Positions 1-64,000 of a DNA stretch of 64,000 nt are shown here, one piece after another. Origin of the DNA: Flavobacterium tistrianum (GTDB lineage: Bacteria > Bacteroidota > Bacteroidia > Flavobacteriales > Flavobacteriaceae); the NCBI RefSeq assembly GCF_003254545.1, contig NZ_QJRH01000073.1:558001-622000 (forward strand), written 5' to 3'. Each line of letters begins with the position of its first letter. The first letter of the stretch is position 1. The translations under genes and the position numbers were made by a program. The notes under the pieces are model-generated. The model did no database searches. It saw nothing but the letters and a program-made list of their open reading frames with translations, and was not told the origin of the DNA.

Positions 1-380
1 CTTATTGCGGGAAGTTTAGCGCCAAATTCTGCAATTTTGTAAAACTTGGTTTGATTTCGAATCAAATTCCACTTTGGATGATAACGGTATTGCTTTCTAT
101 TTTTAAGATCGGTTCCTACAGCTTGCAAATGTCCATTTGTAACGTCTGTGATACGAACATTTTCCCAAGCTGGCGGAAGCACAAGACTATTAATGCGTTT
201 GATTTCATGTTTGCTCTTTACATTCTTTCCGTTCTTTTTATAAACGAAATTCTCCCCTTCGCGGCAGCGTACAATAGTTAACTGATGATCATTAATATAT
301 TCTAAATCTAGTTTTTCAATTACTAGATGTGGCGCTTTAATCAGCCGATTCATTAAATTTTCTTTTCTCGCCGCATTCAT
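1..380 (-). CDS. DNA topoisomerase IB, 5' part (runs off the window)
   Basis: This is the N-terminal 126 codons of a poxvirus/eukaryote-type DNA topoisomerase IB, which relaxes supercoils by nicking one strand through a tyrosyl-phosphate. The reading frame stays open from the ATG at 380 to the window edge. It shows LPPAWENVRI followed by GHLQAVGTDLKNRKQYRYHP, the signature of the bacterial TopIB N-terminal region. The catalytic Arg/Lys/Tyr part lies outside the window. Forty-two bases upstream on the same strand is a small DUF7218/Rho_N protein, so the two may be cotranscribed. The family call is secure from these motifs; the C-terminus cannot be judged. Confidence 0.88.
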   Translation of the reverse strand, partial: MNAARKENLMNRLIKAPHLVIEKLDLEYINDHQLTIVRCREGENFVYKKNGKNVKSKHEIKRINSLVLPPAWENVRITDVTNGHLQAVGTDLKNRKQYRYHPKWNLIRNQTKFYKIAEFGAKLPAI

Positions 381-422
381 GGTATTTAATTTTTTATCAC
401 AGAAATAGTTTTGTTTTAAACT

Positions 423-662
423 TTAATTATTTCTCAAAGACTCTATCAGTTCTTTTTTATTCATATAAGATCTTCCTTTTATGCCTACTTTACTGGCTTG
501 TTTTAGAAGCTCTTGTTTTGTCCATTCGTCATAAGGCTTTGCTTTTCCACCTTTTTTTCCTGCATCTGGCGTATTAGCAATACGAGCCGATTTTTCTTTG
601 CTGTATCCTTTTTTTACCAATGCTTCATACTGCTCTTCATTCTTAATTCTTGGATCTGGCAT
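423..662 (-). CDS. Small DUF7218 / Rho_N-like (SAP/HeH) domain protein
   Basis: A 79-residue basic protein. Residues 1-42 (RIKNEEQYEALVKKGYSKEK, then ARIANTPDAGKKGG) match the short DUF7218-type motif of proteins annotated as Rho termination factor. Residues 43-79 (WTKQELLKQASKVGIKG..MNKKELIESLR) form a helix-extended-helix SAP/Rho_N-like nucleic-acid-binding fold. It lies 42 bases upstream of the topoisomerase IB gene on the same strand, which suggests a DNA-related role. The actual function is unknown. Length and lysine content fit a small DNA/RNA-binding accessory protein. Confidence 0.8.
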   Translation of the reverse strand: MPDPRIKNEEQYEALVKKGYSKEKSARIANTPDAGKKGGKAKPYDEWTKQELLKQASKVGIKGRSYMNKKELIESLRNN

Positions 663-861
663 GACTTTAATTTTATATGGTTAACATTTTGACATTTCAT
701 ATGTCGAAATCTGTTATACCAAAATTCATCATTAAGTCAGTATTTTCTGTTATAGAATTTTTGCTGGAAATTTCATTTTTGTAGGATGGGAATTGTGAAA
801 GTGGAAATGTAAATTTTTCTTTTTTGTGAAATGTGAAATGTGAAATGTTAGATGCAGAAAT

Positions 862-895
862 AAAAAAAGACTGCCTTTGTAGACAATCTTTTTTT
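862..895 (-). terminator. Intrinsic terminator after the 955-1428 lipoprotein gene
   Basis: On the minus strand a 14-bp stem (AAAAAAAGATTGTC / GGCAGTCTTTTTTT with two G-T wobbles) ends in seven T. Read on the plus strand the wobbles become mismatches, so it is oriented for the minus-strand gene that ends at 955. The rest of 663-954 holds only a triple 7-bp repeat (GTGAAAT, about 825-845) and no convincing gene. Confidence 0.65.
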
Positions 896-954
896 AAGCC
901 GAAGCAGGAAGTTTTTAAACAGTATAATTTTGGCAAATTAGGACGGAACTTCAT

Positions 955-1428
955 TTATTCCGTCTTAACTTTTATATATGCATAAGATATTTTATCTGAT
1001 CCATTGTTAAAAATATTAATTTCATTTATGCCTTCAATATTTTTCCATCTAATTAAATCTCTAGGATTATTAAAATCTGGTACAGAATATGGCAAGCCTA
1101 AAATCTCAATATTATCTTCAGAAAAGTCATATTGCGATAGGTCATTAATAGTTATCCAATCTGATTTTCCATCTATAAATATAATTTCAAATTTATCTTT
1201 TTGATAAAACGCTTTTTCACAGGGAATATTCTTGCATGGAGTACTACTCTCTGAAAACGGTTCAACTTTATCAGATTTACCAAGAATCTTATCGATTTCT
1301 TCCCTGTTTTTTCCAACAATTTTTTTAATATCAATAATGACTTCTTTTTTATTCTTAACCTGATTATCATTTTTTGAATTACATGAAAATAACAGCAAAA
1401 CGATAATTAAAGGAAATATCTTCTTCAT
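955..1428 (-). CDS. Hypothetical lipoprotein
   Basis: A 157-residue protein with a clear lipoprotein signal: MKKI, a hydrophobic run, then LLFSC with the lipobox Cys at 16. The mature part is polar and includes KIVGKNREEIDKILGKSDK, a motif reminiscent of small SmpA/OmlA-like (BamE-like) lipoproteins in which a short helical hairpin is followed by beta strands. I do not recognise the family with confidence. It stands alone: the gene downstream is more than 290 bases away and a terminator follows it. A likely -7 box (CAAACATA on the plus strand, 1464-1471) lies 36 bases upstream of the ATG. Confidence 0.7.
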   Translation of the reverse strand: MKKIFPLIIVLLLFSCNSKNDNQVKNKKEVIIDIKKIVGKNREEIDKILGKSDKVEPFSESSTPCKNIPCEKAFYQKDKFEIIFIDGKSDWITINDLSQYDFSEDNIEILGLPYSVPDFNNPRDLIRWKNIEGINEINIFNNGSDKISYAYIKVKTE

Positions 1429-1463
1429 ATTTTTAAAATTTAATAATGATTAAGAGCAAATAT

Positions 1464-1471
1464 CAAACATA
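1464..1471 (-). promoter_or_regulatory. Possible -7 box for the 955-1428 lipoprotein
   Basis: The minus strand reads TATGTTTG, matching the Bacteroidota TAnnTTTG -7 element, 36 bases before the ATG at 1428. No TTTG is seen 19 bases further upstream, so support is partial. Confidence 0.35.
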
Positions 1472-1619
1472 TAGTTGTAAGAATTTTACGGAAATCCGTA
1501 TTTAAATGTATTGACTATATAATCTACATCCAAATCCTATAACAATCTCTAAAAATCCTGTAAGTCATTCCTTTAACTTGTCTATAATTTTACATTATAA
1601 CATTTAAACTATTAAAATC

Positions 1620-2207
1620 ATGAAAAAGTTACTATTAGCCGGGAAAGCCATTTTAGGAGCAGGACTTATTATTATATTCCTTCAATCTTGTAAAAACGAA
1701 ACCAAACAAGAAGATCCAAAAGAAGTAGCTGAAGATGCAAACGAAGCAAAATTTGATTCTATTGACAGTAAAGAAGATGATTCTGAATTTTTAGTAGATC
1801 AAGCCGAAATTAATTTAGCTGAAATCGAAATCGGTAAACTGGCGCAAACAAAAAGTACTAACGCCGAAGTGAAAAAGTTTGGTAAAATGCTTGTTGATGA
1901 GCATACAAAATCGGCTTCTGAAGTGAGTGCTTTAGCAAAAGCAAAAAACTTTACTCTTCCAAATTCTTTAACTGAAGAAGGACAAGATGAATACAATAAA
2001 TTAAACGAAAAATCGGGTGTTGATTTTGATAAAAAATTCGCAGATATGATGATAGATGGTCATGAAAAAGCAATCAAAAAATTAGAGAAAGCCGCAAAAG
2101 ATGCAAATGATCAAGAAGTAAGAACTTGGGCTTCAAACAATATTGCAGGTTTAACAGCTCATTTGGAACACGCTAAAATGCTGAAACAAAACCTAGACAA
2201 AAAGTAA
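1620..2207 (+). CDS. DUF4142 lipoprotein
   Basis: A 195-residue envelope protein. Residues 1-24 form a lipoprotein signal ending LQSC, followed by an acidic linker. From about residue 60 to the end is a DUF4142 four-helix ferritin-like bundle: DQAEINLAEIEIGKLAQTKS, KFGKMLVDEHTK, DGHEKAIKKLEKAAKD and LTAHLEHAK are its usual helix motifs. The two DEHTK / DGHEKA histidine motifs are typical. DUF4142 proteins are often stress-induced but their biochemical role is not known. It appears monocistronic, with a strong hairpin terminator at 2316-2349. Confidence 0.88.
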   Translation: MKKLLLAGKAILGAGLIIIFLQSCKNETKQEDPKEVAEDANEAKFDSIDSKEDDSEFLVDQAEINLAEIEIGKLAQTKSTNAEVKKFGKMLVDEHTKSASEVSALAKAKNFTLPNSLTEEGQDEYNKLNEKSGVDFDKKFADMMIDGHEKAIKKLEKAAKDANDQEVRTWASNNIAGLTAHLEHAKMLKQNLDKK

Positions 2208-2229
2208 AAAAATAATTGATTATTTTTTT

Positions 2230-2268
2230 AGATGCAAAGGCTCAAAGCTGCAAAGGTTTAAAAGGTTT
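2230..2268. repeat. CAAAGG-family intergenic repeat (single arm)
   Basis: Degenerate tandem 9-10 bp units (GCAAAGGCT, CAAAGCTG, CAAAGGTTT) begin about 20 bases after the DUF4142 stop. The same units recur in both arms of the elements at 2355-2424, 3415-3525 and 12933-13009. Confidence 0.7.
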
Positions 2269-2275
2269 CTTTTAA

Positions 2276-3523
<1,248 letters not shown>

Positions 3524-3525
<2 letters not shown>

Positions 3526-4576
3526 ATTTAAGCGAAGCCATATCAATCACAAAACGATATTTAATATCTCCTTTTAATAATCTTTCGTAAGCATCGTTTA
3601 CGTCATTTACGCCAATTAATTCGATGTCTGCCGTAATATTGTGTTCTGCACAGAAATAAAGCATTTCTTGAGTTTCTGCGATTCCACCGATTGCTGAACC
3701 AGCGAAGCTTCTTCTTCCTAAAATCAAACTGAAAGAAGTTACAGGAAGCGGATCCATTGGCGCGCCAACTAGTGTTAAAGTTCCGTCTACTTTTAATAAA
3801 TTTAAGTAAGAATCGATACTGTGTTCTGCCGAAACGCAATCTAAAATAAAGTTTAAGCTTTTAGCATGTTTTGCCATTTGTTCAGGATCTGTAGACAAAA
3901 CTACTTCGTCAGCTCCAAGTTCTTTTGCAGCATCAAATTTTGACGGAGATGTTGTAAAAACAACAACATGAGCCCCCATAGCTTTCGCTAATTTGATTCC
4001 CATATGTCCTAAACCTCCAATTCCAACAATACCCACTTTTTGGCCAGGTCCAACTTTCCAATGTTTTAACGGAGAATAAGTTGTAATTCCTGCGCACAAT
4101 AAAGGCGCAACTCCAGCAAGATCCAATTTATCTGAAATGTGCAATACATAGTTTTCATCAACAACAATACTTTGAGAATATCCTCCAAAAGTATGTCCGC
4201 CTAAATGTTTGTCTGGTGAATTGAATGTTAGAATGCTCCCTTCATCACAATATTGCTCCAAATCATTTTTGCAATGATCACATTCTCTACAAGAATCAAC
4301 CATACAGCCTACTCCTGCTAATTGACCAACTTTAAAGTTTTTTACGTGATCTCCAACTTTTACCACTCTACCCACAATTTCGTGTCCAGGAACAATTGGA
4401 TACTTTGTTCCGTGCCACTCATTTCTAGCTGAGTGCAAATCAGAATGACAGATTCCACAATATAAAATTTCGATTTCTACGTCATGCGCTTGTACAGCTC
4501 TTCTTTTAATATCTAAGGTTTTTAATGGTGCTTCGGCAGCTTCGGTACCAAAGGCTTTAATGTTTTTTGTTTCCAT
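3524..4576 (-). CDS. Zinc-dependent NAD(P) alcohol dehydrogenase (cinnamyl alcohol dehydrogenase / YahK type)
   Basis: A 350-residue medium-chain dehydrogenase that oxidises alcohols or reduces aldehydes. Catalytic zinc ligands are Cys40 (CGICHSD), His65 with Glu66 (PGHE) and Cys161. Structural zinc ligands are Cys96, Cys99, Cys102 and Cys110 (CRECDHCKNDLEQYC). The Rossmann loop GIGGLGHMGIKLAKAMGA is near residue 185. The length and the GYSQSIVVDE segment fit the YahK/CAD branch, usually NADPH-linked aldehyde reductases. It is upstream of the aldo/keto reductase, and an AraC regulator and a cupin gene lie further upstream on the same strand. A detoxification role is inferred. Confidence 0.92.
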
Positions 4577-4591
4577 AATTTATTTGTTGTT

Positions 4592-4630
4592 TTTTGTTTC
4601 AGGTTTCAGGTTTCAAGTTTCAAGTTATAG
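4592..4630. repeat. TTTCARGT-family tandem repeat arm
   Basis: Degenerate 8-bp units (TTTCAGGT, TTTCAAGT) occur four times upstream of the alcohol dehydrogenase. The same family forms the outer arms of the nested element at 6486-6850 and of the glyA-miaE gap. No complementary arm is visible nearby. Confidence 0.6.
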
Positions 4631-4818
4631 ACCCTTGAAAAATTGCAATAAAGATCCAGCTGACTTGTCCTGATCTACAATTAGTTATATAAATTTCGAT
4701 TATTTTTAGCTAATCAAAAAATATAATGTGTTATAAATCAGTAACCCGAGCGATAGCGAACAGGCGAAGCAAATCTGCGTAAAAAATCAGTCTCGATAAT
4801 TTTAGAGAAAAATCTTAG

Positions 4819-4836
4819 TCCCGATAGCTATCGGGA
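4819..4836. repeat. 18-bp perfect palindrome TCCCGATAGCTATCGGGA
   Basis: A perfect palindrome in the gap between the cupin and alcohol dehydrogenase genes. A copy with one mismatch occurs at 6544-6561, so it is a dispersed element rather than a local operator. The rest of 4577-4859 shows no gene. Confidence 0.6.
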
Positions 4837-4859
4837 TAGCATCTCCGAACCTTAGCGTC

Positions 4860-5258
4860 TTAAAAAGAATAATACTCTTCGTCAGTAACACTATCCATCC
4901 ATACTCCAGATCCTTTGTCTACTTCTGTGACAATGGTAATATGCGAATATTTGCTGTTTGGTGTTGCTCCGTACCAATGCTCTATTCCCGGTAAAACTGT
5001 GATTACTTTTCCTTTTTCGATTAGATTAATTTGTCCGCCTCTTTCTTGGTAATAGCCAATTCCATCTGTTACAATGATTAATTGCAGACTTGCATTACTG
5101 TGCCAGTTACTTCTCGCTCCAGGTTCAAAAGAAATATCTTTGATGACAGTATTTTCAGGATGAATCTCGCTTGTCTGCTTTTTATATGACACTTCGCCTG
5201 TCATATAAGTATTTGGAATTTTACCTTCTTCGGTTACGGCAGTGAAATGTGTCGACAT
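4860..5258 (-). CDS. Cupin-domain protein
   Basis: A 132-residue single-domain cupin. The first cupin motif is seen around residues 46-66 (FEPGARSNWHSNASLQLIIV, where the His replaces one of the usual metal ligands). The second lies around 82-100 (KVITVLPGIEHWYGATP, with a conserved His). Such small cupins accompany oxidoreductases and are often annotated as quercetinase-like or carboxymuconolactone-decarboxylase-associated, but the substrate cannot be read from sequence. It has no signal peptide. It shares strand and neighbourhood with the alcohol dehydrogenase, aldo/keto reductase and AraC regulator. Confidence 0.82.
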   Translation of the reverse strand: MSTHFTAVTEEGKIPNTYMTGEVSYKKQTSEIHPENTVIKDISFEPGARSNWHSNASLQLIIVTDGIGYYQERGGQINLIEKGKVITVLPGIEHWYGATPNSKYSHITIVTEVDKGSGVWMDSVTDEEYYSF

Positions 5259-5566
5259 AATTTCGTTGTTTTTAGATTAATAATTAATTTTAAAATTTTT
5301 ATAAGCTTATTTGAATGAAATAATCAGTACATCGAATCTCTTCTAGAAGGAGATTTTGATTTTAATTACTACTTTAAAAAATTTATATTTTTTCTACTAT
5401 CAAAATTTAAAACTAAATGCAAAGCGGAGCATGCTTTTGTGAAGTGTTATTTAGTCATTAAAAAAACTGATACAAAGATTCGTTGTTTATTTCAGGGCAA
5501 ATGTAGTGCAATACTACAATGCCGAAATAACAATATTCAAACAAAAAATTAAGAAATTGAAACAAT

Positions 5567-6436
5567 TTACATTCGAAGCGATTTCGGAACCGTTCCTGTA
5601 AGTCTTTTAAAATAATTATTGAAATAACTCGGATATTCAAATCCAAGTGAATACCCAATATCCGAAATACTCCAGTCTGTGTGCTGCAGTAAAGCTTTTG
5701 CTTCGTTGATTACTCTTTCTGTAATGTGCGCCGTTGTCGGTTTTCCCGTAACTTCTTTTACAGAACGATTTAAGTGATTCACATGCACCGAAAGGCTTTG
5801 CGCATAATCTTGAGGCGTTTTTAAAGCTAACGGCTGATCTTTGGTTTCTATTGGAAATTGTCTTTCTAATAATTCTAAAAACAAAGAAGTAATTCTCGAA
5901 GAAGCATTTTTATGTTTAAAAAAACTTTCCGAAGGCTGCATTTTCATTGACTCATGAATAATCAAATTAACGTAACTGCGCATCAAATCATCTTTGAAAG
6001 CATAATCGGTCTCGTATTCTTGAATCATTTTTTGGAATAACGAATCGATAAACACCTTTTGTTCAGTAGTTAACGTAAATATTGGTGTTCCTCCTATTTT
6101 AAACAAAGGCGATTCCTGCAAGGTTTCTGATCGGTCTTTAGTTTTAAAAAACTCTTCGGTAAAAACGCAGGCATAACCCTCAAATTTTTCAGAAATAGTT
6201 TCCCAAGAATATGGAATAATCGGATTTCCGAAAAACAGAATCGTCCCGTCGGTTTCTATTCCGCGGTCAGCATATTGAATGATGCTTTTACTGGTATTGA
6301 TGCAGATTTTATAAAAGTCTCTTCGACTATAAACGGGAACTTTACTGTAATCTCCATTTATAGGATATACTTTAAACCCCTTCATTTTTAAATCTGAAGT
6401 AAAATCGCAATTCTGAGTTTCTGTCTGATTATTCAT
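5567..6436 (-). CDS. AraC-family transcriptional regulator
   Basis: A 289-residue regulator. The N-terminal 180 residues form a cupin-like sensor region with no clear ligand motif. The C-terminal 100 residues carry the two helix-turn-helix motifs of AraC/XylS: YAQSLSVHVNHLNRSVKEVTG, and DIGYSLGFEYPSYFNNYFKRLTG followed by PKSLR. It is transcribed toward the cupin, alcohol dehydrogenase and aldo/keto reductase genes and is the likely activator of that group. A TAACTTTG -7 element ends only about five bases before the ATG, which would give an almost leaderless mRNA. The 308-base gap below it (5259-5566) shows nothing recognisable. Confidence 0.9.
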   Translation of the reverse strand: MNNQTETQNCDFTSDLKMKGFKVYPINGDYSKVPVYSRRDFYKICINTSKSIIQYADRGIETDGTILFFGNPIIPYSWETISEKFEGYACVFTEEFFKTKDRSETLQESPLFKIGGTPIFTLTTEQKVFIDSLFQKMIQEYETDYAFKDDLMRSYVNLIIHESMKMQPSESFFKHKNASSRITSLFLELLERQFPIETKDQPLALKTPQDYAQSLSVHVNHLNRSVKEVTGKPTTAHITERVINEAKALLQHTDWSISDIGYSLGFEYPSYFNNYFKRLTGTVPKSLRM

Positions 6437-6440
6437 TTTG

Positions 6441-6448
6441 CAAAGTTA
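6441..6448 (-). promoter_or_regulatory. -7 box directly upstream of the AraC regulator start
   Basis: The minus strand reads TAACTTTG, an exact TAnnTTTG match, ending five bases before the ATG at 6436. A transcript from it would start at or within a few bases of the ATG. No TTTG is present at the usual 19-bp spacing. Confidence 0.45.
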
Positions 6449-6485
6449 TGAAAATCAAACAATATTTTTTTTTGTTATTTTTTTG

Positions 6486-6850
6486 TTTCAGGTTTAAAGT
6501 TTCAGGTTTGCGGGGTTAACCGCAAAAGCGCGAAGAATTACGATCCCGATAGCTATCAGGAGCTAAGTTTTTTTTAATTAAAGAAAATGCTCGCAAAGTC
6601 GCAGAGACGCAAAGTTATTTTTGAATTGCCTTCAGCTTTAGCTGGAGGTCTAAAAGAGACAAGCATAGAAAAGGCTTTAGCCAAACTATCCGCAGTTTGG
6701 CTAAAGCCTTTAAAAGCACCATTTTTTTCACATCCAGCTAAAGCTGGACGCAATTCATTTATAACTATTTTAAAAGAGACTTTGTGTCTTAGCGACTTTG
6801 CGAGCATATTTCTCACAGTTGCATAACTTGAAACCTGAAACTTGAAACTA
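6486..6850. repeat. Multi-layer nested palindromic element between GH2 and AraC genes
   Basis: Several inverted-repeat layers are centred near 6695. The outermost is TTTCAGGTTTAAAGTTTCAG (6486-6508) against ACTTGAAACCTGAAACTTG (6826-6847), which abuts the GH2 TAG stop. Next is ATGCTCGCAAAGTCGCAGAG (from 6587) against AGCGACTTTGCGAGCAT (to 6807). Then comes CAGCTTTAGCTGGA against CCAGCTAAAGCTGG. The core is AAAGGCTTTAGCCAAACT against GTTTGGCTAAAGCCTTT. Long open frames on both strands here are by-products of the symmetry. The near copy of the 18-bp palindrome (6544-6561) is also inside. Confidence 0.8.
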
Positions 6851-9670
6851 TTTTACAAATAAAATTCCTGTGCTTAATTCTTTCGCGGAAGCAGATAAAA
6901 CCACTTCTCCTGCATTTTCATCTTTCTGAATAATGATTTGCGCATAACCATTAAAAAGTTTTCTTTTCCAAGGCTCTGCAGGAGTAATAACTTGAATGAT
7001 TCCTGGATCGGTATTCATAACATCCCATTCTTTTATTTTTTGCAATGGCGTTGCTGCAATGTAGATTGTATTTTTACCTTCTTTTAAAATAGATGTATTC
7101 AAAATATATTTTTGCGAATCTTCTTTGCTTGGATCAATTTTATTTCCATTTATAAAAACTACTGTTTCAACTCCTATTTTTTTATAAAAGAAGCTCACTA
7201 TGTTAGAAGCCGAATTGCTTTTTAAATCAAATTCACCTTTATAAATATACGATGGCGCTTGCTTTTTGTAATCGCGGTCTTTAAAAGCTTCTGTCCACTC
7301 ATTTTCAGAATAATTCGGCAAATTCTGAGACAGAGTCGCATTTATCTCTTTCTTTTCCTTAAAATTATTTATAGCAACCAATGCAATGTCATCAATAAAT
7401 TGATCGCTTTCTAACGAAGTTGGATCTCCGTTTCCTACTCCTAAAATTTTCCCTCCTTTTATAGAAAACGTAATTTCATCGTTTGCTGTCGGAATGTGTA
7501 AGCCATTTTTATCTGTAGTTTCAACCGTTACAACAGAAACATTTCCTTTTAAAACATTTTCCTTATCCAAAGACAATTTGATATTTTCTGCTTTTCCTGT
7601 AGTTTTTTGAATATCAGAAAGTACTTTTTTTCCATTTTTATATCCAACAGCTTCCAAAGTTCCAGGAACGTAATTTACCTTCCATTCTAAATGGCTGTTT
7701 TGCTCCATTTTCTTTTTGCCCAAACTCTTTTTATTTAGGAAAAGCTCCACTTCATCACAATTCGAATACGCCCAAACAGCTATTTCTTTTCCTTCCATTC
7801 CGCTCCAATTCCAATGTGGCAATAGATGCAGAACAGGTTCTTTACCCCACCACGATTTTAAATAAAAAACATTGTCTTTCGGGAAACCGCAGACATCCAT
7901 CATCCCGAAATAAGAGGTTACAGACGGCCAGCCATACGGCGTTGGTTCGCCGCGATAATCGAAACCTGTCCAAATAAACATTCCTGCTAAATAAGGTCTG
8001 TCGGCGTAGAATTTCCAACCTTCTTCAATACTGTAAAAAGTCGGACGAGGTTTTTTATCGTAAGCACTTTGATAATGTTTGGCATCATCTGTAAAATAAA
8101 TGCCACGAGTTGCAAACGTCGAACCTTCCTCAGTTCCCATTCCTGGCTGTTGTTTAAACTGATTTCTATGCGCATCGATATCTCCGTTTCCAAGATAATT
8201 ATAGCCCATAATTTCTACAACAGAAGAAATCCCGCTTTTAAATCCGCTGCTGATTCCTACTGTTACAGGTCTTGTCGGGTCAATACTTTTGCTGAATTCC
8301 TGCATGATACTGGTAATTCTTTCACCAGTAATTCCACCCTCAATCTGCCATTCTTCATTTCCAACTGACCAGCAGAATATACTCGGATGATTGCGGTCAC
8401 GCTCCATCATTCGTTGCAAATCATTCAAATGATAATCGTTAATTCCCATTAAACGAGTTTCGTCAATAACCAACATTCCCAATTCGTCACAAGCTTTCAA
8501 TAATTCAGGAGTCGGTGGATGATGTGAACAACGATAAGCGTTAGCCCCCATTTCTTTCAGTTTTTTAATTCTATAATACTGAATTTCATCTGGAAGTGCT
8601 GTTCCAATTCCTGCGTGATCTTGATGATTGTTGGTTCCTTTCAGTTTTACATGTTTTCCGTTAAGGAAAAAACCATTTTCCGGATCAAATTTTATCGTTC
8701 TGATTCCGAACGAAGTTTCATAACTGTCAATTACTTTTCCTTCGCTTTTTATTTCTGTTATTAATTGATATAAATTCGGAGAATCAATATCCCACAAAAG
8801 TGGATTAGTGACATTTAATTTTGAAGTATAACTATTTGTTTTGTAGAAATCTGGAGCTAAAACATTTTCAGAATTTGACGCAACTTGTTTCCCCGCAGCG
8901 TCTAAAATAGTTTGGTATATCTCAACATTTCCTTTAAAATGACCTTTATTTTCCAATTTTACCTCTGCAGTAATTGAAGCATTATCATTCGAAATTTCTG
9001 AAGTTACATAAGTTCCGTTTTGCGCCACATGAAGCGGATTGGTTTTCTGCAAATAAACGTGCCTGTAAATTCCTGCGCCTTCATAAAACCAGCCTTCTTC
9101 CATCGAAGCGTCCACACGAACTACGATTGTATTTTCGCCACCATAATTTACATAAGCCGTTACATCATATTCAAAACCATTATAACCGCTTTCTTCAGTT
9201 CCTAAATAAAATCCGTTAAAAAATACTTTTGAGTTTCTAAAAACACCATCAAATTTCAAAGAAATAATTTTTCCTAAATCATCATTCGAAATATTAATCT
9301 TTTTTCTGTACCAACCAATGCTTTTCTCTGGAAAGTTTTTTCCTGCTGCTTTAAATCCGTGGCTGAAACTTGCGCTTTCGCTAAAAGGCTGTTCTACTGC
9401 CCAATCGTGAGGAAGATCCAATTTTCTCCATGCACGATCATCAAATCCTGAAGCTGCTGGTCCGTCACCAAATCCGGTTTTAGTTAAATAGGAAAAATAG
9501 CCTTCTGCATGACCAAAATCTTTTTTTGTATCGTATAAATGTCCGAATGAAAACCGCCAGTCTTTATCAATTAAAATAAGTTCTCTTTTTGATTTGTTTT
9601 GTGCAAAAGCAGGAATTGAACATAGAATTAAAAGACCAAAAAATGTTCTTAAGAGGAAATTGGTTTTCAT
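6848..9670 (-). CDS. Glycoside hydrolase family 2 beta-galactosidase, exported
   Basis: A 940-residue protein with a signal peptide (residues 1-23, ending AFAQ), so periplasmic or outer-membrane located. The order is GH2 sugar-binding jelly roll (about 30-210), immunoglobulin-like domain (215-325), then TIM barrel (330-640). The acid/base Glu439 is in WSVGNEEW and the likely nucleophile is near Glu514 (MGTEEGSTFATRG). FIWTGFDYRGEPTPYGWPS followed by SYFGMMDVCGFPKD is typical of the Bacteroidota branch. A DUF4982-type Ig domain follows at about 660-735 (YSNCDEVELFLNKKSLG), then two further beta-rich domains. Family members act on beta-galactosides of plant glycans. No SusC/SusD pair is nearby. 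The start at 9670 gives a proper signal peptide. Confidence 0.92.
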   Translation of the reverse strand: MKTNFLLRTFFGLLILCSIPAFAQNKSKRELILIDKDWRFSFGHLYDTKKDFGHAEGYFSYLTKTGFGDGPAASGFDDRAWRKLDLPHDWAVEQPFSESASFSHGFKAAGKNFPEKSIGWYRKKINISNDDLGKIISLKFDGVFRNSKVFFNGFYLGTEESGYNGFEYDVTAYVNYGGENTIVVRVDASMEEGWFYEGAGIYRHVYLQKTNPLHVAQNGTYVTSEISNDNASITAEVKLENKGHFKGNVEIYQTILDAAGKQVASNSENVLAPDFYKTNSYTSKLNVTNPLLWDIDSPNLYQLITEIKSEGKVIDSYETSFGIRTIKFDPENGFFLNGKHVKLKGTNNHQDHAGIGTALPDEIQYYRIKKLKEMGANAYRCSHHPPTPELLKACDELGMLVIDETRLMGINDYHLNDLQRMMERDRNHPSIFCWSVGNEEWQIEGGITGERITSIMQEFSKSIDPTRPVTVGISSGFKSGISSVVEIMGYNYLGNGDIDAHRNQFKQQPGMGTEEGSTFATRGIYFTDDAKHYQSAYDKKPRPTFYSIEEGWKFYADRPYLAGMFIWTGFDYRGEPTPYGWPSVTSYFGMMDVCGFPKDNVFYLKSWWGKEPVLHLLPHWNWSGMEGKEIAVWAYSNCDEVELFLNKKSLGKKKMEQNSHLEWKVNYVPGTLEAVGYKNGKKVLSDIQKTTGKAENIKLSLDKENVLKGNVSVVTVETTDKNGLHIPTANDEITFSIKGGKILGVGNGDPTSLESDQFIDDIALVAINNFKEKKEINATLSQNLPNYSENEWTEAFKDRDYKKQAPSYIYKGEFDLKSNSASNIVSFFYKKIGVETVVFINGNKIDPSKEDSQKYILNTSILKEGKNTIYIAATPLQKIKEWDVMNTDPGIIQVITPAEPWKRKLFNGYAQIIIQKDENAGEVVLSASAKELSTGILFVK

Positions 9671-9883
9671 AGGTTTGGTTGTTAGTAAATCAAATAGCGA
9701 TAAAAATAAAGCTTTTAGAAAAGAAACATTAATAGTATTTTATCAAAATATGATAACTCATTCATAACAAATGCTTCTAGAATGGGCTTTCTAAATTTAG
9801 AATGAATCTAATGGCTTCAGATTCAAAAATGATTTTCTTTTGATGTAATTTTATATTAAAATCATAAAAAAGCAATTACCACT

Positions 9884-10264
9884 ATGAGTACTATTATTAA
9901 CGAAAATAGACTCCAGACAACTTTTAAAAACCTCGATCATAAGATTAGCAAGCTTAATGATCAGAAGATTGTCGCTTTTTTTGAATCTTTAGGATTATTG
10001 GAAAGAATAGATGTTCCGAAAGACTTTTTGAACTGGGAAAATATACTAATTGTTGTTCCTAATCGACATGTCTCTCATGAACTGAAATACTATAAATACA
10101 CGATTTCACGAATTTCATTCTTAACGAATCCTTACGCAGATCAGATTCATATTTTTGATCTCAAAGATTGGAAAAGCGCTTCGCAAAATAAAACACAGTT
10201 TCAGATTAGAGAAATGCTGAAAACGAGTTTTGGAGGTGTAAAAAAAGTGATTAAAGAGTCTTAA
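9884..10264 (+). CDS. Hypothetical protein, no recognised family
   Basis: A 126-residue protein with a clean ATG start and no signal peptide or membrane segment. It is predicted mixed alpha/beta, opening with a helical segment (TFKNLDHKISKLNDQKIVAFFESLG). It has the central motif ENILIVVPNRHVSHELKYYK and a C-terminal basic helix. I do not recognise it. Base composition and codon use look like the neighbours, so it is a real chromosomal gene rather than a shadow. It stands alone between the divergent GH2 gene and a repeat-filled gap. Confidence 0.65.
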   Translation: MSTIINENRLQTTFKNLDHKISKLNDQKIVAFFESLGLLERIDVPKDFLNWENILIVVPNRHVSHELKYYKYTISRISFLTNPYADQIHIFDLKDWKSASQNKTQFQIREMLKTSFGGVKKVIKES

Positions 10265-10326
10265 GAAAAGAATTAAAAATCTGGAATTAAAAATTAAAAG
10301 TCTGGCTGTTAGCTGGGCTTTTGTTT

Positions 10327-10500
10327 TTTAACCGCAAAGAGCGCAAAGGTTTACGCTAAGCACGCTACATTTTTAAAGAATCTCGCAAAGTCGCAGAGTC
10401 GCTAAGAATAATAAACTTTGCGACTTTGCGAGAGTTTTATTTTTCAAGTAAAAAACTTTGCGAACCTTGCGTAATTCTTAGCTCTCTTTGCGGTTAACGA
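10327..10500. repeat. CGCAAAG-family nested palindromic element
   Basis: The outer arms are TTAACCGCAAAGAGCGCAAA and its complement near CTCTCTTTGCGGTTAAC, which ends four bases from the TlpA-like gene stop. The inner arms are TCTCGCAAAGTCGCAGAGTC against GACTTTGCGAGA. Units of 8-9 bp (CGCAAAGTC, CGCAGAGTC, CGCTAAGAA) are tandem in each arm. The inner pair is the same family as the second layer of the element at 6587-6807. Confidence 0.8.
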
Positions 10501-10503
10501 AAA

Positions 10504-10998
10504 CTATTGCACTTCTAAAAGCTCTTTAATTTTTGCTTCTAAAGCCTGTCCGTGAATATTTTTTGCTAAAATGATTCCGTTTTTATCAATTAAAAAGTTT
10601 AACGGAATAGATTGAAGCATATAATCTCCTATAACTGGAGACTGCCAGTATTTCAAATCACTAACATTTGTCCAAGGCAATTTTGCTTTTGCAATTGCGC
10701 CTGTCCATAATGGCTTTTTAGTATCCATAGAAACTCCGTAGATTGATAATTTATCAGGATAAGCATTGTGCAGTTTTAGTAATAATGGCTGTTCTTTAAT
10801 GCATGGTCCGCACCATGAAGCCCAAAAATCGACTAAAGTCAATGAACCTCTTAGAGAAGAAAGCGCTACTTTTTCTCCTTTTGTATCTGGAAGATCAATT
10901 TCTGGAGCAATATCTCCAACATCTACACCTACAACTTGAGCTTTAGAATTGGTTATTACACAGCATAAGAATGCTACGATAAGTAAAGTTTTTTTCAT
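10504..10998 (-). CDS. TlpA/ResA-like thioredoxin-fold protein, exported
   Basis: A 164-residue protein with an N-terminal signal peptide (about residues 1-21) and a thioredoxin fold of the TlpA/AhpC-TSA type. The active site is FWASWCGPCIKEQP with Cys63 and Cys66. The cis-proline region is QSIPLNFLIDKNG. It probably acts in the periplasm as a disulfide reductase or thiol oxidoreductase, like ResA in cytochrome maturation, but the partner is unknown. It is a single-gene unit; the downstream gap holds a nested palindrome that begins right after the stop. Confidence 0.88.
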   Translation of the reverse strand: MKKTLLIVAFLCCVITNSKAQVVGVDVGDIAPEIDLPDTKGEKVALSSLRGSLTLVDFWASWCGPCIKEQPLLLKLHNAYPDKLSIYGVSMDTKKPLWTGAIAKAKLPWTNVSDLKYWQSPVIGDYMLQSIPLNFLIDKNGIILAKNIHGQALEAKIKELLEVQ

Positions 10999-11084
10999 AA
11001 TAGATTAAGTTTTGTTTATTCGGGGATTATTTTAATCTCATAAAGTTGCTGAGTTTTTATTACCATAAATTATTGATACTATTT

Positions 11085-11192
11085 GTCATTTCGACGAAGG
11101 AGAAATCTCCACGAGAAGCTCGACAAAGATTGGACATTCGTTGCGGAGTTACTTGCGGAGATTTCTCCTTCGTCGAAATGACATAAAATGAG
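11085..11192. repeat. GTCATTTCGACGAAGG-family palindromic element
   Basis: The left arm TTGTCATTTCGACGAAGGAG with AAATCTCC is inverted as GGAGATTT followed by CTCCTTCGTCGAAATGACA. The same family occurs at 32850-32996 and, diverged, at 24936-25033. The rest of the 345-base gap 10999-11343 carries only the ArsR promoter/operator at its right end. Confidence 0.8.
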
Positions 11193-11312
11193 TGTAAAAA
11201 CTGCGTATCTCAACGAGATTATAAAAAAACAAATATAAATTTTCTTTATTAAATTCCTCTCCATTTCATCATCCCTATCATAAAATTATCCTAAATATTT
11301 TTCTTCAAATCC

Positions 11313-11339
11313 ATATATCGGGAAAAGTCGATATATTTG
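11313..11339 (+). promoter_or_regulatory. ArsR-operon promoter with overlapping palindromic operator
   Basis: A perfect 8-bp inverted repeat, ATATATCG (11313-11320) and CGATATAT (11329-11336), with an 8-bp spacer. It overlaps an exact Bacteroidota -7 box TATATTTG (11332-11339). The box ends four bases before the ATG of the ArsR regulator at 11344. The arrangement is what is expected of an autorepressor operator and implies a nearly leaderless mRNA. No good -33 element is seen. Confidence 0.6.
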
Positions 11340-11343
11340 CACC

Positions 11344-11646
11344 ATGGAAACGATAGAAATTTTTAAAGCATTATCTAATAAGTCCCGACTGCAAATGTTG
11401 GAATGGCTAAAAGAACCAGAAATTAACTTTCCCGGTCAGCTAGAACATGCCGGATTTGAGCATGGAGTCTGCGTTGGGCAGATTCAAGCCAAAGCTGGTT
11501 TGACACAATCTACAGTATCTGAATACTTGTCTATTTTACAGCGCGCTGGTTTTATCGAAGCGAAACGCGTTGGACAATGGACTTATTATAAACGCAACGA
11601 AGGTGCCTTTGAAGCACTTAGTAAATTAATTCAATCAAATTTGTAA
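11344..11646 (+). CDS. ArsR-family helix-turn-helix regulator
   Basis: A 100-residue winged-helix protein. IFKALSNKSRLQMLEWL is the ArsR N-terminal helix pair, LTQSTVSEYLSILQRAGFIE the recognition helix, and GQWTYYKRN the wing. A single Cys (GVCVGQ) is present but no metal-binding ELCVCDL box, so sensing of metal is not supported; redox or electrophile sensing is possible. It is followed after seven bases by an old-yellow-enzyme gene, and its own promoter carries a perfect inverted repeat over the -7 box. It is therefore the likely repressor of this two-gene operon. Confidence 0.9.
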   Translation: METIEIFKALSNKSRLQMLEWLKEPEINFPGQLEHAGFEHGVCVGQIQAKAGLTQSTVSEYLSILQRAGFIEAKRVGQWTYYKRNEGAFEALSKLIQSNL

Positions 11647-11653
11647 AATTACT

Positions 11654-12760
11654 ATGAGTACAAACAACCTCTTTTCTGAATTTAACTTAAAGTCGTTAAA
11701 TCTGAAAAACCGAATCGTAATGGCGCCAATGACGCGCTCTTTTTCTCCTAACGGAGTTCCAACTGATGAAGTCGCAGCTTACTACCAAAAAAGAGCTGAA
11801 GGCGAAGTTGGATTAATTCTATCTGAAGGAACTGTTATTGACAGAAAATCTTCTTCTAATGATGCGAATGTTCCTCATTTTTATGGCGATTTAGCTTTAA
11901 ATGGCTGGAAAAAAGTTATTGATGAAGTTCATGCTGCAGGCGGAAAAATGGGACCGCAAATCTGGCATATGGGAATTATGGACAACCATCATTCTGGATG
12001 GGTTCCGCCAGTTCCGTTTGAAGGTCCGTCCGGATTAAACCGTCCTGATTTTAGAAATGGCGTTGCTATGACTGAAAAAGATATTGAAGATACTATTCTT
12101 GCTTTTGGAAAAGCTGCCGCAGATGCTAAAAAATTAGGATTTGATACTGTTGAAATTCACGGCGCACACGGCTATTTAATTGATCAGTTCTTTAGAGCTG
12201 AAACTAACTTGCGTGATGATATTTATGGCGGAAAAACTTTACCAGAACGTAACCGATTTGCAATTGAAGTCATTAAGGAAGTGAGAAGACAAGTTGGTGA
12301 TGATTTTGCTGTTATCATGCGATTCTCTCAATTTAAACCTTCTGATTACAATTATAAATTGGCTAAAAATCCACAGGAATTAGAAGCTTGGCTTACTCCT
12401 CTTGTTGATGCTGGTGTTGATATTATTCACGCTTCGCAACGTCGTTTCTGGGAACCAGAATTTGAAGGCTCTGATTTAAACTTTGCTGGATGGGCTAAGA
12501 AAGTAACTGGCGTTCCTACTATTACCGTGGGTTCTGTTGGTCTTTCAGGCGATTTTTTTGGTGCCTTTGCTGGAGAAAGCTCTCAACCAACTTCTTTAGA
12601 AGAATTAAACAGACGTTTCGATAGAGGCGATTTTGATTTAGTTGCTGTCGGGAGACCTCTTCTTTCTGATCCAAATTGGGTGGCTAAAATCAAAGCAGGA
12701 AAAACTGATGAATTAAAAGGTTTCAGTAAAGAAGCTTTGGGACAATTGGTTTTAGAATAA
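11654..12760 (+). CDS. NADH:flavin oxidoreductase / old yellow enzyme
   Basis: A 368-residue FMN-dependent ene-reductase that reduces alpha,beta-unsaturated carbonyls with NAD(P)H. The TIM barrel motifs are MAPMTRSFSPNGVPTDEVAAYYQKRA at the N-terminus and EIHGAHGYLIDQFFRAETNLRDDIYGG with His169, His172 and Tyr174 as substrate-binding and proton-donor residues. The FMN phosphate loop is VAVGRPLLSDPNW. It is cotranscribed with the ArsR regulator seven bases upstream, suggesting induction by an electrophile or xenobiotic. The terminator is at 12861-12893. Close relatives are annotated 12-oxophytodienoate reductase or N-ethylmaleimide reductase; the natural substrate is unknown. Confidence 0.92.
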   Translation: MSTNNLFSEFNLKSLNLKNRIVMAPMTRSFSPNGVPTDEVAAYYQKRAEGEVGLILSEGTVIDRKSSSNDANVPHFYGDLALNGWKKVIDEVHAAGGKMGPQIWHMGIMDNHHSGWVPPVPFEGPSGLNRPDFRNGVAMTEKDIEDTILAFGKAAADAKKLGFDTVEIHGAHGYLIDQFFRAETNLRDDIYGGKTLPERNRFAIEVIKEVRRQVGDDFAVIMRFSQFKPSDYNYKLAKNPQELEAWLTPLVDAGVDIIHASQRRFWEPEFEGSDLNFAGWAKKVTGVPTITVGSVGLSGDFFGAFAGESSQPTSLEELNRRFDRGDFDLVAVGRPLLSDPNWVAKIKAGKTDELKGFSKEALGQLVLE

Positions 12761-12769
12761 GTTTTTTTT

Positions 12770-12810
12770 AAGGTTCAAAGGGACAAAGGAACAAAGCTAC
12801 AAAGGTTTTT
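12770..12810. repeat. CAAAGG-family repeat arm after the old-yellow-enzyme gene
   Basis: AAGGTTCAAAGGGACAAAGG and further CAAAGG units start nine bases after the TAA stop. Its complement is in the element at 12933-13009, with the terminator at 12861-12893 between them. Confidence 0.65.
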
Positions 12811-12860
12811 TGCTAAACCGCTTATTCCTGATCTTGTAAATCAAACTATACTCAAATAAG

Positions 12861-12893
12861 AAAGGGATGAAGTTTAAAACATCATCCCTTTTT
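12861..12893 (+). terminator. Intrinsic terminator for the ArsR-OYE operon
   Basis: The stem AAGGGATGA / TCATCCCTT with an 11-base loop is followed by five T on the plus strand. It lies about 100 bases after the old-yellow-enzyme stop. Confidence 0.75.
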
Positions 12894-12932
12894 GAATATC
12901 TATAACTAACAAAATTTAGAAATTCAATTTTT

Positions 12933-13009
12933 TTAGGTTCAGAGTTGCAGAGGCACAAAGGGACAAAGTTTTGCCTCCGTACCTTTGTTCCTTTGAACCT
13001 TTGCCACTT
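12933..13009. repeat. CAAAGG-family palindromic element next to the acyltransferase stop
   Basis: The left arm AGGTTCAGAGTTGCAGAGG with CACAAAGGGACAAAG is inverted as CTTTGTTCCTTTGAACCT, then TTGCCAC. On the minus strand it begins immediately after the TAA stop of the acyltransferase gene (GTGGCAAAGGTTCAAAGG). Confidence 0.7.
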
Positions 13010-14147
13010 ATAAAGAAACTTTTCTTCTCTGAAATTTCTTCATCAGCCATTTTCTAACTGGTTCATCGTATAATTTTAAGCATACGAAAGCTAGAACGAT
13101 GCTTACGATTAAAACTCCAATTCCTTCCAGATAACCATTTACCATTGTGACTTTATTATCTACAACCCATGCTGTAAACCAATAAATTAATGGATAGTGC
13201 GTGATGTAAATTGGATAAGAAATATCACCTAATAGTTTGCAGATTTTTAATGAGAATTCATTTTTAATTTCTCCTCCTGCTCCAATTGCAACAATTATTG
13301 GGAAAATAATGATAATACATATTGATTCGTACAAACCATTGATCCAAAGGCTGTTTTCATCTCCAAATCTTGGCAAGGCTAAAACAATTGTTATCAGGAT
13401 ACTGCAAACCCAAAAAGCATTTTTTACATGGATTAATTTTCCTAAACGGCATAATAAAACTCCAGCAAAAAACGGGTATAATAAACGAGTAAAACCAACA
13501 TACATCTGTTCTACATTGAAAGACCATCCGCCGATAACGTCGCCTTTTGGTCCAAAAACAGTATAGTTAATTAACAGTCCGGCAAATATCAATACAAAAA
13601 CTGACATTACTTTATTCGAAAATTTACGGAAGATAACGGCGTACAAGATGTTTGCAATATATTCGAAAAAAAGCGACCATGCCGGACCATTTAAAGGATG
13701 CATTTCTCCCCAACCTCTAATTTCCATAGAAGGCGGAATTGGTAATAACGTAAAACCTATTACCATGGTTAAAATAACTTTCCAAGCTTCCATTCCTCCA
13801 ATCATCGGAAACAATATATCTGAAGCTTGAAAATAGTAAAATATAGCGCCAATGATCATTCCAAGAATTACCATTGGCTGTAAACGAATTAAACGGCGTT
13901 TGTAAAACTCCCATTGCCCCATTTTTACCCAACGGTCATCGTACGCGTAAGCGACTACAAATCCAGATAAAAGAAAGAAGAAATCAACGGCAAGATATCC
14001 GTGATTGATTATTTGAACGAAACGATTTCCGCCAGCAAAAGCTTCAAAAATGTGAAAAGCAACTACTAAAATAGCTGCAACACCACGCAGACCATCAAGT
14101 ATTTCGTAATGTTTTTTTGGTTTAATGTCAACTGAAATTGAACTCAT
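13008..14147 (-). CDS. Membrane acyltransferase 3 (OafA/YrhL family)
   Basis: A 379-residue integral membrane O-acyltransferase with about ten hydrophobic segments. The family hallmark LDGLRGVAAILVVAFHIFEA carries the catalytic His32. NHGYLAVDFFFLLSGFVVAYAY and KRRLIRLQPM are the other conserved blocks. The family transfers acetyl or other acyl groups to sugars of polysaccharides or glycopeptides at the membrane. It is not tightly linked to a glycosyltransferase cluster here. The neighbours are a DUF1349 protein upstream on the same strand and the convergent OYE operon, so the acceptor cannot be inferred. Confidence 0.9.
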   Translation of the reverse strand: MSSISVDIKPKKHYEILDGLRGVAAILVVAFHIFEAFAGGNRFVQIINHGYLAVDFFFLLSGFVVAYAYDDRWVKMGQWEFYKRRLIRLQPMVILGMIIGAIFYYFQASDILFPMIGGMEAWKVILTMVIGFTLLPIPPSMEIRGWGEMHPLNGPAWSLFFEYIANILYAVIFRKFSNKVMSVFVLIFAGLLINYTVFGPKGDVIGGWSFNVEQMYVGFTRLLYPFFAGVLLCRLGKLIHVKNAFWVCSILITIVLALPRFGDENSLWINGLYESICIIIIFPIIVAIGAGGEIKNEFSLKICKLLGDISYPIYITHYPLIYWFTAWVVDNKVTMVNGYLEGIGVLIVSIVLAFVCLKLYDEPVRKWLMKKFQRRKVSL

Positions 14148-14164
14148 TTATGTTTGGTTTAAGG

Positions 14165-14266
14165 TTAAGTTTTAATTGTAGATTGTAGATTGCAGATTTT
14201 AGATTTTCTGCATTCTTAAAATTTGAAAATTAAGTTTAGAATTTGGAATTTTTAAATTTAAATTTA
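14165..14266. repeat. TGTAGATT / GGAATTT simple repeat cluster
   Basis: The gap between the DUF1349 and acyltransferase genes holds tandem units TTGTAGATT, TTGCAGATT, TTTAGATT, then GAATTTGGAATTTTTAAATT. The second family recurs at 34772-34812 and the first at 34613-34640. Confidence 0.5.
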
Positions 14267-14268
14267 AT

Positions 14269-14916
14269 CTATTGGTGATTTTTAAGCCATTCTAATCTTC
14301 TCTGATCTGGCAAGTGTTTTACGGTGAAGTTTTCAAATTTAGCTTCAAAACCTTTTCCGTCTGGAGAAGCGGCCATTAAACCAACCATCACTGGCGTATT
14401 GTCTTGCAAAGGTGCATTTCTGGTCATGATATAGTTTTTATCATCAAAAGAGTAAAATACTTCGACAGCATCTAAACGGCGTACTGCTTTAATCCAGATA
14501 AAAGGCGGCGCTTTGTCTAAAGTCGTCACACTCCAATCACTTTTATCGTGTGTTACAACGGTGCTGACATTAAATTTTCCGTCAACAAACTCTACTCCTG
14601 TTTTAATATAATTCTTTTCATCAATACGAATCATCAATCCCATTTGATCAAAACGTGCGATGTAGTTTCCAGTCAATTTTACTTTTGCTTCAAATTCACC
14701 TCCATACGTTGCATAATAAAAAGGCGCATCATCTACTGTAAAACCATAATGAGAAATTCTCCAATAATCGCTGTTTGCAGTAACATTCATAATTAATGCA
14801 TTATTTTTAATTTCCCATTTTTCAGGTTCATTAAACCATTGCATTTTATTCAGGCTTTGTGCTGAAATATTTTTCGCAAAAAATAAAGTCAATATTGCAA
14901 TCGTAATTTTTTTCAT
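14269..14916 (-). CDS. DUF1349 exported protein (concanavalin-like beta sandwich)
   Basis: A 215-residue protein with a signal peptide (about 1-19, ending ISAQ) and a single DUF1349 domain. These are concanavalin A-like jelly rolls historically called regulation of enolase protein 1. Typical blocks are QMGLMIRIDEKNYIKTGVEFVDG, STVVTHDKSDWS, and VGLMAASPDGKGFEAKFENFTV. Bacteroidota versions are found with glycoside hydrolases and may bind carbohydrate or act as lyases/hydrolases; activity is unproven. It lies downstream of the GH3 beta-glucosidase on the same strand but is separated by a hairpin and a palindromic repeat. Confidence 0.87.
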   Translation of the reverse strand: MKKITIAILTLFFAKNISAQSLNKMQWFNEPEKWEIKNNALIMNVTANSDYWRISHYGFTVDDAPFYYATYGGEFEAKVKLTGNYIARFDQMGLMIRIDEKNYIKTGVEFVDGKFNVSTVVTHDKSDWSVTTLDKAPPFIWIKAVRRLDAVEVFYSFDDKNYIMTRNAPLQDNTPVMVGLMAASPDGKGFEAKFENFTVKHLPDQRRLEWLKNHQ

Positions 14917-14930
14917 GTTGTTTCTTTTTT

Positions 14931-15039
14931 TACCATTAAGATATTAAGAAAATTAAGTTTGACTTAATGAATCTACTCTTAATGCTTAAATATTAAGAAA
15001 ATAAAGCTTCTCTTTATGTTTCTTAATGTATAAATGGTG
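14931..15039. repeat. ATTAAGA-family palindromic element
   Basis: The arms ACCATTAAGATATTAAGAAA and TTTCTTAATGTATAAATGGT are imperfect complements. Between them are further TTAAG/CTTAA units (GACTTAATGA, TCTTAATGCTTAAATATTAA). It lies between GH3 and DUF1349 genes. Confidence 0.7.
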
Positions 15040-15056
15040 AATTTTTAACTAAAAGC

Positions 15057-15086
15057 AAAGCTGCAAATTTTTACACTTGCAGCTTT
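15057..15086 (-). terminator. Hairpin after the GH3 gene, possible terminator
   Basis: AAAGCTGCAA (15057-15066) pairs perfectly with TTGCAGCTTT (15077-15086), about 33 bases after the GH3 stop at 15119. The U-tract is weak in either direction. Confidence 0.5.
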
Positions 15087-15118
15087 ACAAACCAACCAAT
15101 TTTTAGAAATAAAAAAAC

Positions 15119-17335
15119 TTATTTAAGTGAAAAATTCACTTTAGATTTAATATCTGTTGATGAAGCACCAATAATTGCTTCGAAGTCACCAGGTTCAGCA
15201 ACCCAGTCGTGTTTTTTATCGTCAAAGAAACTTAAAGCCGTTTTATCAATTGTAAACGTTACTGTTTTTTCTTCTCCAGCTTTAAGAGCAACTTTCTCAA
15301 AACCTTTTAATTCTTTTACCGGACGAGGCAATGAAGATTTCAAATCGGCAATATATAATTGCACAACTTCAGATCCTTCTCTACTTCCTGTATTTTTTAC
15401 ATTAACAGAAAATGTGATTTTATCTCCAGCGTTTATTTGTTTTTTGTCTGCTGTTACTTTTCCGTAAGCAAAAGTCGTATAGCTTAAACCATGTCCAAAA
15501 GAAAATAACGGTTTGATTTTGTTTTTATCAACCCAACGGTAACCTACAAAAATTCCTTCGTTGTATTTTACTGAATCACCACCTGGGAATTCGCCTAAAG
15601 CGTGAGCTCCGTTATCAGATAATTTTACTGGGAAAGTGAAAGATAATTTTCCTGACGGATTCACATCTCCAACCAAAACATTTGCTAAAGCATTTCCAGC
15701 TTCTGTTCCTAAAAACCATCCTTGTACAATTCCTGGAACTTCTCTAATCCAAGGCATTGCAATTGCATTTCCAGAAATATTTACGAAAACAATGTTTTTG
15801 TTTACTTTCGCCAAATCACTGATTAACTTATCCTGACCATAAGATAAATTCAATTCTTTACGGTCGTGTCCTTCGTCATCTTGATTTGGACTTTTGTTCA
15901 ATCCACCAATGAAAAGAACAATGTCAGCATCTTTAGCCACTTTTAAAGCTTCTGCAGTTAACTCAGCTGGAGAACGTTTGTCTTCTAAACTTACTTTAGC
16001 CACAACTCCGTTATAATTGCTCGTTGGATCTCCTACATAACCTCTTGCGTAAACAATTTCCGCTTGATTTCCGATTCTTTTCTTCAAACCTTCTAATGGC
16101 GTGATTTCGTATCTTGCTTTAAGCGAAGAACTTCCTCCTCCAACAGTCATCATTTTAATAGCATTTTCTCCAATTACAGCAATCTTTTTAGTTTTAGAAA
16201 GATTGATTGGCAGAATATTGTTGTTGTTTTGCAATAAAACAATTCCTTCTTCAGCAATTTTGCGTCCTGCAATAGCATGCTCTTCTGTTCCAAAAGAACC
16301 AAAAGGACGATTTCTATCCATTGTAGTCAAGAAAGATAAACGAAGAATGCGACGCACTTTTTCATCTAATTCTTTTGTTCCAACTTCACCTTTTCTGATC
16401 ATTTCAGAATATGGTTTTGCTAAATAATAATTGTCATAAGCATTACTTGTTCCCCAAGAAAGACCGTTTGTCCAAGAACCAAATTCCATATCCAAACCGT
16501 TGTGAATAGCTTGTTTCGTATCGTTAACACCACCCCAGTCAGAAACTACAACTCCTTTGAAGCCCCATTCTCCGCGAAGAATATCATTTAACAAATATTC
16601 GTTATGGCAACATTGCTGACCTTTGTATTTATTGTAAGCTCCCATAATTGACCAAACATCACCTTCTTGAACTGCCGCTTTAAAAGCAGGAAGATAAATT
16701 TCGTACAATGCACGATCATCCACAATTACATCGACAGTATTACGTTTAGTTTCCTGATTGTTTAAGGCAAAATGTTTTACACAGGCAGCAACTCCATTAG
16801 ACTGCACTCCTTTAATATAAGGAACCACCATTTTTGAAGCTAAAAACGGATCTTCTCCCATATACTCGAAATTACGCCCGTTTAATGGACTTCTGTAAAT
16901 GTTTACTCCTGGCCCTAATAATACATTTTTGTTACGGTAACGCGCTTCTTCTCCAATAGATTTACCATATAAAGAAGCCAATTCTTTGTTCCATGTAGAT
17001 GAAAGTGCTGTAAGCGCTGGGAAAGCAATACAAGAGTCGTTTGTCCATCCTGCCTGATCCCATTCGTCCCATTTTACCTCTGCACGAATTCCGTGTGGTC
17101 CATCGGTCATCCAGTTTTCTGGAATTCCAAGGCGTTTTACACCTGGAGAACTAAATTTAGACTGCGCATGAATCATGGCAATTTTCTCTTCGGTAGTCAT
17201 TCGTTTAAGCGCATCTTCTACTCGCTCTTCAATCGGTTTTTTATCGTCTAGATAAACTGGAACTTTGTTCTGAGCATTCGTTCCTACAGAACTTAGTAAA
17301 AGTAAAACAACAATTGTTTTAACGTTTTTTAACAT
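15119..17335 (-). CDS. Glycoside hydrolase family 3 beta-glucosidase, exported
   Basis: A 738-residue enzyme with signal peptide (about 1-21, ending TNAQ). The N-terminal GH3 barrel spans about 35-345 and contains GRNFEYMGEDP, CVKHFALNNQE and the catalytic nucleophile Asp266 in GVVVSDWGG. The C-terminal GH3 sandwich (about 365-580, with GGLNKSPNQDDEGHDR) supplies the acid/base. A fibronectin III-like domain follows at 650-720 (GSREGSEVVQLYIAD then LKGFEKVALKAGE). Family members release terminal glucose or xylose from beta-linked oligosaccharides in the periplasm. It sits between a DUF6377 regulator and a DUF1349 protein, a small glycan-degradation locus without SusCD. Confidence 0.93.
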   Translation of the reverse strand: MLKNVKTIVVLLLLSSVGTNAQNKVPVYLDDKKPIEERVEDALKRMTTEEKIAMIHAQSKFSSPGVKRLGIPENWMTDGPHGIRAEVKWDEWDQAGWTNDSCIAFPALTALSSTWNKELASLYGKSIGEEARYRNKNVLLGPGVNIYRSPLNGRNFEYMGEDPFLASKMVVPYIKGVQSNGVAACVKHFALNNQETKRNTVDVIVDDRALYEIYLPAFKAAVQEGDVWSIMGAYNKYKGQQCCHNEYLLNDILRGEWGFKGVVVSDWGGVNDTKQAIHNGLDMEFGSWTNGLSWGTSNAYDNYYLAKPYSEMIRKGEVGTKELDEKVRRILRLSFLTTMDRNRPFGSFGTEEHAIAGRKIAEEGIVLLQNNNNILPINLSKTKKIAVIGENAIKMMTVGGGSSSLKARYEITPLEGLKKRIGNQAEIVYARGYVGDPTSNYNGVVAKVSLEDKRSPAELTAEALKVAKDADIVLFIGGLNKSPNQDDEGHDRKELNLSYGQDKLISDLAKVNKNIVFVNISGNAIAMPWIREVPGIVQGWFLGTEAGNALANVLVGDVNPSGKLSFTFPVKLSDNGAHALGEFPGGDSVKYNEGIFVGYRWVDKNKIKPLFSFGHGLSYTTFAYGKVTADKKQINAGDKITFSVNVKNTGSREGSEVVQLYIADLKSSLPRPVKELKGFEKVALKAGEEKTVTFTIDKTALSFFDDKKHDWVAEPGDFEAIIGASSTDIKSKVNFSLK

Positions 17336-17540
17336 AACAGTAATTATTAAAGCATTAGTTTATAATCAGGGAAAGTCTTTTTGAGAAAAACTTTTTTATC
17401 ATATTGTAAAACTAAAACGTTATCGTACAAGTTACATTTTTAGACAGAAAAAAGTAGTAGATTAAAAAATCAAATTATTGATTTACAAATACTTAAATTT
17501 TAAAATACACTAAAAAAAGTAGTGGTTTTAAAATAAATAT

Positions 17541-19184
17541 TTATGCTTTCAAAGCCATTGAGCCGATTTTCATGACCATTTCTTCGAAATCATTTCGCGA
17601 AACTGCGGCCTTATTTCGAGCTCTTGTGCGATAGTTGTAAATTGTGCTTAAAGAATAACGTAAAAATGCTGCTATTTTAACACTATCTGTAATTCCCAAT
17701 CTGATTAAAGCAAAAATTCGAAGCTCAGTATTTAGCAATTCATTTTGTTTGAGAACAATCTGTTCTTCTGGAATTAATAAGGCGTTGAAATCTTTTACGA
17801 ATGTTGGATATAAGTTTAAAAAGATAATATCGAAGTTTTTATACAATTCTTCCAACTCATTATCAACCAAGGTAGTTGATTTTAATATTTTATAAATTTC
17901 ATCAAATTGCTTTGCTGTTGCTTTCTTGTTTAAAATAATACGGTAATTCTCCAGCTTATTGATGTAAGTTGAGCAAAGATTAAAGAAATGTGCAATATAT
18001 TCTTCTTTAACCAAATTAGATTCAGACAATTGCAGGTTACTTTCTTGCAGCTGACTGTTGGTTTCGGTAATATCTTTGTTTAATTCAGCTAATTTTTGAC
18101 TGGTTTCGTAAAGTTCCGATCGAATTCTTGAAACCTTTTTCATCTGTATATAGACGTAAATAACTGCAACGATCAAGAACAAAGAAAGCAGACTAATGCA
18201 AAGCAGGTAAATCTGTAATTCGCTTTTTCTCTGCGCTTCACGTTCTAAATAAACCGTATTGATAATAGAATATACTTCTGACATTAGTAATGTTCTGAAC
18301 TGAACATTGCAATACAAAGCATCTTCAATAGCAGACTGTGTCAGTTTATAAGCCATATCGACATCACCGATTTCGTAAAAAACCAGAGCCAATTCCTGCA
18401 ATGAAGCATTATCTTTATTAGCGTTTTTTATATCAGATGTAGCAGAAAGCGCATAGTATCTTTTTCTAGCTTCCAAATCATGCGTCGCTTCACCTATTTT
18501 TCCTAACAAATAAGTAATCATGGCGTATTGCGGACTTTCTTCTTTTGTTTTATTCAATAAAGCTAATAACTGCTTTTTTGGCCCATCAAACTTTTTATTG
18601 AAAATATCCTGCTGAATTCTGTTAATCTGATAATCTAAAGTATTCGGATTTAAGACACTTAATAATGAATCGCGATATTTGCCAATCTGCTTTCTGTATT
18701 CTGGACTGTAACTGTTAGCCGCGTAATGTTCAAAAAACTCACGATTGGAAAAATAATAAATTGGAATCAGAGAAGGCGCTAGATCTTTCTTTTTGATACT
18801 TTTTAAAATTGCTTCAGATTCACGGTATTTTCCAGAGGAGGAATAAAGTGTTACCAATTCTAATTGAGCCAAATTGAAAAGCTCTTTATCCTGAAGTTCT
18901 TCTGCAATTTTGAGATTTTTTTTTACGTATTGAATTGCTGAATCTGAATTTAGCTTCTGATATTCTAAATAAAGCGTTTTGTTGTAATTATACTCTTGTT
19001 CTTTGGTAAGATTATCAGATTTTATTTTCTTGAAATTCGCAATTCGTTCTTCTTTAATCTTTACGTAATGCTGTTTATTTTTGATCGCCTCATTTAATTC
19101 TTTTAAAATAACATCTGTACTTTCCGATGCAAAAAGAGGAAAGCTAATAAGAACTATAAAAAGGGAGAGAAATAGATTTTTCAA
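17541..19184 (-). CDS. DUF6377 / TPR membrane-anchored transcriptional regulator
   Basis: A 547-residue protein with a signal sequence (about 1-19), a periplasmic all-helical TPR-like region (20-320) and one membrane segment near 325-345 (LLCISLLSLFLIVAVIYVYI). A cytoplasmic coiled coil (350-395, with repeated SQLQESNLQLSESN) and a DUF6377 C-terminal domain follow. The LuxR-like helix-turn-helix tail is LNTELRIFALIRLGITDSVKIAAFLRY, with STIYNYRTRARNKA. Such one-protein systems sense periplasmic signals and regulate Bacteroidota glycan loci. Transcribed toward the GH3 gene 205 bases downstream, it is the natural candidate regulator. The start is a TTG; no ATG fits the signal peptide. Confidence 0.85.
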   Translation of the reverse strand: MKNLFLSLFIVLISFPLFASESTDVILKELNEAIKNKQHYVKIKEERIANFKKIKSDNLTKEQEYNYNKTLYLEYQKLNSDSAIQYVKKNLKIAEELQDKELFNLAQLELVTLYSSSGKYRESEAILKSIKKKDLAPSLIPIYYFSNREFFEHYAANSYSPEYRKQIGKYRDSLLSVLNPNTLDYQINRIQQDIFNKKFDGPKKQLLALLNKTKEESPQYAMITYLLGKIGEATHDLEARKRYYALSATSDIKNANKDNASLQELALVFYEIGDVDMAYKLTQSAIEDALYCNVQFRTLLMSEVYSIINTVYLEREAQRKSELQIYLLCISLLSLFLIVAVIYVYIQMKKVSRIRSELYETSQKLAELNKDITETNSQLQESNLQLSESNLVKEEYIAHFFNLCSTYINKLENYRIILNKKATAKQFDEIYKILKSTTLVDNELEELYKNFDIIFLNLYPTFVKDFNALLIPEEQIVLKQNELLNTELRIFALIRLGITDSVKIAAFLRYSLSTIYNYRTRARNKAAVSRNDFEEMVMKIGSMALKA

Positions 19185-19259
19185 ACTGACAAAAAAATAA
19201 ATAAGATATACAAATATAATAAAGTGTCTATTCTAAAATATTACAAGTAACCTTTTTTA

Positions 19260-19267
19260 TAATTTTG
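19260..19267 (+). promoter_or_regulatory. -7 box upstream of the isomerase gene
   Basis: TAATTTTG matches TAnnTTTG 30 bases before the ATG at 19298. No clear -33 TTTG is present. Confidence 0.4.
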
Positions 19268-19297
19268 TTACAGCAAACCCGATAAAACTTAAAAATT

Positions 19298-19642
19298 ATG
19301 CCACACTTTATAATTGACTGTTCAGAAAATGTACTGCGCCGACTTGCAGCAGACGAAATTATGCAGGAGGTTTTTAATGCCGCTTTCTCGACTAATCTTT
19401 TTGCTGCTTCTGAAATCAAAGTTCGCATTAATCCTTTTACTTATTATAACAACGGAAATACGTTAAATGATTTTATTCATGTTTTCAGCTACATTATGGA
19501 AGGCAGAAATGACGAGCAAAAGAGCAATTTATCAAAAGTAATTGTCACAAAACTGAATGCGTTACTTCCAGAAGTTTCAGTAATTTCTATTAATGTAATG
19601 GAATTCGAAAAGGCTAATTATTTTAATAAAACAATGATATAA
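19298..19642 (+). CDS. 5-carboxymethyl-2-hydroxymuconate isomerase-like protein (tautomerase superfamily)
   Basis: A 114-residue small protein matching the HpaF/CHMI family: MPHFIIDCSENVL at the start with catalytic Pro2, IKVRINPFTYYNNGN in the middle, and FIHVFSYIMEGRNDEQKSNLSK. CHMI isomerises a homoprotocatechuate meta-cleavage intermediate. Here there are no other hpa genes nearby, so it may serve another tautomerase reaction. It is a single-gene transcript convergent with the acyl-CoA oxidase-like gene. The other aromatic-catabolism gene in the window, fumarylacetoacetase, is 17 kb away. Confidence 0.88.
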   Translation: MPHFIIDCSENVLRRLAADEIMQEVFNAAFSTNLFAASEIKVRINPFTYYNNGNTLNDFIHVFSYIMEGRNDEQKSNLSKVIVTKLNALLPEVSVISINVMEFEKANYFNKTMI

Positions 19643-19689
19643 CGTCTTTTATGCCATCACTAGTTTTATACCCAAAGCTTAAATGATAT

Positions 19690-19729
19690 AAAAAAAACTT
19701 TGTCAAAGCTTAAAACTTTGACAAAGTTG
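19690..19729. terminator. Hairpin terminator between convergent genes
   Basis: The stem AACTTTGTCAAAG (19696-19708) / CTTTGACAAAGTT (19716-19728) is preceded by an A-run, giving seven T on the minus strand. It serves the acyl-CoA oxidase-like gene ending at 19766 and may also stop the isomerase transcript. Confidence 0.75.
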
Positions 19730-19765
19730 CTTTCAATTCTTATATCACTTATATGGTAAAAAAAA

Positions 19766-22024
19766 CTAAACAGCAATTGGTGCTGCCAAACAACTTTCGG
19801 GAATATCAAAAGCATTTACTAAAGCCACAGCATCGGGACGAATATCCCAGCAAAGCTGATTTACAATTTTACGGATAGCTTTGGTTTTAACCGCTTCCAT
19901 ATAACCGTCTTCCAGATACCAAGCCTTGTTTTTTTCGATTGTTGAAAGTGCGTACAGCTGGTTCAGTTTTGTCAAGATTGCTTTTGATGGTTCATCTTCT
20001 ATGGTTTTTATTGCAATCTGAAATTGTTCTAAAACTATTCTCTCCAAATACGCCTGCGCGACATCAATCATTTGATGCTGAACGACATTAAAAGCATCAT
20101 AAGGCTCTAATCCGCCATCGATTAATTTCTTGATACGTCGCGCTGCAGAAGCTAAAATTGTTTTTTCTCTATGAACAAATACCTGAAGATGAAATTCACT
20201 ATCTAATAGATGCTCATCGTCTGTCCTGCGAGTTGCAATTGGATTTTTCTCAGCAATTGCCGTTTTCGCATTTTCATACACATAATTGATAATGCCCAAT
20301 GAGCCCATTTCTCCAAACGATTTTCTGAATTCTGCCAAACGGTTTTTAGCCACTAATTGCATCAAAACTGTATTATCGCCTTCAAAGGTGGTGTAAATTT
20401 CGGTGTCATTTTTAAGCGCGTCAATTCGGTTTTCAGACAAATATCCTTTTCCTCCACAAGCTTCACGGCATTCCTGCAAAATATCTCTCGTGCTCCAAGT
20501 AGAATATGATTTCATTCCTGCAGCCAAAGCTTCAATTTCTTGCATTTCGGCTTCGGTTCTGTTTAAAAATCTCTTGCTTAAATATTGAAGCCCAAAATGA
20601 ACCGCATATGTTTTCGCTAAATGCGGTAATAATCTGCGCTGATGCATTCTATAATTTAAAATCGGAACCTCAGATCCGCCTTCTGGTCCAAATTGTCTTC
20701 TTTGATCGCTGTAGCGAATGGCAATTGTCAATCCAGATTTTGCTGCTGCCAAAGCCGAACGCGGAATCCCGATTCTCCCTCCTACTAAAGTTCCCAACAT
20801 CGTAAAAAATCTACGGTTATCACTCGGAATCGGACTTTCAAATTCGCCTTTATCATTTACAGAAGCAAAACGATCCAGCATATTTTCCTTCGGAATTATA
20901 ACATTGTCGAAACTAATTGTTCCGTTATCAACTCCATTTAATCCCATTTTATGACCACAATCACCAATTGTTACGCCTTTTACCATATTTCCATCAGAAT
21001 CGCGTAACGGAACCACAAACGCATTTACGCCATAATCGTGATCATCAATAATTAATTTAGCAAAAACAGTCGCCATTTGTCCATGAACGGCTGCGTTTCC
21101 AATATATTCTTTTTGTGCGTTTTTGTTTGGTGTATGAATGGTAAAAGTCTGATCGCTATGATTGTAAGTTGCTGTGGTTTCTAACCCTTTTACGTTCGAA
21201 CCATGATGTGTTTCGGTCATGGCAAAACATCCAGGAAGTTTCAGCGAGCCAATGTCTTTCAAATACTTAGCATAATGTTTTTCGGTTCCTAAAGATTGAA
21301 CGCTCATTCCCCAAAGTCCGAATTGAACACCAAATTTGATTACCAGACTTAAATCATGATAACTCAACGTTTCCATAATCGCAAAATAATCTTCGATATT
21401 TCCTCCTCCACCGTATTCTTTGGGATAAGCCATGCTTCCTAAATTTTCATCGGCTAGAATTTTACACCATTTGTAAACGGTTTGTCTAAAAACATTAATA
21501 TCGGTTGAAGTTTCATAAGCAAATTCAGGTCTTGAGATAACCAATTTTACTCTTTTAATTATCTCTTCTTCTTTTCCATCTAAAATTTGAGTTATTTTCT
21601 GAATGTCAAAACTCGCATTGGTTTGAGAATTGGCTGTAAAAGAGCCTGCTTTGGTTTTAAAGTTTTGCAGTGCTTCTTCACCTAAAATTCCAAGATCATT
21701 TTCCAATTTCACAAAATCTGATTCTATGGGAGTCAAATCCAAATCTTGTGCAGAAAGTGCTTTAGCAATATCAAAAATCGATTTTATAGAAGATTTATCC
21801 TGAATGCTTTTTTCAATATCCGATTTCCATTGTGTGAGTTCATTTCGTGAAGGCGGATTTGAAATATCTACTTTAGAAAGCAAATATTCTTTTTCGTCTG
21901 GAGATAAAACATTTAAGGAATTTATAAACTCTTTTAAAGTTGTAAATTCTTTCTGTGTCAGTAAATCATCTGACCACACTAAATAAAATAACGGAGTAAA
22001 GGCTTGAAGTTTGGCAGCTTTCAT
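19766..22024 (-). CDS. Acyl-CoA oxidase/dehydrogenase-like flavoprotein
   Basis: A 752-residue FAD enzyme of beta-oxidation that introduces the 2,3-double bond into acyl-CoA. Residues 1-140 are an extra helical N-terminal region. The ACAD core follows with CFAMTETHHGSNVKGLETTA (flavin/substrate loop), a middle beta domain, and RRQFGPEGGSEVPILNYRMHQ. EACGGKGYLSENRI and the TFEGDNTVLMQ motif resemble peroxisomal acyl-CoA oxidase more than MCAD. The C-terminal 200 residues are helical, as in ACOX. I start at ATG 22024 (MKAAKLQAF). A GTG 13 codons upstream is inside a repeat element. Whether the electron acceptor is oxygen or ETF cannot be decided here. Confidence 0.88.
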   Translation of the reverse strand: MKAAKLQAFTPLFYLVWSDDLLTQKEFTTLKEFINSLNVLSPDEKEYLLSKVDISNPPSRNELTQWKSDIEKSIQDKSSIKSIFDIAKALSAQDLDLTPIESDFVKLENDLGILGEEALQNFKTKAGSFTANSQTNASFDIQKITQILDGKEEEIIKRVKLVISRPEFAYETSTDINVFRQTVYKWCKILADENLGSMAYPKEYGGGGNIEDYFAIMETLSYHDLSLVIKFGVQFGLWGMSVQSLGTEKHYAKYLKDIGSLKLPGCFAMTETHHGSNVKGLETTATYNHSDQTFTIHTPNKNAQKEYIGNAAVHGQMATVFAKLIIDDHDYGVNAFVVPLRDSDGNMVKGVTIGDCGHKMGLNGVDNGTISFDNVIIPKENMLDRFASVNDKGEFESPIPSDNRRFFTMLGTLVGGRIGIPRSALAAAKSGLTIAIRYSDQRRQFGPEGGSEVPILNYRMHQRRLLPHLAKTYAVHFGLQYLSKRFLNRTEAEMQEIEALAAGMKSYSTWSTRDILQECREACGGKGYLSENRIDALKNDTEIYTTFEGDNTVLMQLVAKNRLAEFRKSFGEMGSLGIINYVYENAKTAIAEKNPIATRRTDDEHLLDSEFHLQVFVHREKTILASAARRIKKLIDGGLEPYDAFNVVQHQMIDVAQAYLERIVLEQFQIAIKTIEDEPSKAILTKLNQLYALSTIEKNKAWYLEDGYMEAVKTKAIRKIVNQLCWDIRPDAVALVNAFDIPESCLAAPIAV

Positions 22025-22058
22025 AGTATTAAGATTCGGTTTGTAATAGTTTTTTCTT

Positions 22059-22233
22059 GCCACAGATTACACAGATTAGAAAGGATTTTTTTGTTTGCCA
22101 CGAATTCCACTAATTTTCACGAATTAATTATTCTAAAATGATGAACAAAATTTGTGGAAATTCGTGGAATTCGTGGCAATATTTTTTAAATGCGAACAAT
22201 AATATAATCCTTTTAATCTTTTAAATCTGTGGC
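22059..22233. repeat. Nested GCCACAGATTA / GCCACGAATTC palindromic element
   Basis: The outer arms GCCACAGATTACACAGATTA and TAATCTTTTAAATCTGTGGC enclose an inner pair, TTGCCACGAATTCCACTAAT against TTCGTGGAATTCGTGGCAA. The same nested order (GCCACAGATT outside, GCCACGAATTC inside) recurs at 51161-51304. Confidence 0.8.
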
Positions 22234-22260
22234 TAAATAATTTTTCAGTTTATCGCATAA

Positions 22261-22295
22261 AAAAACAGGAATGAAATATACTCATTCCTGTTTAA
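22261..22295 (-). terminator. Intrinsic terminator after the EamA transporter
   Basis: A perfect 12-bp stem AAACAGGAATGA (22263-22274) / TCATTCCTGTTT (22282-22293) with a 7-base loop. The five A at its left become a T-run on the minus strand, 65 bases after the transporter stop. Confidence 0.75.
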
Positions 22296-22358
22296 ACATC
22301 CTGTTAAGATTCTGACAATTTTCGATTTTAAACCAATAAAAAATATGAAAACTAAGAA

Positions 22359-23273
22359 TTAAGAACCCTTGGATATTGAGGTCATTTTTTGCTTTATGGC
22401 AAAAATATGATGCGAATTAAAAACTAACACTGCGGTAAAAATGATACCGTATGCTGTAATTTGTAAAGGCGTAATGTTTTCTTTAAAAAAGAAGGCTGCC
22501 AAGCCAAATGCAATCATCGGATTAATGTTTAGTAACATTCCAACTGTGGAAGAGTTGATTCCGGAAAGTGCATATAAATTGAGAAATAACGGAATTATAG
22601 TAAATACGATTGCAATGGTTTCAATGCAGAAATAAAACTTAAATTCCGTTGGTACCGGTCCCCCAAAAACCGGATAAAACGGTAATAAAAATAATGCAGC
22701 CAAAGTGATATGAAAAGTTAGAACAATAAACTTGTCAAAACCTCTATTGGCACGCTGGCTTACTAGATAAGCGGCATAAGTAAGACCTATTATGATACTG
22801 AAAAACATATCCATGATATCGCTATAGGAAAGCAATAAACATCCTGAAATGCTTAATCCCACAGAAAGCCATTGTGTTTTTAGCAATTTTTCGTTTAGTA
22901 TAAAATAAGCTAATAATGTAGTCAGGATTGGGCAAACAAGATAAGCCAGAGAAGCGGCTTTTACGCTGATATGATTCACTACATAAATAAATGTAAACCA
23001 ATTAGCCATCAAAAATGCGCTTCCTCCAATATTTAAAAGAATCGATTTTCTTTTTTCTAATTTTGATAAAGCCTTAAAAATCTGAATGGTTTCTCTTATT
23101 TGTTTTCTTTTAAATAAAAAAGCAATCAAAAGCATTAAAATACCACAGCTAAAAACACGAAAAAACAGAATATCCAATGACGGATAATCGTGTATCGGTT
23201 TTAAAACTAAGCTAAAAAGCCCCCATGTAATAAAGGCTGAAATTGCTGCTACGTAATACTTTGTTGTTTTCAC
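22359..23273 (-). CDS. EamA/RhaT-family drug/metabolite transporter
   Basis: A ten-segment inner-membrane transporter of about 305 residues with two EamA repeats. MKTTKYYVAAISAFITWGLFS opens the first and PILTTLLAYFILNEKL closes it. SSTVGMLLNINPMIAFGLAAFFFKENI is the typical end of the second. It probably exports an amino acid or related metabolite. I choose the GTG at 23273 because the family starts this way; a TTG at 23312 would add 13 polar residues. It is divergent from a MocR regulator, a common pairing in which the regulator controls the transporter. Confidence 0.85.
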   Translation of the reverse strand: MKTTKYYVAAISAFITWGLFSLVLKPIHDYPSLDILFFRVFSCGILMLLIAFLFKRKQIRETIQIFKALSKLEKRKSILLNIGGSAFLMANWFTFIYVVNHISVKAASLAYLVCPILTTLLAYFILNEKLLKTQWLSVGLSISGCLLLSYSDIMDMFFSIIIGLTYAAYLVSQRANRGFDKFIVLTFHITLAALFLLPFYPVFGGPVPTEFKFYFCIETIAIVFTIIPLFLNLYALSGINSSTVGMLLNINPMIAFGLAAFFFKENITPLQITAYGIIFTAVLVFNSHHIFAIKQKMTSISKGS

Positions 23274-23330
23274 AAAATTAGCTTTTGAATTTATTTTCTT
23301 TTGATAACGCAAATTTCTAAAAAATTAAAC

Positions 23331-23375
23331 AGCAATACAGATACAGTTTTTGTAAATTGCAGCATAACAGTTTTT
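23331..23375. promoter_or_regulatory. Direct repeats in the EamA/MocR divergent gap, candidate operator
   Basis: Two direct repeats: AGCAATACAG (23331-23340) with AGCATAACAG (23361-23370), and ACAGTTTTT at 23343-23351 and again at 23367-23375, 24 bp apart. MocR/GntR-fusion regulators are known to bind spaced direct repeats upstream of their targets, so this is a plausible site. It is inferred from position only. Confidence 0.4.
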
Positions 23376-23384
23376 ATTTTCATA

Positions 23385-24806
23385 ATGAAAAATTCTAATT
23401 ACTTATATCTTCAATTTGCTGACCTCATCGAAAAACAGATCAAATCTGGACTTTTAAATGTAGGCGACAAACTGCCTTCTATACGAGAAGTTTGTGCCGA
23501 AACAGGCTACAGCATGAGCACCGTCAGCAAAGCATATTATGAAGTAGAAAGCCGTTCTTTGATCGAATCAAGACCACAATCAGGTTATTATGTAAGTAAT
23601 ATTTCAGCCAGAACAATTCCGGAACCATCGGCAAGTACACCGCTTTTTACCCTTGAAAATATTGAACGCGAGGATTTAGTGGATTTGGTTTATGGTGATA
23701 TGCGTAAAAAAGATATTACAATGCTTTCGCTTGGTTTTCCGTCCAATGAACTGTTGCCAATTGCTAAATTGAATAAAGGAATGGTTCAGGCTATGCGTCA
23801 ACTGCCAAACAGCGGAACGAGTTATGAAGAAATTGAAGGAAATAGTAATCTAAGAAAAGAAATTGCGCGTTGGTCTTTTACTTGGGGCGGTTCTTTGACC
23901 GAAGATGATATTATAACCACTCCTGGCTGTATTTCAGCAATTTCAGATTGTTTATTGACACTGACTAAGCCAGGGGATACGATTATTACAGAAAGTCCGG
24001 TTTATTTTGGTATTCTGCAACTGGCGAGATCTTTAGGTTTGTATGTTCTGGAACTTCCTACCAATATGACGACAGGAATTGAAATTGAAGCAGTAAAAAA
24101 AACTCTTGCTTCCAACAAAGTAAAAGCCTGTGTATTGATGAGCAATTTCAGTAATCCGTCAGGAAGTATGCTACCAAACGAACATAAAAAGGAAATTGTC
24201 CGTTTAATGGATTTTTACAATGTTCCGTTAATTGAAGACGATATTCATGGCGATTTGTATTTTGGCACAAGCCGTCCAACCAATTGTAAAACTTACGATG
24301 AAAGTGGCATTGTACTGTGCTGCAGTTCTGTTTCTAAAAGTCTAGCACCAGGCTATCGTGTGGGTTGGGTTTCTCCAGGGAAGTTTAAAAAAGAAGTTCT
24401 GAGAACCAAATTGTACCATACGATCTCCAATTCAACTATTACACACGAAGTGGTTGGTGACTTTCTAAAAAATGGCCGCTATGAAAACCATCTTAGAAAA
24501 ATTCGTCAGATTCTAAATCGAAACTGTACCAATTACATTAATACTGTTTTGGAATCTTTTCCAGCAGGAACAAAAGTGAGTCAGCCTCAAGGCGGATTTT
24601 TTCTTTGGGTAGAATTGGATAAAAAAATTGATACTGCCGCTTTTTATCATTTAGCGCTAAAACATAATATTAGTATTGCCCCAGGAAGAATTTTCTCTTT
24701 TCAAAACCAATTTTCAAATTGCATGCGATTGAGTTTTGGATTGCCTTGGTCTAATGAATTGAGGACTGCGATTCAGACGTTGGGAAGGTTGGCAAAGCAA
24801 TTATAA
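23385..24806 (+). CDS. MocR-type regulator (GntR HTH fused to PLP aminotransferase)
   Basis: A 473-residue protein. Residues 1-75 are a GntR winged helix (DLIEKQIKSGLLNVGDKLPS followed by IREVCAETGYSMSTVSKAYYE). From about 100 onward is a class-I aminotransferase fold with NSGTSYEEIEGNSNLRKEIA, SNFSNPSGSMLPNEHK and the PLP-lysine in SSVSKSLAPGYRVGW. Such proteins use PLP or an amino-acid aldimine as effector; PdxR, GabR and TauR are examples. I start at ATG 23385 (MKNSNYLYLQF) rather than upstream codons that overlap the divergent promoter. The adjacent EamA transporter is its likely target. The TAA stop abuts a palindromic repeat. Confidence 0.92.
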   Translation: MKNSNYLYLQFADLIEKQIKSGLLNVGDKLPSIREVCAETGYSMSTVSKAYYEVESRSLIESRPQSGYYVSNISARTIPEPSASTPLFTLENIEREDLVDLVYGDMRKKDITMLSLGFPSNELLPIAKLNKGMVQAMRQLPNSGTSYEEIEGNSNLRKEIARWSFTWGGSLTEDDIITTPGCISAISDCLLTLTKPGDTIITESPVYFGILQLARSLGLYVLELPTNMTTGIEIEAVKKTLASNKVKACVLMSNFSNPSGSMLPNEHKKEIVRLMDFYNVPLIEDDIHGDLYFGTSRPTNCKTYDESGIVLCCSSVSKSLAPGYRVGWVSPGKFKKEVLRTKLYHTISNSTITHEVVGDFLKNGRYENHLRKIRQILNRNCTNYINTVLESFPAGTKVSQPQGGFFLWVELDKKIDTAAFYHLALKHNISIAPGRIFSFQNQFSNCMRLSFGLPWSNELRTAIQTLGRLAKQL

Positions 24807-24917
24807 ATGTTTTAAAACTCATTAAATGAACATAGCCCGTGGTTTCAACCACGGGAACACATTGCAAGATTCTTTGCGTTCCAGCGGTTGAAACCGCTGG
24901 TTATGTTTAAAACATTT
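24806..24917. repeat. REPIN-like palindrome with two inverted GGTTTCAACC units
   Basis: The outer arms AAATGTTTTAAA and TTTAAAACATTT enclose CATAGCCCGTGGTTTCAACC (and ACGGG) and an inverted second copy, whose complement reads CATAACCAGCGGTTTCAACC. Each unit is itself a small hairpin (CCGTGGTTTCAACCACGG and CCAGCGGTTGAAACCGCTGG). Two inverted REP-like hairpins are the layout of a REPIN. It begins at the last base of the MocR stop codon. Confidence 0.75.
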
Positions 24918-24935
24918 GGTAATTTCTTCTTTCTT

Positions 24936-25033
24936 CACCTTGCGGAGTTTCTTGTGGAGATTCCTCGTCCCTCGGAATGACAAACTTTGCATATTCTTTG
25001 TTAGCGTGATTGCTTCGTTCCTCGCAATGACAA
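24936..25033. repeat. Diverged GTCATTTCGACGAAGG-family element
   Basis: The segment ACCTTGCGGAGTTTCTTGTG followed by GAGATTCCTCGTCCCTCGGA and ATGACAAA, then CGTTCCTCGCAATGACAAA, is a degraded relative of the elements at 11085-11192 and 32850-32996. No gene is supported in 24918-25098. Confidence 0.55.
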
Positions 25034-25066
25034 AAAAACTGGACAGCGCAACTACACACTGTCCAG
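25032..25066 (-). terminator. Intrinsic terminator after the bestrophin gene
   Basis: The stem CTGGACAG (25039-25046) / CTGTCCAG (25059-25066) is followed on the minus strand by seven T (A-run 25032-25038). It lies 33 bases after the bestrophin stop. Confidence 0.8.
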
Positions 25067-25098
25067 CCAACAATTAAAAGAAGACCAAAATTAAATAG

Positions 25099-26046
25099 TT
25101 ATAAGACAAAATAAGCGTCCTTTTCGACTTTCTTAGGTTCGTCATTTAATTCAAATTCTTTCAGTATATCAAATTCACTTTGATATTCATTCAGCATTTG
25201 TTTGATATTTTTTTCAATTGTATTTGCAATTGCCGTAACTGGCGTATCGGTCGGTCTGTTTTCAAATGGATCTTGCAAATGAATTGCCATTCTTTCGATC
25301 AAAAAGAAAGCAGCACCGATTGCAGTAATCAGCGGAATTGCGAACCAGCTCAATACACTTGTTAAACCAAAAGGCAGCAACAGAATAAACAAACACAAAG
25401 TCAATCTAATATACATACTGTAAGTAGTTGGAAAAATCGTGTTCTTAATACGCTCACATTTACCCATTTCATCACACAATCTTGACAAAGTATTATCGAT
25501 TTCAACCTGCTGATACATGTTGATTTTCTTTTCATTTTTAGCGGTTCTCAAATCTCTTGCGTGCAACATCAAAATAGCATTCGGAACGTTTTGATGATTT
25601 TTGATGTATTTGATTTCTTCTTCGCTAATTAGACCTTCAAGTGGTTTTATCGCATCTCTTTTTCTAAGCGATTCTCCTAAACTATAACACCAAGCAATTT
25701 GTCTTTTAGCAAAATTTTCTTTGAATTCGCTCGCTTCAACAGAATAATCTGGATCTTCGTAAAACGTTAAAACCTGACGGATTAAGGTTCTTGAATCGTT
25801 TACAACTGCTCCCCAAACAATTCGTGCTTCCCACCATCTGTCATATGCCTGATTCGACTTAAAAGCTAATAATAAGGAAATAATGGTTCCAATCATAGTT
25901 GGAATGGCAATCGGAATATCTACAGGAAGATTGATAAAATAATGATGGAAAATTTCAAATAGTACTGTATAAGCCAATACTAGTGCAATTTCTACTTTAA
26001 TTTTCCCGAGAACGTACTTCATTGGTATTCTTTTCTTTAATAACAT
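25099..26046 (-). CDS. Bestrophin-family anion channel (YneE/UPF0187)
   Basis: A 315-residue membrane protein of the bacterial bestrophin family, which forms pentameric chloride or anion channels. LVLAYTVLFEIFHHYFINLPVDIPIAIPT, then MIGTIISLLLAFKSNQAYDRWWEARIVWG, is the conserved N-terminal pore region, where the family shows AFRTNxAYxRWWEAR. Two more hydrophobic segments (LTLCLFILLLPFGLTS and ITAIGAAFFLIERMA) and HLQDPFENRPTDTP follow. It lies downstream of a universal stress protein and a two-component system on the same strand. The gap to the stress protein gene is filled by a palindromic repeat. Confidence 0.9.
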   Translation of the reverse strand: MLLKKRIPMKYVLGKIKVEIALVLAYTVLFEIFHHYFINLPVDIPIAIPTMIGTIISLLLAFKSNQAYDRWWEARIVWGAVVNDSRTLIRQVLTFYEDPDYSVEASEFKENFAKRQIAWCYSLGESLRKRDAIKPLEGLISEEEIKYIKNHQNVPNAILMLHARDLRTAKNEKKINMYQQVEIDNTLSRLCDEMGKCERIKNTIFPTTYSMYIRLTLCLFILLLPFGLTSVLSWFAIPLITAIGAAFFLIERMAIHLQDPFENRPTDTPVTAIANTIEKNIKQMLNEYQSEFDILKEFELNDEPKKVEKDAYFVL

Positions 26047-26080
26047 ATTTTCGGTTTTAATTAAATTAATATTTTTTTTT

Positions 26081-26195
26081 AGGTGCTAAGAAACTAAGGA
26101 GCTAAGATGCTAAGGCATTAAGATCTACCAATTAAAAAACTTAGAAACTTAGAAACTTAGAAACTTAGAACCTCAGAAGCTTAGTGGCTTAGAAA
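26081..26195. repeat. CTAAG-family palindromic element between USP and bestrophin genes
   Basis: The left arm AGGTGCTAAGAAACTAAGGA with GCTAAGATGCTAAGG is made of tandem 9-bp units. The right arm repeats AACTTAGAA several times and ends TTAGTGGCTTAGAAA, directly at the TGA stop of the stress protein gene (26196). The same family occurs at 57632-57668, 58680-58768 and 60574-60612. Confidence 0.8.
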
Positions 26196-26918
26196 TCAAA
26201 CCATCTCTTCGTACAACGAAAGAACTGGAAGACCTAATTTTTCATTGACATTTTCTTTTTTGACTTTTTTAAATTTGATTTTTTCGCCTTTTCGAGTTTC
26301 TACCAACATATCGATATTGTGTTTTGATATGGCTTCTGATAAAAAGGGCGCTACATTTTCGTAATTATCTTCAAAACTGGCTGTCTGGCTAACAATTTCA
26401 AAAGAGAAATTGGCATTTAAAAAATCCTGTACATCTTTTACATGAATGTTTTTATTAGAATTTTCTACATACAATGCTTTATGAAAAACCTCTTTATTGA
26501 TTTCTGTACCAAGATGCAGAATCGGACATTTCTGATTTCCTGCCAACTGCACTAAATATTGATGGATTCTTTTGGTTTCCTGCTTATAAGAATGGGTCAG
26601 AATAATCAGTTTTACAGAAAACGCTTCTATAAGACGTCTGAAAATTGGTGCCGAAAGTCCGTATTGATTGTGGACTTTTAGTTTAATATTTGAAGTATGT
26701 TCTATAATATATCGGCAAGTTTCCAGAACTTCTTCCTGACTTTTGGTAAGTCCAGATTTCATTTCTCTTAAAAAACCCGAAGAAGAAAACGTATCAGGAG
26801 CTTCTGAAACTAATACTAAAATAATTTCCGATTCCGTATTCTTAGACTGATTTACCGCAGATTTAACAGCCGAAATAGTATCATCTTTTAAAGTTGTAGG
26901 TATAAGAAAATTTTTCAT
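26196..26918 (-). CDS. Universal stress protein-like protein
   Basis: A 240-residue cytoplasmic protein with a UspA-like alpha/beta fold over the first 140 residues. FLIPTTLKDDTISAVKSAVNQ starts it, ESEIILVLVSEAPDTFSSSG follows, and KLIILTHSYKQET then QKCPILHLG forms the end of the domain. The classic ATP loop GxxGxxxxxGS is not apparent, so nucleotide binding is uncertain. The C-terminal 100 residues look like a second degenerate half. It lies just upstream of a bestrophin channel and 83 bases below a histidine kinase gene on the same strand. Confidence 0.75.
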   Translation of the reverse strand: MKNFLIPTTLKDDTISAVKSAVNQSKNTESEIILVLVSEAPDTFSSSGFLREMKSGLTKSQEEVLETCRYIIEHTSNIKLKVHNQYGLSAPIFRRLIEAFSVKLIILTHSYKQETKRIHQYLVQLAGNQKCPILHLGTEINKEVFHKALYVENSNKNIHVKDVQDFLNANFSFEIVSQTASFEDNYENVAPFLSEAISKHNIDMLVETRKGEKIKFKKVKKENVNEKLGLPVLSLYEEMV

Positions 26919-27001
26919 AAGTATATCTTTTAGTTTTATACTTACAAAATAACTTTCGACAAATTAGACCGTTATTAATCTAAAATTAGAATTTCCTAAA
27001 A

Positions 27002-28384
27002 TTAAACATTAGATTTTTTAATGTTGCCTTTTTTAAAGATGATGGTAACGATTGTGCCTTTATTCTGTTCAGACTGCACTTGAAGTTCTCCGTCGTGCAT
27101 TCTAATAATTTTAGAAGCCAAAGGAAGTCCTAAACCGTAGCCAATATATTTGGCAGCGATTTTACCTCTAAAGAAAGGCTCATACAAATGCGGAATATCT
27201 TCTGGCGGAATTCCGATTCCAATATCATTGATCGCAATTTTGATCATTTCTTTGTTTGCCGTAAGATTTACAAAAACTTCGTTATTATCAGAATACTTTA
27301 CGCCATTGGTTATAATATTATTGATTGCCAATTCTAAAAGCGGTTTATTGCATGGCAGTAATAATAGATTAGAATCTTCTGGAGCAAAATTAAGTTTAAT
27401 GCTTACGCGGTTATCTGGATAAATTTTGTCTAAATCAGATTTTACATCCAACAACAATTCATCCATTCGGGCAATATCTGAAACCTGTTTTTGTCCGTCA
27501 TATCCTGTTTGCGTCAACTTAAGCAAGCTTTCTGTCAAGTTTCCTAATCTTGAAGCCTGACTGTAAATATTTTGCAGAGATTCTACATATTCATGTTTTT
27601 CTCTCTCTTTAAGCAACATAATCTCCGATTCGGCAATAATGGTTGTAATTGGCGTTTTCAATTCGTGAGAAGCATTATTAATAAAGTTCGCTTGGATTTC
27701 GAAAGAAGTCTCCAATCGATCCAGCATATTATTAAAAGTATTGGTTAAATCTGATATTTCATCAGAATTTTTAACTTCGGGAAGACGATTGTGCAGATTA
27801 GAAGCACTAATTCTTTTTACTTCTTTAGTAATTCTTGCTACAGGATTAATGACACGTTTTGCTAGATATCGTCCTAAAAGAAAAGCCAGAATCACAAATC
27901 CGATTCCGCCAAAAAGCATAATTTTGACAATATAAATGGTTGTGTCTTTTCCTTTACGGTCTCTTGCACCAACGATTACAATATATTTTTGATTGCTTTC
28001 CTGAAAAATCTGTCCTAAGTAATACTTATTATCTCTTTCGTACGAGTCTTTTCCTGTACTTAAAATATTAGTGTAAAAAGTATTCGGCAGATTTAGGTTC
28101 GTATTATAATCAAAACTATTGTGACTGTTTATTTTGAGTACATACTCTTCTTCCTCAATTAATTCTTCAAGACCATTTTTTTGAAGATTTTTATAATATT
28201 TAATCTTCTCTGGATCTTTTTGAAAATGAATTGAAGCTACAATTTTCGCCCTATCATCTAATCGCTTTAAAAAGTGGTAACGATTGTTTTCTCTGAACAA
28301 GAAAAACACGATGATACACAATAGCGAGGTACTAAAGGTCGAAAGAGCAACATAATTGAAAGTGATTTTTTTCCTAATATCCAT
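27002..28384 (-). CDS. Sensor histidine kinase (CusS/ArlS type)
   Basis: A 460-residue inner-membrane kinase. Membrane segments are at about 9-30 and 150-172, enclosing a periplasmic sensor of about 120 residues. HAMP spans about 173-225 and HisKA carries phospho-accepting His240 in NASHELKTPITTI. The HATPase domain has the N box (ELAINNIITNGVKYS), G1 (INDIGIGIPPEDIPHLYEPFFRG) and G2 (GYGLGLPLASKI). It is preceded by its response regulator with only one base between stop and start, so the two are one operon. The signal is unknown; the CusS/ArlS-like layout often relates to metals or envelope stress. Confidence 0.93.
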   Translation of the reverse strand: MDIRKKITFNYVALSTFSTSLLCIIVFFLFRENNRYHFLKRLDDRAKIVASIHFQKDPEKIKYYKNLQKNGLEELIEEEEYVLKINSHNSFDYNTNLNLPNTFYTNILSTGKDSYERDNKYYLGQIFQESNQKYIVIVGARDRKGKDTTIYIVKIMLFGGIGFVILAFLLGRYLAKRVINPVARITKEVKRISASNLHNRLPEVKNSDEISDLTNTFNNMLDRLETSFEIQANFINNASHELKTPITTIIAESEIMLLKEREKHEYVESLQNIYSQASRLGNLTESLLKLTQTGYDGQKQVSDIARMDELLLDVKSDLDKIYPDNRVSIKLNFAPEDSNLLLLPCNKPLLELAINNIITNGVKYSDNNEVFVNLTANKEMIKIAINDIGIGIPPEDIPHLYEPFFRGKIAAKYIGYGLGLPLASKIIRMHDGELQVQSEQNKGTIVTIIFKKGNIKKSNV

Positions 28385-28385
28385 A

Positions 28386-29060
28386 TTATGGTTTTATTAC
28401 ATAACCCAAACCTTTCATGGTGTGAATCAGTTTGGTTGAAAAAGGCTTGTCTATCTTTCTTCTTAAGTATGTAATATAGACATCGACAACATTGGTATTC
28501 ATATCAAAATTAATATCCCAAACATTGTCTAAAATCTGATCACGCGAAACAATGCGTCCCGTATTTTTTGCCAAATAATATAAAAGTTTAAATTCTTTGG
28601 CTGTTAGTACAATGTTTTCGCCATCTCTTTTAACCGTTTTGGCGCGTCCGTTTATTTCTAAATCAGCTATTGTGATAGTATCTATTTTTTCTGTTTCCTG
28701 CTGCGACCTTCTGTACAAAGCATTTACTCTGGCATCTAACTCTCCAAATTTAAAAGGTTTAACCAAATAATCATCTGCACCAGAATTAAGTCCGGTTACA
28801 ATATTTTCTGAAGTTCCTAAAGCCGTTAAAAGTAAAATTGGCACGAAATTTTTGGCTGCGCGAAGTCTTCTGCAGATTTCAATTCCGTTGACATCAGGAA
28901 GCATTACGTCTAAAATTACAACATCGAAGGTATAATTATGAATCATTTCCATGGCCGTTTTACCATCCATAGCAACGCTTACTTCATTATTATTTTCCGC
29001 AAAACCTTTTCGTAATATCGATAATAGATTTGGCTCATCTTCGACTATCAGTAATTTCAT
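28386..29060 (-). CDS. OmpR/PhoB-family response regulator
   Basis: A 224-residue two-domain regulator. The receiver domain has the acidic pair VEDEP, phospho-acceptor Asp51 in VVILDVMLP, and the conserved Lys in YLVKPFKF. The C-terminal winged helix includes VLTAKEFKLLYYLAKNTGRIVS, NVVDVYITYLRRKID and HTMKGLGYVIKP. It is the first gene of the two-component operon and its start is one base from nothing but a short leader with a -7 box at 29083-29090. Likely targets are the neighbouring stress protein, bestrophin or Omp85-like genes, an inference from position. Confidence 0.94.
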   Translation of the reverse strand: MKLLIVEDEPNLLSILRKGFAENNNEVSVAMDGKTAMEMIHNYTFDVVILDVMLPDVNGIEICRRLRAAKNFVPILLLTALGTSENIVTGLNSGADDYLVKPFKFGELDARVNALYRRSQQETEKIDTITIADLEINGRAKTVKRDGENIVLTAKEFKLLYYLAKNTGRIVSRDQILDNVWDINFDMNTNVVDVYITYLRRKIDKPFSTKLIHTMKGLGYVIKP

Positions 29061-29082
29061 ATTAAGAAGTTTGTATATACAA

Positions 29083-29090
29083 CAAAAATA
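29083..29090 (-). promoter_or_regulatory. -7 box for the two-component operon
   Basis: The minus strand reads TATTTTTG, matching TAnnTTTG, 22 bases before the response-regulator ATG. The -33 element is not evident. Confidence 0.45.
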
Positions 29091-29225
29091 AGAATACTAT
29101 TTAAAATAATTTTAAACAACTTTACAAATTATGATTTTATTGTGAAGAATAAAAAAAGTAAGCCTTATCGTCTGTTTTTTGATATTATTTTATGGCCAAA
29201 GCTTTTTGATTCTTAATTTTTCAAA

Positions 29226-30512
29226 TTAAAAAGTCTCTCCAGCATTCAAATAAAATCCTTTAGAATTATTACCCCATGAGTAGTCGAAAATAAGATTCGT
29301 TTTGGAAGCTTTGTCAATTAAAAGCCTTAAACCGAAACCAGCTGCTGGCTGAATTGATTTGAATAATTTAAGATCATTATCGGAATTACTGGTCGTTACA
29401 AAATTGGTAAAAACAGTACCACTCAGCAATTGATTGCAGGTAATCGGAAATCGAAACTCTGTAGACAAATAAACCAGTCCATTTCCTCTAAACAATCCTT
29501 GCGTGTAGCCTTCTCCACTTCTGCTGCGCTGATCCCAGCCAATTGCAGGAAGATTTAAGTACGGAACTTTTCCTCTTGTTACGAATTGCCCATAAGTCCA
29601 AAGTGCCAGAATATATCGCGGATTTTTATGAGAAACAGGAATAAAATGACGGTATTCTGCGAAAAGAACATTACTATATTCTTGATTATTAAAAAGTACT
29701 GGATTAAATCTATAGTTTATATTGGCAAACCAGCCTTTTGATGCATTTACCTGATTGTCTCGCGAATCGTGAACCAGATTCAAACTTACTCCATTCAAGA
29801 AATACTCATTATGATCAAAACCATATTTCTGGCTGTAATTATAGTGATAGGTATATTTTCCGTTGGCAATATCTAGCTCTTTATCATCAATGCTTGAATA
29901 CCAGTCAATATTAATTCCTCCCCCAACATAATAATTTTCTTTAACTTCAAAAGAAACGGTCTGATGAAATTTGAAATAATTATAATCCATATCCTGAGCT
30001 AGCGAATCTACACTAAAACCAGGCGGACGATCACGTCTTGGAGGAATAATATCGGTTCCTAATCCGTAATTGGGTTGCGAAAACAGATACAATCGATAAT
30101 CCCCGCTCAAAAAAATCTTATTATTCTTCAGCAGAATATTGTTTTTTACATTGACCAGCCACTGATTTTTTAAAGTATAAGTGATTCCAATATTGGCAAT
30201 TGAATATTTGTCTTTTTCCTCTTTTCCTTTAAAAGTATATTGGGCAACAGCTCCAAAAAAGAAACCAGTTGCAGGCTGAGAACCTATTGCGGGAATTACT
30301 AAAAAGAAATTGTTTTTTGTGGGCTTAACAACTAATGCGTCGTCATCTTTTTTAAAGATATCAAATATCGTTTTAGGCGGACAAATTTTTGGATTTTGAA
30401 TTTCAGAATTCTGAATTTCCTCTTGAGCAAATAGATTGAAAGAAATAAAAAGCAATAATCCTAAGATTTTAGACTTGTACTGAAAGGCATTATTTTTAAA
30501 AAAAATCACCAT
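29226..30512 (-). CDS. Omp85/BamA-TamA-like outer-membrane beta-barrel protein
   Basis: A 428-residue protein with a signal sequence ending FNLFAQ (about residue 30) and then a C-terminal-type surface-antigen barrel: alternating aromatic strands such as ATGFFFGAVAQYTFKGK, WLVNVKNNILLKNNKIFLSGDYRLYLFS and GVSLNLVHDSRDNQVNASKGW. The last two are typical Omp85 barrel motifs (xxDTRDxxxxPxxG). GDYRLYLFSQPNYGLG and RSGEGYTQGLFRGNGLVYLSTEFRFP are also characteristic. No POTRA domains fit in the short N-terminal part, so it resembles the POTRA-less Bacteroidota barrels of unknown cargo, not BamA itself. Confidence 0.83.
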   Translation of the reverse strand: MVIFFKNNAFQYKSKILGLLLFISFNLFAQEEIQNSEIQNPKICPPKTIFDIFKKDDDALVVKPTKNNFFLVIPAIGSQPATGFFFGAVAQYTFKGKEEKDKYSIANIGITYTLKNQWLVNVKNNILLKNNKIFLSGDYRLYLFSQPNYGLGTDIIPPRRDRPPGFSVDSLAQDMDYNYFKFHQTVSFEVKENYYVGGGINIDWYSSIDDKELDIANGKYTYHYNYSQKYGFDHNEYFLNGVSLNLVHDSRDNQVNASKGWFANINYRFNPVLFNNQEYSNVLFAEYRHFIPVSHKNPRYILALWTYGQFVTRGKVPYLNLPAIGWDQRSRSGEGYTQGLFRGNGLVYLSTEFRFPITCNQLLSGTVFTNFVTTSNSDNDLKLFKSIQPAAGFGLRLLIDKASKTNLIFDYSWGNNSKGFYLNAGETF

Positions 30513-30616
30513 TTACAAAGTTTAGCTTTAGAAATAAGACTCAATCTTACTGTAAATATAAGCCTTATTTTCAACATCTTATAAAATAAAACTAATTAAT
30601 TAAAAAATATTTTAAC

Positions 30617-30650
30617 AAAAAAAGCCGTCAAAAATAAATTTGACGGCTTG
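30617..30650 (-). terminator. Intrinsic terminator after aspA
   Basis: A perfect 11-bp stem AAGCCGTCAAA (30622-30632) / TTTGACGGCTT (30639-30649) is followed on the minus strand by seven T, 20 bases after the aspartase stop. Confidence 0.88.
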
Positions 30651-30668
30651 GGAATATCATCTCAAATA

Positions 30669-32078
30669 TTACTTGGTAATAAATTTTGGGTGAATCAAAT
30701 TCTCAAGAGAATAAATTTCATCCCATTTTTCCTGAGTAATTAATTTTCTTTCGAGAACTGCAATTTGATGTACGCTTTTACCAGTTTTTAAAGCTTCTCC
30801 TGCAATACTGGCACTTTCTTCATATCCTAAAATTGGATTCAATTGCGTTACAATTCCGATGCTGTTCATGACCATATTGTAACAGTGATCAACATTTGCT
30901 GTGATTCCGTTAATACATTTATCGATTAAAGTCTGAATTGCATTTGAAAGATAATCCAAAGAAGTAAACATCGCAAAAGCAATAACAGGTTCCATTACAT
31001 TTAGTTGTAATTGTCCTGCTTCTGCAGCCATTGTTACCGTTAAATCCTGACCAATCACATAAAAACAAGTCTGATTTACCACTTCTGGAATTACCGGATT
31101 TACTTTTCCTGGCATAATAGAAGATCCTGGCTGGCGTGCTGGAAGATTGATTTCGTTAAAACCTGTTCTTGGTCCTGAACTCAATAAACGCAAATCGTTA
31201 CAGATTTTAGAGATCTTTACTGCAGAACGTTTTAAAGTTCCCATAATCTGAACATAAGCTCCTGTGTCAACCGTCGCCTCAATTAAATCTGGCGAAAGTG
31301 TCAGCGGAATTCCAACCTCATCTGCCAAATATTTTACACAGATTTCAGGATAACCTTCTGGAGCATTTACTTTTGTACCTATAGCGGTTGCGCCCATATT
31401 GATTTCTAAAAGTAATTCCTGAGCATTTTTTAAACGCTGAATATCTTCTCCAATTGTTGTGGCGTAAGCTTTAAATTCTTGCCCTAAAGTCATAGGAACC
31501 GCATCTTGCAATTGCGTTCTTCCCATTTTTAAGACATCCTTAAACTCCTCGCCTTTTTTTGCGAAAGCGACTTCTAAACCAGCAAAAGTTTTAATAAAGC
31601 TTTCCATTTTAAGATACAAAGCAATTCTAAAAGCCGATGGATAAGCATCATTTGTAGACTGCGAACAGTTTACGTGATTATTTGGATGCAGAAAATTATA
31701 TTCTCCTTTTTTATGGCCTAAATATTCTAATCCGATATTGGCAATAACTTCGTTGGCATTCATGTTTACTGAAGTTCCTGCCCCGCCCTGAATTAAATCG
31801 CTTACAAATTCCTGATCAAATTTACCTGCAATAACCTGATCACTTCCGTAACAGATTGCCTCGGCGATTTTAGGTTCAAGAGCTCCACAATCTTTGTTTG
31901 CTAAAGCGGCTGCTTTTTTTACATATCCTAGAGCTTTGATGAATAAAGGCTCTTTTGAAATCGGAATTCCAGTAATATTAAAGTTTTCTACCGCTCTAAA
32001 AGTCTGGATTCCGTAGTATAAATGATTAGGAATTTCTAATTCTCCCAGAAAATCGTGTTCTTTTCTTGTTGGTTCCAT
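30669..32078 (-). CDS. aspA: Aspartate ammonia-lyase (aspartase)
   Basis: A 469-residue cytosolic lyase that converts L-aspartate to fumarate and ammonia. The fumarase/aspartase superfamily signature GSSIMPGKVNPV (the flexible catalytic loop) is present. So are SQSTNDAYPSAFRIA, GRTQLQDAVPMTLGQEF and EINMGATAIGTKVNAPEGY. NEVIANIGLEYLGHKKGEYN and the length match aspartase more closely than class-II fumarase. It is a single-gene unit with a strong terminator just after its stop. It feeds fumarate to the TCA cycle or supports nitrogen release from aspartate. Confidence 0.94.
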   Translation of the reverse strand: MEPTRKEHDFLGELEIPNHLYYGIQTFRAVENFNITGIPISKEPLFIKALGYVKKAAALANKDCGALEPKIAEAICYGSDQVIAGKFDQEFVSDLIQGGAGTSVNMNANEVIANIGLEYLGHKKGEYNFLHPNNHVNCSQSTNDAYPSAFRIALYLKMESFIKTFAGLEVAFAKKGEEFKDVLKMGRTQLQDAVPMTLGQEFKAYATTIGEDIQRLKNAQELLLEINMGATAIGTKVNAPEGYPEICVKYLADEVGIPLTLSPDLIEATVDTGAYVQIMGTLKRSAVKISKICNDLRLLSSGPRTGFNEINLPARQPGSSIMPGKVNPVIPEVVNQTCFYVIGQDLTVTMAAEAGQLQLNVMEPVIAFAMFTSLDYLSNAIQTLIDKCINGITANVDHCYNMVMNSIGIVTQLNPILGYEESASIAGEALKTGKSVHQIAVLERKLITQEKWDEIYSLENLIHPKFITK

Positions 32079-32235
32079 ATAATAAAATTGATATGTTTTG
32101 ACTTAAAAAAATAAGTGTAAAGCTACATCAAATTATGCATTAAAAGTGTGAATTAAATCAAAATCATTTATAATTTGTTTCCATTTTTATAGAGTTAATT
32201 AGTACCTTTTCACCTTCAAATAATTATAAAAAAGG

Positions 32236-32814
32236 TTGAAAAAAGAAAGCGAATATTTTCTTGATAAAGAATACAATACGATTATTTACGCCAAAGATGA
32301 TTTGAATTTTAAAGACTTTGAATCATGCGTTTTTAATAATTGTAACTTCTCTGCCTGCACTTTTCTTGCCGTTACTTTTATCGATTGCATTTTTAATGAT
32401 TGCATTTTCAGCGAAGCGAAGATTAATTATGTTGCTTTGAGAACGGTTACTTTTAACCGTTGTGAAATTAAAGAAGTGAATTTCGCTATGTGCGACAAAC
32501 TCATTTTTGAAGTGCATTTTAATGATTGCATTCTTGACTTTTCGAAGTTTTACACTTTAAAATTAAAAGGAACTCCGTTTACCAATTGCAGTTTAATTGC
32601 TGTTGATTTTATGGCAGCAGATTTAACAGGTGTAATTTTCGATAATTGTGACCTATATCGTTCCGAATTCAACAAAGCCATTGCTAATAAAGCTGATTTT
32701 AAAACCAGTTATAATTATACTATTGATCCTTCTAAAACTAAATTAAAGAAGGCTATTTTTTCGTTGAAGGAAGTAAAAGGGTTGTTGTTTACGCATGATG
32801 TGATTGTGAGTTAA
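32236..32814 (+). CDS. Pentapeptide-repeat protein
   Basis: A 192-residue protein made of a right-handed quadrilateral beta-helix. Pentapeptide units of the A(N/D)LxX type run from about residue 22 to 165: CVFNNCNFSACTFLAVTF, CIFNDCIFSEAKI, VTFNRCEIKEVNF and GVIFDNCDLYRSEFNKA. The regular spacing of Phe/Cys at five-residue intervals is visible. The Qnr/McbG-like subgroup shields gyrase, but most such proteins have no known role and there is no quinolone context here. The start is a TTG at 32236; the codon before it in frame leads to a TAA, so no longer product is possible. Confidence 0.85.
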   Translation: MKKESEYFLDKEYNTIIYAKDDLNFKDFESCVFNNCNFSACTFLAVTFIDCIFNDCIFSEAKINYVALRTVTFNRCEIKEVNFAMCDKLIFEVHFNDCILDFSKFYTLKLKGTPFTNCSLIAVDFMAADLTGVIFDNCDLYRSEFNKAIANKADFKTSYNYTIDPSKTKLKKAIFSLKEVKGLLFTHDVIVS

Positions 32815-32828
32815 TCAAACAAAAAACG

Positions 32829-32998
32829 TATAGTTTGTCATCCTGAGGAACGAAGGATCACACTCGTATTTCCACAAAGTATACACATAAAGTTTGTCAT
32901 TTCGACGAAGGAGAAATCTCCACGAGTAACTCCGCAACGAAAAGCCAATCTTTGTAGAGTTTCTTACGAAGATTTCTCCTTCGTCGAAATGACAAAAA
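32829..32998. repeat. GTCATTTCGACGAAGG-family palindromic element
   Basis: The arms TTTGTCATTTCGACGAAGGA with GAAATCTCC and GAAGATTTCTCCTTCG with TCGAAATGACA are nearly perfect complements. An additional half unit (GTCATCCTGAGGAACGAAGG) precedes the left arm. It lies between the pentapeptide gene and the GNAT stop at 33009, and the family also occurs at 11085-11192. Confidence 0.8.
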
Positions 32999-33008
32999 TG
33001 CTGAAAAA

Positions 33009-33512
33009 TTACTTTGAGATTTCTTTCCCCATCACATAATCCTCCATTAAATACCCGTTTCCAATTTCTATATCAACGGTTTCTTTAATTTCGAAACCTA
33101 TTTTTTTATAAAAATCTAACGCTGTATTAAATCGATTTACGTTTAATGATAATTGCTTTGATTTGTTTTCTAAAGCCATTCTTTCTATAAAATCAAATAC
33201 TTTTTTCCCATACCCTTTTCCTTGTGTTTCTGGCAACAAGTAGATTTTATGAATTTTGGTAATGGCTTCGTTTTTATAATGATGCTCAATTCCGATAAAG
33301 CCAATTGTAGATTCAGAATCTAAAATAAGATAGAATAATTGTTCTTTATTCTCAATTTGCTTTGCCAAAGCTTCATTAGAATAAAACAAACCTAACATAT
33401 AATCTAATTGAGATTTAGATAAAATTTCACCATAAGTAATAGGCCAAGTGATGTTTGTAATTTTCTGAATTGTACTGATATCGCCTAACCCTGCTTCTGA
33501 AATGCTAATCAT
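33009..33512 (-). CDS. GNAT-family N-acetyltransferase
   Basis: A 167-residue acetyltransferase using acetyl-CoA. The pyrophosphate-binding motif A is IYLLPETQGKGYGKKVFDF, preceded by the beta-strand pair of the GNAT core (IGFIGIEHHYKNEAITKIHKI). The C-terminal LSLNVNRFNTALDFYKKIGFE is the motif B block. The substrate cannot be predicted. It follows guaC on the same strand 20 bases upstream (guaC stop 33533, GNAT start 33512), so the two are likely cotranscribed. Confidence 0.88.
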   Translation of the reverse strand: MISISEAGLGDISTIQKITNITWPITYGEILSKSQLDYMLGLFYSNEALAKQIENKEQLFYLILDSESTIGFIGIEHHYKNEAITKIHKIYLLPETQGKGYGKKVFDFIERMALENKSKQLSLNVNRFNTALDFYKKIGFEIKETVDIEIGNGYLMEDYVMGKEISK

Positions 33513-33532
33513 AATGTGTTTTGAAGTATATT

Positions 33533-34573
33533 TTATTTAGTAAAAACTTGATTTTCTTGTTCGCTTACGCGGATGAAAGTCGTTCGTTTAGTCAATTCTT
33601 TTAATCTTGAAGCTCCAACATAAGTGCAAGTGCTTCTTATTCCGCCTAATATATCTAAGACAGTATAAATCACTTCGCCTTTAAACGGAACCTGCACTGT
33701 TTTTCCTTCGCTTGCTCTGTATTCTGCAACACCGCCAGCATGCTTATCCATTGCGGTTTTAGAGCTCATTCCGTAAAATTGTTTGAATTTCTCTCCTTTT
33801 ACCTCGATTAGCTCTCCTCCACTTTCGGTATGTCCAGCAAGCATTCCTCCCAACATTACAAAATCAGCTCCTGCTCCAAAAGCTTTGGCTACGTCTCCAG
33901 GAGTTGTACAGCCACCGTCGCTGATAATATGTCCGCCTAAACCGTGAGCAGCGTCGGCACATTCTACTATTGCTGAAAGCTGGGGATAACCAACACCAGT
34001 TTTGACACGTGTTGTACATACAGAACCAGGCCCAATTCCGACTTTTACAATATCAGCTCCAGCTAACAGGAGTTCTTCGGTCATTTCTCCTGTAACTACG
34101 TTTCCTGCAATAATGATTTTATCAGGATATTGTTTTCGAGTTTTTTTCAAAAACTGAACAAAGTGTTCCGAATATCCGTTTGCAACATCAATACAAATGA
34201 ATTTCAGTAGTGGATTTGCAGTTATTATTTTTTCGATCTTTTCAAAATCTTCTTTTCCTGTTCCAGTGCTTACGGCAATATAATCGTAGAAATCTGGAGT
34301 TACGTTCTTGAGAAATGCATTCCACTCTTCTAAAGTGTAGTGTTTATGAATGGCTGTGAAAAGCTTTTCTTTAGCCAAAACCTTTGCTATTTCAAAAGTA
34401 CCCACAGTATCCATATTGGCAGCCATAATCGGAATTCCTATCCAACTAGCAGTACTGTGCAAAAACTTGAAATTTTGCTCTAAGGAAACTTCAGATCTGC
34501 TTTTAAGCGTTGATCTTTTAGGTCTAAACATTACGTCTTTAAATCCTAATTTCAGGTCCATTTCTATTCTCAT
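33533..34573 (-). CDS. guaC: GMP reductase
   Basis: A 346-residue IMPDH/GMPR-family TIM barrel that reduces GMP to IMP with NADPH, recycling guanine nucleotides. Diagnostic motifs are [20 protein letters not shown] at the start, [14 protein letters not shown], the catalytic loop [18 protein letters not shown] with the active-site Cys, and [55 protein letters not shown] is typical of GMPR rather than IMPDH, and there is no CBS insert. A -7 box lies at 34596-34603. The GNAT gene downstream is probably cotranscribed. Confidence 0.94.
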
Positions 34574-34595
34574 AGTTCGAGATTTTGGTTACTCT

Positions 34596-34603
34596 CAAAT
34601 GTA
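34596..34603 (-). promoter_or_regulatory. -7 box upstream of guaC
   Basis: The minus strand reads TACATTTG, an exact TAnnTTTG match 23 bases before the ATG. No convincing -33 element at 19 bp. Confidence 0.4.
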
Positions 34604-34612
34604 AGAATTTAT

Positions 34613-34812
34613 GATTTTAGATTTCAGATATTAGATTAACAAAAACTTGAACTTTTGAACAATTAAGTTATTAGTTCGCTTTCGCGAAAGCTCAAATCAA
34701 ATATGATGTTTTGAAAATTTGATATACTTTGCGTGGCTTCGACTTCGCTCAGCCTGACAAACCTAAAACGTGAGAATTGGAATTTGGAATTTCAAAAATT
34801 GGAATTTATTTT
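34613..34812. repeat. Simple-repeat cluster after miaE (GATTTTAGATTTCAGAT and AATTCCAATTT units)
   Basis: The segment contains TTTTAGATTTCAGATATTAG (the TAGATT family seen at 14165), the short palindrome TTCGCTTTCGCGAAAGC, and, closest to the miaE stop, tandem GGAATTTGGAATTTCAAAAA with TTGGAATTT, the family seen at 14220-14262. Confidence 0.5.
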
Positions 34813-34814
34813 CT

Positions 34815-35408
34815 TTATCCGTGAATCGTTTCGTTCTTCCCGTAATTGGTAATAATTGATTCTTCGAATGCCAGCCATTCTCTCCAGCGTTTTTCAACGT
34901 CAATTCCAACTCCGTATTTACGAGCGTAAGTGATGAAAGTTGTATAATGTCCTGCTTCGCTTTCCATTAATTCTCTGTAGAAAACAGCCAATTCTTCATC
35001 TTGGATATTTTCAGAAAGCACTTTAAAACGTTCACAGCTTCTAGCTTCAATCATAGCCGAGAAAAGAAGTCTTTCTACAAGTCCAGAAACACGGCTTCCG
35101 TCACCACTTCTTTTCATGTATTGGTAAAGTTCGTTTACGTAATCGTCTTTACGCTCACGACCTAATTTTAGTCCTCTTTTAATGATGATATTGTGAACTT
35201 GCTCAAAATGATCCACTTCTTCTTTTACTAAAGCTAATAAATCTTGAACCAAATCCTGATGTTCTGGATTGTTTGTAATAATTGTAATCGCGTTTGTCGC
35301 TGCTTTTTGTTCGCACCAAGCGTGATCTGTTAAGATTTCTTCGATGTTTTTCTCAACAATATTTACCCATCTTGGGTCGGTTGGCAATTGTAATCTTAGT
35401 ACGCCCAT
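34815..35408 (-). CDS. miaE: tRNA 2-methylthio-N6-isopentenyladenosine hydroxylase
   Basis: A 197-residue non-haem diiron enzyme of the ferritin-like superfamily that hydroxylates ms2i6A37 in tRNA. The four-helix bundle ligands are visible: DHAWCEQKAA (first Glu), EEVDHFEQVH (ExxH pair), EARSCERF and EAGHYTTF (second ExxH pair). LVERLLFSAMIEARSCERF and the overall length fit MiaE well. It follows glyA on the same strand, and the 117-base gap is a palindromic TTTCARGT-family element that may allow cotranscription or separate them. Confidence 0.9.
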   Translation of the reverse strand: MGVLRLQLPTDPRWVNIVEKNIEEILTDHAWCEQKAATNAITIITNNPEHQDLVQDLLALVKEEVDHFEQVHNIIIKRGLKLGRERKDDYVNELYQYMKRSGDGSRVSGLVERLLFSAMIEARSCERFKVLSENIQDEELAVFYRELMESEAGHYTTFITYARKYGVGIDVEKRWREWLAFEESIITNYGKNETIHG

Positions 35409-35417
35409 AGTCTTTTG

Positions 35418-35520
35418 TTTATTTTGTTTCAGGTTTCACGTTTCAGGTTCTTTTAGGAACGAAAAAAGTTTAAAGTTCTAAACTGTCTTTTGAACAGTCC
35501 AAAACTTTAAACTTGAAACT
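35418..35520. repeat. TTTCARGT-family palindromic element in the glyA-miaE gap
   Basis: The left arm TGTTTCAGGTTTCACGTTTC with AGGTTCTTTTAGGAACG is followed by AAAAGTTTAAAGTTCTAAAC and its complement, AGTCCAAAACTTTAAACTTG. On the minus strand GTTTCAAGTTTAAAG starts eight bases after the glyA stop. Confidence 0.7.
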
Positions 35521-35525
35521 ATTTC

Positions 35526-36800
35526 TTAATATGCGAAAATCGGTCTTTCGCTCATCATATCGTTTACTTGTTCAGCAACTTCTTCAATAACAGCTTCATC
35601 TGTATGGTTAGATAAAACTTTATCGATAAGCTCAACAATAGTTTCCATATCTTTTTCAACTAAACCACGAGTTGTGATTGCAGCTGTTCCAACACGAATT
35701 CCAGAAGTGATAAATGGAGATTTATCGTCAAAAGGAACCATGTTTTTGTTTACTGTAATTTCAGCTTTTACTAATGCATTTTCAGCTTCTTTACCAGAAA
35801 TTCCTTTATTTCTTAAGTCAATTAGCATCATGTGGTTATCTGTTCCGCCAGAGATAATGTTATAACCTCTTTTTACGAAAGCATCAGCCATCGCATTTGC
35901 ATTTTTCTTTAATTGCATTGCATAAGTAAAGAACTCATCTTTAAGCGCTTCACCAAAAGCAACCGCTTTAGCAGCGATAATGTGCATTAAAGGTCCACCT
36001 TGGTTTCCAGGGAAAACAGCTAAGTCTAATAATGAAGACATCATTCTGATTTCTCCTTTTGGAGTTGTTAATCCTTGTGGGTTTGGGAAATCTTTACCCA
36101 TTAAAATAAGACCTCCACGTGGTCCTCTTAATGTTTTGTGAGTTGTTGTAGAAACAATATGGCAATGTGGAATTGGATCATTCATTAATCCTTTTGCAAT
36201 AAGACCTGCTGGGTGAGAAATATCAGCAAATAAAATTGCTCCTACGCTATCTGCAATTTGTCTGAAACGAGCAAAATCCATATCACGAGAATAAGCAGAA
36301 GCTCCAGCAATGATTAATTTTGGCTGTTCTTTAGTTGCAATTTCTTGAATTTTATCATAATCTAAACGACCTGTTTCAGCATCTACACCGTAGAAAACTG
36401 GACGATACAAACGTCCTGAGAAGTTTACTGGAGAACCGTGAGTTAAGTGACCTCCGTGAGATAAATCGAAACCTAAAATAGTATCTCCAGGATTTAAACA
36501 AGCATGGTAAACAGATGTATTTGCCTGAGAACCTGAGTGAGGTTGTACGTTTGCATATTCAGCACCAAATAATTCTTTAGCTCTGTCAATTGCAATTTGC
36601 TCAATAACGTCAACTACTTCACAACCACCGTAGTATCTTTTGCCAGGATAACCCTCAGCATATTTATTAGTTAAAACAGACCCTGCTGCTGCCATTACTT
36701 CATCACTTACAAAATTCTCAGAAGCAATAAGCTCTAGTCCGTGAATTTGTCTTTCTTTCTCCTCTTGGATAAGATCAAAAATTTGTTCGTCGCGTTGCAT
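35526..36800 (-). CDS. glyA: Serine hydroxymethyltransferase
   Basis: A 424-residue PLP enzyme that interconverts serine and glycine and charges tetrahydrofolate with one-carbon units. [36 protein letters not shown] and [14 protein letters not shown] are N-terminal signatures. The PLP-lysine is in [34 protein letters not shown] is near the C-terminus. I use ATG 36800 ([10 protein letters not shown]), which matches the family start; a TTG 17 codons upstream is not credible. Its promoter is back-to-back with that of the fumarylacetoacetase gene. Confidence 0.95.
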
Positions 36801-36825
36801 TTTTTTGTTTTTCGTTAATTTCACG

Positions 36826-36833
36826 CAAAAATA
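36826..36833 (-). promoter_or_regulatory. -7 box upstream of glyA
   Basis: The minus strand reads TATTTTTG, 25 bases before the ATG at 36800. A TTTG on the minus strand at 36849-36852 is 15 bp away, shorter than the usual spacing. It overlaps the -33 region of the opposing fahA promoter. Confidence 0.4.
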
Positions 36834-36843
36834 CAAAAAAACG

Positions 36844-36874
36844 TTTGCCAAACAGCTAGATTATGATATATTTG
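36844..36874 (+). promoter_or_regulatory. Complete Bacteroidota promoter for fumarylacetoacetase
   Basis: TTTG at 36844-36847, exactly 19 bp, then TATATTTG at 36867-36874. Both elements match the sigma-ABfr consensus. The expected start is near 36880, giving a leader of about 30 bases before the ATG at 36910. Confidence 0.75.
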
Positions 36875-36909
36875 ACATGTAATTTTTCAACAAACAATTA
36901 ACATTAGAC

Positions 36910-38193
36910 ATGCCAATAACCGCCAACGATACCAGTAGAAAATCATGGTTAGAAGTGCCTCAAAATAGCGACTTCCCTATTCAGAATATTCCTTTCGGTG
37001 TATTTCTTACCAAAGAAAATGTCGTTACTGTAGGAACAAGAATTGGCGATTATGCCATAGATTTAGGGGCTTTGCAGCAATTAAACTATTTTGAAGGAAT
37101 AGAATTAACCGATGATATGTTTATGCAGGATACGCTAAATGATTTTATCTCTGATGGAAAAAAAACATGGCGTTTGGTTCGAAATCGCATCGCTGAGATT
37201 TTCGACGAGACCAATCCGCAGTTAAGAGATACAACAAAACATCGCGATATTGTTATATTTAAAATCGAAGACGTAGAAATGCAATTGCCAGTTTTAATTG
37301 GTGATTATACTGACTTTTATTCAAGCAGAGAACACGCTACAAACGTAGGGAAAATGTTCCGTGATCCAGACAATGCTTTATTGCCAAACTGGCTACATAT
37401 TCCGGTTGGATATCACGGAAGAAGTTCTACAATTGTGCCATCTGGAATTCCAGTTCACAGACCAATGGGACAAACTTTGCCTGCTGGTCATGACACGCCT
37501 GTTTTTGGGGCTTCTCGTTTAGTAGATTTTGAATTAGAAACTGCTTTTATCACTACAGATGTAAATGTAATGGGTGAAAATATTTCAACTTATGAAGCTG
37601 AAGATTATATTTTCGGAATGGTTTTACTAAATGACTGGAGTGCTCGTGATATTCAGAAATGGGAATATGTGCCTCTTGGACCATTTTTAGCTAAAAACTT
37701 TGCCACATCCATTTCACCTTGGATTGTGACTATGGATGCTTTAGAACCTTTTAGAACAAAAGGTCCAAAACAAGATCCATCACCGCTTCCATATTTACAG
37801 ACAAAAGGAAAAAAAGCTTTTGATATTCATCTGGAAGTTTCGTTACAACCTGAAGATCAAGAAGAAACTGTTATTTCAAGATCTAACTTTAAATATATGT
37901 ATTGGTCTATGGCTCAGCAATTGACACACCATACCTCAAACGGATGTCGTGTAAATTCTGGCGATATGATGGGTTCTGGGACTATCTCTGGTCCAACTCC
38001 TGATAGTTTTGGTTCTATGCTGGAATTAACTTGGGGCGGAAAAAATCCGTTAAAATTGAAAGATGGAAGCGAACGTAAATTTATTGAAGATAATGACACT
38101 GTAATTATTCGCGGTTTCTGTGAAAATAACGAAGTAAGAATTGGTTTTGGAGAAGTTTCTAGCCAATTATTGCCTCCTTTTACTAGACAATGA
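36910..38193 (+). CDS. fahA: Fumarylacetoacetase
   Basis: A 427-residue hydrolase that splits fumarylacetoacetate into fumarate and acetoacetate, the last step of tyrosine catabolism. Typical blocks are SWLEVPQNSDFPIQNIPFGVF at the N-terminal SH3-like domain, YTDFYSSREHATNVGKMFRD, VGYHGRSSTIVPSGIPVHRP, and DYIFGMVLLNDWSARDIQKWEYVPLGPFLAKNF with the metal-binding and catalytic residues. The gene is alone on the plus strand with a good promoter and a strong terminator. The rest of the tyrosine pathway (hmgA, hpd) is not in the window. Confidence 0.95.
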   Translation: MPITANDTSRKSWLEVPQNSDFPIQNIPFGVFLTKENVVTVGTRIGDYAIDLGALQQLNYFEGIELTDDMFMQDTLNDFISDGKKTWRLVRNRIAEIFDETNPQLRDTTKHRDIVIFKIEDVEMQLPVLIGDYTDFYSSREHATNVGKMFRDPDNALLPNWLHIPVGYHGRSSTIVPSGIPVHRPMGQTLPAGHDTPVFGASRLVDFELETAFITTDVNVMGENISTYEAEDYIFGMVLLNDWSARDIQKWEYVPLGPFLAKNFATSISPWIVTMDALEPFRTKGPKQDPSPLPYLQTKGKKAFDIHLEVSLQPEDQEETVISRSNFKYMYWSMAQQLTHHTSNGCRVNSGDMMGSGTISGPTPDSFGSMLELTWGGKNPLKLKDGSERKFIEDNDTVIIRGFCENNEVRIGFGEVSSQLLPPFTRQ

Positions 38194-38224
38194 AGAGCAG
38201 ATCAGTCTGAAGAGATATAGAAAA

Positions 38225-38257
38225 CAAAAAACCTTGGTCATTGCCAAGGTTTTTTTT
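38225..38257. terminator. Bidirectional intrinsic terminator between fahA and the EEP hydrolase
   Basis: The stem AAAAAACCTTGG / CCAAGGTTTTTT (core 38231-38237 with 38244-38250, extended by A/T pairs) is followed by eight T on the plus strand. The A-run on the left provides T for the minus-strand gene. Confidence 0.88.
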
Positions 38258-38295
38258 ATGCTTTACATTAGCCTAAAATTGAAGGGAAAAATTAT

Positions 38296-39480
38296 CTATT
38301 CTAAAATCACCTTTACCCAAACCAAACGATGATCAGAACTTGATTCGCGTTTTTCAACTAATTGCGACATTGGCTCTCCTTTTGCAGGCCAGAATACACC
38401 GCTATTGACCAACTTAAATCCAAGTTTGGACGGCAATACATAATCGGCTCGCATTCTCCAAAAGGCTGTATGATTAACCCCAAAAGGATTTTTAGGACTA
38501 AATTCAGCACCACCTTTACTAGCAGGCGTAAAGTCTCTATTAATTTTCGGGCTTTCAACTAAAGACTTTATACCTTCTCTCATAGCATCTCCTTCAACTG
38601 GTGAAGCGTTTTGATCACCCATGATGACAAATCGAGAATTCGGAGGCAAACCACCTTTTACACCTTTATCATCATAAATATACGAAGCAGAATTGTCTGA
38701 AATATAGTCTTTCCAGAATCGAATTTCATCGTGATTTCTTTTCCCATTACGATCTTCAGTACCATCAAATGTAGGAGGAGTTGGATGGCTGACTAAAACA
38801 TGAACTGTTTCATTACCAATCTGCACAGGAACATCCCAGTGAGATTTTGAAGACAATGGAAATTCCTTCCATGCTTTTTTGCTGTACCAATCTGACCCAT
38901 CTGCTTTTTTGGTAATTAATGCTCCTGGCATATCTTTCCATTTAAAATGCTGAAAAGTGCGAATCGCATTAACATCAATAGGATATTTAGACAAAAGCAT
39001 CATCCCATATTGTCCAGGATACATACCAAACGCCCATGCATCATTTCCAAAATTATCCAACTTTCCATCATTGTTCAAATCGTAAGGGCTTGGCTGACCC
39101 GTATTCACTGTTGAATAATAGTAGTAAGGATAATCAATTGCCGTTGCCCCGCCTTGACTCACATTCAAGTAATTTTTTATAAACGCCTTTACACCAAGTT
39201 CAGGGTCTTTAATATAATCAAATTCGTTTAACAGAATAACATCTGGTCTAACAGTCTGAATAATCTGGGCAATATTTCTGATTTGAGTATTATTTCCTGA
39301 ACTAAGCTGCTTAATCAATATCTGCTCTGATTTTCCCATTGCGCCTTTGGGAGAATAATTATCAGATTCCATACTTACATTGTAGGTAGCAAATGTAAGC
39401 TCATTTTTTTCCTGCGACTCAGACTGTGAAAATAGAACTCCTGAAGAAAGCACAGAAAGAATAAAAAATATTTTCTTCAT
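38296..39480 (-). CDS. Exported endonuclease/exonuclease/phosphatase-family hydrolase
   Basis: A 394-residue protein with signal peptide (about 1-19, ending LFSQ) and an EEP fold related to DNase I, inositol phosphatases and sphingomyelinases. FATYNVSME is the first strand, VILLNEFDYI carries the metal-binding Glu, VLVSHPTPPTFDG the middle motif, VIMGDQNASPVEGD the catalytic Asp/Asn, and SSDHRLVWVKV the final His. The Asn-Asp and DH pairs are intact, so it should be an active phosphodiesterase or phosphatase in the periplasm or outside the cell. The substrate is unknown. It is monocistronic. Confidence 0.87.
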   Translation of the reverse strand: MKKIFFILSVLSSGVLFSQSESQEKNELTFATYNVSMESDNYSPKGAMGKSEQILIKQLSSGNNTQIRNIAQIIQTVRPDVILLNEFDYIKDPELGVKAFIKNYLNVSQGGATAIDYPYYYYSTVNTGQPSPYDLNNDGKLDNFGNDAWAFGMYPGQYGMMLLSKYPIDVNAIRTFQHFKWKDMPGALITKKADGSDWYSKKAWKEFPLSSKSHWDVPVQIGNETVHVLVSHPTPPTFDGTEDRNGKRNHDEIRFWKDYISDNSASYIYDDKGVKGGLPPNSRFVIMGDQNASPVEGDAMREGIKSLVESPKINRDFTPASKGGAEFSPKNPFGVNHTAFWRMRADYVLPSKLGFKLVNSGVFWPAKGEPMSQLVEKRESSSDHRLVWVKVILE

Positions 39481-39572
39481 ATAAAATTAAATCTGCATTT
39501 CTGCATTGTTGAACATACGAATATAAGAAGGATGTTGGGACAGGTGTCAAATCTCTCTGTTAAATATACAAC

Positions 39573-39601
39573 AAAAAAAGCTGCCACTTTTGGTGACAGC
39601 T
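39573..39601 (-). terminator. Intrinsic terminator after agmatine deiminase
   Basis: The minus-strand hairpin AGCTGTCAC / GTGGCAGCT (one G-T wobble) is followed by seven T, about 93 bases after the deiminase stop. Confidence 0.75.
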
Positions 39602-39693
39602 CAAATAATACAAGAAAGTATCTGTATATCTGATAATTTTATCACAGATAAAAAAAATCAAAACGATTATTTTATAATCTGTGACTACTATTT

Positions 39694-40734
39694 TTATGCA
39701 GGAATCTGCTGACTTAAGCAATGCAAAGTTCCGAATCCCCAGATGAAATCAATACAGCTGATTCCGATAACTTCTCTATCAGGGAAACATTCTGCTAAGA
39801 TATTCAATGCTACGCGATCATTGCTATCGTTAAATGTTGGCACTAAAACACAATTATTCAAAATCAAGAAATTTGCATAACTAGCCGGTAATCTTAAATC
39901 TTCAAAATCTACGCGTTTTGGCATCGGAAGTGCCACAATTACTGGAGATTTTCCGTTTTCTAATTTTGCATTTTGCAGACGTTTCAAATTATCTTGTAAA
40001 GGTTTGTAGTTTGAATCGTTTTTATCTGTTTCTACAATTGTTACAATCGTATCTTCATTTACAAATCGGCACAAATCATCAATATGTCCATGAGTGTCGT
40101 CTCCTTCTATTCCGTCACCCAACCAAATTACGTTGGTAACTCCAAGATATTCTTTAAAGACAGCTTCGTAATCTTCTTTGGTAAAACCAGCATTTCTCAC
40201 TTGAATTGTTGGATGCATCAAACACTCTTCAGAAGTCAATAAAGTTCCTTTTCCGTTTACATCAATTGCTCCACCTTCAACAATTACAGGTTTTCCTTTA
40301 TACATTACCTGCGTTAAAGGCACATCAATAAAATCAGCTACCTTACCTGGAACAAATTTGTCTAATTGATAATTTTTATATTTTGCCCAACCATTGAAAT
40401 TAAAGTTTAAAGCTTCTCTTTTCGAACCATTTTTCACAATAATTGGTCCAGAGTCTCGCATCCAGCTTCTGTTGGTTTTATGAATGATATAAGAAACGTT
40501 TTTCAGATTCACACGCGCTCTTTCAAGCATATCAGCAACTTTTTCTTTCAGTTTTTCATCGGCTACAACCAAAAAAACAGTTTCAAAAGTGGCTACTTTT
40601 TTTATAAATTCTACAAAAGCCCATTGAACGGCTTCGTATTTTCCCGGCCAATCGTTACCATTATGCGGAAAACACAATACAATTCCTTGCTGTTTTTCCC
40701 ATTCTGCTGGAAATCTTCTATTATTTGTTGACAT
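39694..40734 (-). CDS. aguA: Agmatine deiminase
   Basis: A 346-residue guanidine-modifying enzyme that turns agmatine into N-carbamoylputrescine and ammonia. Family blocks include FPAEWEKQQGIVLCFPHNGNDWP, SWMRDSGPIIVKNG, FNFNGWAKY, EGGAIDVNGKGTLLTSEEC and DDTHGHIDDLCRFV. The nucleophile Cys339 is in FGTLHCLSQQ. Its metabolic partner, N-carbamoylputrescine amidase, is 3.5 kb upstream on the same strand with two unrelated plus-strand genes between. The promoter -7 box is at 40759-40766. Confidence 0.94.
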   Translation of the reverse strand: MSTNNRRFPAEWEKQQGIVLCFPHNGNDWPGKYEAVQWAFVEFIKKVATFETVFLVVADEKLKEKVADMLERARVNLKNVSYIIHKTNRSWMRDSGPIIVKNGSKREALNFNFNGWAKYKNYQLDKFVPGKVADFIDVPLTQVMYKGKPVIVEGGAIDVNGKGTLLTSEECLMHPTIQVRNAGFTKEDYEAVFKEYLGVTNVIWLGDGIEGDDTHGHIDDLCRFVNEDTIVTIVETDKNDSNYKPLQDNLKRLQNAKLENGKSPVIVALPMPKRVDFEDLRLPASYANFLILNNCVLVPTFNDSNDRVALNILAECFPDREVIGISCIDFIWGFGTLHCLSQQIPA

Positions 40735-40758
40735 AAATAGGTTCTAATTTAGAAAATG

Positions 40759-40766
40759 CAAAGATA
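40759..40766 (-). promoter_or_regulatory. -7 box upstream of agmatine deiminase
   Basis: The minus strand reads TATCTTTG, matching TAnnTTTG, 25 bases before the ATG at 40734. Confidence 0.45.
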
Positions 40767-40889
40767 AGCATTCGTTAGGATTATAAAACATTTGATTAAA
40801 ATTCCTCCAAATTTCACAAACCTTATCCTGCAAAATTTAAGTTAAAGATTAAATAATACACACTTAATATTTAACAGGGAGCTCAGAAT

Positions 40890-40897
40890 TACTTTTG
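40890..40897 (+). promoter_or_regulatory. -7 box upstream of the choice-of-anchor I gene
   Basis: TACTTTTG matches TAnnTTTG 20 bases before the ATG at 40918. No TTTG at 19 bp. Confidence 0.4.
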
Positions 40898-40917
40898 CCA
40901 AAACTAAAAACTAACAC

Positions 40918-42438
40918 ATGAAAAATTTATCTCTCCCATTATTAGCAGCTCTATTTATATTGGCGAGCTGTAATAATGATGAAAATTCTAACAACGAACC
41001 TGAGGTTGTTGTGAATGAAAACCCTGGAACTTTTAAAGAAATTGGTTCTATTACCATTGGTGGAGAAGCCGCAGCCGAAATTTCTGCTTACTGCGAAAAA
41101 ACAAAAAGACTTTTTACAGTAAACAACAGCGGCGTTAATCAAATTGACGTTATCGATATTACTGACCCAACAAAACCAACAAAAATCGGAAAGATTGATT
41201 TAGTTGCTTACGAAGGTGCTGCAAACAGCGTTTCTGTTTTTGACGGGAAACTGGCTGTAGCTTTAGAATCTACTGTAAACAAACAAGGAAATGGAAAAGT
41301 TGTTATCTTTAATACTTCAGATTATAGCTTAATCAAACAAGTAACTGTTGGTGCATTACCAGATATGATTACTTTTTCTCCAGACGGAAAATTTATCATG
41401 ACTGCTAATGAAGGCGAGCCAAATGCAGATTATACACAAGATCCAAACGGAACGATTTCTATTATTGAAACGAGCTCTTATAATGTAACAACTTTAGATT
41501 TTGCTTCATTTGCTGGTCAAGCTGCGGCATTGGCAAAAGACGGATTTAGAATTTCAAAATTTGCTAAAACTAGTTTTGCTCAAGATATCGAACCAGAATA
41601 CATTACTATTTCTGACGATTCTAAGACTGCTTGGGTTACATTACAAGAAAACAATGGTGTTGCAAAAGTTGACTTAACTTCTAAAACTATTACAGCAATT
41701 TACCCTTTAGGTTTAAAAGATTACAATACTGCTGAAAATGCAATTGATGTAAGTGACAGCGATAATAAAATTGCTTTTAATCCTTGGAAAGTAAAAGGAC
41801 TTTATATGCCAGATGCTATCAGTCATTTTACCATAAACAATACTCCATATTTTGTTACTGCAAATGAAGGTGATGCAAGAGAATACACTGCATATACTGA
41901 TGTTAAACGCATGAAAAGCATGACACTAGATGCAACTGCTTTCCCAGATGCAGCTACTTTAAAATTAGATACCAATTTAGGAAGATTGAATCTTGTTGCA
42001 GACATGGGAGATACTGACGGAGATGGAGATTTAGACCAAATGGTAAGTTTTGGCGGAAGATCTTTTTCTATCTGGAATGGAAACACAGGAAAAATTGTTT
42101 TTGACAGCAAAAATGATGTTGATAAGAAAACAAACGAAATAGGTACTTACGACGATAAGAGAAGTGATGATAAAGGTTCTGAACCAGAAGCTGTAGTTGC
42201 AGCTAAAATGGGAAATCAAAACATTTTGTTTGTTGGTTTAGAAAGATCTGATGCTTTTATGGTTTACGATGCTACAAATCCGACTTCGCCACAATACTTA
42301 CAAACTGTAAAAACAGGAGATGCTCCTGAAGGAATTCTTTTCATTCCGGCTTCAAAAAGCCCAACAAAAAGAAGCTTATTGGTAGTAAGCAGCGAAGGAG
42401 ATGGATCTGTTAAAATTTATCAGCCTGATTTAAAATAA
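40918..42438 (+). CDS. Choice-of-anchor I lipoprotein (beta-propeller)
   Basis: A 506-residue protein with a lipoprotein signal (lipobox Cys18 in LASC) and a beta-propeller of the choice-of-anchor I family. Repeated propeller strands include GEAAAEISAYCEKTKRLFTVN, YEGAANSVSVFDGKLAVALES, PDMITFSPDGKFIMTANEGEPN, EPEYITISDDSKTAWVTLQEN and GDAPEGILFIPASKSP. A DTDGDGDLD calcium-like loop is at about 363-371. These are surface proteins of unclear role, some annotated as alkaline phosphatase-like. It is monocistronic with a strong terminator. Confidence 0.88.
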   Translation: MKNLSLPLLAALFILASCNNDENSNNEPEVVVNENPGTFKEIGSITIGGEAAAEISAYCEKTKRLFTVNNSGVNQIDVIDITDPTKPTKIGKIDLVAYEGAANSVSVFDGKLAVALESTVNKQGNGKVVIFNTSDYSLIKQVTVGALPDMITFSPDGKFIMTANEGEPNADYTQDPNGTISIIETSSYNVTTLDFASFAGQAAALAKDGFRISKFAKTSFAQDIEPEYITISDDSKTAWVTLQENNGVAKVDLTSKTITAIYPLGLKDYNTAENAIDVSDSDNKIAFNPWKVKGLYMPDAISHFTINNTPYFVTANEGDAREYTAYTDVKRMKSMTLDATAFPDAATLKLDTNLGRLNLVADMGDTDGDGDLDQMVSFGGRSFSIWNGNTGKIVFDSKNDVDKKTNEIGTYDDKRSDDKGSEPEAVVAAKMGNQNILFVGLERSDAFMVYDATNPTSPQYLQTVKTGDAPEGILFIPASKSPTKRSLLVVSSEGDGSVKIYQPDLK

Positions 42439-42459
42439 TAACTCTTTTTTAGGATAGCC

Positions 42460-42491
42460 AAAAGGACAAAATGTGAATTTTGTCCTTTTTT
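42460..42491 (+). terminator. Intrinsic terminator, first copy of a repeated hairpin
   Basis: A 26-bp hairpin at 42462-42487 (stem AAGGACAAAAT, loop GTGA) is followed by six T. The identical 26 bp occurs again at 44169-44194. Confidence 0.88.
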
Positions 42492-42591
42492 ATGCATTCT
42501 ATTGTACTTATTTTAACGGATTTACACAATTAAAAGCTAAAATATGGGAATTATGTAAGGGTATATACAACACTTTCTAGAATTCGACTTC

Positions 42592-42599
42592 TAATTTTG
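42592..42599 (+). promoter_or_regulatory. -7 box upstream of the OmpA porin
   Basis: TAATTTTG matches TAnnTTTG 40 bases before the ATG at 42640. No -33 TTTG at the standard distance. Confidence 0.45.
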
Positions 42600-42639
42600 T
42601 TCCTGAGTTTAAAATAAAAACAATTTAATTTTTGATATC

Positions 42640-43899
42640 ATGAAAAAGAAATTAGTATCAGTATCCTTATTATTACTATCATTTGCTGCAGGCGCTCAAA
42701 ATATGGCTACCACTTCTGCTAAACCTAGCGTAGATCAAGAATTCAACAAATGGTCGATAGAACTAAATGGCGGGGTTAACAAACCAACCAGAACAATGAC
42801 TCCAGGTTATACTACAGAATCATTAAACTTTTTCCACGGAGATTTAGGTGTTAGATATATGTTTAGTCCAAAGTTTGGGGTAAAATTAGATGTGGGTTAT
42901 GACCAATTTAAAGAGAAAAAAAACACTCCAGATTTTGAAAGCCGTTATGTTAGAGCAAGTTTGCAAGGAGTTATCAATGTTGGACGTGCTTTAAATTTCG
43001 AAACTTGGACAAACACAATCGGACTTTTAGCTCATGGTGGTTTCGGGGTTTCTCAAATTAGCACAGAAACTGGATTTGGAGGTCAGGATTACATGGCGCA
43101 CGGAATTGCTGGTTTAACTGGACAAATTAGATTAAGCAACAGAGTAGCTTTAACAGGTGACCTTACCGGAATTGTAAACGGAAGACAAAACTGGAACTTT
43201 GACGGAATGGGCAATACTACAACTGGTTCTTTTGACGGTGTTTTATTGAATGCTTCTGTTGGTTTAACTTTCTACTTAGGTAAAAACGAAAGACATGCTG
43301 ACTGGGTTGGCGAAGAAGATAGAATTGGTGAATTGGAAAAAAGAGTGGACTTAATCGAAACTGGTCTTATCGATTCAGACAAAGATGGAGTTGCTGACTT
43401 ATACGATTTAGAACCAAACTCTATTGCAGGAGTTGCTGTTAACACAAAAGGACAATCTATCGATACGAATCAAAACGGTGTTCCAGATGAGTTAGAAAGC
43501 TATTTAGATAAAAATTACGAGAAAAAAGGCGCTGGAACGGCTACAAACAATACAGTTGAAGAATTAATCAACGGTGGTTATGTAAATGTTTACTTCGATT
43601 TCAATTCGTCTAAACCAACAAACGCTTCTTTATCTGGTGTTGATTTCTTAGTGAAATACATGAAAAACAATCCTGGGAAATCGGCTGATATTATTGGTTA
43701 TGCTGATGAAATTGGAAGTTCAAGCTACAATACTGAATTATCTAGAAAAAGAGCTGAAGCTGTGAAAAAAGTAGCAGTTAATGCTGGAATTGACGCTTCA
43801 AGATTGAATGTTATTGCTAATGGAGAAGATACTTCTGTTAACAAAAATTCTAAAGAAGCACGTCAAATCGTGAGACGAGTTACTTTCCAAGTGAAGTAA
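42640..43899 (+). CDS. OmpA-family outer-membrane protein with TSP3 repeat
   Basis: A 419-residue major-porin-type protein. A signal peptide (1-19, ending AGAQ) is followed by an eight-stranded barrel (about 35-220) with alternating strands such as WSIELNGGVNKP and GLTFYLGKN. A thrombospondin type-3 calcium segment (DSDKDGVADLYDLEPNSIAG) follows, then a peptidoglycan-binding OmpA C-terminal domain (about 305-419, with VNVYFDFNSSKPTNASL and ELSRKRAEAVKKV). Bacteroidota homologues are among the most abundant outer-membrane proteins. It has its own -7 box and terminator. Confidence 0.94.
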   Translation: MKKKLVSVSLLLLSFAAGAQNMATTSAKPSVDQEFNKWSIELNGGVNKPTRTMTPGYTTESLNFFHGDLGVRYMFSPKFGVKLDVGYDQFKEKKNTPDFESRYVRASLQGVINVGRALNFETWTNTIGLLAHGGFGVSQISTETGFGGQDYMAHGIAGLTGQIRLSNRVALTGDLTGIVNGRQNWNFDGMGNTTTGSFDGVLLNASVGLTFYLGKNERHADWVGEEDRIGELEKRVDLIETGLIDSDKDGVADLYDLEPNSIAGVAVNTKGQSIDTNQNGVPDELESYLDKNYEKKGAGTATNNTVEELINGGYVNVYFDFNSSKPTNASLSGVDFLVKYMKNNPGKSADIIGYADEIGSSSYNTELSRKRAEAVKKVAVNAGIDASRLNVIANGEDTSVNKNSKEARQIVRRVTFQVK

Positions 43900-43921
43900 T
43901 CTATATATAAAGCTAAAAACA

Positions 43922-43958
43922 GAAAAGGAGCTATTTCAATACGAAATAGCTCCTTTTT
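43922..43958 (+). terminator. Intrinsic terminator after the OmpA gene
   Basis: A perfect 15-bp stem AAAAGGAGCTATTTC (43923-43937) / GAAATAGCTCCTTTT (43943-43957) and a T-run, 24 bases after the stop. Confidence 0.9.
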
Positions 43959-43992
43959 ATTATAAAAAAAACTAGATTTTGATACTTATTTA

Positions 43993-44157
43993 AAGCTTCG
44001 GAAAAGCGAAATATTTATAACAAAGAATATACGTTTATGATATAAAGCTCCAGCGGAGCGACATGTTCGTTTGCAATCTAATATGTGTCACTCCGCTGGA
44101 GCTCTTTTTCCATTTGTCTTATTGAAATGCGATAAATACCTAGCTTTTCCGAAGCTT
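43993..44157. repeat. GCTCCAGCGGAGCGACA nested palindromic element
   Basis: The outer arms AAGCTTCGGAAAAGC (43993-44007) and GCTTTTCCGAAGCTT (44143-44157) enclose AGCTCCAGCGGAGCGACATG (44046-44065) and its near complement ATGTGTCACTCCGCTGGAGC. It is REP/REPIN-like, and with the two hairpin terminators it occupies all of the 318-base gap 43900-44217. Confidence 0.75.
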
Positions 44158-44168
44158 ATATAAAAAGA

Positions 44169-44194
44169 AAGGACAAAATGTGAATTTTGTCCTT
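44169..44194 (-). terminator. Second copy of the 26-bp hairpin, after N-carbamoylputrescine amidase
   Basis: Identical to 42462-42487. Here it lies 24 bases after the minus-strand amidase stop and is flanked on its left by AAAAAG, giving a short interrupted T-run on the minus strand. Confidence 0.6.
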
Positions 44195-44217
44195 CTTTTA
44201 TATTCAGATAAACCTAA

Positions 44218-45108
44218 TTATTTATCGATCGCTCTTTTTGTAATATCTCCAAAAGCATCAATTCTTCTATCTCTAAAGAAAGGCCAGTTTTGACGAACAT
44301 TTTCCTGAAGATCTAAATCAACCTCAGCAATTAAGATTTCTTCTTTATCGTGTGAAGCCTGAGCTAAAATTTCTCCTTGCGGACCAGCAATGAAAGAAGC
44401 TCCCCAGAATTGAATTCCTTCTGTTCCTTCAATATACTTCTCTAAACCAATTCGGTTTGCGGCAGCAACGAAAACACCATTTGCAACCGCATGACCTTTC
44501 ATTACGTTCATCCAAGCGCCATACTGGTTCTCTCCGTATTGCTCTTTTTCTTTTGGATGCCATCCAATTGCTGTTGGATAAAATAAAACCTCTGCACCTT
44601 TAAGAGCCGTAATACGAGCTGCTTCTGGATACCATTGATCCCAACAGATTAATGTTCCAACAGTTCCTTTTTTAGTTTCAATTGCTTGGAAACCTAAATC
44701 TCCTGGAGTGAAATAAAATTTCTCATAGAAATGCGGATCGTCTGGAATATGCATTTTACGGTATAACCCAGCTTCAGTTCCATCAGTATCAATAATATAA
44801 GCACTGTTATGATAAATTCCAGCCATTCTTTTCTCGAAGAAAGGAACAATAATTACTACTCCTAATTCTTTTGCCAATTCGCTGAATGCAATAAATGAAG
44901 TGCTGTAAAGCGGCTCTGCTAATGCAAAGTTGTCAACATCTTCACTTTGACAAAAATAATGACTGCTATATAATTCAGGCAATAAGATAACTTCTGCGCC
45001 TTGACTGGCAGCGTCTCTTACCCAGCTGATACATTTTTTAAGATTATTTTCGGCAACATCATTCAGATTTAACTGAATAACCGATATTTTATACTTTCTT
45101 TTCGCCAT
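44218..45108 (-). CDS. aguB: N-carbamoylputrescine amidase (carbon-nitrogen hydrolase)
   Basis: A 296-residue nitrilase-superfamily enzyme that hydrolyses N-carbamoylputrescine to putrescine. The Glu-Lys-Cys triad is intact: Glu45 in LLPELYSSHYFC, Lys118 in LYRKMHIPDDPHFYEKFYF, Cys155 in GTLICWDQWYPEAAR. The ELYSSHYFCQ and MHIPDDPHFYEKFYFTPGD blocks are typical of AguB. I start at ATG 45108 (MAKRKYKIS), which sits correctly behind a full promoter at 45127-45157. With aguA it makes putrescine from agmatine; arginine decarboxylase is not in the window. Confidence 0.93.
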   Translation of the reverse strand: MAKRKYKISVIQLNLNDVAENNLKKCISWVRDAASQGAEVILLPELYSSHYFCQSEDVDNFALAEPLYSTSFIAFSELAKELGVVIIVPFFEKRMAGIYHNSAYIIDTDGTEAGLYRKMHIPDDPHFYEKFYFTPGDLGFQAIETKKGTVGTLICWDQWYPEAARITALKGAEVLFYPTAIGWHPKEKEQYGENQYGAWMNVMKGHAVANGVFVAAANRIGLEKYIEGTEGIQFWGASFIAGPQGEILAQASHDKEEILIAEVDLDLQENVRQNWPFFRDRRIDAFGDITKRAIDK

Positions 45109-45126
45109 GACATAAAATTTAGAGTG

Positions 45127-45157
45127 CAAAAATAGTAAATTTTAAAGGAATGGCAAA
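45127..45157 (-). promoter_or_regulatory. Complete Bacteroidota promoter for aguB
   Basis: On the minus strand TTTG (45157-45154), exactly 19 bp, then TATTTTTG (45134-45127). The expected start is near 45121, 13 bases before the ATG at 45108. This promoter also supports choosing the downstream ATG. Confidence 0.75.
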
Positions 45158-45203
45158 GTGAGGTTTTATCTCATATACATAAAAAAATAGCTCCAAAAAA
45201 GCT

Positions 45204-45497
45204 CTACTCCATCTGACTATTCGGAAAACGTTTCATTGAAAATATTTTCACAATAAAAACTGTATCATCTATTTCTTTATACAGAATCTTATAATTTCTA
45301 ACAATAATTTTTCGATATTCTGGTTCAACATCATCTTTCTGATATTGTTCTGTAAAAACGATGCTTTTAACCTTGTTTAAAATATCTGTTTTTACATTTA
45401 AAGCTCCTTGAGATGATTTCTCCTTATAAAATGTGTAAATCGCTTTTAATTGATCTCTGGCAGAATTTGTCCAAATAACTTTTACCATTCTACCCAT
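45204..45497 (-). CDS. RelE/ParE-family toxin
   Basis: A 97-residue protein (or 94 from an internal Met) of the ParE/RelE fold, a toxin acting on ribosomes or gyrase. VKVIWTNSARDQLKAIYTFYKEKSS is the typical N-terminal strand-helix, and YRKIIVRNYKILYKEIDDTVFIVKIFSMKR the C-terminal sheet with basic residues. Its ATG follows the antitoxin stop codon with no gap, indicating translational coupling. Which target it has cannot be told from sequence; the ParE-like RxxP/KR ending is present. Confidence 0.88.
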   Translation of the reverse strand: MGRMVKVIWTNSARDQLKAIYTFYKEKSSQGALNVKTDILNKVKSIVFTEQYQKDDVEPEYRKIIVRNYKILYKEIDDTVFIVKIFSMKRFPNSQME

Positions 45498-45743
45498 CTA
45501 CCAATTTTCAGATTCTTTTTCTAAATCTTCTTGTGAAATTATGTTTCCTATTTTAATTTCATTTTCAGCATTTGCCAACTCAGCTTTATACTCAGATCTA
45601 GTAATAGGTTTTCCGTCAACTGAAAAAGCGACAATCTCATCTTCTTGATAACTTTCAATCACTGCTTTTACAACCTTTAAAAGACGTTCATCTGCTGTAT
45701 TTATATATTCTAAAATACTATCTCTCAATTCTAAAGCCCCCAT
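45498..45743 (-). CDS. Antitoxin of the RelE/ParE pair
   Basis: An 81-residue acidic protein directly upstream of the toxin gene. MGALELRDSILEYINTADER is the helical N-terminus, VVKAVIESYQEDEIVAFSVDGKPITRSEY the middle, and the acidic C-terminal tail EDLEKESENW probably wraps the toxin. This is the usual short Bacteroidota antitoxin seen with ParE-like toxins. I start at ATG 45743; a GTG two codons upstream is less likely. A -7 box TATCTTTG lies at 45766-45773 on the minus strand. Confidence 0.85.
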   Translation of the reverse strand: MGALELRDSILEYINTADERLLKVVKAVIESYQEDEIVAFSVDGKPITRSEYKAELANAENEIKIGNIISQEDLEKESENW

Positions 45744-45765
45744 AATCACATTTTTTTTACAAACT

Positions 45766-45773
45766 CAAAGATA
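45766..45773 (-). promoter_or_regulatory. -7 box of the toxin-antitoxin operon
   Basis: The minus strand reads TATCTTTG, 23 bases before the antitoxin ATG at 45743, matching TAnnTTTG. Confidence 0.45.
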
Positions 45774-45904
45774 ACATTTTTAGGATAGACTTGAAAGTTA
45801 TAGATTTTAAATATTTAATAAATAAAACCATTTTACATCAGCTTAAAATTAAACCTCAGTAAAATGGCTTTTCAACCTAAAAAAATATCAACTAAAAATA
45901 GTTG

Positions 45905-46318
45905 TTATTCGATCACAACTTTCTGAGTTAAGAATTCAGTTTCTGATTTCTTGAATTTAATTTCGAAAGTTCCTTTTGCAGTTGCTTTAAATTTATAAAC
46001 TGTCTTTTTTGGCTCTGGCACTTGCTGAGTACAAACTTGTGATGGGTATTTTGCAATTACTTGCAAACCTTTTACAGATCCAATTGTTACTTCTGAGATT
46101 TTATCAAACTCAGCACAAGCGTTATCAACTGTATAAGTCACATCGTAGCTTAGTTCATCATTTACTTTTCCAGTTGCTGGTCCTTTAATTTCTGTAACTA
46201 GAGCTGCCTTTGTAGTTGGAGCTGGTGTTTGATCTTTATCATCATCATTACTGCATGAAACAAATCCAATTGATAAAAATAATACTACTAAAGCTGTTTT
46301 TAATCTAAAACTTTTCAT
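45905..46318 (-). CDS. Hypothetical lipoprotein with Ig-like fold
   Basis: A 137-residue protein with lipobox Cys22 (GFVSC) and a Ser/Asn/Asp-rich outer-membrane export tail (SNDDDKDQ), the acidic signal after Cys known to direct Bacteroidota lipoproteins to the surface. The mature part is a predicted single beta-sandwich with two cysteines (NACAEFD, QVCTQQ) that may form a disulfide. No family is recognised. It stands alone. The 351-base stretch 46319-46669 upstream shows only AT-rich sequence and the terminator at 46616. Confidence 0.72.
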   Translation of the reverse strand: MKSFRLKTALVVLFLSIGFVSCSNDDDKDQTPAPTTKAALVTEIKGPATGKVNDELSYDVTYTVDNACAEFDKISEVTIGSVKGLQVIAKYPSQVCTQQVPEPKKTVYKFKATAKGTFEIKFKKSETEFLTQKVVIE

Positions 46319-46615
46319 ATAAAATAATAATTAATTGTTAATTACTATGAAGATGTAGCATAGTTGCAATGGTTGCTTAAGGTAAAATGTTAAAAATTTT
46401 ACTAAAACACTAAATAACTAAAAGTCAAACCTTTATTTAGATAAAAAAATACTGATTTTAATGATATTTTTTTGCAACTGAAGCAAACCTTTCTTATTTA
46501 TTCGAGATAAAAAGCAGATCTTATTGTAGTATTTTCGATAATTTTTCAGAAACAAAAAACAATCAATTGCAGAAATAATTTTATTCTTAAAACAATTTTA
46601 ATCTACATATAAAAC

Positions 46616-46645
46616 AAAAAAACACCAGCGTTAAACTGGTGTTTC
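46616..46645 (-). terminator. Intrinsic terminator after the DUF808 gene
   Basis: The stem AAACACCAG (46620-46628) / CTGGTGTTT (46636-46644) is followed on the minus strand by seven T, about 25 bases after the DUF808 stop. Confidence 0.82.
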
Positions 46646-46669
46646 TGATGTATATATTTTGGTTCTAAA

Positions 46670-47554
46670 TTATGCGTCTTTCTTTTTAAAAATCTTTTTG
46701 AAAACATTAATAATAATCAAAACAACAAACCCTAAAACTAGTCCAACTGTAAATTCTTTAATTATAGCAGGGATTTTAATTTCTTCTGATAAATGATGGA
46801 AAAATGGAATGTAATGTACAAAGATTCCTCCAGCAACCAAAAGTAATGCAATTGTCCCAATTACCGTTAAGGCTTTTATTACAAATGGAAGCGCTTTTAC
46901 TAATAAGTTTCCAATAAATCTAGAAAGGCTTTTTTCACTTTTACTAGATTTAATAAGCTTGAAACCTGCTTCATCCATTCTAACAATAAGTGCTACTATT
47001 CCATACACTCCAATTGTAGCCACAACTGCAATTATCGAAGTTACAATTATCTTCTGTATAAGAGGCTGATCCATTACAGTGCCTAATGCGATAATTACGA
47101 TTTCAACCGAAAGAATAAAATCAGTTACAATTGCCGATTTCACCTTATCTTTTTCAATTAATAAAATTTGTTCCTCAGTAAGGACTTCATCTGTAATTCC
47201 TTCAGATTCTTCATGTTTGTGAGGAACAATAAACTCATAGATTTTTTCGGCTCCTTCGTATGCTAAAAAAAGTCCTCCCAAAACTAAAATTATTATAATG
47301 GCAATTGGAAAAAATGCACTTAGCAAAAATGCAATTGGAAGAATGATAATTTTATTCAATAGAGAACCTTTACTGATTGCCCATAAAACCGGTAATTCTC
47401 GCGAAGATGCAAATCCAGAAGCTTTTTCTGCATTTACAGCTAAATCGTCACCCAAAATCCCTGCTGTTTTTTTTGCAGCAACTTTACTCATTACGGCAAC
47501 ATCATCCATAATTGCTGCGATATCATCTAATAGTGCAAAAAAACCTGAACCCAT
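46670..47554 (-). CDS. DUF808 inner-membrane protein (YedI-like)
   Basis: A 294-residue membrane protein of the DUF808 family. The start GSGFFALLDDIAAIMDDVAVMSKVAAKKTAGILGDDLAVNA is the family signature, followed by about five hydrophobic segments (IAFLLSAFFPIAIIIILVLGGLFLAYEGAEKI and others). The conserved YEGAEKI and HKHEE motifs follow the second segment. Function is unknown. It is transcribed alone with its own terminator; a 39-residue membrane protein lies upstream on the same strand. Confidence 0.9.
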   Translation of the reverse strand: MGSGFFALLDDIAAIMDDVAVMSKVAAKKTAGILGDDLAVNAEKASGFASSRELPVLWAISKGSLLNKIIILPIAFLLSAFFPIAIIIILVLGGLFLAYEGAEKIYEFIVPHKHEESEGITDEVLTEEQILLIEKDKVKSAIVTDFILSVEIVIIALGTVMDQPLIQKIIVTSIIAVVATIGVYGIVALIVRMDEAGFKLIKSSKSEKSLSRFIGNLLVKALPFVIKALTVIGTIALLLVAGGIFVHYIPFFHHLSEEIKIPAIIKEFTVGLVLGFVVLIIINVFKKIFKKKDA

Positions 47555-47663
47555 TTTATAAAATTTATTTTTAGTGATGCGAATCTAGACATTTTGGCTT
47601 AATCTGCCCAATAATATTGCATCAAAATTTATCTTTTTATTCGTATTTTTCTTTATTGGATTT

Positions 47664-47783
47664 TTAACTGCATTGTCCTAAAAGAACCCAAAGAATAATA
47701 AAAACTATAATGGTTCCGAAACAGCCTCCGCCTAACTTCTTAGCTCCATATCCTGCTAATAATCCTCTGAAAATATTATTCAT
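47664..47783 (-). CDS. 39-residue small membrane protein
   Basis: A short frame starting ATG at 47783 with a plain TAA stop. MNNIFRGLLAGYGAKKLGGG is a Gly/Lys-rich amphipathic head, followed by CFGTIIVFIILWVLLGQC, a single membrane segment ending Cys-Ser. The composition (two Cys, conserved Gly cluster, one hydrophobic helix) and lack of overlap with any other gene argue it is real. I believe similar short proteins occur in other Flavobacterium but cannot check. It lies between clpB (start beyond the terminator) and the DUF808 gene. Function unknown. Confidence 0.6.
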   Translation of the reverse strand: MNNIFRGLLAGYGAKKLGGGCFGTIIVFIILWVLLGQCS

Positions 47784-47893
47784 GACTTTAATTTTTAAAT
47801 TAATAATTTGCTGATTTTTATAAACTTAAAATTGGATATTTCTTCAAAATTTATTGTTATAAGAATTGTGTAAAAAGTTTCAGAATTCGAAGC

Positions 47894-47933
47894 AAAAAAA
47901 AAGCATCAGCTTTTTAGCGCTGATGCTTTTTTT
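47894..47933. terminator. Intrinsic terminator after clpB
   Basis: The stem AAAAGCATCAGC / GCTGATGCTTTT with an 8-base loop and A/T runs on both sides, 24 bases after the clpB stop. Confidence 0.9.
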
Positions 47934-47956
47934 CAAGATTAACTAAACAAAAATAA

Positions 47957-50554
47957 TTATTTACCTGTCTGGTTTCTAAAAACCAGTTTGCCATCAAAAG
48001 CATCTAATAAGATGATGCTGTCTGTTGTAATATTTCCTGCCAAAATTTCTTTTGACAATTGATTTAAAACTTCTCTCTGAACCACACGTTTTACTGGTCT
48101 CGCACCAAAATGCGGATCATAACCTTTGTCTGCCAAATACGCAATAGCTTCTGGAGTTGCATCCATTGTAATACCTTGCAGCGCCAGCATTTTGGTAACG
48201 CTCTTTAACTGTAAGTTTACGATTCTTGAGATGTTCTCTACCGTAAGCGGTGTAAACATAACAATTTCATCGATACGGTTGATAAACTCAGGACGAACAG
48301 TTTGTTTCAACAACCCTAGAACTTCGTTTTTAGCTGCTTCTGTTGCTGCTTCAACACTTCCTTTTAGGTTTTCAAATTTCTCCTGAATAATATTACTTCC
48401 CATATTTGAGGTCATAATAATAATCGTATTTCTAAAATCAGCCAAACGTCCTTTGTTGTCTGTCAAACGCCCTTCATCTAGAACTTGCAATAAAATATTG
48501 AAAGTATCCGGATGCGCTTTTTCGATCTCATCTAACAACACCACAGAATAAGGTTTTCTACGAACAGCTTCTGTTAACTGACCTCCTTCATCGTAACCTA
48601 CGTATCCTGGAGGTGCACCAACTAAACGGCTCACACTGTGACGTTCTTGGTACTCACTCATATCGATACGAGTCATGGCGTTTTCATCATCAAAAAGATA
48701 TTCTGCCAAAGCTTTTGCCAGCTCCGTTTTACCAACTCCGGTTGTTCCTAAGAATAAGAATGAACCAACAGGTTTTTTCATATCCTGTAAACCGGCACGG
48801 CTTCTACGAACAGCATCACTCACCGCTTCTATCGCTTCTTCTTGACCTACTACACGCTTGTGCAATTCGTCTTCCAAATGCAATAATTTTTCTCTTTCTG
48901 TCTGAAGCATTTTTGTAACTGGAATTCCTGTCCATTTTGCTACAACTTCTGCAATATCTTCTCTGGTAACTTCTTCTTTAATTAAAGAATTACCAGATTG
49001 GAATTCAAGCAATTGTTTCTGCAAAGTTTCTTGTCGTTCCTGTGCTTCTTTTATTTTTCCGTAACGAATTTCGGCTACTTTTCCGTAATCGCCTTCACGT
49101 TCTGCACGTTCTGCTTCGTATTTAAAGTCTTCAATTTCGTGTTTAACAGCCTGAATTCCGTCAACGATATCTTTTTCCTGTTTCCATTTTGCATAGATTT
49201 CGTTGCGCTCTTCTTTCAGGTTGGCCAATTCCATACCTAAAATTTTCAGCTTGCTTTCTTCCTTCTCACGTTTGATGGCTTCAATTTCAATTTCCAACTG
49301 CATGATTTTACGATCCAAAACATCTAACTCTTCAGGTTTTGAATTGATTTCCATACGCAATTTAGAAGCCGCTTCGTCCATTAAGTCGATCGCTTTATCT
49401 GGCAAGAAACGATTCGTGATATAACGTTGTGAAAGTTCAACCGCAGCGATAATCGCTTCGTCTTTAATTTGAACTTTATGATGCGTTTCGTATTTCTCTT
49501 TAATTCCACGTAAAATAGAAATGGCACTTTCTGTATCTGGCTCATCGATTAACACTTTTTGGAAACGTCTTTCAAGCGCTTTATCTTTTTCAAAATATTT
49601 TTGATATTCATCTAAAGTCGTTGCACCAATCGCTCTCAATTCTCCACGAGCTAAAGCTGGTTTCAAGATGTTTGCCGCGTCCATTGCGCCTTCACCTCCA
49701 CCCGCTCCTACAAGCGTATGAATCTCGTCGATAAACAAAACAATATCACCTTCAGCTGCTGTAACTTCTTTTACAACCGATTTTAAACGTTCTTCAAATT
49801 CTCCCTTATATTTCGCTCCAGCAATCAAAGCTCCCATATCTAATGAGAAAACGATTTTTTCTTTTAAGTTTTCTGGAACGTCTCCATCTACAATTCTATG
49901 TGCTAACCCCTCTGCAATTGCGGTTTTACCAACCCCAGGTTCACCAATAAGCATTGGATTATTTTTTGTTCTACGAGTTAGAATCTGCAATACACGACGA
50001 ATTTCTTCATCACGCCCAATAACTGGATCTAGTTTTCCTGTACGCGCTAATTCGTTTAAGTTTTTAGCAAATTTATTTAGCGAATTATACGTTTCTTCTG
50101 CCGAAGCTGAAGTCACTCTTTCCCCTTTTCTTAATTCTTCAATGGCCGCTTTCAGACCTTTTCCAGTAACTCCCTGATCTTTTAAAATCTGAGAAACTTT
50201 ACTTTTTGAGTCAAAAATGGCTAAAATTAAATGCTCGATCGAAACGTATTCGTCGTTCATTTTTTGTGCAATAATTTCAGCTTCGTTCAAAGCTTTATTG
50301 GCGTCTCTGGAAAGCATAACATCTCCACCAGAAACTTTTGGAAAACTCTGAATTGTACTGTCTAAAATTTGTAAAAACAAGGGCACATTTACATTCAATT
50401 TTTTTAGAATAAATGGCGCTACGTTTTCATCCACTTCAAAAATGGCTTTGAAAATGTGTTCATTTTCAATTTGCTGCTGTCCATTTCGCTGTGCTAATTG
50501 CTGCGACAACTGAATGGCTTCTTGCGATTTAATAGTAAACTTATTTATATTCAT
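47957..50554 (-). CDS. clpB: ClpB disaggregase (AAA+ chaperone)
   Basis: An 865-residue hexameric chaperone that resolubilises aggregated protein with DnaK. The Clp_N double repeat occupies about 1-145. NBD1 has Walker [16 protein letters not shown] and Walker [16 protein letters not shown]. The coiled-coil M domain (about 405-525) is rich in Glu/Lys, which distinguishes ClpB from ClpA/C. NBD2 has [31 protein letters not shown] and the C-terminal D2-small domain. Length and the M domain make the assignment firm. It is divergent from ytxJ. Confidence 0.96.
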
Positions 50555-50644
50555 ATTTTTACGATTTTGATTGATTTTATTTGTTTGACATTTTATAAGA
50601 TTAAAGTTACGATTTATTGAGGTAAATCTTTAGCTCAAATAATT

Positions 50645-50652
50645 TAACTTTG
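50645..50652 (+). promoter_or_regulatory. Possible -7 box upstream of ytxJ
   Basis: TAACTTTG matches TAnnTTTG about 109 bases before the ytxJ ATG, in the clpB-ytxJ divergent gap. The leader would be long; no -33 match. Confidence 0.3.
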
Positions 50653-50760
50653 CATTGAAATAGACAAATTATATTCCATAGCACAAAAACAGACAAAACG
50701 ACAGTAAAAATCAAGCTTTTTTCGATTTAAAGCGTCAAAAAGTCATAAAACAAGCCAAAT

Positions 50761-51150
50761 ATGAGTTTTTTTAATTCAATCTTCGGAAGTTCAGAGAACT
50801 CAGAAGCCGCAAAAAGCAAAGTTAATTGGACAGAATTAACAGATATGCTTCAATTAATGGAAATTGAAGCCATTTCTCAAGAAAGACCAGTTGTAATTTT
50901 CAAACATAGTACAAGATGCAGTATTAGCCGTATGGCTCTAAAGCAATTTGAAAGAGAATTTGATCTTGACGGCGTAGTTGATGCATATTTTTTAGATCTA
51001 ATAGCACATAGAGATATTTCAAATGAAATTGCCAGCAGATTTGGAGTGTACCACGAATCTCCTCAATTGATTTTAATCAAAAACGGAAAAGCAGTTTACG
51101 ATGTTTCGCATAGTGATATTGATGCCGAGGCATTGAAAAGCAAAGTATGA
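50761..51150 (+). CDS. ytxJ: Bacillithiol system redox-active protein YtxJ
   Basis: A 129-residue thioredoxin-like protein with a single active-site cysteine, Cys53, in FKHSTRCSISRMAL, the monothiol motif of YtxJ. VVIFKHS is the strand before it, and YHESPQLILIKNGKAVYDVSH the cis-proline strand. YtxJ is linked to bacillithiol, the low-molecular-weight thiol of Firmicutes and many Bacteroidota, and probably reduces S-bacillithiolated proteins. It lies opposite clpB, which fits a stress context. The stop abuts a poly-T and a nested palindrome. Confidence 0.92.
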   Translation: MSFFNSIFGSSENSEAAKSKVNWTELTDMLQLMEIEAISQERPVVIFKHSTRCSISRMALKQFEREFDLDGVVDAYFLDLIAHRDISNEIASRFGVYHESPQLILIKNGKAVYDVSHSDIDAEALKSKV

Positions 51151-51160
51151 TTTTTTTTTT

Positions 51161-51304
51161 GCCACAGATTAATGGGATTAAAAAGATTTTTTTTTCGCCA
51201 CGAATTCACGAATTATTTTTTGATAATCTTTGAAATATAAATTCGTGAATTCGTGGCGATTTAACCAAGATTAGAAAATCATTTTAATCTATATAATCTT
51301 TGGC
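51161..51304. repeat. Nested GCCACAGATT / GCCACGAATTC palindromic element
   Basis: The outer arms GCCACAGATTAATGGGATTA and TTAATCTATATAATCTTTGGC enclose an inner perfect pair, CGCCACGAATTCACGAATTA against TAAATTCGTGAATTCGTGGCG. Same nested order as 22059-22233; the inner pair alone occurs at 56432-56542. Confidence 0.82.
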
Positions 51305-51312
51305 TAAACAAT

Positions 51313-52476
51313 TTAAAAAGTCCCTTCTGATCCGCCACCGCTGAACCCTCCTCCACCAAATTCCATTGGAGAATCTGTTTTGACTTCTGGTTTCATTCCG
51401 AAAGTTGAAGCTACAACTAAAGCTTCAGCATTTAATAAACTATCTGAATGATTGATTCTATCTGGTTTAAAAGTCAATCCGCTTTCTTTTTCTTTTAATT
51501 TTTTAATTGAAAAATAAGCAATTGCAAATAAAACTACACCTCCAAATGTAAGTGCGACTTCGATTGGTAAAATTGAATGATAAAATCGAATAGTATAAAT
51601 TGAAAATGCAATCGCCAAAAAGCTCAACCAAAGCATTATTCTGTCTTTTGTTTTTAAAGCTCGAACCAAATAAAACACAGGAACTGCAAAAGTAAATGCG
51701 TAAAAGAAATACGCAAACGGAATATCTGTTCCTGGTTTTACTTCAGTTCCTAAAAGCTCCGCTGAAAGTTCTCTTACAACCAAATAATTACAAGAAAGAT
51801 AAAATAAAATCAGACAAAAACTATTTGCTAATAATAGTCCGTAATAGTAATAGCTTTCGCTTAAACGATTCATCATTTTTTTAGTCAAAAAGTAAAAAAC
51901 TCCAGCAAAAATCATTGCCACAAATGGCAAAATAGCTTTTCCAACATCTCCAAATTCAAACATTCCGAAAAACAAAAATGCAGTTGCCGAAAGGCAGAAC
52001 ACGAGCATTGATAATACATGCAGATATCTTAAAAACATGAAAAGCGCTCCAACTGCTACAAAAAAAGCAATTACCAATTCGTAACCTTCTGTTGTTATTC
52101 CTATAGCAGCTCCCAAACATAAAAGTGCATTCAATATAAAAGCATCATCTAAACCGTGATTATGATATTCCTGATTGGCAAGCAATTCTACTCCTGCAAA
52201 ACCAACTGCAGCAAAAATATAGCAACATATTTTAAAAAATGTATTCTCAGCACTTAGGCCAAACAAAGAAATTGCTCCACAAATTGAAACATATAATAAA
52301 CAGCCAAGCAAAAAGAAACCTATTCGAACTAAAATATTATTCTGGCTTTTTAGAACTGGCAGTTCTTTTTCTATAAATTTCTTCTGCACTTTACTGATAA
52401 AACCTCCTTTATACAAAGTATCCGCTTCATCAACTAAAACTTCATTATCTAATAATTGTTTGTTGTATACTATCAT
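51313..52476 (-). CDS. Polytopic membrane protein with Gly-rich FGGGGFSGGGSEGTF tail
   Basis: A 387-residue protein with about ten membrane segments after a cytoplasmic N-terminus of about 50 residues (YNKQLLDNEVLVDEADTLYK). The C-terminus is soluble and ends in the Gly-rich motif GGGGFSGGGSEGTF, the tail style of TPM_phosphatase/YgcG proteins, though no TPM domain is present. It overlaps the upstream DUF2157 gene by four bases (ATGA), so the two are translationally coupled and probably form a complex. The family looks DUF4401/DUF2157-related in its segment pattern. Function unknown. Confidence 0.78.
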   Translation of the reverse strand: MIVYNKQLLDNEVLVDEADTLYKGGFISKVQKKFIEKELPVLKSQNNILVRIGFFLLGCLLYVSICGAISLFGLSAENTFFKICCYIFAAVGFAGVELLANQEYHNHGLDDAFILNALLCLGAAIGITTEGYELVIAFFVAVGALFMFLRYLHVLSMLVFCLSATAFLFFGMFEFGDVGKAILPFVAMIFAGVFYFLTKKMMNRLSESYYYYGLLLANSFCLILFYLSCNYLVVRELSAELLGTEVKPGTDIPFAYFFYAFTFAVPVFYLVRALKTKDRIMLWLSFLAIAFSIYTIRFYHSILPIEVALTFGGVVLFAIAYFSIKKLKEKESGLTFKPDRINHSDSLLNAEALVVASTFGMKPEVKTDSPMEFGGGGFSGGGSEGTF

Positions 52477-53474
52477 TCTGCGATTTCTTTATGGAAGTTT
52501 TTAATTAATTTAATGAACATTATAATCGAACCAACAAAGTAAGCCGGCAACAAGAAAATAAATAATTCCCAAACATCAGAGAAATCAACGTTTTCAAAAA
52601 CTCTGAACAAAACAATATTTCCGCCGATGTAAGCATAAACAATCATAAATACATATAGCGACATTGCTTTATACTGATAACTAGCTTTATAAAAATAATA
52701 TGTCGAACCAGCTAAAATTAGGGCAAAAATCACCCAGGTTAATGTATCGTAACCTGTTAGATTACTGATGGATGCTATACTTACAATATGCAACGCAAAA
52801 GTGAGAAAAACTAAGCCAAAATGGGTTTTGAGAGAAATTCGACCACTGTAAATTGTCCATAAAACCAATAGAACAGCTAACATTACTGCAGAATAGCTCA
52901 AACTTTGGCTTGCATACAAATTATTACTGTCATTAAATATGTCTTGTGGCGTAACCGAAAGACCTACATAGGCAGCCAAACCTGTAATGGCAATGGTTAA
53001 AACACTTCTGTTATCAAAATAGTAAGCACAAAAGAAACTCACAACAGTCGGCACTAAAGTCGCTAATCCGTAATGTTCTCCAAAAGGTTTATATTGAAAC
53101 TGAAGATAACCAATAAAAATACAAGTCAAAATATTACCTGCCAAAACCAGATATTCTAAAACAGGATGCTCAAAAGTTGTTTCTGCTTTTTGAAAACCTT
53201 TAGAGTGCTTAAAACAATAAAAAAAGCAAACCGCAATCACAATTAAAAGCAATGATAGAATGGCAATATGACCTATGGTATCAATATTTTCATAAATTAA
53301 AACTCCAATTCCTGAAGTAAACAGCAATACTGATAAATAAAGAAATAATTTTAATTCTGCATTTAATGAAAAGATATTTAGACTTCTATAGGTTTTAACT
53401 TCCTCAAACTGATTTTCAGTAATTAAGCCTTTCTCAAAAAGATGGAGAGCAGACTGATCTTTGAATTTTTCCAT
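52473..53474 (-). CDS. DUF2157-like membrane protein
   Basis: A 333-residue protein with a cytoplasmic N-terminal helix (LHLFEKGLITENQFEEVKTYRS, the usual DUF2157 start) followed by about ten membrane segments with alternating short loops. It ends IKNFHKEIAE. DUF2157 proteins have unknown function, and pairing with a second, Gly-tailed membrane protein through an ATGA overlap is the strongest clue that they form one membrane complex. A -7 box TATATTTG (minus strand, 53498-53505) lies 24 bases upstream of the ATG. Confidence 0.82.
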   Translation of the reverse strand: MEKFKDQSALHLFEKGLITENQFEEVKTYRSLNIFSLNAELKLFLYLSVLLFTSGIGVLIYENIDTIGHIAILSLLLIVIAVCFFYCFKHSKGFQKAETTFEHPVLEYLVLAGNILTCIFIGYLQFQYKPFGEHYGLATLVPTVVSFFCAYYFDNRSVLTIAITGLAAYVGLSVTPQDIFNDSNNLYASQSLSYSAVMLAVLLVLWTIYSGRISLKTHFGLVFLTFALHIVSIASISNLTGYDTLTWVIFALILAGSTYYFYKASYQYKAMSLYVFMIVYAYIGGNIVLFRVFENVDFSDVWELFIFLLPAYFVGSIIMFIKLIKNFHKEIAE

Positions 53475-53497
53475 TGGTATGTTTTAAACTGGCACAT

Positions 53498-53505
53498 CAA
53501 ATATA
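53498..53505 (-). promoter_or_regulatory. -7 box of the DUF2157 operon
   Basis: The minus strand reads TATATTTG, an exact TAnnTTTG match, 24 bases before the ATG at 53474. Confidence 0.45.
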
Positions 53506-53656
53506 TGTATTTAGCATGAATTTTCTCCTTTTCTCTTAAAACCTTTAATATTTTTTCTAAACTATAACCACGAAAAAACCATCTTTAATTAGTGTAAAAA
53601 CAACAATTATAGTTCTATAAATCAAAACTTTAAAAGATAAATATTTTATAAAATAA

Positions 53657-53686
53657 TTTGAAATTATTTTAATTCTTTTACATTTG
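53657..53686 (+). promoter_or_regulatory. Promoter of the pectate lyase gene
   Basis: TTTG (53657-53660), 18 bp, TACATTTG (53679-53686). Both elements match the Bacteroidota consensus. The expected start is near 53692, leaving a leader of about 44 bases. Confidence 0.7.
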
Positions 53687-53735
53687 TGCAATCGATTACA
53701 TTAACCAATAAACCACAAAAAACCACACTTAAGAA

Positions 53736-55052
53736 ATGAAAACAAAACTTATATTATTAGCATTGCTTTTACCTTGCTCCTTTTTGTTTGCTCAAAATTA
53801 CTTTATGAGCGCACCTGAAGGATTTGGCGCTTCTGCGATTGGCGGAGGAAGCGCAACTCCTGTTACTGTAACTACTCTAGCCGATTTAACAGCAAAACTG
53901 AAATTGACCACTCCGCAAGTAATTTTAGTTTCAGGAACTATTAATTGCACGTACACAAGTTTGCTCGTAAATGACAAAACCATAATCGGCCTTCCGGGTG
54001 CTAGATTAGTAAATCTAGATCAAACCGCAACGGGTTCGGGAATTTTGAGTTTAAAACCTGGGTCGAATAATATTATCATTAGGAATTTAATTTTTGAAGG
54101 CCCTGGCGCTTATGATGTCGATGGACGTGATAACCTAACTTCTGAAGCAACGAATCTTTGGGTCGATCACTGTGAATTTCAAGATGGAATGGATGGCAAT
54201 TTTGACAATAAAGGTGCCGCTGATAACGTAACAGTTTCTTGGTGTAAATTTATTTACTTGAAAGCTCCAAAAGCTGGAGGTTCTGGCGGAGCCGATGATC
54301 ACCGTTTTTCTGATTTAGTTGGCTCTTCTAAAACCGACGCTCCTGCCGACGGACATTACAGTATTACTTTTAAAGACTGTTATTGGGCTGAAGGCTGTAA
54401 AGAGAGAATGCCAAGAGCCAGAAATGCTGAACTTCATATTTTAAATTGTTATTATAATACGTCTGTTTCGGGTTCGTTAGCCATTGGTTTAGGTGGCGGA
54501 AGCAACAATACAAGTTGTTATGTAGAAGGAACTGACTTTGCTAAAATCGGAACTGCTTTTAAAAATTATATAAGCACTGATGGCGGAACAATTGGAATTG
54601 CTTTTTCAGATTGCTTGAATGCGCCTGCAAATTCAGGAACGCCAGTAACAAAACCTTCGTACACTTATAGCGTTCTGCCAATTGGTAATGTTGCGGGATA
54701 TATTTCAAATGCTACATGCGGAGCCGGAGCAACGCTTCAGGTTACCGCTCAAGGCGTTCTTTCTACAAGCTGTAATAATTTAGGACTTAATGAAAATGCA
54801 AATAATCTGGATTTGAAGTATTATCCATCAGTTATAAATCGCCTTTTGAATATTGATTTTTCAAGTTCTGATAATGGTTTAGCAGAAGTGAATTTATTTT
54901 CTTCTAATGGATCAAAAATTTATTCACATTCTCAAAATGTTTCTCCAGACGAAAAATTAGAATTAAACGTCGGAAATCTTGCAAAAGGCATTTATGTGTG
55001 CAAAGTACAAATTGACAATCGAAGCAAAACATTTAAACTAGTAAAAAACTAA
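53736..55052 (+). CDS. Secreted pectate lyase (PL1) with type IX secretion sorting domain
   Basis: A 438-residue exported enzyme. Signal peptide 1-19 (ending FLFAQ). The PL1 parallel beta-helix is at about 30-340: IIIRNLIFEG, LWVDHCEFQDGMDGNFDNKG with calcium-binding Asp residues, NVTVSWCKF, DDHRFSDLVGSSKTD and RMPRARNAELHILNCYY. It cleaves polygalacturonate by beta-elimination. The last 75 residues are a type-A T9SS C-terminal domain (YPSVINRLLNIDF, then NLAKGIYVCKVQIDNRSKTF, KLVKN), so it is transported by the gliding-motility secretion system and attached or released at the surface. It is monocistronic with its own promoter and terminator. Confidence 0.92.
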   Translation: MKTKLILLALLLPCSFLFAQNYFMSAPEGFGASAIGGGSATPVTVTTLADLTAKLKLTTPQVILVSGTINCTYTSLLVNDKTIIGLPGARLVNLDQTATGSGILSLKPGSNNIIIRNLIFEGPGAYDVDGRDNLTSEATNLWVDHCEFQDGMDGNFDNKGAADNVTVSWCKFIYLKAPKAGGSGGADDHRFSDLVGSSKTDAPADGHYSITFKDCYWAEGCKERMPRARNAELHILNCYYNTSVSGSLAIGLGGGSNNTSCYVEGTDFAKIGTAFKNYISTDGGTIGIAFSDCLNAPANSGTPVTKPSYTYSVLPIGNVAGYISNATCGAGATLQVTAQGVLSTSCNNLGLNENANNLDLKYYPSVINRLLNIDFSSSDNGLAEVNLFSSNGSKIYSHSQNVSPDEKLELNVGNLAKGIYVCKVQIDNRSKTFKLVKN

Positions 55053-55065
55053 TTCTTCTATAAAT

Positions 55066-55098
55066 CAAAAGGTCATTGAACAAATCAATGACCTTTTT
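55066..55098. terminator. Bidirectional terminator between pectate lyase and argH
   Basis: A perfect 13-bp stem AAAAGGTCATTGA (55067-55079) / TCAATGACCTTTT (55085-55097), flanked by a T-run. On the argH side a TTTTTACATTTCACTTTTTA repeat fills the remaining bases up to the argH stop. Confidence 0.88.
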
Positions 55099-55133
55099 AC
55101 TTTTTACATTTCACTTTTTACATCTTACAGAAA

Positions 55134-56414
55134 TTAAAAAGCTGCTTTCATTTTATCTTTTATCGCATCAAGGCATAAATTATTAATACTGCCTTCGTGC
55201 GTGTGTTTTGTCTCTTTTGGAGATTTGTACGTTCCAGCTTCCAATTGTTCGGCAACAGCTTTGTACGCATCTCTAAACGGCATTCCTGCAACCACCATTT
55301 CGTTTAAAGTATCTACTGTAAACAAATAATCATATTTTTTATCTTCTAAAATATGATCCTTTACCGTAATATCTTTTATTGAGAAAATTGCAATATCTAA
55401 ACAAGCTTTTAGGTTTTGAATCGCTGGAAACAAACCTTCTTTTAAAAGCTGTAAATCTCTGTGATAGCCGCTTGGAAGATTATTAGTAATTAAAGTGATT
55501 TCGTAAGGAAGCGCCTGAATCTTATTGCATTTTCCTCTGATTAATTCGAAAACATCCGGATTTTTCTTGTGAGGCATAATACTAGAACCTGTTGTAAGAT
55601 GCGCTGGAAGACCAATAAAATCAAAGTTCTGGCTCATGTACAAACAAACGTCCATTGCAAATTTTGATAACGTTCCAGCAACGCTCGTCATAGCAAACGC
55701 AACTGTTTTCTCAGCTTTTCCACGACTCATTTGTGCAGCAACAGCATTGTATTTCAAAGTTTCAAAACCTAATTCCTGTGTTGTAAATGTTCTGTTGATT
55801 GGAAATGAGCTTCCGTAACCCGCAGCAGAACCTAACGGATTCTGATCTACAATTTTTGAAGCTGCGTTCAGCATTGTAATATCATCAATCAGACTTTCAG
55901 CGTAAGCAGAAAACCACATTCCGAAAGACGATGGCATTGCGATTTGCAAATGCGTATAGCCTGGCAATAAAATGTTTTGATGTTTTTCTGCCGATTCCAT
56001 CAACAAGTCAAAAAGTGTTTTAACCTGCTCTTTTATTGCTTTTAATTCGTCTTTTAAATACAAATGAACATCTACTAAAACCTGATCATTACGAGAACGC
56101 GCGGTGTGGATTTTCTTTCCAGCATCGCCTAGTTTTACAGTTAAAAGATATTCTATTTTGGAATGTACGTCTTCAAAACTGTCTTCGATTTCGAAATTTC
56201 CAACTACAATATCCGCAATAATTTCGTTTAAAGCATCAACTAAAGATGTTGTTTCTTCTGAAGTTAACAAACCAATTTGCCCAAGCATTTTAGCATGAGC
56301 GATTGAACCTAAAGCATCGTATTTTGCTAGAACCAAATCCAGTTCACGATCGTTTCCAACGGTGAATTGTTCGATTTGTTTATCTGTTGGTATTCCTTTT
56401 TCCCAAAGTTTCAT
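55134..56414 (-). CDS. argH: Argininosuccinate lyase
   Basis: A 426-residue member of the fumarase/aspartase superfamily that splits argininosuccinate into arginine and fumarate, the last step of arginine synthesis. DVHSKIEYLLTVKLGDAGKK, HTARSRNDQVLVDVHLYLKDE, GYTHLQIAMPSSFG and the catalytic loop TGSSIMPHKKNPDVFELIRGK are diagnostic. It is the last gene of the arg/pro operon. The gap to argE is a strong palindrome of the CGCCACGAATTC family. Confidence 0.94.
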   Translation of the reverse strand: MKLWEKGIPTDKQIEQFTVGNDRELDLVLAKYDALGSIAHAKMLGQIGLLTSEETTSLVDALNEIIADIVVGNFEIEDSFEDVHSKIEYLLTVKLGDAGKKIHTARSRNDQVLVDVHLYLKDELKAIKEQVKTLFDLLMESAEKHQNILLPGYTHLQIAMPSSFGMWFSAYAESLIDDITMLNAASKIVDQNPLGSAAGYGSSFPINRTFTTQELGFETLKYNAVAAQMSRGKAEKTVAFAMTSVAGTLSKFAMDVCLYMSQNFDFIGLPAHLTTGSSIMPHKKNPDVFELIRGKCNKIQALPYEITLITNNLPSGYHRDLQLLKEGLFPAIQNLKACLDIAIFSIKDITVKDHILEDKKYDYLFTVDTLNEMVVAGMPFRDAYKAVAEQLEAGTYKSPKETKHTHEGSINNLCLDAIKDKMKAAF

Positions 56415-56431
56415 AGGTTATGTTTTTTTTT

Positions 56432-56542
56432 CGCCACGAATTCACGAATTGTTTTTTAAAATCTTTTCGATTATTTTTTTCGAATTAATTCGAATTAATA
56501 TTTCATTTTTGATAGTAAAAAATAATTCGTGAATTCGTGGCG
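56432..56542. repeat. CGCCACGAATTC-family palindromic element in the argE-argH gap
   Basis: The arms CGCCACGAATTCACGAATT and AATTCGTGAATTCGTGGCG are perfect complements, extended by T- and A-runs. Between them lies the smaller palindrome CGAATTAATTCG. It begins 11-12 bases after the argE stop. Confidence 0.82.
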
Positions 56543-56554
56543 GTTTTTCTTTTC

Positions 56555-57625
56555 TTATAATTTAAAGAAACCGGTTAGTATTTTGATATACAGGTCGACT
56601 CCTTCTACAATTTCATTTACAAAAATAAATTCATCTGCTGAATGCGAACGCAATGTTTCTCCTGGTCCTAATTTCAAAGACTGACAGCTTAAAACCGATT
56701 GATCTGAAAGTGTTGGTGAACCATAAGTTGTTCTTCCTAATGAAATTCCTGCCTGAACCAAACCATGCTCGATTGGAATAGACGATGAATTCAAGTGCAT
56801 AGATCTTGGTGTTACTTCGGCATTTACGTTTGCTTTTACAACTTCCAAAATTTCAGCGTTAGTGTAACGATCTGTTACACGAATATCCACAACCAAATCA
56901 CATTCTGAAGGCACAACATTATGTTGTTTTCCAGCATTAATCTGGGTTACAGTCATTTTTACAGGACCTAAAACGTCTGAAATTTTGTCGAACTTATAGT
57001 TTTTAAACCATTCCATTACCGGAATTGATTTGTATAAAGCATTATCATCGTTTTGATGCGCCGCATGGCTTGCTGTTCCTTTTACTTTTACATCTAAAAC
57101 CAAAAGACCTTTTTCTGCAACTGCTAATTGCATTAAAGTCGGTTCACCCACAATTGCGCAATCCAATTCTGGCAAGTGTTTTAAAACGCTGTTTAAACCA
57201 TTTTTCCCGCTGCTTTCTTCTTCTGCCGAAGCAACGATAACAATATTGTGCGATAAATTTTGGTTTTCGTAAAAATATACAAATGTTGCCAATAAAGACA
57301 CTAGACATCCTCCGGCATCATTACTTCCTAAACCGAATAATTTACCGTCTTTTTCAATTGCCTTAAACGGATCGTTAGTGTAGGCTTGATTTGGTCTTAC
57401 GGTATCGTGATGTGAGTTTAATAAAAGTGTTGGTTTGTTTTCGTCGAAATATTTGTTGAAAGCCCACACATTGTTGTTTTCTCTCTTGAATGGAATTTCA
57501 TTCTGATTGAACCAATTTTCGATTAAAAGAGCCGTTTGATCTTCTTCACTTGAAAATGAAGGGGCTTCGATTAGACTTTTTAATAAACTAATTGCTTCTT
57601 GGGTAAGCGTATCTATATTTTTCAT
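56555..57625 (-). CDS. argE: N-acyl-L-ornithine (acetyl/succinyl) deacylase, M20 family
   Basis: A 356-residue zinc peptidase-fold enzyme releasing ornithine or citrulline from its N-acyl derivative. Metal ligands: His73 and Asp74 in LLNSHHDTVRPN, Asp103 in GSNDAGGCLVSL, Glu136-137 region in VASAEEESSGKNGL. A dimerisation domain follows at about 165-285. It sits between argB and argH in the arg operon. Because the operon's transcarbamylase is of the succinylornithine type, it probably acts on the N-succinyl or N-acetyl citrulline intermediate. Confidence 0.9.
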   Translation of the reverse strand: MKNIDTLTQEAISLLKSLIEAPSFSSEEDQTALLIENWFNQNEIPFKRENNNVWAFNKYFDENKPTLLLNSHHDTVRPNQAYTNDPFKAIEKDGKLFGLGSNDAGGCLVSLLATFVYFYENQNLSHNIVIVASAEEESSGKNGLNSVLKHLPELDCAIVGEPTLMQLAVAEKGLLVLDVKVKGTASHAAHQNDDNALYKSIPVMEWFKNYKFDKISDVLGPVKMTVTQINAGKQHNVVPSECDLVVDIRVTDRYTNAEILEVVKANVNAEVTPRSMHLNSSSIPIEHGLVQAGISLGRTTYGSPTLSDQSVLSCQSLKLGPGETLRSHSADEFIFVNEIVEGVDLYIKILTGFFKL

Positions 57626-57631
57626 TTCTAT

Positions 57632-57668
57632 TAGGTACTGAGATGCTAAGATTCTAAGGTTCTAAGTT
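57632..57668. repeat. CTAAG-family repeat arm in the argB-argE gap
   Basis: AGGTACTGAGATGCTAAGAT with TCTAAGGTTCTAAG lies just upstream of the argE ATG. Unlike at 58680, no complementary CTAAG arm follows; the other half of the gap is of the CCACGAATT family. Confidence 0.65.
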
Positions 57669-57767
57669 TTTTCTAAACTTATGTCACTATAGTCAATCTT
57701 AACCTAAATTTAATTGGCGCAAATTTCTTAAATTAATATTTAAAAGTACTGCGCAACTCTCTTTTTT

Positions 57768-57898
57768 TGCCACTAATTACACGAATTTTCGCAAATTATT
57801 TTTTTGTTTTAGATTTAAAATCAAAATGAACTTTTTAATGTTTATCTAAAATTATTTTCTCTTTTAACAGCAAAAATCAAAGTCAATTCGTGGCAACA
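57768..57898. repeat. GCCACTAATTACACGAATT-family palindromic element in the argB-argE gap
   Basis: The left arm TTTGCCACTAATTACACGAA and the right arm CAATTCGTGGCAACATT are imperfect complements of the CCACGAATTC family. It ends four bases from the argB stop. Confidence 0.65.
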
Positions 57899-57902
57899 TT
57901 TT

Positions 57903-58679
57903 TTACAATGTAATTGTTGTATGTGGAATATCTGAATTTTGAAGCATTTTGTGATGTCCAATTTTGATTTTCTGAACACCTCTTGATAAACTATTGAAAC
58001 AGTTATCCAATTTTGGAATCATTCCGGAATGAATTACTTTTTCTTCTTTTAGTTTTTGATATAAAGCTTCATTTATTTCTGTTATTACAGATGAATCATC
58101 TTCTGAATCTTGTAAAACGCCTTGTTTTTCGAAACAATAAGTCAGCGTAACATCAAAAACTTCAGATAAAGCAATTGATAGTTCACTTGCGATTGTATCA
58201 GCATTGGTGTTTAACAATTGTCCGTTTTTGTCGTGTGTAATAGCACAGAAAACGGGAACAACTCCAGCTTCTAATAAAGTCGCTAATAATTTTGTGTTTA
58301 CTTGTTTTACATCGCCTACAAATCCGTAATCGATTGTTGGGTGGTTTCTTTTCGTTGATTGAATTAAATTTCCGTCAGCACCAGAAAAACCAATTGCGTT
58401 ATTGTCTTTTGCCTGCAATTGCGCTACAATATGTTTGTTGATTTGTCCGGCATAAATCATCACGACAACATCAAGCATTGGAGCATCTGTAATTCGGCGT
58501 CCGTCAATCATTTGCGGAACTAATCCAATACTCTGCGCCATTTTCGTAGCCGATTTTCCACCTCCGTGAACTAAAACTTTATAGCCTTCTATTTTAGCAA
58601 AATCGGTTAAGAATTGTTCTAATTCTGCTGGATTATCGATGATGTTTCCACCTATTTTGATTACGGTAACTTTTTTCAT
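57903..58679 (-). CDS. argB: Acetylglutamate (N-acylglutamate) kinase
   Basis: A 258-residue amino-acid kinase that phosphorylates N-acylglutamate. VIKIGGNIIDNPAELEQFL is the phosphate loop, VLVHGGGKSATKMAQSIG the substrate loop, GFSGADGNLIQSTK and NTNADTIASELSIAL the C-terminal ATP region. It sits between argF' and argE. Its ATG is directly preceded by a CTAAG-family element (CTTAGTACCTC then ATG), so translation must start without a Shine-Dalgarno sequence. In Bacteroidota the kinase can act on acetyl- or succinyl-glutamate. Confidence 0.92.
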   Translation of the reverse strand: MKKVTVIKIGGNIIDNPAELEQFLTDFAKIEGYKVLVHGGGKSATKMAQSIGLVPQMIDGRRITDAPMLDVVVMIYAGQINKHIVAQLQAKDNNAIGFSGADGNLIQSTKRNHPTIDYGFVGDVKQVNTKLLATLLEAGVVPVFCAITHDKNGQLLNTNADTIASELSIALSEVFDVTLTYCFEKQGVLQDSEDDSSVITEINEALYQKLKEEKVIHSGMIPKLDNCFNSLSRGVQKIKIGHHKMLQNSDIPHTTITL

Positions 58680-58768
58680 GAGGTACTAAGTTGCTAAGGT
58701 TCTAAGGGACTAAGGCTTTTGTTAGGCAAGTTCCTTAGCATCTTAGAAACTTAGAACCTTAGCACCTC
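58680..58768. repeat. CTAAG-family palindromic element between argF' and argB
   Basis: The left arm GAGGTACTAAGTTGCTAAGG with TTCTAAGGGACTAAGG and the right arm CCTTAGCATCTTAGAAAC with TTAGAACCTTAGCACCTC are complements in register. It spans the gap exactly: it touches the argB ATG on one side and reaches within six bases of the argF' stop on the other. Confidence 0.85.
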
Positions 58769-58774
58769 AAAAAA

Positions 58775-59728
58775 CTATATTTTTTTAAGAATCTTTTGTA
58801 AAACTAATTGCGCAGAATACGTTCTATTATTTGCTTGTTCAATTACAATTGAATTTTCTCCATCTAAAACTTCATCAGTAACAATTACATTACGACGAAC
58901 CGGAAGACAGTGCATGAATTTTCCGTTGTTGGTTAAAGCCATTTTTTCAGCTGTTACTGTCCAATTTGGATCGCTGTTGGTTACTTTTCCGTAATCGTTG
59001 AAATTACTCCAATTTTTAACATAAACGAAATCGGCATTTTCGAAAGCTTTGTCTTGATCATATTCTATTTTACAATCTTGTGTGATTTCTGGACTTAGTT
59101 CGTAACCCTCTGGATGCGTGATTACAAAATCCATATCTTTTTGCATCTGCATCATTTCTACGAATGAATTAGCAACTGCCTGCGGTAATGCTTTTGGATG
59201 TGGCGCCCACGAAAGAACAACTTTTGGTTTGTTTTTGTGTCTAGGCTTGAATTCTTCCATTGTAATTGCATCTGCCAACGACTGTAATGGGTGACGAATA
59301 GCACTTTCCATATTTACGATTGGCACTGTAGCGTATTTCAAAAATCCTGAAATTACAGTTTCTTGATAATCTTTTTCTTTATCAACCAAACCTGCGAAAG
59401 CACGAATCGCAATAATATCACAGTATTGCGAAACTACTTCTGCAGCTTCTTTGATGTGTTCTGAAGCACCAGAATTCATTACCGCTCCGTCTTCAAATTC
59501 TAATGTCCATCCTTCGTTGGTAAAATTCATTACCATAACGTTCATTCCTAAGTTCATGGCCGCTTTTTGAGTACTCAAACGCGTTCTTAAACTCGGATTG
59601 AAGAATAACATTCCAAGAGTTTTATTCTTCCCTAAACTCTGATTTTTAAGCGGATTCTTTTTGATTTTGATCGCTTGTTTTACCCATTTTGATAATGAGC
59701 TGATGTCTTTTATTGAAATATAGTTCAT
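58775..59728 (-). CDS. argF': N-succinyl-L-ornithine carbamoyltransferase (Bacteroidota ArgF')
   Basis: A 317-residue transcarbamylase making N-acyl-citrulline from carbamoyl phosphate. The phosphate loop is FFNPSLRTRLSTQKAAMNLG in place of the usual STRTR, and the protein shows WTLEFEDGAVMNSGASEHIKEAA and ESAIRHPLQSLADA. The latter blocks are typical of the acetyl-/succinyl-ornithine branch, not the ordinary ornithine enzyme. The residue before EH is Ser89. As I recall, at this site Glu (Xanthomonas) specifies acetylornithine and Pro/Ser/Val specify succinylornithine, so the succinyl substrate is favoured. It lies between proB and argB. Confidence 0.88.
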   Translation of the reverse strand: MNYISIKDISSLSKWVKQAIKIKKNPLKNQSLGKNKTLGMLFFNPSLRTRLSTQKAAMNLGMNVMVMNFTNEGWTLEFEDGAVMNSGASEHIKEAAEVVSQYCDIIAIRAFAGLVDKEKDYQETVISGFLKYATVPIVNMESAIRHPLQSLADAITMEEFKPRHKNKPKVVLSWAPHPKALPQAVANSFVEMMQMQKDMDFVITHPEGYELSPEITQDCKIEYDQDKAFENADFVYVKNWSNFNDYGKVTNSDPNWTVTAEKMALTNNGKFMHCLPVRRNVIVTDEVLDGENSIVIEQANNRTYSAQLVLQKILKKI

Positions 59729-59737
59729 GTTTTTTTA

Positions 59738-59802
59738 ATTAGAAAATTTGATAATTTGATAATTAGATAATTGTGTCATTTTCTAATTATCTAATTGACT
59801 CA
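59738..59802. repeat. GATAATT-family palindromic element between proB and argF'
   Basis: The left arm AATTAGAAAATTTGATAATT with TGATAATTAGATAATTG is inverted as CATTTTCTAATTATCTAATTG. It fills the gap, ending directly at the proB stop. Related units occur in the proA-proB gap. Confidence 0.75.
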
Positions 59803-60564
59803 TTAAATTATTTTAGTAAATGGAATTTCGTCTTTCAGTGCCCGCAAAATAAAATTATCATTCAGCCCGTTAACTATCCAAGTTTCTATGTTTGCTGCTT
59901 TTGCAATTCCTGCTGCTTCGATTTTGGACTGCATTCCTCCAGTTCCGTGTGATGATTTTGAATCTCCGATTTCTTTTTCGAGCGATTTTAAATCATTTAC
60001 CAATTTAATCGTTTCCGGAACTTCGTTATGAATGGATTCTTTGGTATAAATTCCGTTTGTATTCGTTGCAATAATCAGAATATCAACATTTAAAAGAACC
60101 GCCGTTAAAGCCGCTAATTTGTCATTATCTCCGAATCGAATCTCATCTGTCGCCACGGTATCATTTTCATTGATAATCGGAATGTAATTGTTTTTAACCA
60201 ATACATTAATGGTGTTTACAATGTTCTTTTTGGTCTGCTCCTTTTCAAAATCAGAATAAGAAAGTAAACACTGAGAAGTATTCAATCCTAAATCCTTAAA
60301 ATTTTCATTGTAAATCCGCATTAAATGTGGCTGTCCGATTGAAGCTAAAGCTTGTTTTACAAAAACATCTTTATCTTGATTATCCAGTTTTACAAATTGT
60401 TTTGCCGCCGCAATTGCTCCTGAACTCACTATGATAAATTCGTATTCGTCGTTCAGAGTTGCAATCTGTATTCCAAGGTCTTCAATCTTTCCCCGCGAAA
60501 TATGATTGGTTTCTTTGGTTAAAGTATTACTTCCTATTTTTAATAAAATTCTCTTTTTTGCCAT
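59803..60564 (-). CDS. proB: Glutamate 5-kinase (no PUA domain)
   Basis: A 253-residue amino-acid kinase that phosphorylates glutamate on the way to proline. LLKIGSNTLTKETNHISRGK is the phosphate loop, FIIVSSGAIAAAKQFV and NENDTVATDEIRFGDNDKLAALTA the substrate and Asp-Asn region, and SHGTGGMQSKIEAAGIA the ATP-binding end. The usual C-terminal PUA domain of the E. coli enzyme (367 residues) is missing, as in many Bacteroidota. It is in the arg operon next to proA, linking proline and arginine synthesis from glutamate. Confidence 0.92.
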   Translation of the reverse strand: MAKKRILLKIGSNTLTKETNHISRGKIEDLGIQIATLNDEYEFIIVSSGAIAAAKQFVKLDNQDKDVFVKQALASIGQPHLMRIYNENFKDLGLNTSQCLLSYSDFEKEQTKKNIVNTINVLVKNNYIPIINENDTVATDEIRFGDNDKLAALTAVLLNVDILIIATNTNGIYTKESIHNEVPETIKLVNDLKSLEKEIGDSKSSHGTGGMQSKIEAAGIAKAANIETWIVNGLNDNFILRALKDEIPFTKII

Positions 60565-60573
60565 TTCTTTAAA

Positions 60574-60658
60574 AGATACTAAGGTTCTAAGATGCTAAGA
60601 TTCTAAGCTTTTTATAGAATTATCTAATTGCCTCAATTATCAAATTATCTCAATTATC
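60574..60658. repeat. Composite CTAAG / ATTATCTAA element between proA and proB
   Basis: The proB-side half is tandem AGATACTAAGGTTCTAAGAT with GCTAAGATTCTAAGC; the proA-side half is tandem AATTATCTAATTGCCTCAAT with TATCAAATTATCTCAATTATC. The second half is in register with the proA stop (AGATAATTGAGATAATT, with TAA the stop codon), so the repeat overlaps the coding end. The two halves are not complementary. Confidence 0.7.
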
Positions 60659-61847
60659 TAATCTGTCCTTCTCCGTAAACGTACCATTTATTGGTTACCA
60701 AATGCTGTAAACCAATTGGACCTCTTTGATGCAATTTATCTGTACTTATCGCTAATTCTCCACCTAAACCAAATTGTCCTCCATCTGTGAATCTGGTTGA
60801 AGCATTTTGATAAACTGCTGCGGCATCTATCGATTCCATAAACTGCTGAGCAGCTTCGTTATCTCTTGTAATAATTGCTGCAGAATGTCCTCCGCAGTAT
60901 TTATTAATCATATCAATGGCATGTTCCTGAGAATCAATTGTTCCGATTACGATTTTATAATCTAAGAATTCTTCGTACCAAATATCTTCGTTCTCGATGG
61001 TTTTGGTATTTTCGAAATTCTCTAACGATTTGTCGACAATTACTTCCACTTTTGATTCGACTAGAGCTTCAATCAACATTGCTGCGAAACCTTCAAAATT
61101 GGGCAGTTTAGAATCTATTAAAACTTTATCCAGAGCATTACAAGCCGAAATTTTAGATGTTTTAGCATTTAAAATTACTTTTAACGCCAAATCAGTATCT
61201 GCCTTTTCATGAACGTAAACAAAATTATTTCCTCGTCCGCTTACGATTACTGGGCAAGTCGCATGCGCTTTTACGAATTCAATTAGTTTTTCGCCTCCTC
61301 GCGGAACTATTAAATCGACTTTTTGAGTTGGTTTTTCTAAAAATGCCTGAGTTTCTGTTCTGTTATAGTTCAGATATTCTACCCAGTCTTTTGAAACTCC
61401 ATTTTCTTCTAAAGCTTTATGCCAAAGACTTACGATTTTCAAGTTTGATTTTAAAGACTCTTTTCCTCCTTTTAATAAAATCTTATTTCCAGATTTAAAA
61501 GCAATTCCGCCCGCTTCGATTGTAACATCTGGACGAGATTCATAAATAATTAAAATCGTTCCGAAAGCAGCTGTTTTATTCACTACTTTAATTCCATTAT
61601 CATGAGTAAAATGAAAACGCTCAATACCGATGGGATCTTCCTGTGAAGCTAACTGATTAAGCGATAAAATCATTTCATCTACTTTTTTATCATCTACTTT
61701 CAGGCGTTCTTCCATCGCTAAATCTGAACCGTCGTAATCAGTAAGATCTTCTTGATTGGTCAAGATTATCTCATTCCGCTCCTGTTCGACCAGCTTTGCC
61801 ATAGTCCGCAAAACAGCGTTGCGTGTTTCAATTGATAATGGTTTCAT
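60654..61847 (-). CDS. proA: Gamma-glutamyl phosphate reductase
   Basis: A 397-residue aldehyde-dehydrogenase-fold enzyme reducing gamma-glutamyl phosphate to glutamate-5-semialdehyde. ESRPDVTIEAGGIAFKSGN carries the NADPH region, LIVPRGGEKLIEFV the middle block, and the active-site Cys236 is in SKISACNALDKVLID. GGHSAAIITRDNEAAQQFM and STRFTDGGQFGLGGELAIST complete the family pattern. It is upstream of proB in the arg operon; its last codons run directly into a GATAATT-type repeat. Confidence 0.93.
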   Translation of the reverse strand: MKPLSIETRNAVLRTMAKLVEQERNEIILTNQEDLTDYDGSDLAMEERLKVDDKKVDEMILSLNQLASQEDPIGIERFHFTHDNGIKVVNKTAAFGTILIIYESRPDVTIEAGGIAFKSGNKILLKGGKESLKSNLKIVSLWHKALEENGVSKDWVEYLNYNRTETQAFLEKPTQKVDLIVPRGGEKLIEFVKAHATCPVIVSGRGNNFVYVHEKADTDLALKVILNAKTSKISACNALDKVLIDSKLPNFEGFAAMLIEALVESKVEVIVDKSLENFENTKTIENEDIWYEEFLDYKIVIGTIDSQEHAIDMINKYCGGHSAAIITRDNEAAQQFMESIDAAAVYQNASTRFTDGGQFGLGGELAISTDKLHQRGPIGLQHLVTNKWYVYGEGQIR

Positions 61848-61860
61848 TTTTTTAGTTTAA

Positions 61861-61918
61861 TTGGTTAATCGTCAATTCGTTTAATCGATTAACCAGTTAA
61901 ACGATTAAACGAATTAAC
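61861..61918. repeat. TTAATCG-family palindromic element between argD and proA
   Basis: The segment GGTTAATCGTCAATTCGTTT with AATCGATTAACCAGTTAAAC and GATTAAACGAATTAAC shows multiple inverted TTAATCG/CGATTAA units. It lies between the proA ATG and the argD stop, 17 bases from the latter. Confidence 0.72.
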
Positions 61919-61932
61919 AGTGTAAGTCAAAC

Positions 61933-63072
61933 TTAGTTTTTAAGTTCTTCCAAACTTTCTTTCAACGCTTTTACAAACGTGTCGATATCTGCTTTTTTCA
62001 CAGTTAAAGGAGGTAAAATTCTCAATAGATTTTTATTGTTTGCGCTTCCTGTAAAAATGTGCTTTTCGATAATTAATTTCTTTCTTAAAGCTGCTACATC
62101 AAAATCAAACTCCACTCCAAGCATCAAGCCTTTTCCTTTTACTTGTTTGATTCCGTCAACTTCTTTGATTTTCTCTAAGAAATATTCGTAAACTTCATTT
62201 ACATTCTTTTGTAAATCAAGCTTTTCAATTACATCTAAAACTGCAATTCCTGCTGCACAAGACAAGTGGCTTCCGCCGAAAGTAGTTCCTAATAATCCGA
62301 AACTTGCTTCAAATTTTGGAGAAATTAAAATCGCTCCAACAGGGAAACCGTTCCCCATTCCTTTTGCAACTGAAATAATATCAGCGTTGATTCCGTGATG
62401 TTGGAAAGCAAAGAATTTACCGCTTCTTCCATATCCTGACTGTACTTCGTCTAAGATTAAAACTACATCGTATTTTTTACATGCTTTTTCTAAAGCCTGA
62501 AAAAACTCTGTAGTTCCTTGGTCTAAACCTCCAACTCCTTGAATTCCTTCGATAATTACAGCTGTAACATCTCCTTTAGCTAATTCATTTTCAACCAATT
62601 CGATTTGGTTTAGTGGTAAAAACGTTACTTCTTGCTGTGCATTTATTGGAGCAACAATTTTTTTATTGTCTGTAACCGCAACTGCTGCAGAAGTTCTTCC
62701 ATGGAAAGAGTTCTGAAAAGCCACTACTCTTGATTTTCCGTTATGGAAAGAAGCTAATTTTAAAGCATTTTCGTTGGCTTCAGCTCCAGAACTGCATAAA
62801 AATAATTCGTAATCTTCAAGACCTGAAAGTTTTCCTAATTTCTGAGCCAATTCAACCTGCAAAGGATTCTGAATGGCATTAGAATAAAATCCTAAATTAT
62901 CTATCTGATTTTTAAGTTTAGCTACATAATCTGGCTGTGTGTGTCCGATAGAAATCACACCATGTCCGCTGTATAAATCTAAATATTCTACTCCTTTGTC
63001 GTCAATGATTGTACAATCTACTGCTTTTACTGGAGTTATGTCGTATAATGGGTAAACGTTGAATAAGTTCAT
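61933..63072 (-). CDS. argD: Acyl-ornithine aminotransferase (class III)
   Basis: A 379-residue PLP enzyme that transaminates N-acyl-glutamate semialdehyde to N-acyl-ornithine. GVEYLDLYSGHGVISIGHTQ, ELFLCSSGAEANENALKLA, NSFHGRTSAAVAVT, and VLILDEVQSGYGRSGKFFAFQH are typical. PLP-lysine is Lys237 in ISVAKGMGNGFPVGA. Located between argC and proA. In Bacteroidota it can take acetyl or succinyl derivatives; the succinyl form is favoured by the transcarbamylase downstream. The gap to argC is a GTTGGTTGATT palindrome. Confidence 0.92.
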   Translation of the reverse strand: MNLFNVYPLYDITPVKAVDCTIIDDKGVEYLDLYSGHGVISIGHTQPDYVAKLKNQIDNLGFYSNAIQNPLQVELAQKLGKLSGLEDYELFLCSSGAEANENALKLASFHNGKSRVVAFQNSFHGRTSAAVAVTDNKKIVAPINAQQEVTFLPLNQIELVENELAKGDVTAVIIEGIQGVGGLDQGTTEFFQALEKACKKYDVVLILDEVQSGYGRSGKFFAFQHHGINADIISVAKGMGNGFPVGAILISPKFEASFGLLGTTFGGSHLSCAAGIAVLDVIEKLDLQKNVNEVYEYFLEKIKEVDGIKQVKGKGLMLGVEFDFDVAALRKKLIIEKHIFTGSANNKNLLRILPPLTVKKADIDTFVKALKESLEELKN

Positions 63073-63083
63073 TTTTTCTTTTT

Positions 63084-63162
63084 AGTTGTTGGTTGATTGT
63101 TGTTGGTTGATGGTCTTATCTGATGTTTCCATCAACTATAAACCAACAACTATCAACTATTA
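63084..63162. repeat. GTTGGTTGATT-family palindromic element between argC and argD
   Basis: The left arm GTTGTTGGTTGATTGTTGTT with GGTTGATGG and the right arm CCATCAACTATAAACCAACA with ACTATCAACTAT are imperfect complements. The right arm ends at the argC TAA stop. Confidence 0.75.
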
Positions 63163-64000
63163 TTAAAATCCGCTTGGTTTCAAATGTAAACCTGTGGTTT
63201 CTTCTAATCCGAACATTAAATTCATGTTTTGAATTGCTTGTCCCGAAGCACCTTTGGTTAAGTTATCGATAATTGATGTTATGAGAACCCGGTTTCCTTT
63301 TTTCAATAAACTAATAATACATTTATTCGTCTGAACCACTTGTTTCATGTTGATGTTTGTTGTGGTAACGGTTACGAAAGGCTCATTTTTATAGAACTCT
63401 TCGTATTTTGCTACTAATTGTTCCAAACTATCATCGCAAACTGTATATAAAGTTGCAAAAATTCCTCTTGGAAAATCTCCTCTGTTCGGAATAAAAAGCA
63501 ATTCGCTGTCAAAATCATCTTGCAACTGAACCAAACTTTCTGAAATTTCACCTAAATGTTGGTGTTCAAAAGCTTTATAATGCGAAAAATTATTGTTTCT
63601 CCAGCTAAAATGAGAAGTCTCTGAAAGACTTACGCCTGCTCCTGTGCTTCCTGTTGTTGCATTAATATGAACGTCATTATTCAGCAAATTGTGCTCTGCC
63701 AATGGCAATAAAGCCAATTGAATAGCGGTTGCAAAACAACCTGGATTTGCGATATAATTTGCTTTTTTAATTTCCGCTTTATTGATTTCCGGCAATCCGT
63801 AAATGAAATCTTTTCCTTCAAAATGAGCATCTTTATTCAATCTGAAATCGTTTCCTAAATCAATAATTTTGGTATGACTTGCAAACTGATTTTCTTTCAA
63901 AAATGAAATTGATTTCCCGTGACCTAAACACAAGAAAACAACATTCACATTTGGATTGATTTCGGCTGTGAAATTCATTTCAATATCGCCCATCAAATCA
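63163..64000 (-). CDS. argC: N-acyl-gamma-glutamyl-phosphate reductase, 3' part (runs off the window)
   Basis: The C-terminal 278 codons of ArgC, which reduces N-acyl-glutamyl phosphate to the semialdehyde. DLMGDIEMNF begins the visible part, with NVVFLCLGHGKSISFL, IANPGCFATAIQLALLPLAE containing the active-site Cys, GSTGAGVSLSETSHFSWRNNN and ASGQAIQNMNLMFGLEETTGL. The frame is open to the window edge, so the start is outside. It is the first visible gene of the argC-argD-proA-proB-argF'-argB-argE-argH operon. Confidence 0.93.
   Translation of the reverse strand, partial: DLMGDIEMNFTAEINPNVNVVFLCLGHGKSISFLKENQFASHTKIIDLGNDFRLNKDAHFEGKDFIYGLPEINKAEIKKANYIANPGCFATAIQLALLPLAEHNLLNNDVHINATTGSTGAGVSLSETSHFSWRNNNFSHYKAFEHQHLGEISESLVQLQDDFDSELLFIPNRGDFPRGIFATLYTVCDDSLEQLVAKYEEFYKNEPFVTVTTTNINMKQVVQTNKCIISLLKKGNRVLITSIIDNLTKGASGQAIQNMNLMFGLEETTGLHLKPSGF

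Follow-up and report, generated by a model that had tools for sequence, protein, structure and literature searches.

Probable intervening-sequence-like elements in the gaps of an arg/pro operon of Flavobacterium tistrianum

Introduction

All seven gaps of an arg/pro operon in Flavobacterium tistrianum are filled by repeat elements, and these are probably intervening-sequence-like (IVS-like) elements of mRNA, present here in forms without an open reading frame (ORF), whose stems RNase III would cleave. The operon lies in a window, the whole stretch of DNA that was analysed, of 64,000 nucleotides. Under this reading, a full element would consist of inverted arms built from several imperfect 7-8-nt words with an ORF for S23, a four-helix-bundle protein, between them. 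A sister group would have 8-10-nt words of the CACAGATT/CGGATT/CACGAATT type and an ORF for GxxExxY, a PD-(D/E)XK-like protein. The elements of the arg/pro operon would be the ORF-less forms.

Organization of the operon and its gaps

The original prediction placed repeat elements of five unit families in all seven gaps, and on both counts it was borne out: the gaps measure 74-277 nt and the families are GTTGATA (7 nt), TTAATCG (8 nt), GATAATT (8 nt), CTAAGNNN (8 nt) and CACGAATT (Table 1). The argF'-argB element also has the extent ascribed to it, from six bases past a TAG to the ATG of argB. A palindrome in every gap, which had likewise been claimed, holds for six gaps. When each gap was compared with 200 dinucleotide shuffles, no shuffle folded as stably as the gap itself in five cases and a single one did in argB-argE (z -3.3 to -9.9), whereas proA-proB has no hairpin (z +0.5, with 141 of 200 shuffles folding at least as well) and consists of two half-elements of different families, one GATAATT-family arm followed by one CTAAG-family arm, with strong 8-nt periodicity (0/200 shuffles). 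In five gaps the 7/8-nt periodicity was stronger than in any of the 200 shuffles; by this comparison it was absent from argB-argE and argE-argH, both of which hold CACGAATT-type elements.

Table 1. The operon and its gap elements in window coordinates; z and shuffle counts refer to folding energy.
Feature	Positions	Strand	Length (nt)	Content	z	Shuffles
Host operon	55134..63993	-		argC, argD, proA, proB, argF', argB, argE, argH; names by resemblance; argC cut at window end
argC-argD gap	63073..63162	-	90	GTTGATA-word (7 nt) hairpin; arms 63083-63106 and 63129-63152	-5.4	0/200
argD-proA gap	61848..61932	-	85	TTAATCG-word (8 nt) palindrome; arms 61871-61893 and 61896-61918	-5.6	0/200
proA-proB gap	60565..60653	-	89	mosaic, no hairpin; CTAAG arm ~60574-60610, GATAATT arm ~60618-60652	+0.5	
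proB-argF' gap	59729..59802	-	74	GATAATT-word (8 nt) hairpin	-3.9	0/200
argF'-argB gap	58680..58774	-	95	CTAAGNNN-word (8 nt) hairpin	-7.4	0/200
argB-argE gap	57626..57902	-	277	CACGAATT-type hairpin ~57769-57894; single CTAAG arm by argE (57633-57669)	-3.3	1/200
argE-argH gap	56415..56554	-	140	CACGAATTCACGAATT hairpin; arms 56432-56463 and 56511-56542, 91% complementary	-9.9	0/200

The element families of the window occur genome-wide and are not special to the arg/pro operon, since the CTAAG triple word matched the genome 65 times (overlaps counted) against 1 match for a reversed control pattern. An intrinsic terminator was considered and rejected for the window hairpins, as the 3' arm is, by reading, followed by A-rich sequence or an ATG rather than a T run. 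The provision of stop codons in every reading frame was weighed as a possible function and set aside. Rfam gave 0 matches in the window at the gathering score, and a literature search on palindromic repeats of Flavobacterium and Bacteroidetes found nothing on these elements.

S23 and GxxExxY reading frames between inverted arms

A set of 106 S23 loci, some overlapping and a small number belonging to other families of the order, yielded 108 frames, of which 102 were kept once duplicates, frames of odd length and frames close to a locus end had been dropped. Inverted arms surround the S23 ORF in 81 of the 102 at no more than 1 in 100 shuffles, compared with 11 of 190 control genes, which were unpurged of S23 or GxxExxY genes; the remaining 21 lack arms at this level. 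With one random member drawn per gap, a mean of 34.9 of 43 distinct gaps have arms. These tests supersede an initial one, in which 17/30 GxxExxY and 18/30 S23 ORFs exceeded the 95th percentile of 127 control ORFs and 3 and 4, respectively, the 99th. Flank-to-flank pairing is better than that of either flank with itself in 79 of the 81 significant loci. At least one flank folds on itself in 39 of these 81 and both do in 6, so some S23 ORFs may sit beside or between complete hairpins and not in a loop; placement in the loop is clearest in the 42 loci where neither flank folds on itself. The arms are periodic at 7, 8 and 14 nt. Same-strand ORFs lie on both sides of 98/101 S23 ORFs versus 70/131 control genes. 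Of 46 genomes of the genus, 45 have 1-10 copies of S23 each, and ORF-less hairpins are far more numerous.

GxxExxY ORFs lie between inverted arms in 25 of 33 cases. In relatives, the proB-argF' gap often contains such an ORF between paired arms; in 20 of the 21 alleles tested the best pairing of the arms is the one that spans the ORF, and a composite of the ORFs matches both GxxExxY models, TIGR04256 and PF13366 (PDDEXK_3). One relative (L139) has at this gap 156 nt that, by eye, show these arms but no ORF. At one further gap, S23 is present in 10 of 30 loci, a relic in L312 and, by reading, ORF-less hairpins in L318 and L316. The ORF-bearing and ORF-less forms are evidently alleles of one site, both at proB-argF' and at this further gap. 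The portions of the literature searched contained no description of GxxExxY genes between hairpin arms.

All five window-family words recur beside S23 or GxxExxY ORFs, two cleanly and three less so, a kinship of short degenerate words and hand-made patterns rather than long alignments. Within significant S23 arms, CTAAG was found at 4 loci and TTAATCG, GATAATT and GTTGATA at 2 each. Clean ties to S23 exist for CTAAG (L181), TTAATCG (L194), CAAAG and GTTTCAA; the S23 loci with GATAATT (L206, L217), those with GTTGATA (L263, L282) and one of the two with TTAATCG (L213) have self-folding flanks. In the same genome, the CACGAATT word adjoins a GxxExxY ORF (L222), which is preceded by a complete hairpin. 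Among S23 pairs in different gaps, as judged from downstream sequence only, arm words are shared in 44-100% by identity bin at 60% identity or more (n=43) and in 1-4% below 50% identity (n=2953). The link between S23 identity and word sharing was reached in 0 of 500 Mantel permutations; over the whole set of different-gap pairs the two show no rank correlation (Spearman -0.0003). Unrelated sequence lies on both sides in 33 S23 pairs of at least 65% identity. The window hairpins are likely kin of the S23 and GxxExxY elements.

The same gaps in related genomes

The gaps were compared across 80 related loci (81 including the window), giving 552 gap alleles; gene starts were placed near the tblastn expectation with TTG and GTG allowed, and some gap ends, such as those at argB starts, are off. 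Comparison of the same gaps had been suggested with the original prediction, and the positions do stay filled while unit families differ, the alleles being mostly non-homologous between species.

Such constancy may reflect host-selected punctuation, in which hairpins are kept because they process, stabilise or insulate sections of the operon mRNA, their origin being a secondary matter, an explanation that we regard as possible, though short of probable. It gains from the near absence of empty gaps within the clade (3 of 552 alleles below 45 nt), from an argF-argB gap that is at least 68 nt in all 81 loci yet 0 nt, or replaced by overlapping genes, in 9 of the 20 loci from beyond the clade, and from the rarity of strong inverted repeats in gaps that bear promoters between divergent genes (7 of 88 at a scan score of 20, a score of 16 being too loose and often reached by shuffles). 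In 23 of 24 allele clusters, moreover, variation is lower at paired than at unpaired positions, each structure being that of a single member and the alleles being limited to those up to about 330 nt and free of N. Low variation at paired positions and rarely empty gaps are consistent with a role at the RNA level, and the intercistronic function proposed originally is to that extent partly right. Compensatory changes, however, are few: with single-member structures, every cluster has more broken pairs than two-sided changes. The covariation analysis was redone with these because RNAalifold favours conserved columns, and the signal became weaker; two-sided changes are prominent only with RNAalifold, chiefly in elements of the AACCTGWCAGG and AGCTAATCCCG kinds, both absent from the seven window gaps. 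Empty or very short alleles exist as well (argD-proA in L031 and L056, proB-argF in L066), and more distant relatives run the same operon with genes that are often tight or overlapping at these gaps. Gapless versions of the operon, named at the outset, given unchanged expression ratios, as evidence against a function, are therefore present among relatives; together with the non-homologous alleles and the ORF-bearing elements of the same build at the same sites, they also lend partial support to repeated insertion at tolerant sites, the other reading offered originally.

If the insertions were simply neutral, at a site tolerant of disruption and with alleles mixed between species by short-tract recombination, one would understand why allele class, labelled by hand-made word patterns, switches along the gene tree at the rate of shuffled labels in four of the five gaps scored (proA-proB and argB-argE being too composite to be given a single label), why the link between allele class and coding sequence, where present, lies mainly within ~18-60 nt of the gap, and why alleles at least 92% identical are found between species with a coding identity of ~0.90, a comparison whose contrast sets comprise only 7 (argB-argE) and 8 (argE-argH) pairs. 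Deletion to short gaps should then be frequent but is rare, and the lower variation of paired positions is unexpected, so we consider this explanation rather unlikely. Mutation by template switching in quasi-palindromes might produce the symmetry of the arms with no element at all; both arms of most alleles do use one word family, and CTAAG and CAAAG alleles have their ends and several triplets in common. It is nevertheless improbable, as it leaves unexplained the S23 and GxxExxY ORFs between arms, the cross-gap linkage of word and protein and the proA-proB mosaic. REP/BIME, ERIC and NEMIS elements resemble those of the window in being dispersed hairpins in gaps, and NEMIS are RNase III substrates; to our knowledge, none has tandem 7-8-nt words or an S23 or GxxExxY ORF. 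The dispersed, palindromic and intergenic character of the window elements, and their position 3' of genes, as with REPs, would suit REP/BIME-type or transposase-borne MITE elements. This origin is nonetheless very improbable, since the ORFs between arms are S23 or GxxExxY and since reading of the arms showed no 20-40-nt palindrome with a terminal GTAG or CGTC, these being the REP end tags according to the available part of PMC3733652.

Comparison with known systems

The IVSs of 23S rRNA, as described in the available part of PMC4990558, have a terminal inverted-repeat hairpin, an optional sense S23 ORF in its loop, conserved sites and a sporadic distribution. Here, terminal inverted-repeat stems were found in 6 of 7 window gaps and 81 of 102 S23 loci, the S23 ORF in the loop occurs in ORF-bearing relatives, the window elements being ORF-less, and varied occupants appear sporadically at the same sites. 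The location differs, however, as all window elements lie between protein-coding genes and not in helix 9, 25 or 45 of 23S rRNA; their words are lineage-specific, and RNase III excision is a prediction. The same source reports heptameric direct repeats in the 5' part of the Coxiella IVS, before the ORF, and a Coxiella S23 protein that is probably not made. S23 (PF05635) resembles Avd of diversity-generating retroelements in sequence and structure, according to the part of PMC10053308 available. The TAACTGA and other heptamer repeats of Beggiatoaceae, Cyanobacteria and some Bacteroidetes (PMC4679880) are likewise short tandem gap words, often by start codons, but they are described as direct repeats, and 'S23' occurs 0 times in the text available from that paper.

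Proposed mechanism and significance

The IVS-like reading, which we prefer, would work as follows. Lying between same-strand genes, the elements are probably co-transcribed and, as their sequence and computed folding suggest, would form double-stranded stems that RNase III would cut as in 23S rRNA IVSs. Cutting would make an insertion harmless and split the operon mRNA into pieces, and any family might serve equally well, which would explain the swaps of non-homologous families at a fixed site across species. We also suggest, tentatively and as a conjecture more doubtful than not, a widespread class of mobile elements acting at the RNA level, in which each lineage of S23, an Avd-like pentamer, would recognise and propagate its own 7-8-nt word, insert in sense between co-transcribed genes and shed ORF-less, mRNA-cutting hairpins into operon gaps. 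The IVSs of 23S rRNA would then be a special case that landed in rRNA, and GxxExxY a second, independent protein with 8-10-nt words.

If this is true, S23 and GxxExxY, both abundant protein families of no known function, would have a home, many intergenic hairpins of Flavobacterium would be explained, and the 23S rRNA intervening sequences would become members of a larger group of elements. The tie of word to protein lineage would give a direct handle on what S23 may bind, and the operon would offer a natural series in which hairpins of unrelated sequence are swapped at fixed places.

Gap elements of the arg/pro operon

The hairpins in the gaps of the arg/pro operon, read on the sense strand, have arms that each consist of several imperfect copies of one short word. 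The word GTTGATA recurs with a period of 7 nt, and TTAATCG, GATAATT and CTAAGNNN with a period of 8; CACGAATT is the fifth word family. Against 200 dinucleotide shuffles per gap, at most one shuffle folds as well as the native sequence in six of the seven gaps (z -3.3 to -9.9). The original prediction that repeat elements of five families occupy all seven gaps is thus borne out, with one correction: the proA-proB gap folds no better than its 200 dinucleotide shuffles (z +0.5) and is a mosaic in which a single GATAATT arm precedes a single CTAAG arm, without a hairpin fold.

Features of the operon and its surroundings
Feature	Position or strand	Length (nt)	Remark
argC-argD-proA-proB-argF'-argB-argE-argH	minus strand		gene names as in the original prediction
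argC-argD gap		90	
argD-proA gap		85	
proA-proB gap		89	
proB-argF' gap		74	
argF'-argB gap		95	
argB-argE gap		277	
argE-argH gap		140	
Hairpin between argH and the convergent gene	window 55053-55133		ordinary-looking terminator (AAAAGGTCATTG...CAATGACCTTTT), differing from the operon elements
S23 ORF relic	own-genome contig, G000:C71:636238-636486		four stops; about 14 kb past the window

Both the hairpins and their words also occur outside this operon. The CTAAG triple word has 65 matches in the same genome, overlaps included, against 1 for the reversed pattern. It is found in 30 of 81 sampled genomes of the genus, where counts of 8-155 are confined to genomes of at least 4.0 Mb, smaller genomes have 0-4 and a few larger ones 0 or 1; in a phylum sample it occurs in 7 of 148 genomes. 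Across 80 relative loci and the window, inverted repeats scoring at least 20 lie in 348 of 793 same-strand gaps (114 when each gap is represented by the best of 15 shuffles), in 119 of 146 convergent gaps (18) and in 7 of 88 divergent gaps (48). Because the loci are homologous, these counts are not independent of one another. At a looser score, the counts for 464 kb of the same genome, uncorrected by shuffling, are 85 of 176 gaps between same-strand genes, 34 of 40 between convergent ones and 16 of 43 between divergent ones.

The same gaps in related species

In 80 Flavobacterium loci and the window, the gaps stay filled: only 3 of 552 alleles are shorter than 45 nt, 12 are without any assigned family label, and 45 exceed 330 nt, an ORF being present in many of the latter. 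Some alleles are nearly empty, as in argD-proA of L031 and L056 (loci are numbered with L). At any one gap the word families vary from species to species. The argF-argB gap has CAAAG in 42 of 81 loci and CTAAG in 38, the one remaining locus having an inserted ORF; argC-argD has GTTTCAA, TTAATCG, GTTANNA or GTTGATA; and proB-argF' has GATAATT, TTAATCG or CACGAATT hairpins or long, ORF-holding alleles. Clustering at 82% identity gave 14, 11, 30, 12, 12, 11 and 17 allele clusters per gap.

Several further features were seen in these gaps. The CTAAG and CAAAG alleles of argF-argB have their ends and several variable triplets in common, as if a single base had been altered in every unit simultaneously. 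Arms of the CCCTCTCC/CCCTCCCC...GGAGGGGG type form another hairpin family, found in argC-argD of L074, L139, L140 and L141 and also in L306 and L311. In 33 of 81 loci argE-argH contains a dispersed element bounded by AGCTAATCCCGCTATCCG...CTATCGGGGCTA; its stems have many two-sided changes in an RNAalifold run biased to conserved columns, and it may thus represent a separate structured RNA. In L030 and L062 an ORF of some 333 aa, RhuM-type by eye, is inserted into this gap.

The original prediction had counted gapless relatives with unchanged expression ratios against its reading, and as to presence such gapless relatives exist: of 20 loci taken from other Flavobacterium genomes and from further genera, 9 have argF and argB overlapping or directly abutting (0 nt). 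In L143-L149, 24 of 43 gaps are shorter than 30 nt, and argC-argD measures 819-975 nt in six of the seven, where it probably holds another gene. Other gaps in these 20 loci contain further words of the same build. The argC-argD and argF-argB gaps of L150, from another genus, have such hairpins with words not seen in the arg gaps of Flavobacterium; the build may thus have a wider distribution than the words.

Allele history and structural constraint

Changes of allele class (the family label) were counted in five gaps on an eight-gene tree of 77 loci and compared with shuffled labels. Four gaps were at the shuffled level (31 against a mean of 31.9, 36 against 35.1, 40 against 39.6 and 26 against 26.7); argE-argH had fewer changes (32 against 37.8, with 3 of 200 shuffles as low). 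Class was linked to coding sequence in argD-proA, proB-argF and argF-argB, mainly within about 18-60 nt of the gap, and no link to flanking coding sequence was seen in argC-argD or argE-argH. Where two species have alleles that are at least 92% identical, their flanks have in most gaps returned to about the level seen in other pairs by 15-60 nt from the gap. Alleles have thus been either swapped over short tracts or substituted at the site.

When structure was taken from single cluster members and diversity from the remaining members, unpaired positions were more variable than paired ones in 23 of 24 allele clusters (Wilcoxon p 4e-7). Covariation of base pairs lends weak support, because each of the 24 clusters has more broken pairs than two-sided changes. 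Stronger-looking covariation in an earlier RNAalifold run was discounted, the method being biased to conserved columns.

ORFs between hairpin arms

The S23 family (TIGR02436; solved relative 2gsc, E 1.4e-13 for a 60-residue start) is present in 45 of 46 sampled genomes of the genus at 1-10 copies each. From 106 loci 102 ORFs were kept, with 190 genes as controls. Inverted arms surround 81 of the 102 at no more than 1 of 100 shuffles (controls, 11 of 190) and 89 at no more than 5 (controls, 16). The ORFs represent 43 distinct gaps, 39 with at least one significant member; with one random member per gap, 34.9 of 43 were significant on average. In 79 of the 81 significant loci the flanks pair mutually better than either does with itself. 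Self-folding flanks are nonetheless found in 39 of the 81 (both flanks in 6, none in the other 42), so complete hairpins may stand next to some S23 ORFs or on both sides of them. Self-similarity in the arms is raised at 7, 8 and 14 nt, and same-strand ORFs stand on both sides of 98 of 101 S23 ORFs, compared with 70 of 131 control genes.

Words of the arg/pro operon recur in significant S23 arms (CTAAG in 4 loci; TTAATCG, GATAATT and GTTGATA in 2 each), as do CAAAG (6), TAGATTT (5) and GTTTCAA (3). The link is clean, without a self-folding flank, for CTAAG (L181), TTAATCG (L194), CAAAG and GTTTCAA; loci with GATAATT and GTTGATA have a self-folding upstream flank. In one gap followed by reading across 30 genomes, S23 is present in 10 loci with CAAAG (5), CTAAG (4) or GTTTAAA (1) arms and is a relic in L312, hairpins without an ORF occur in L318 (CAAAG) and L316 (other words), and the remaining loci have other or no hairpins. 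The forms with and without an ORF are thus alleles at a single site.

A second family, GxxExxY, occupies the long proB-argF' alleles: 30 of 77 exceed 330 nt, and 24 of these contain, by reading, all or part of its ORF, a composite of which matches PF13366 (E 1.2e-38) and TIGR04256 (E 1.1e-37). Arms of CGGATT words pair over about 60-75 nt around the ORF in the six alleles inspected, and pairing across it was stronger than inside either flank in 20 of 21 tested. By eye, the 156-nt proB-argF' gap of L139 has arms of this kind but lacks the ORF. Overall, 25 of 33 GxxExxY loci have arms and 29 of 33 lie between same-strand ORFs; arm self-similarity peaks at 9-10 nt, with a small excess. In the genome of the window, CACGAATT and CACAGATT adjoin GxxExxY ORFs, but L222 has a complete CACGAATT hairpin upstream of the ORF and a further arm downstream.

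Probable relation to intervening sequences

S23 protein and arm word travel together. Among S23 pairs from different gaps, arm words are shared in 44-100% by bin at identities of at least 60% (n=43), in 12% at 50-60% (n=119) and in 1-4% below 50% (n=2953); the Mantel test gave 0 of 500 permutations, and across all pairs taken together there is no rank correlation. Both sides are unrelated in sequence in 33 S23 pairs of at least 65% identity, and among the best 16 of these most visibly have arm words in common. This linkage is the trace expected of an element moving with its arms, and does not indicate the mode of movement.

In the open PMC literature, judged by titles, abstracts and some passages, no description of S23 or GxxExxY ORFs between intergenic hairpin arms was recognised, nor one of these Flavobacterium hairpins; given that coverage, the absence is not proof of novelty. 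The intervening sequences (IVSs) of 23S rRNA are described as hairpins at fixed sites, with an optional S23 ORF and excised by RNase III, and that of Coxiella as having heptameric repeats upstream of its ORF (PMC4990558). By site the gap elements fall outside this rRNA group, but they are similar in build and have the S23 protein in common with it. The best reading is that they are IVS-like elements of mRNA, which RNase III would be expected to cut. Since S23 resembles Avd of diversity-generating retroelements (PMC10053308), an RNA-based route of movement is worth testing.
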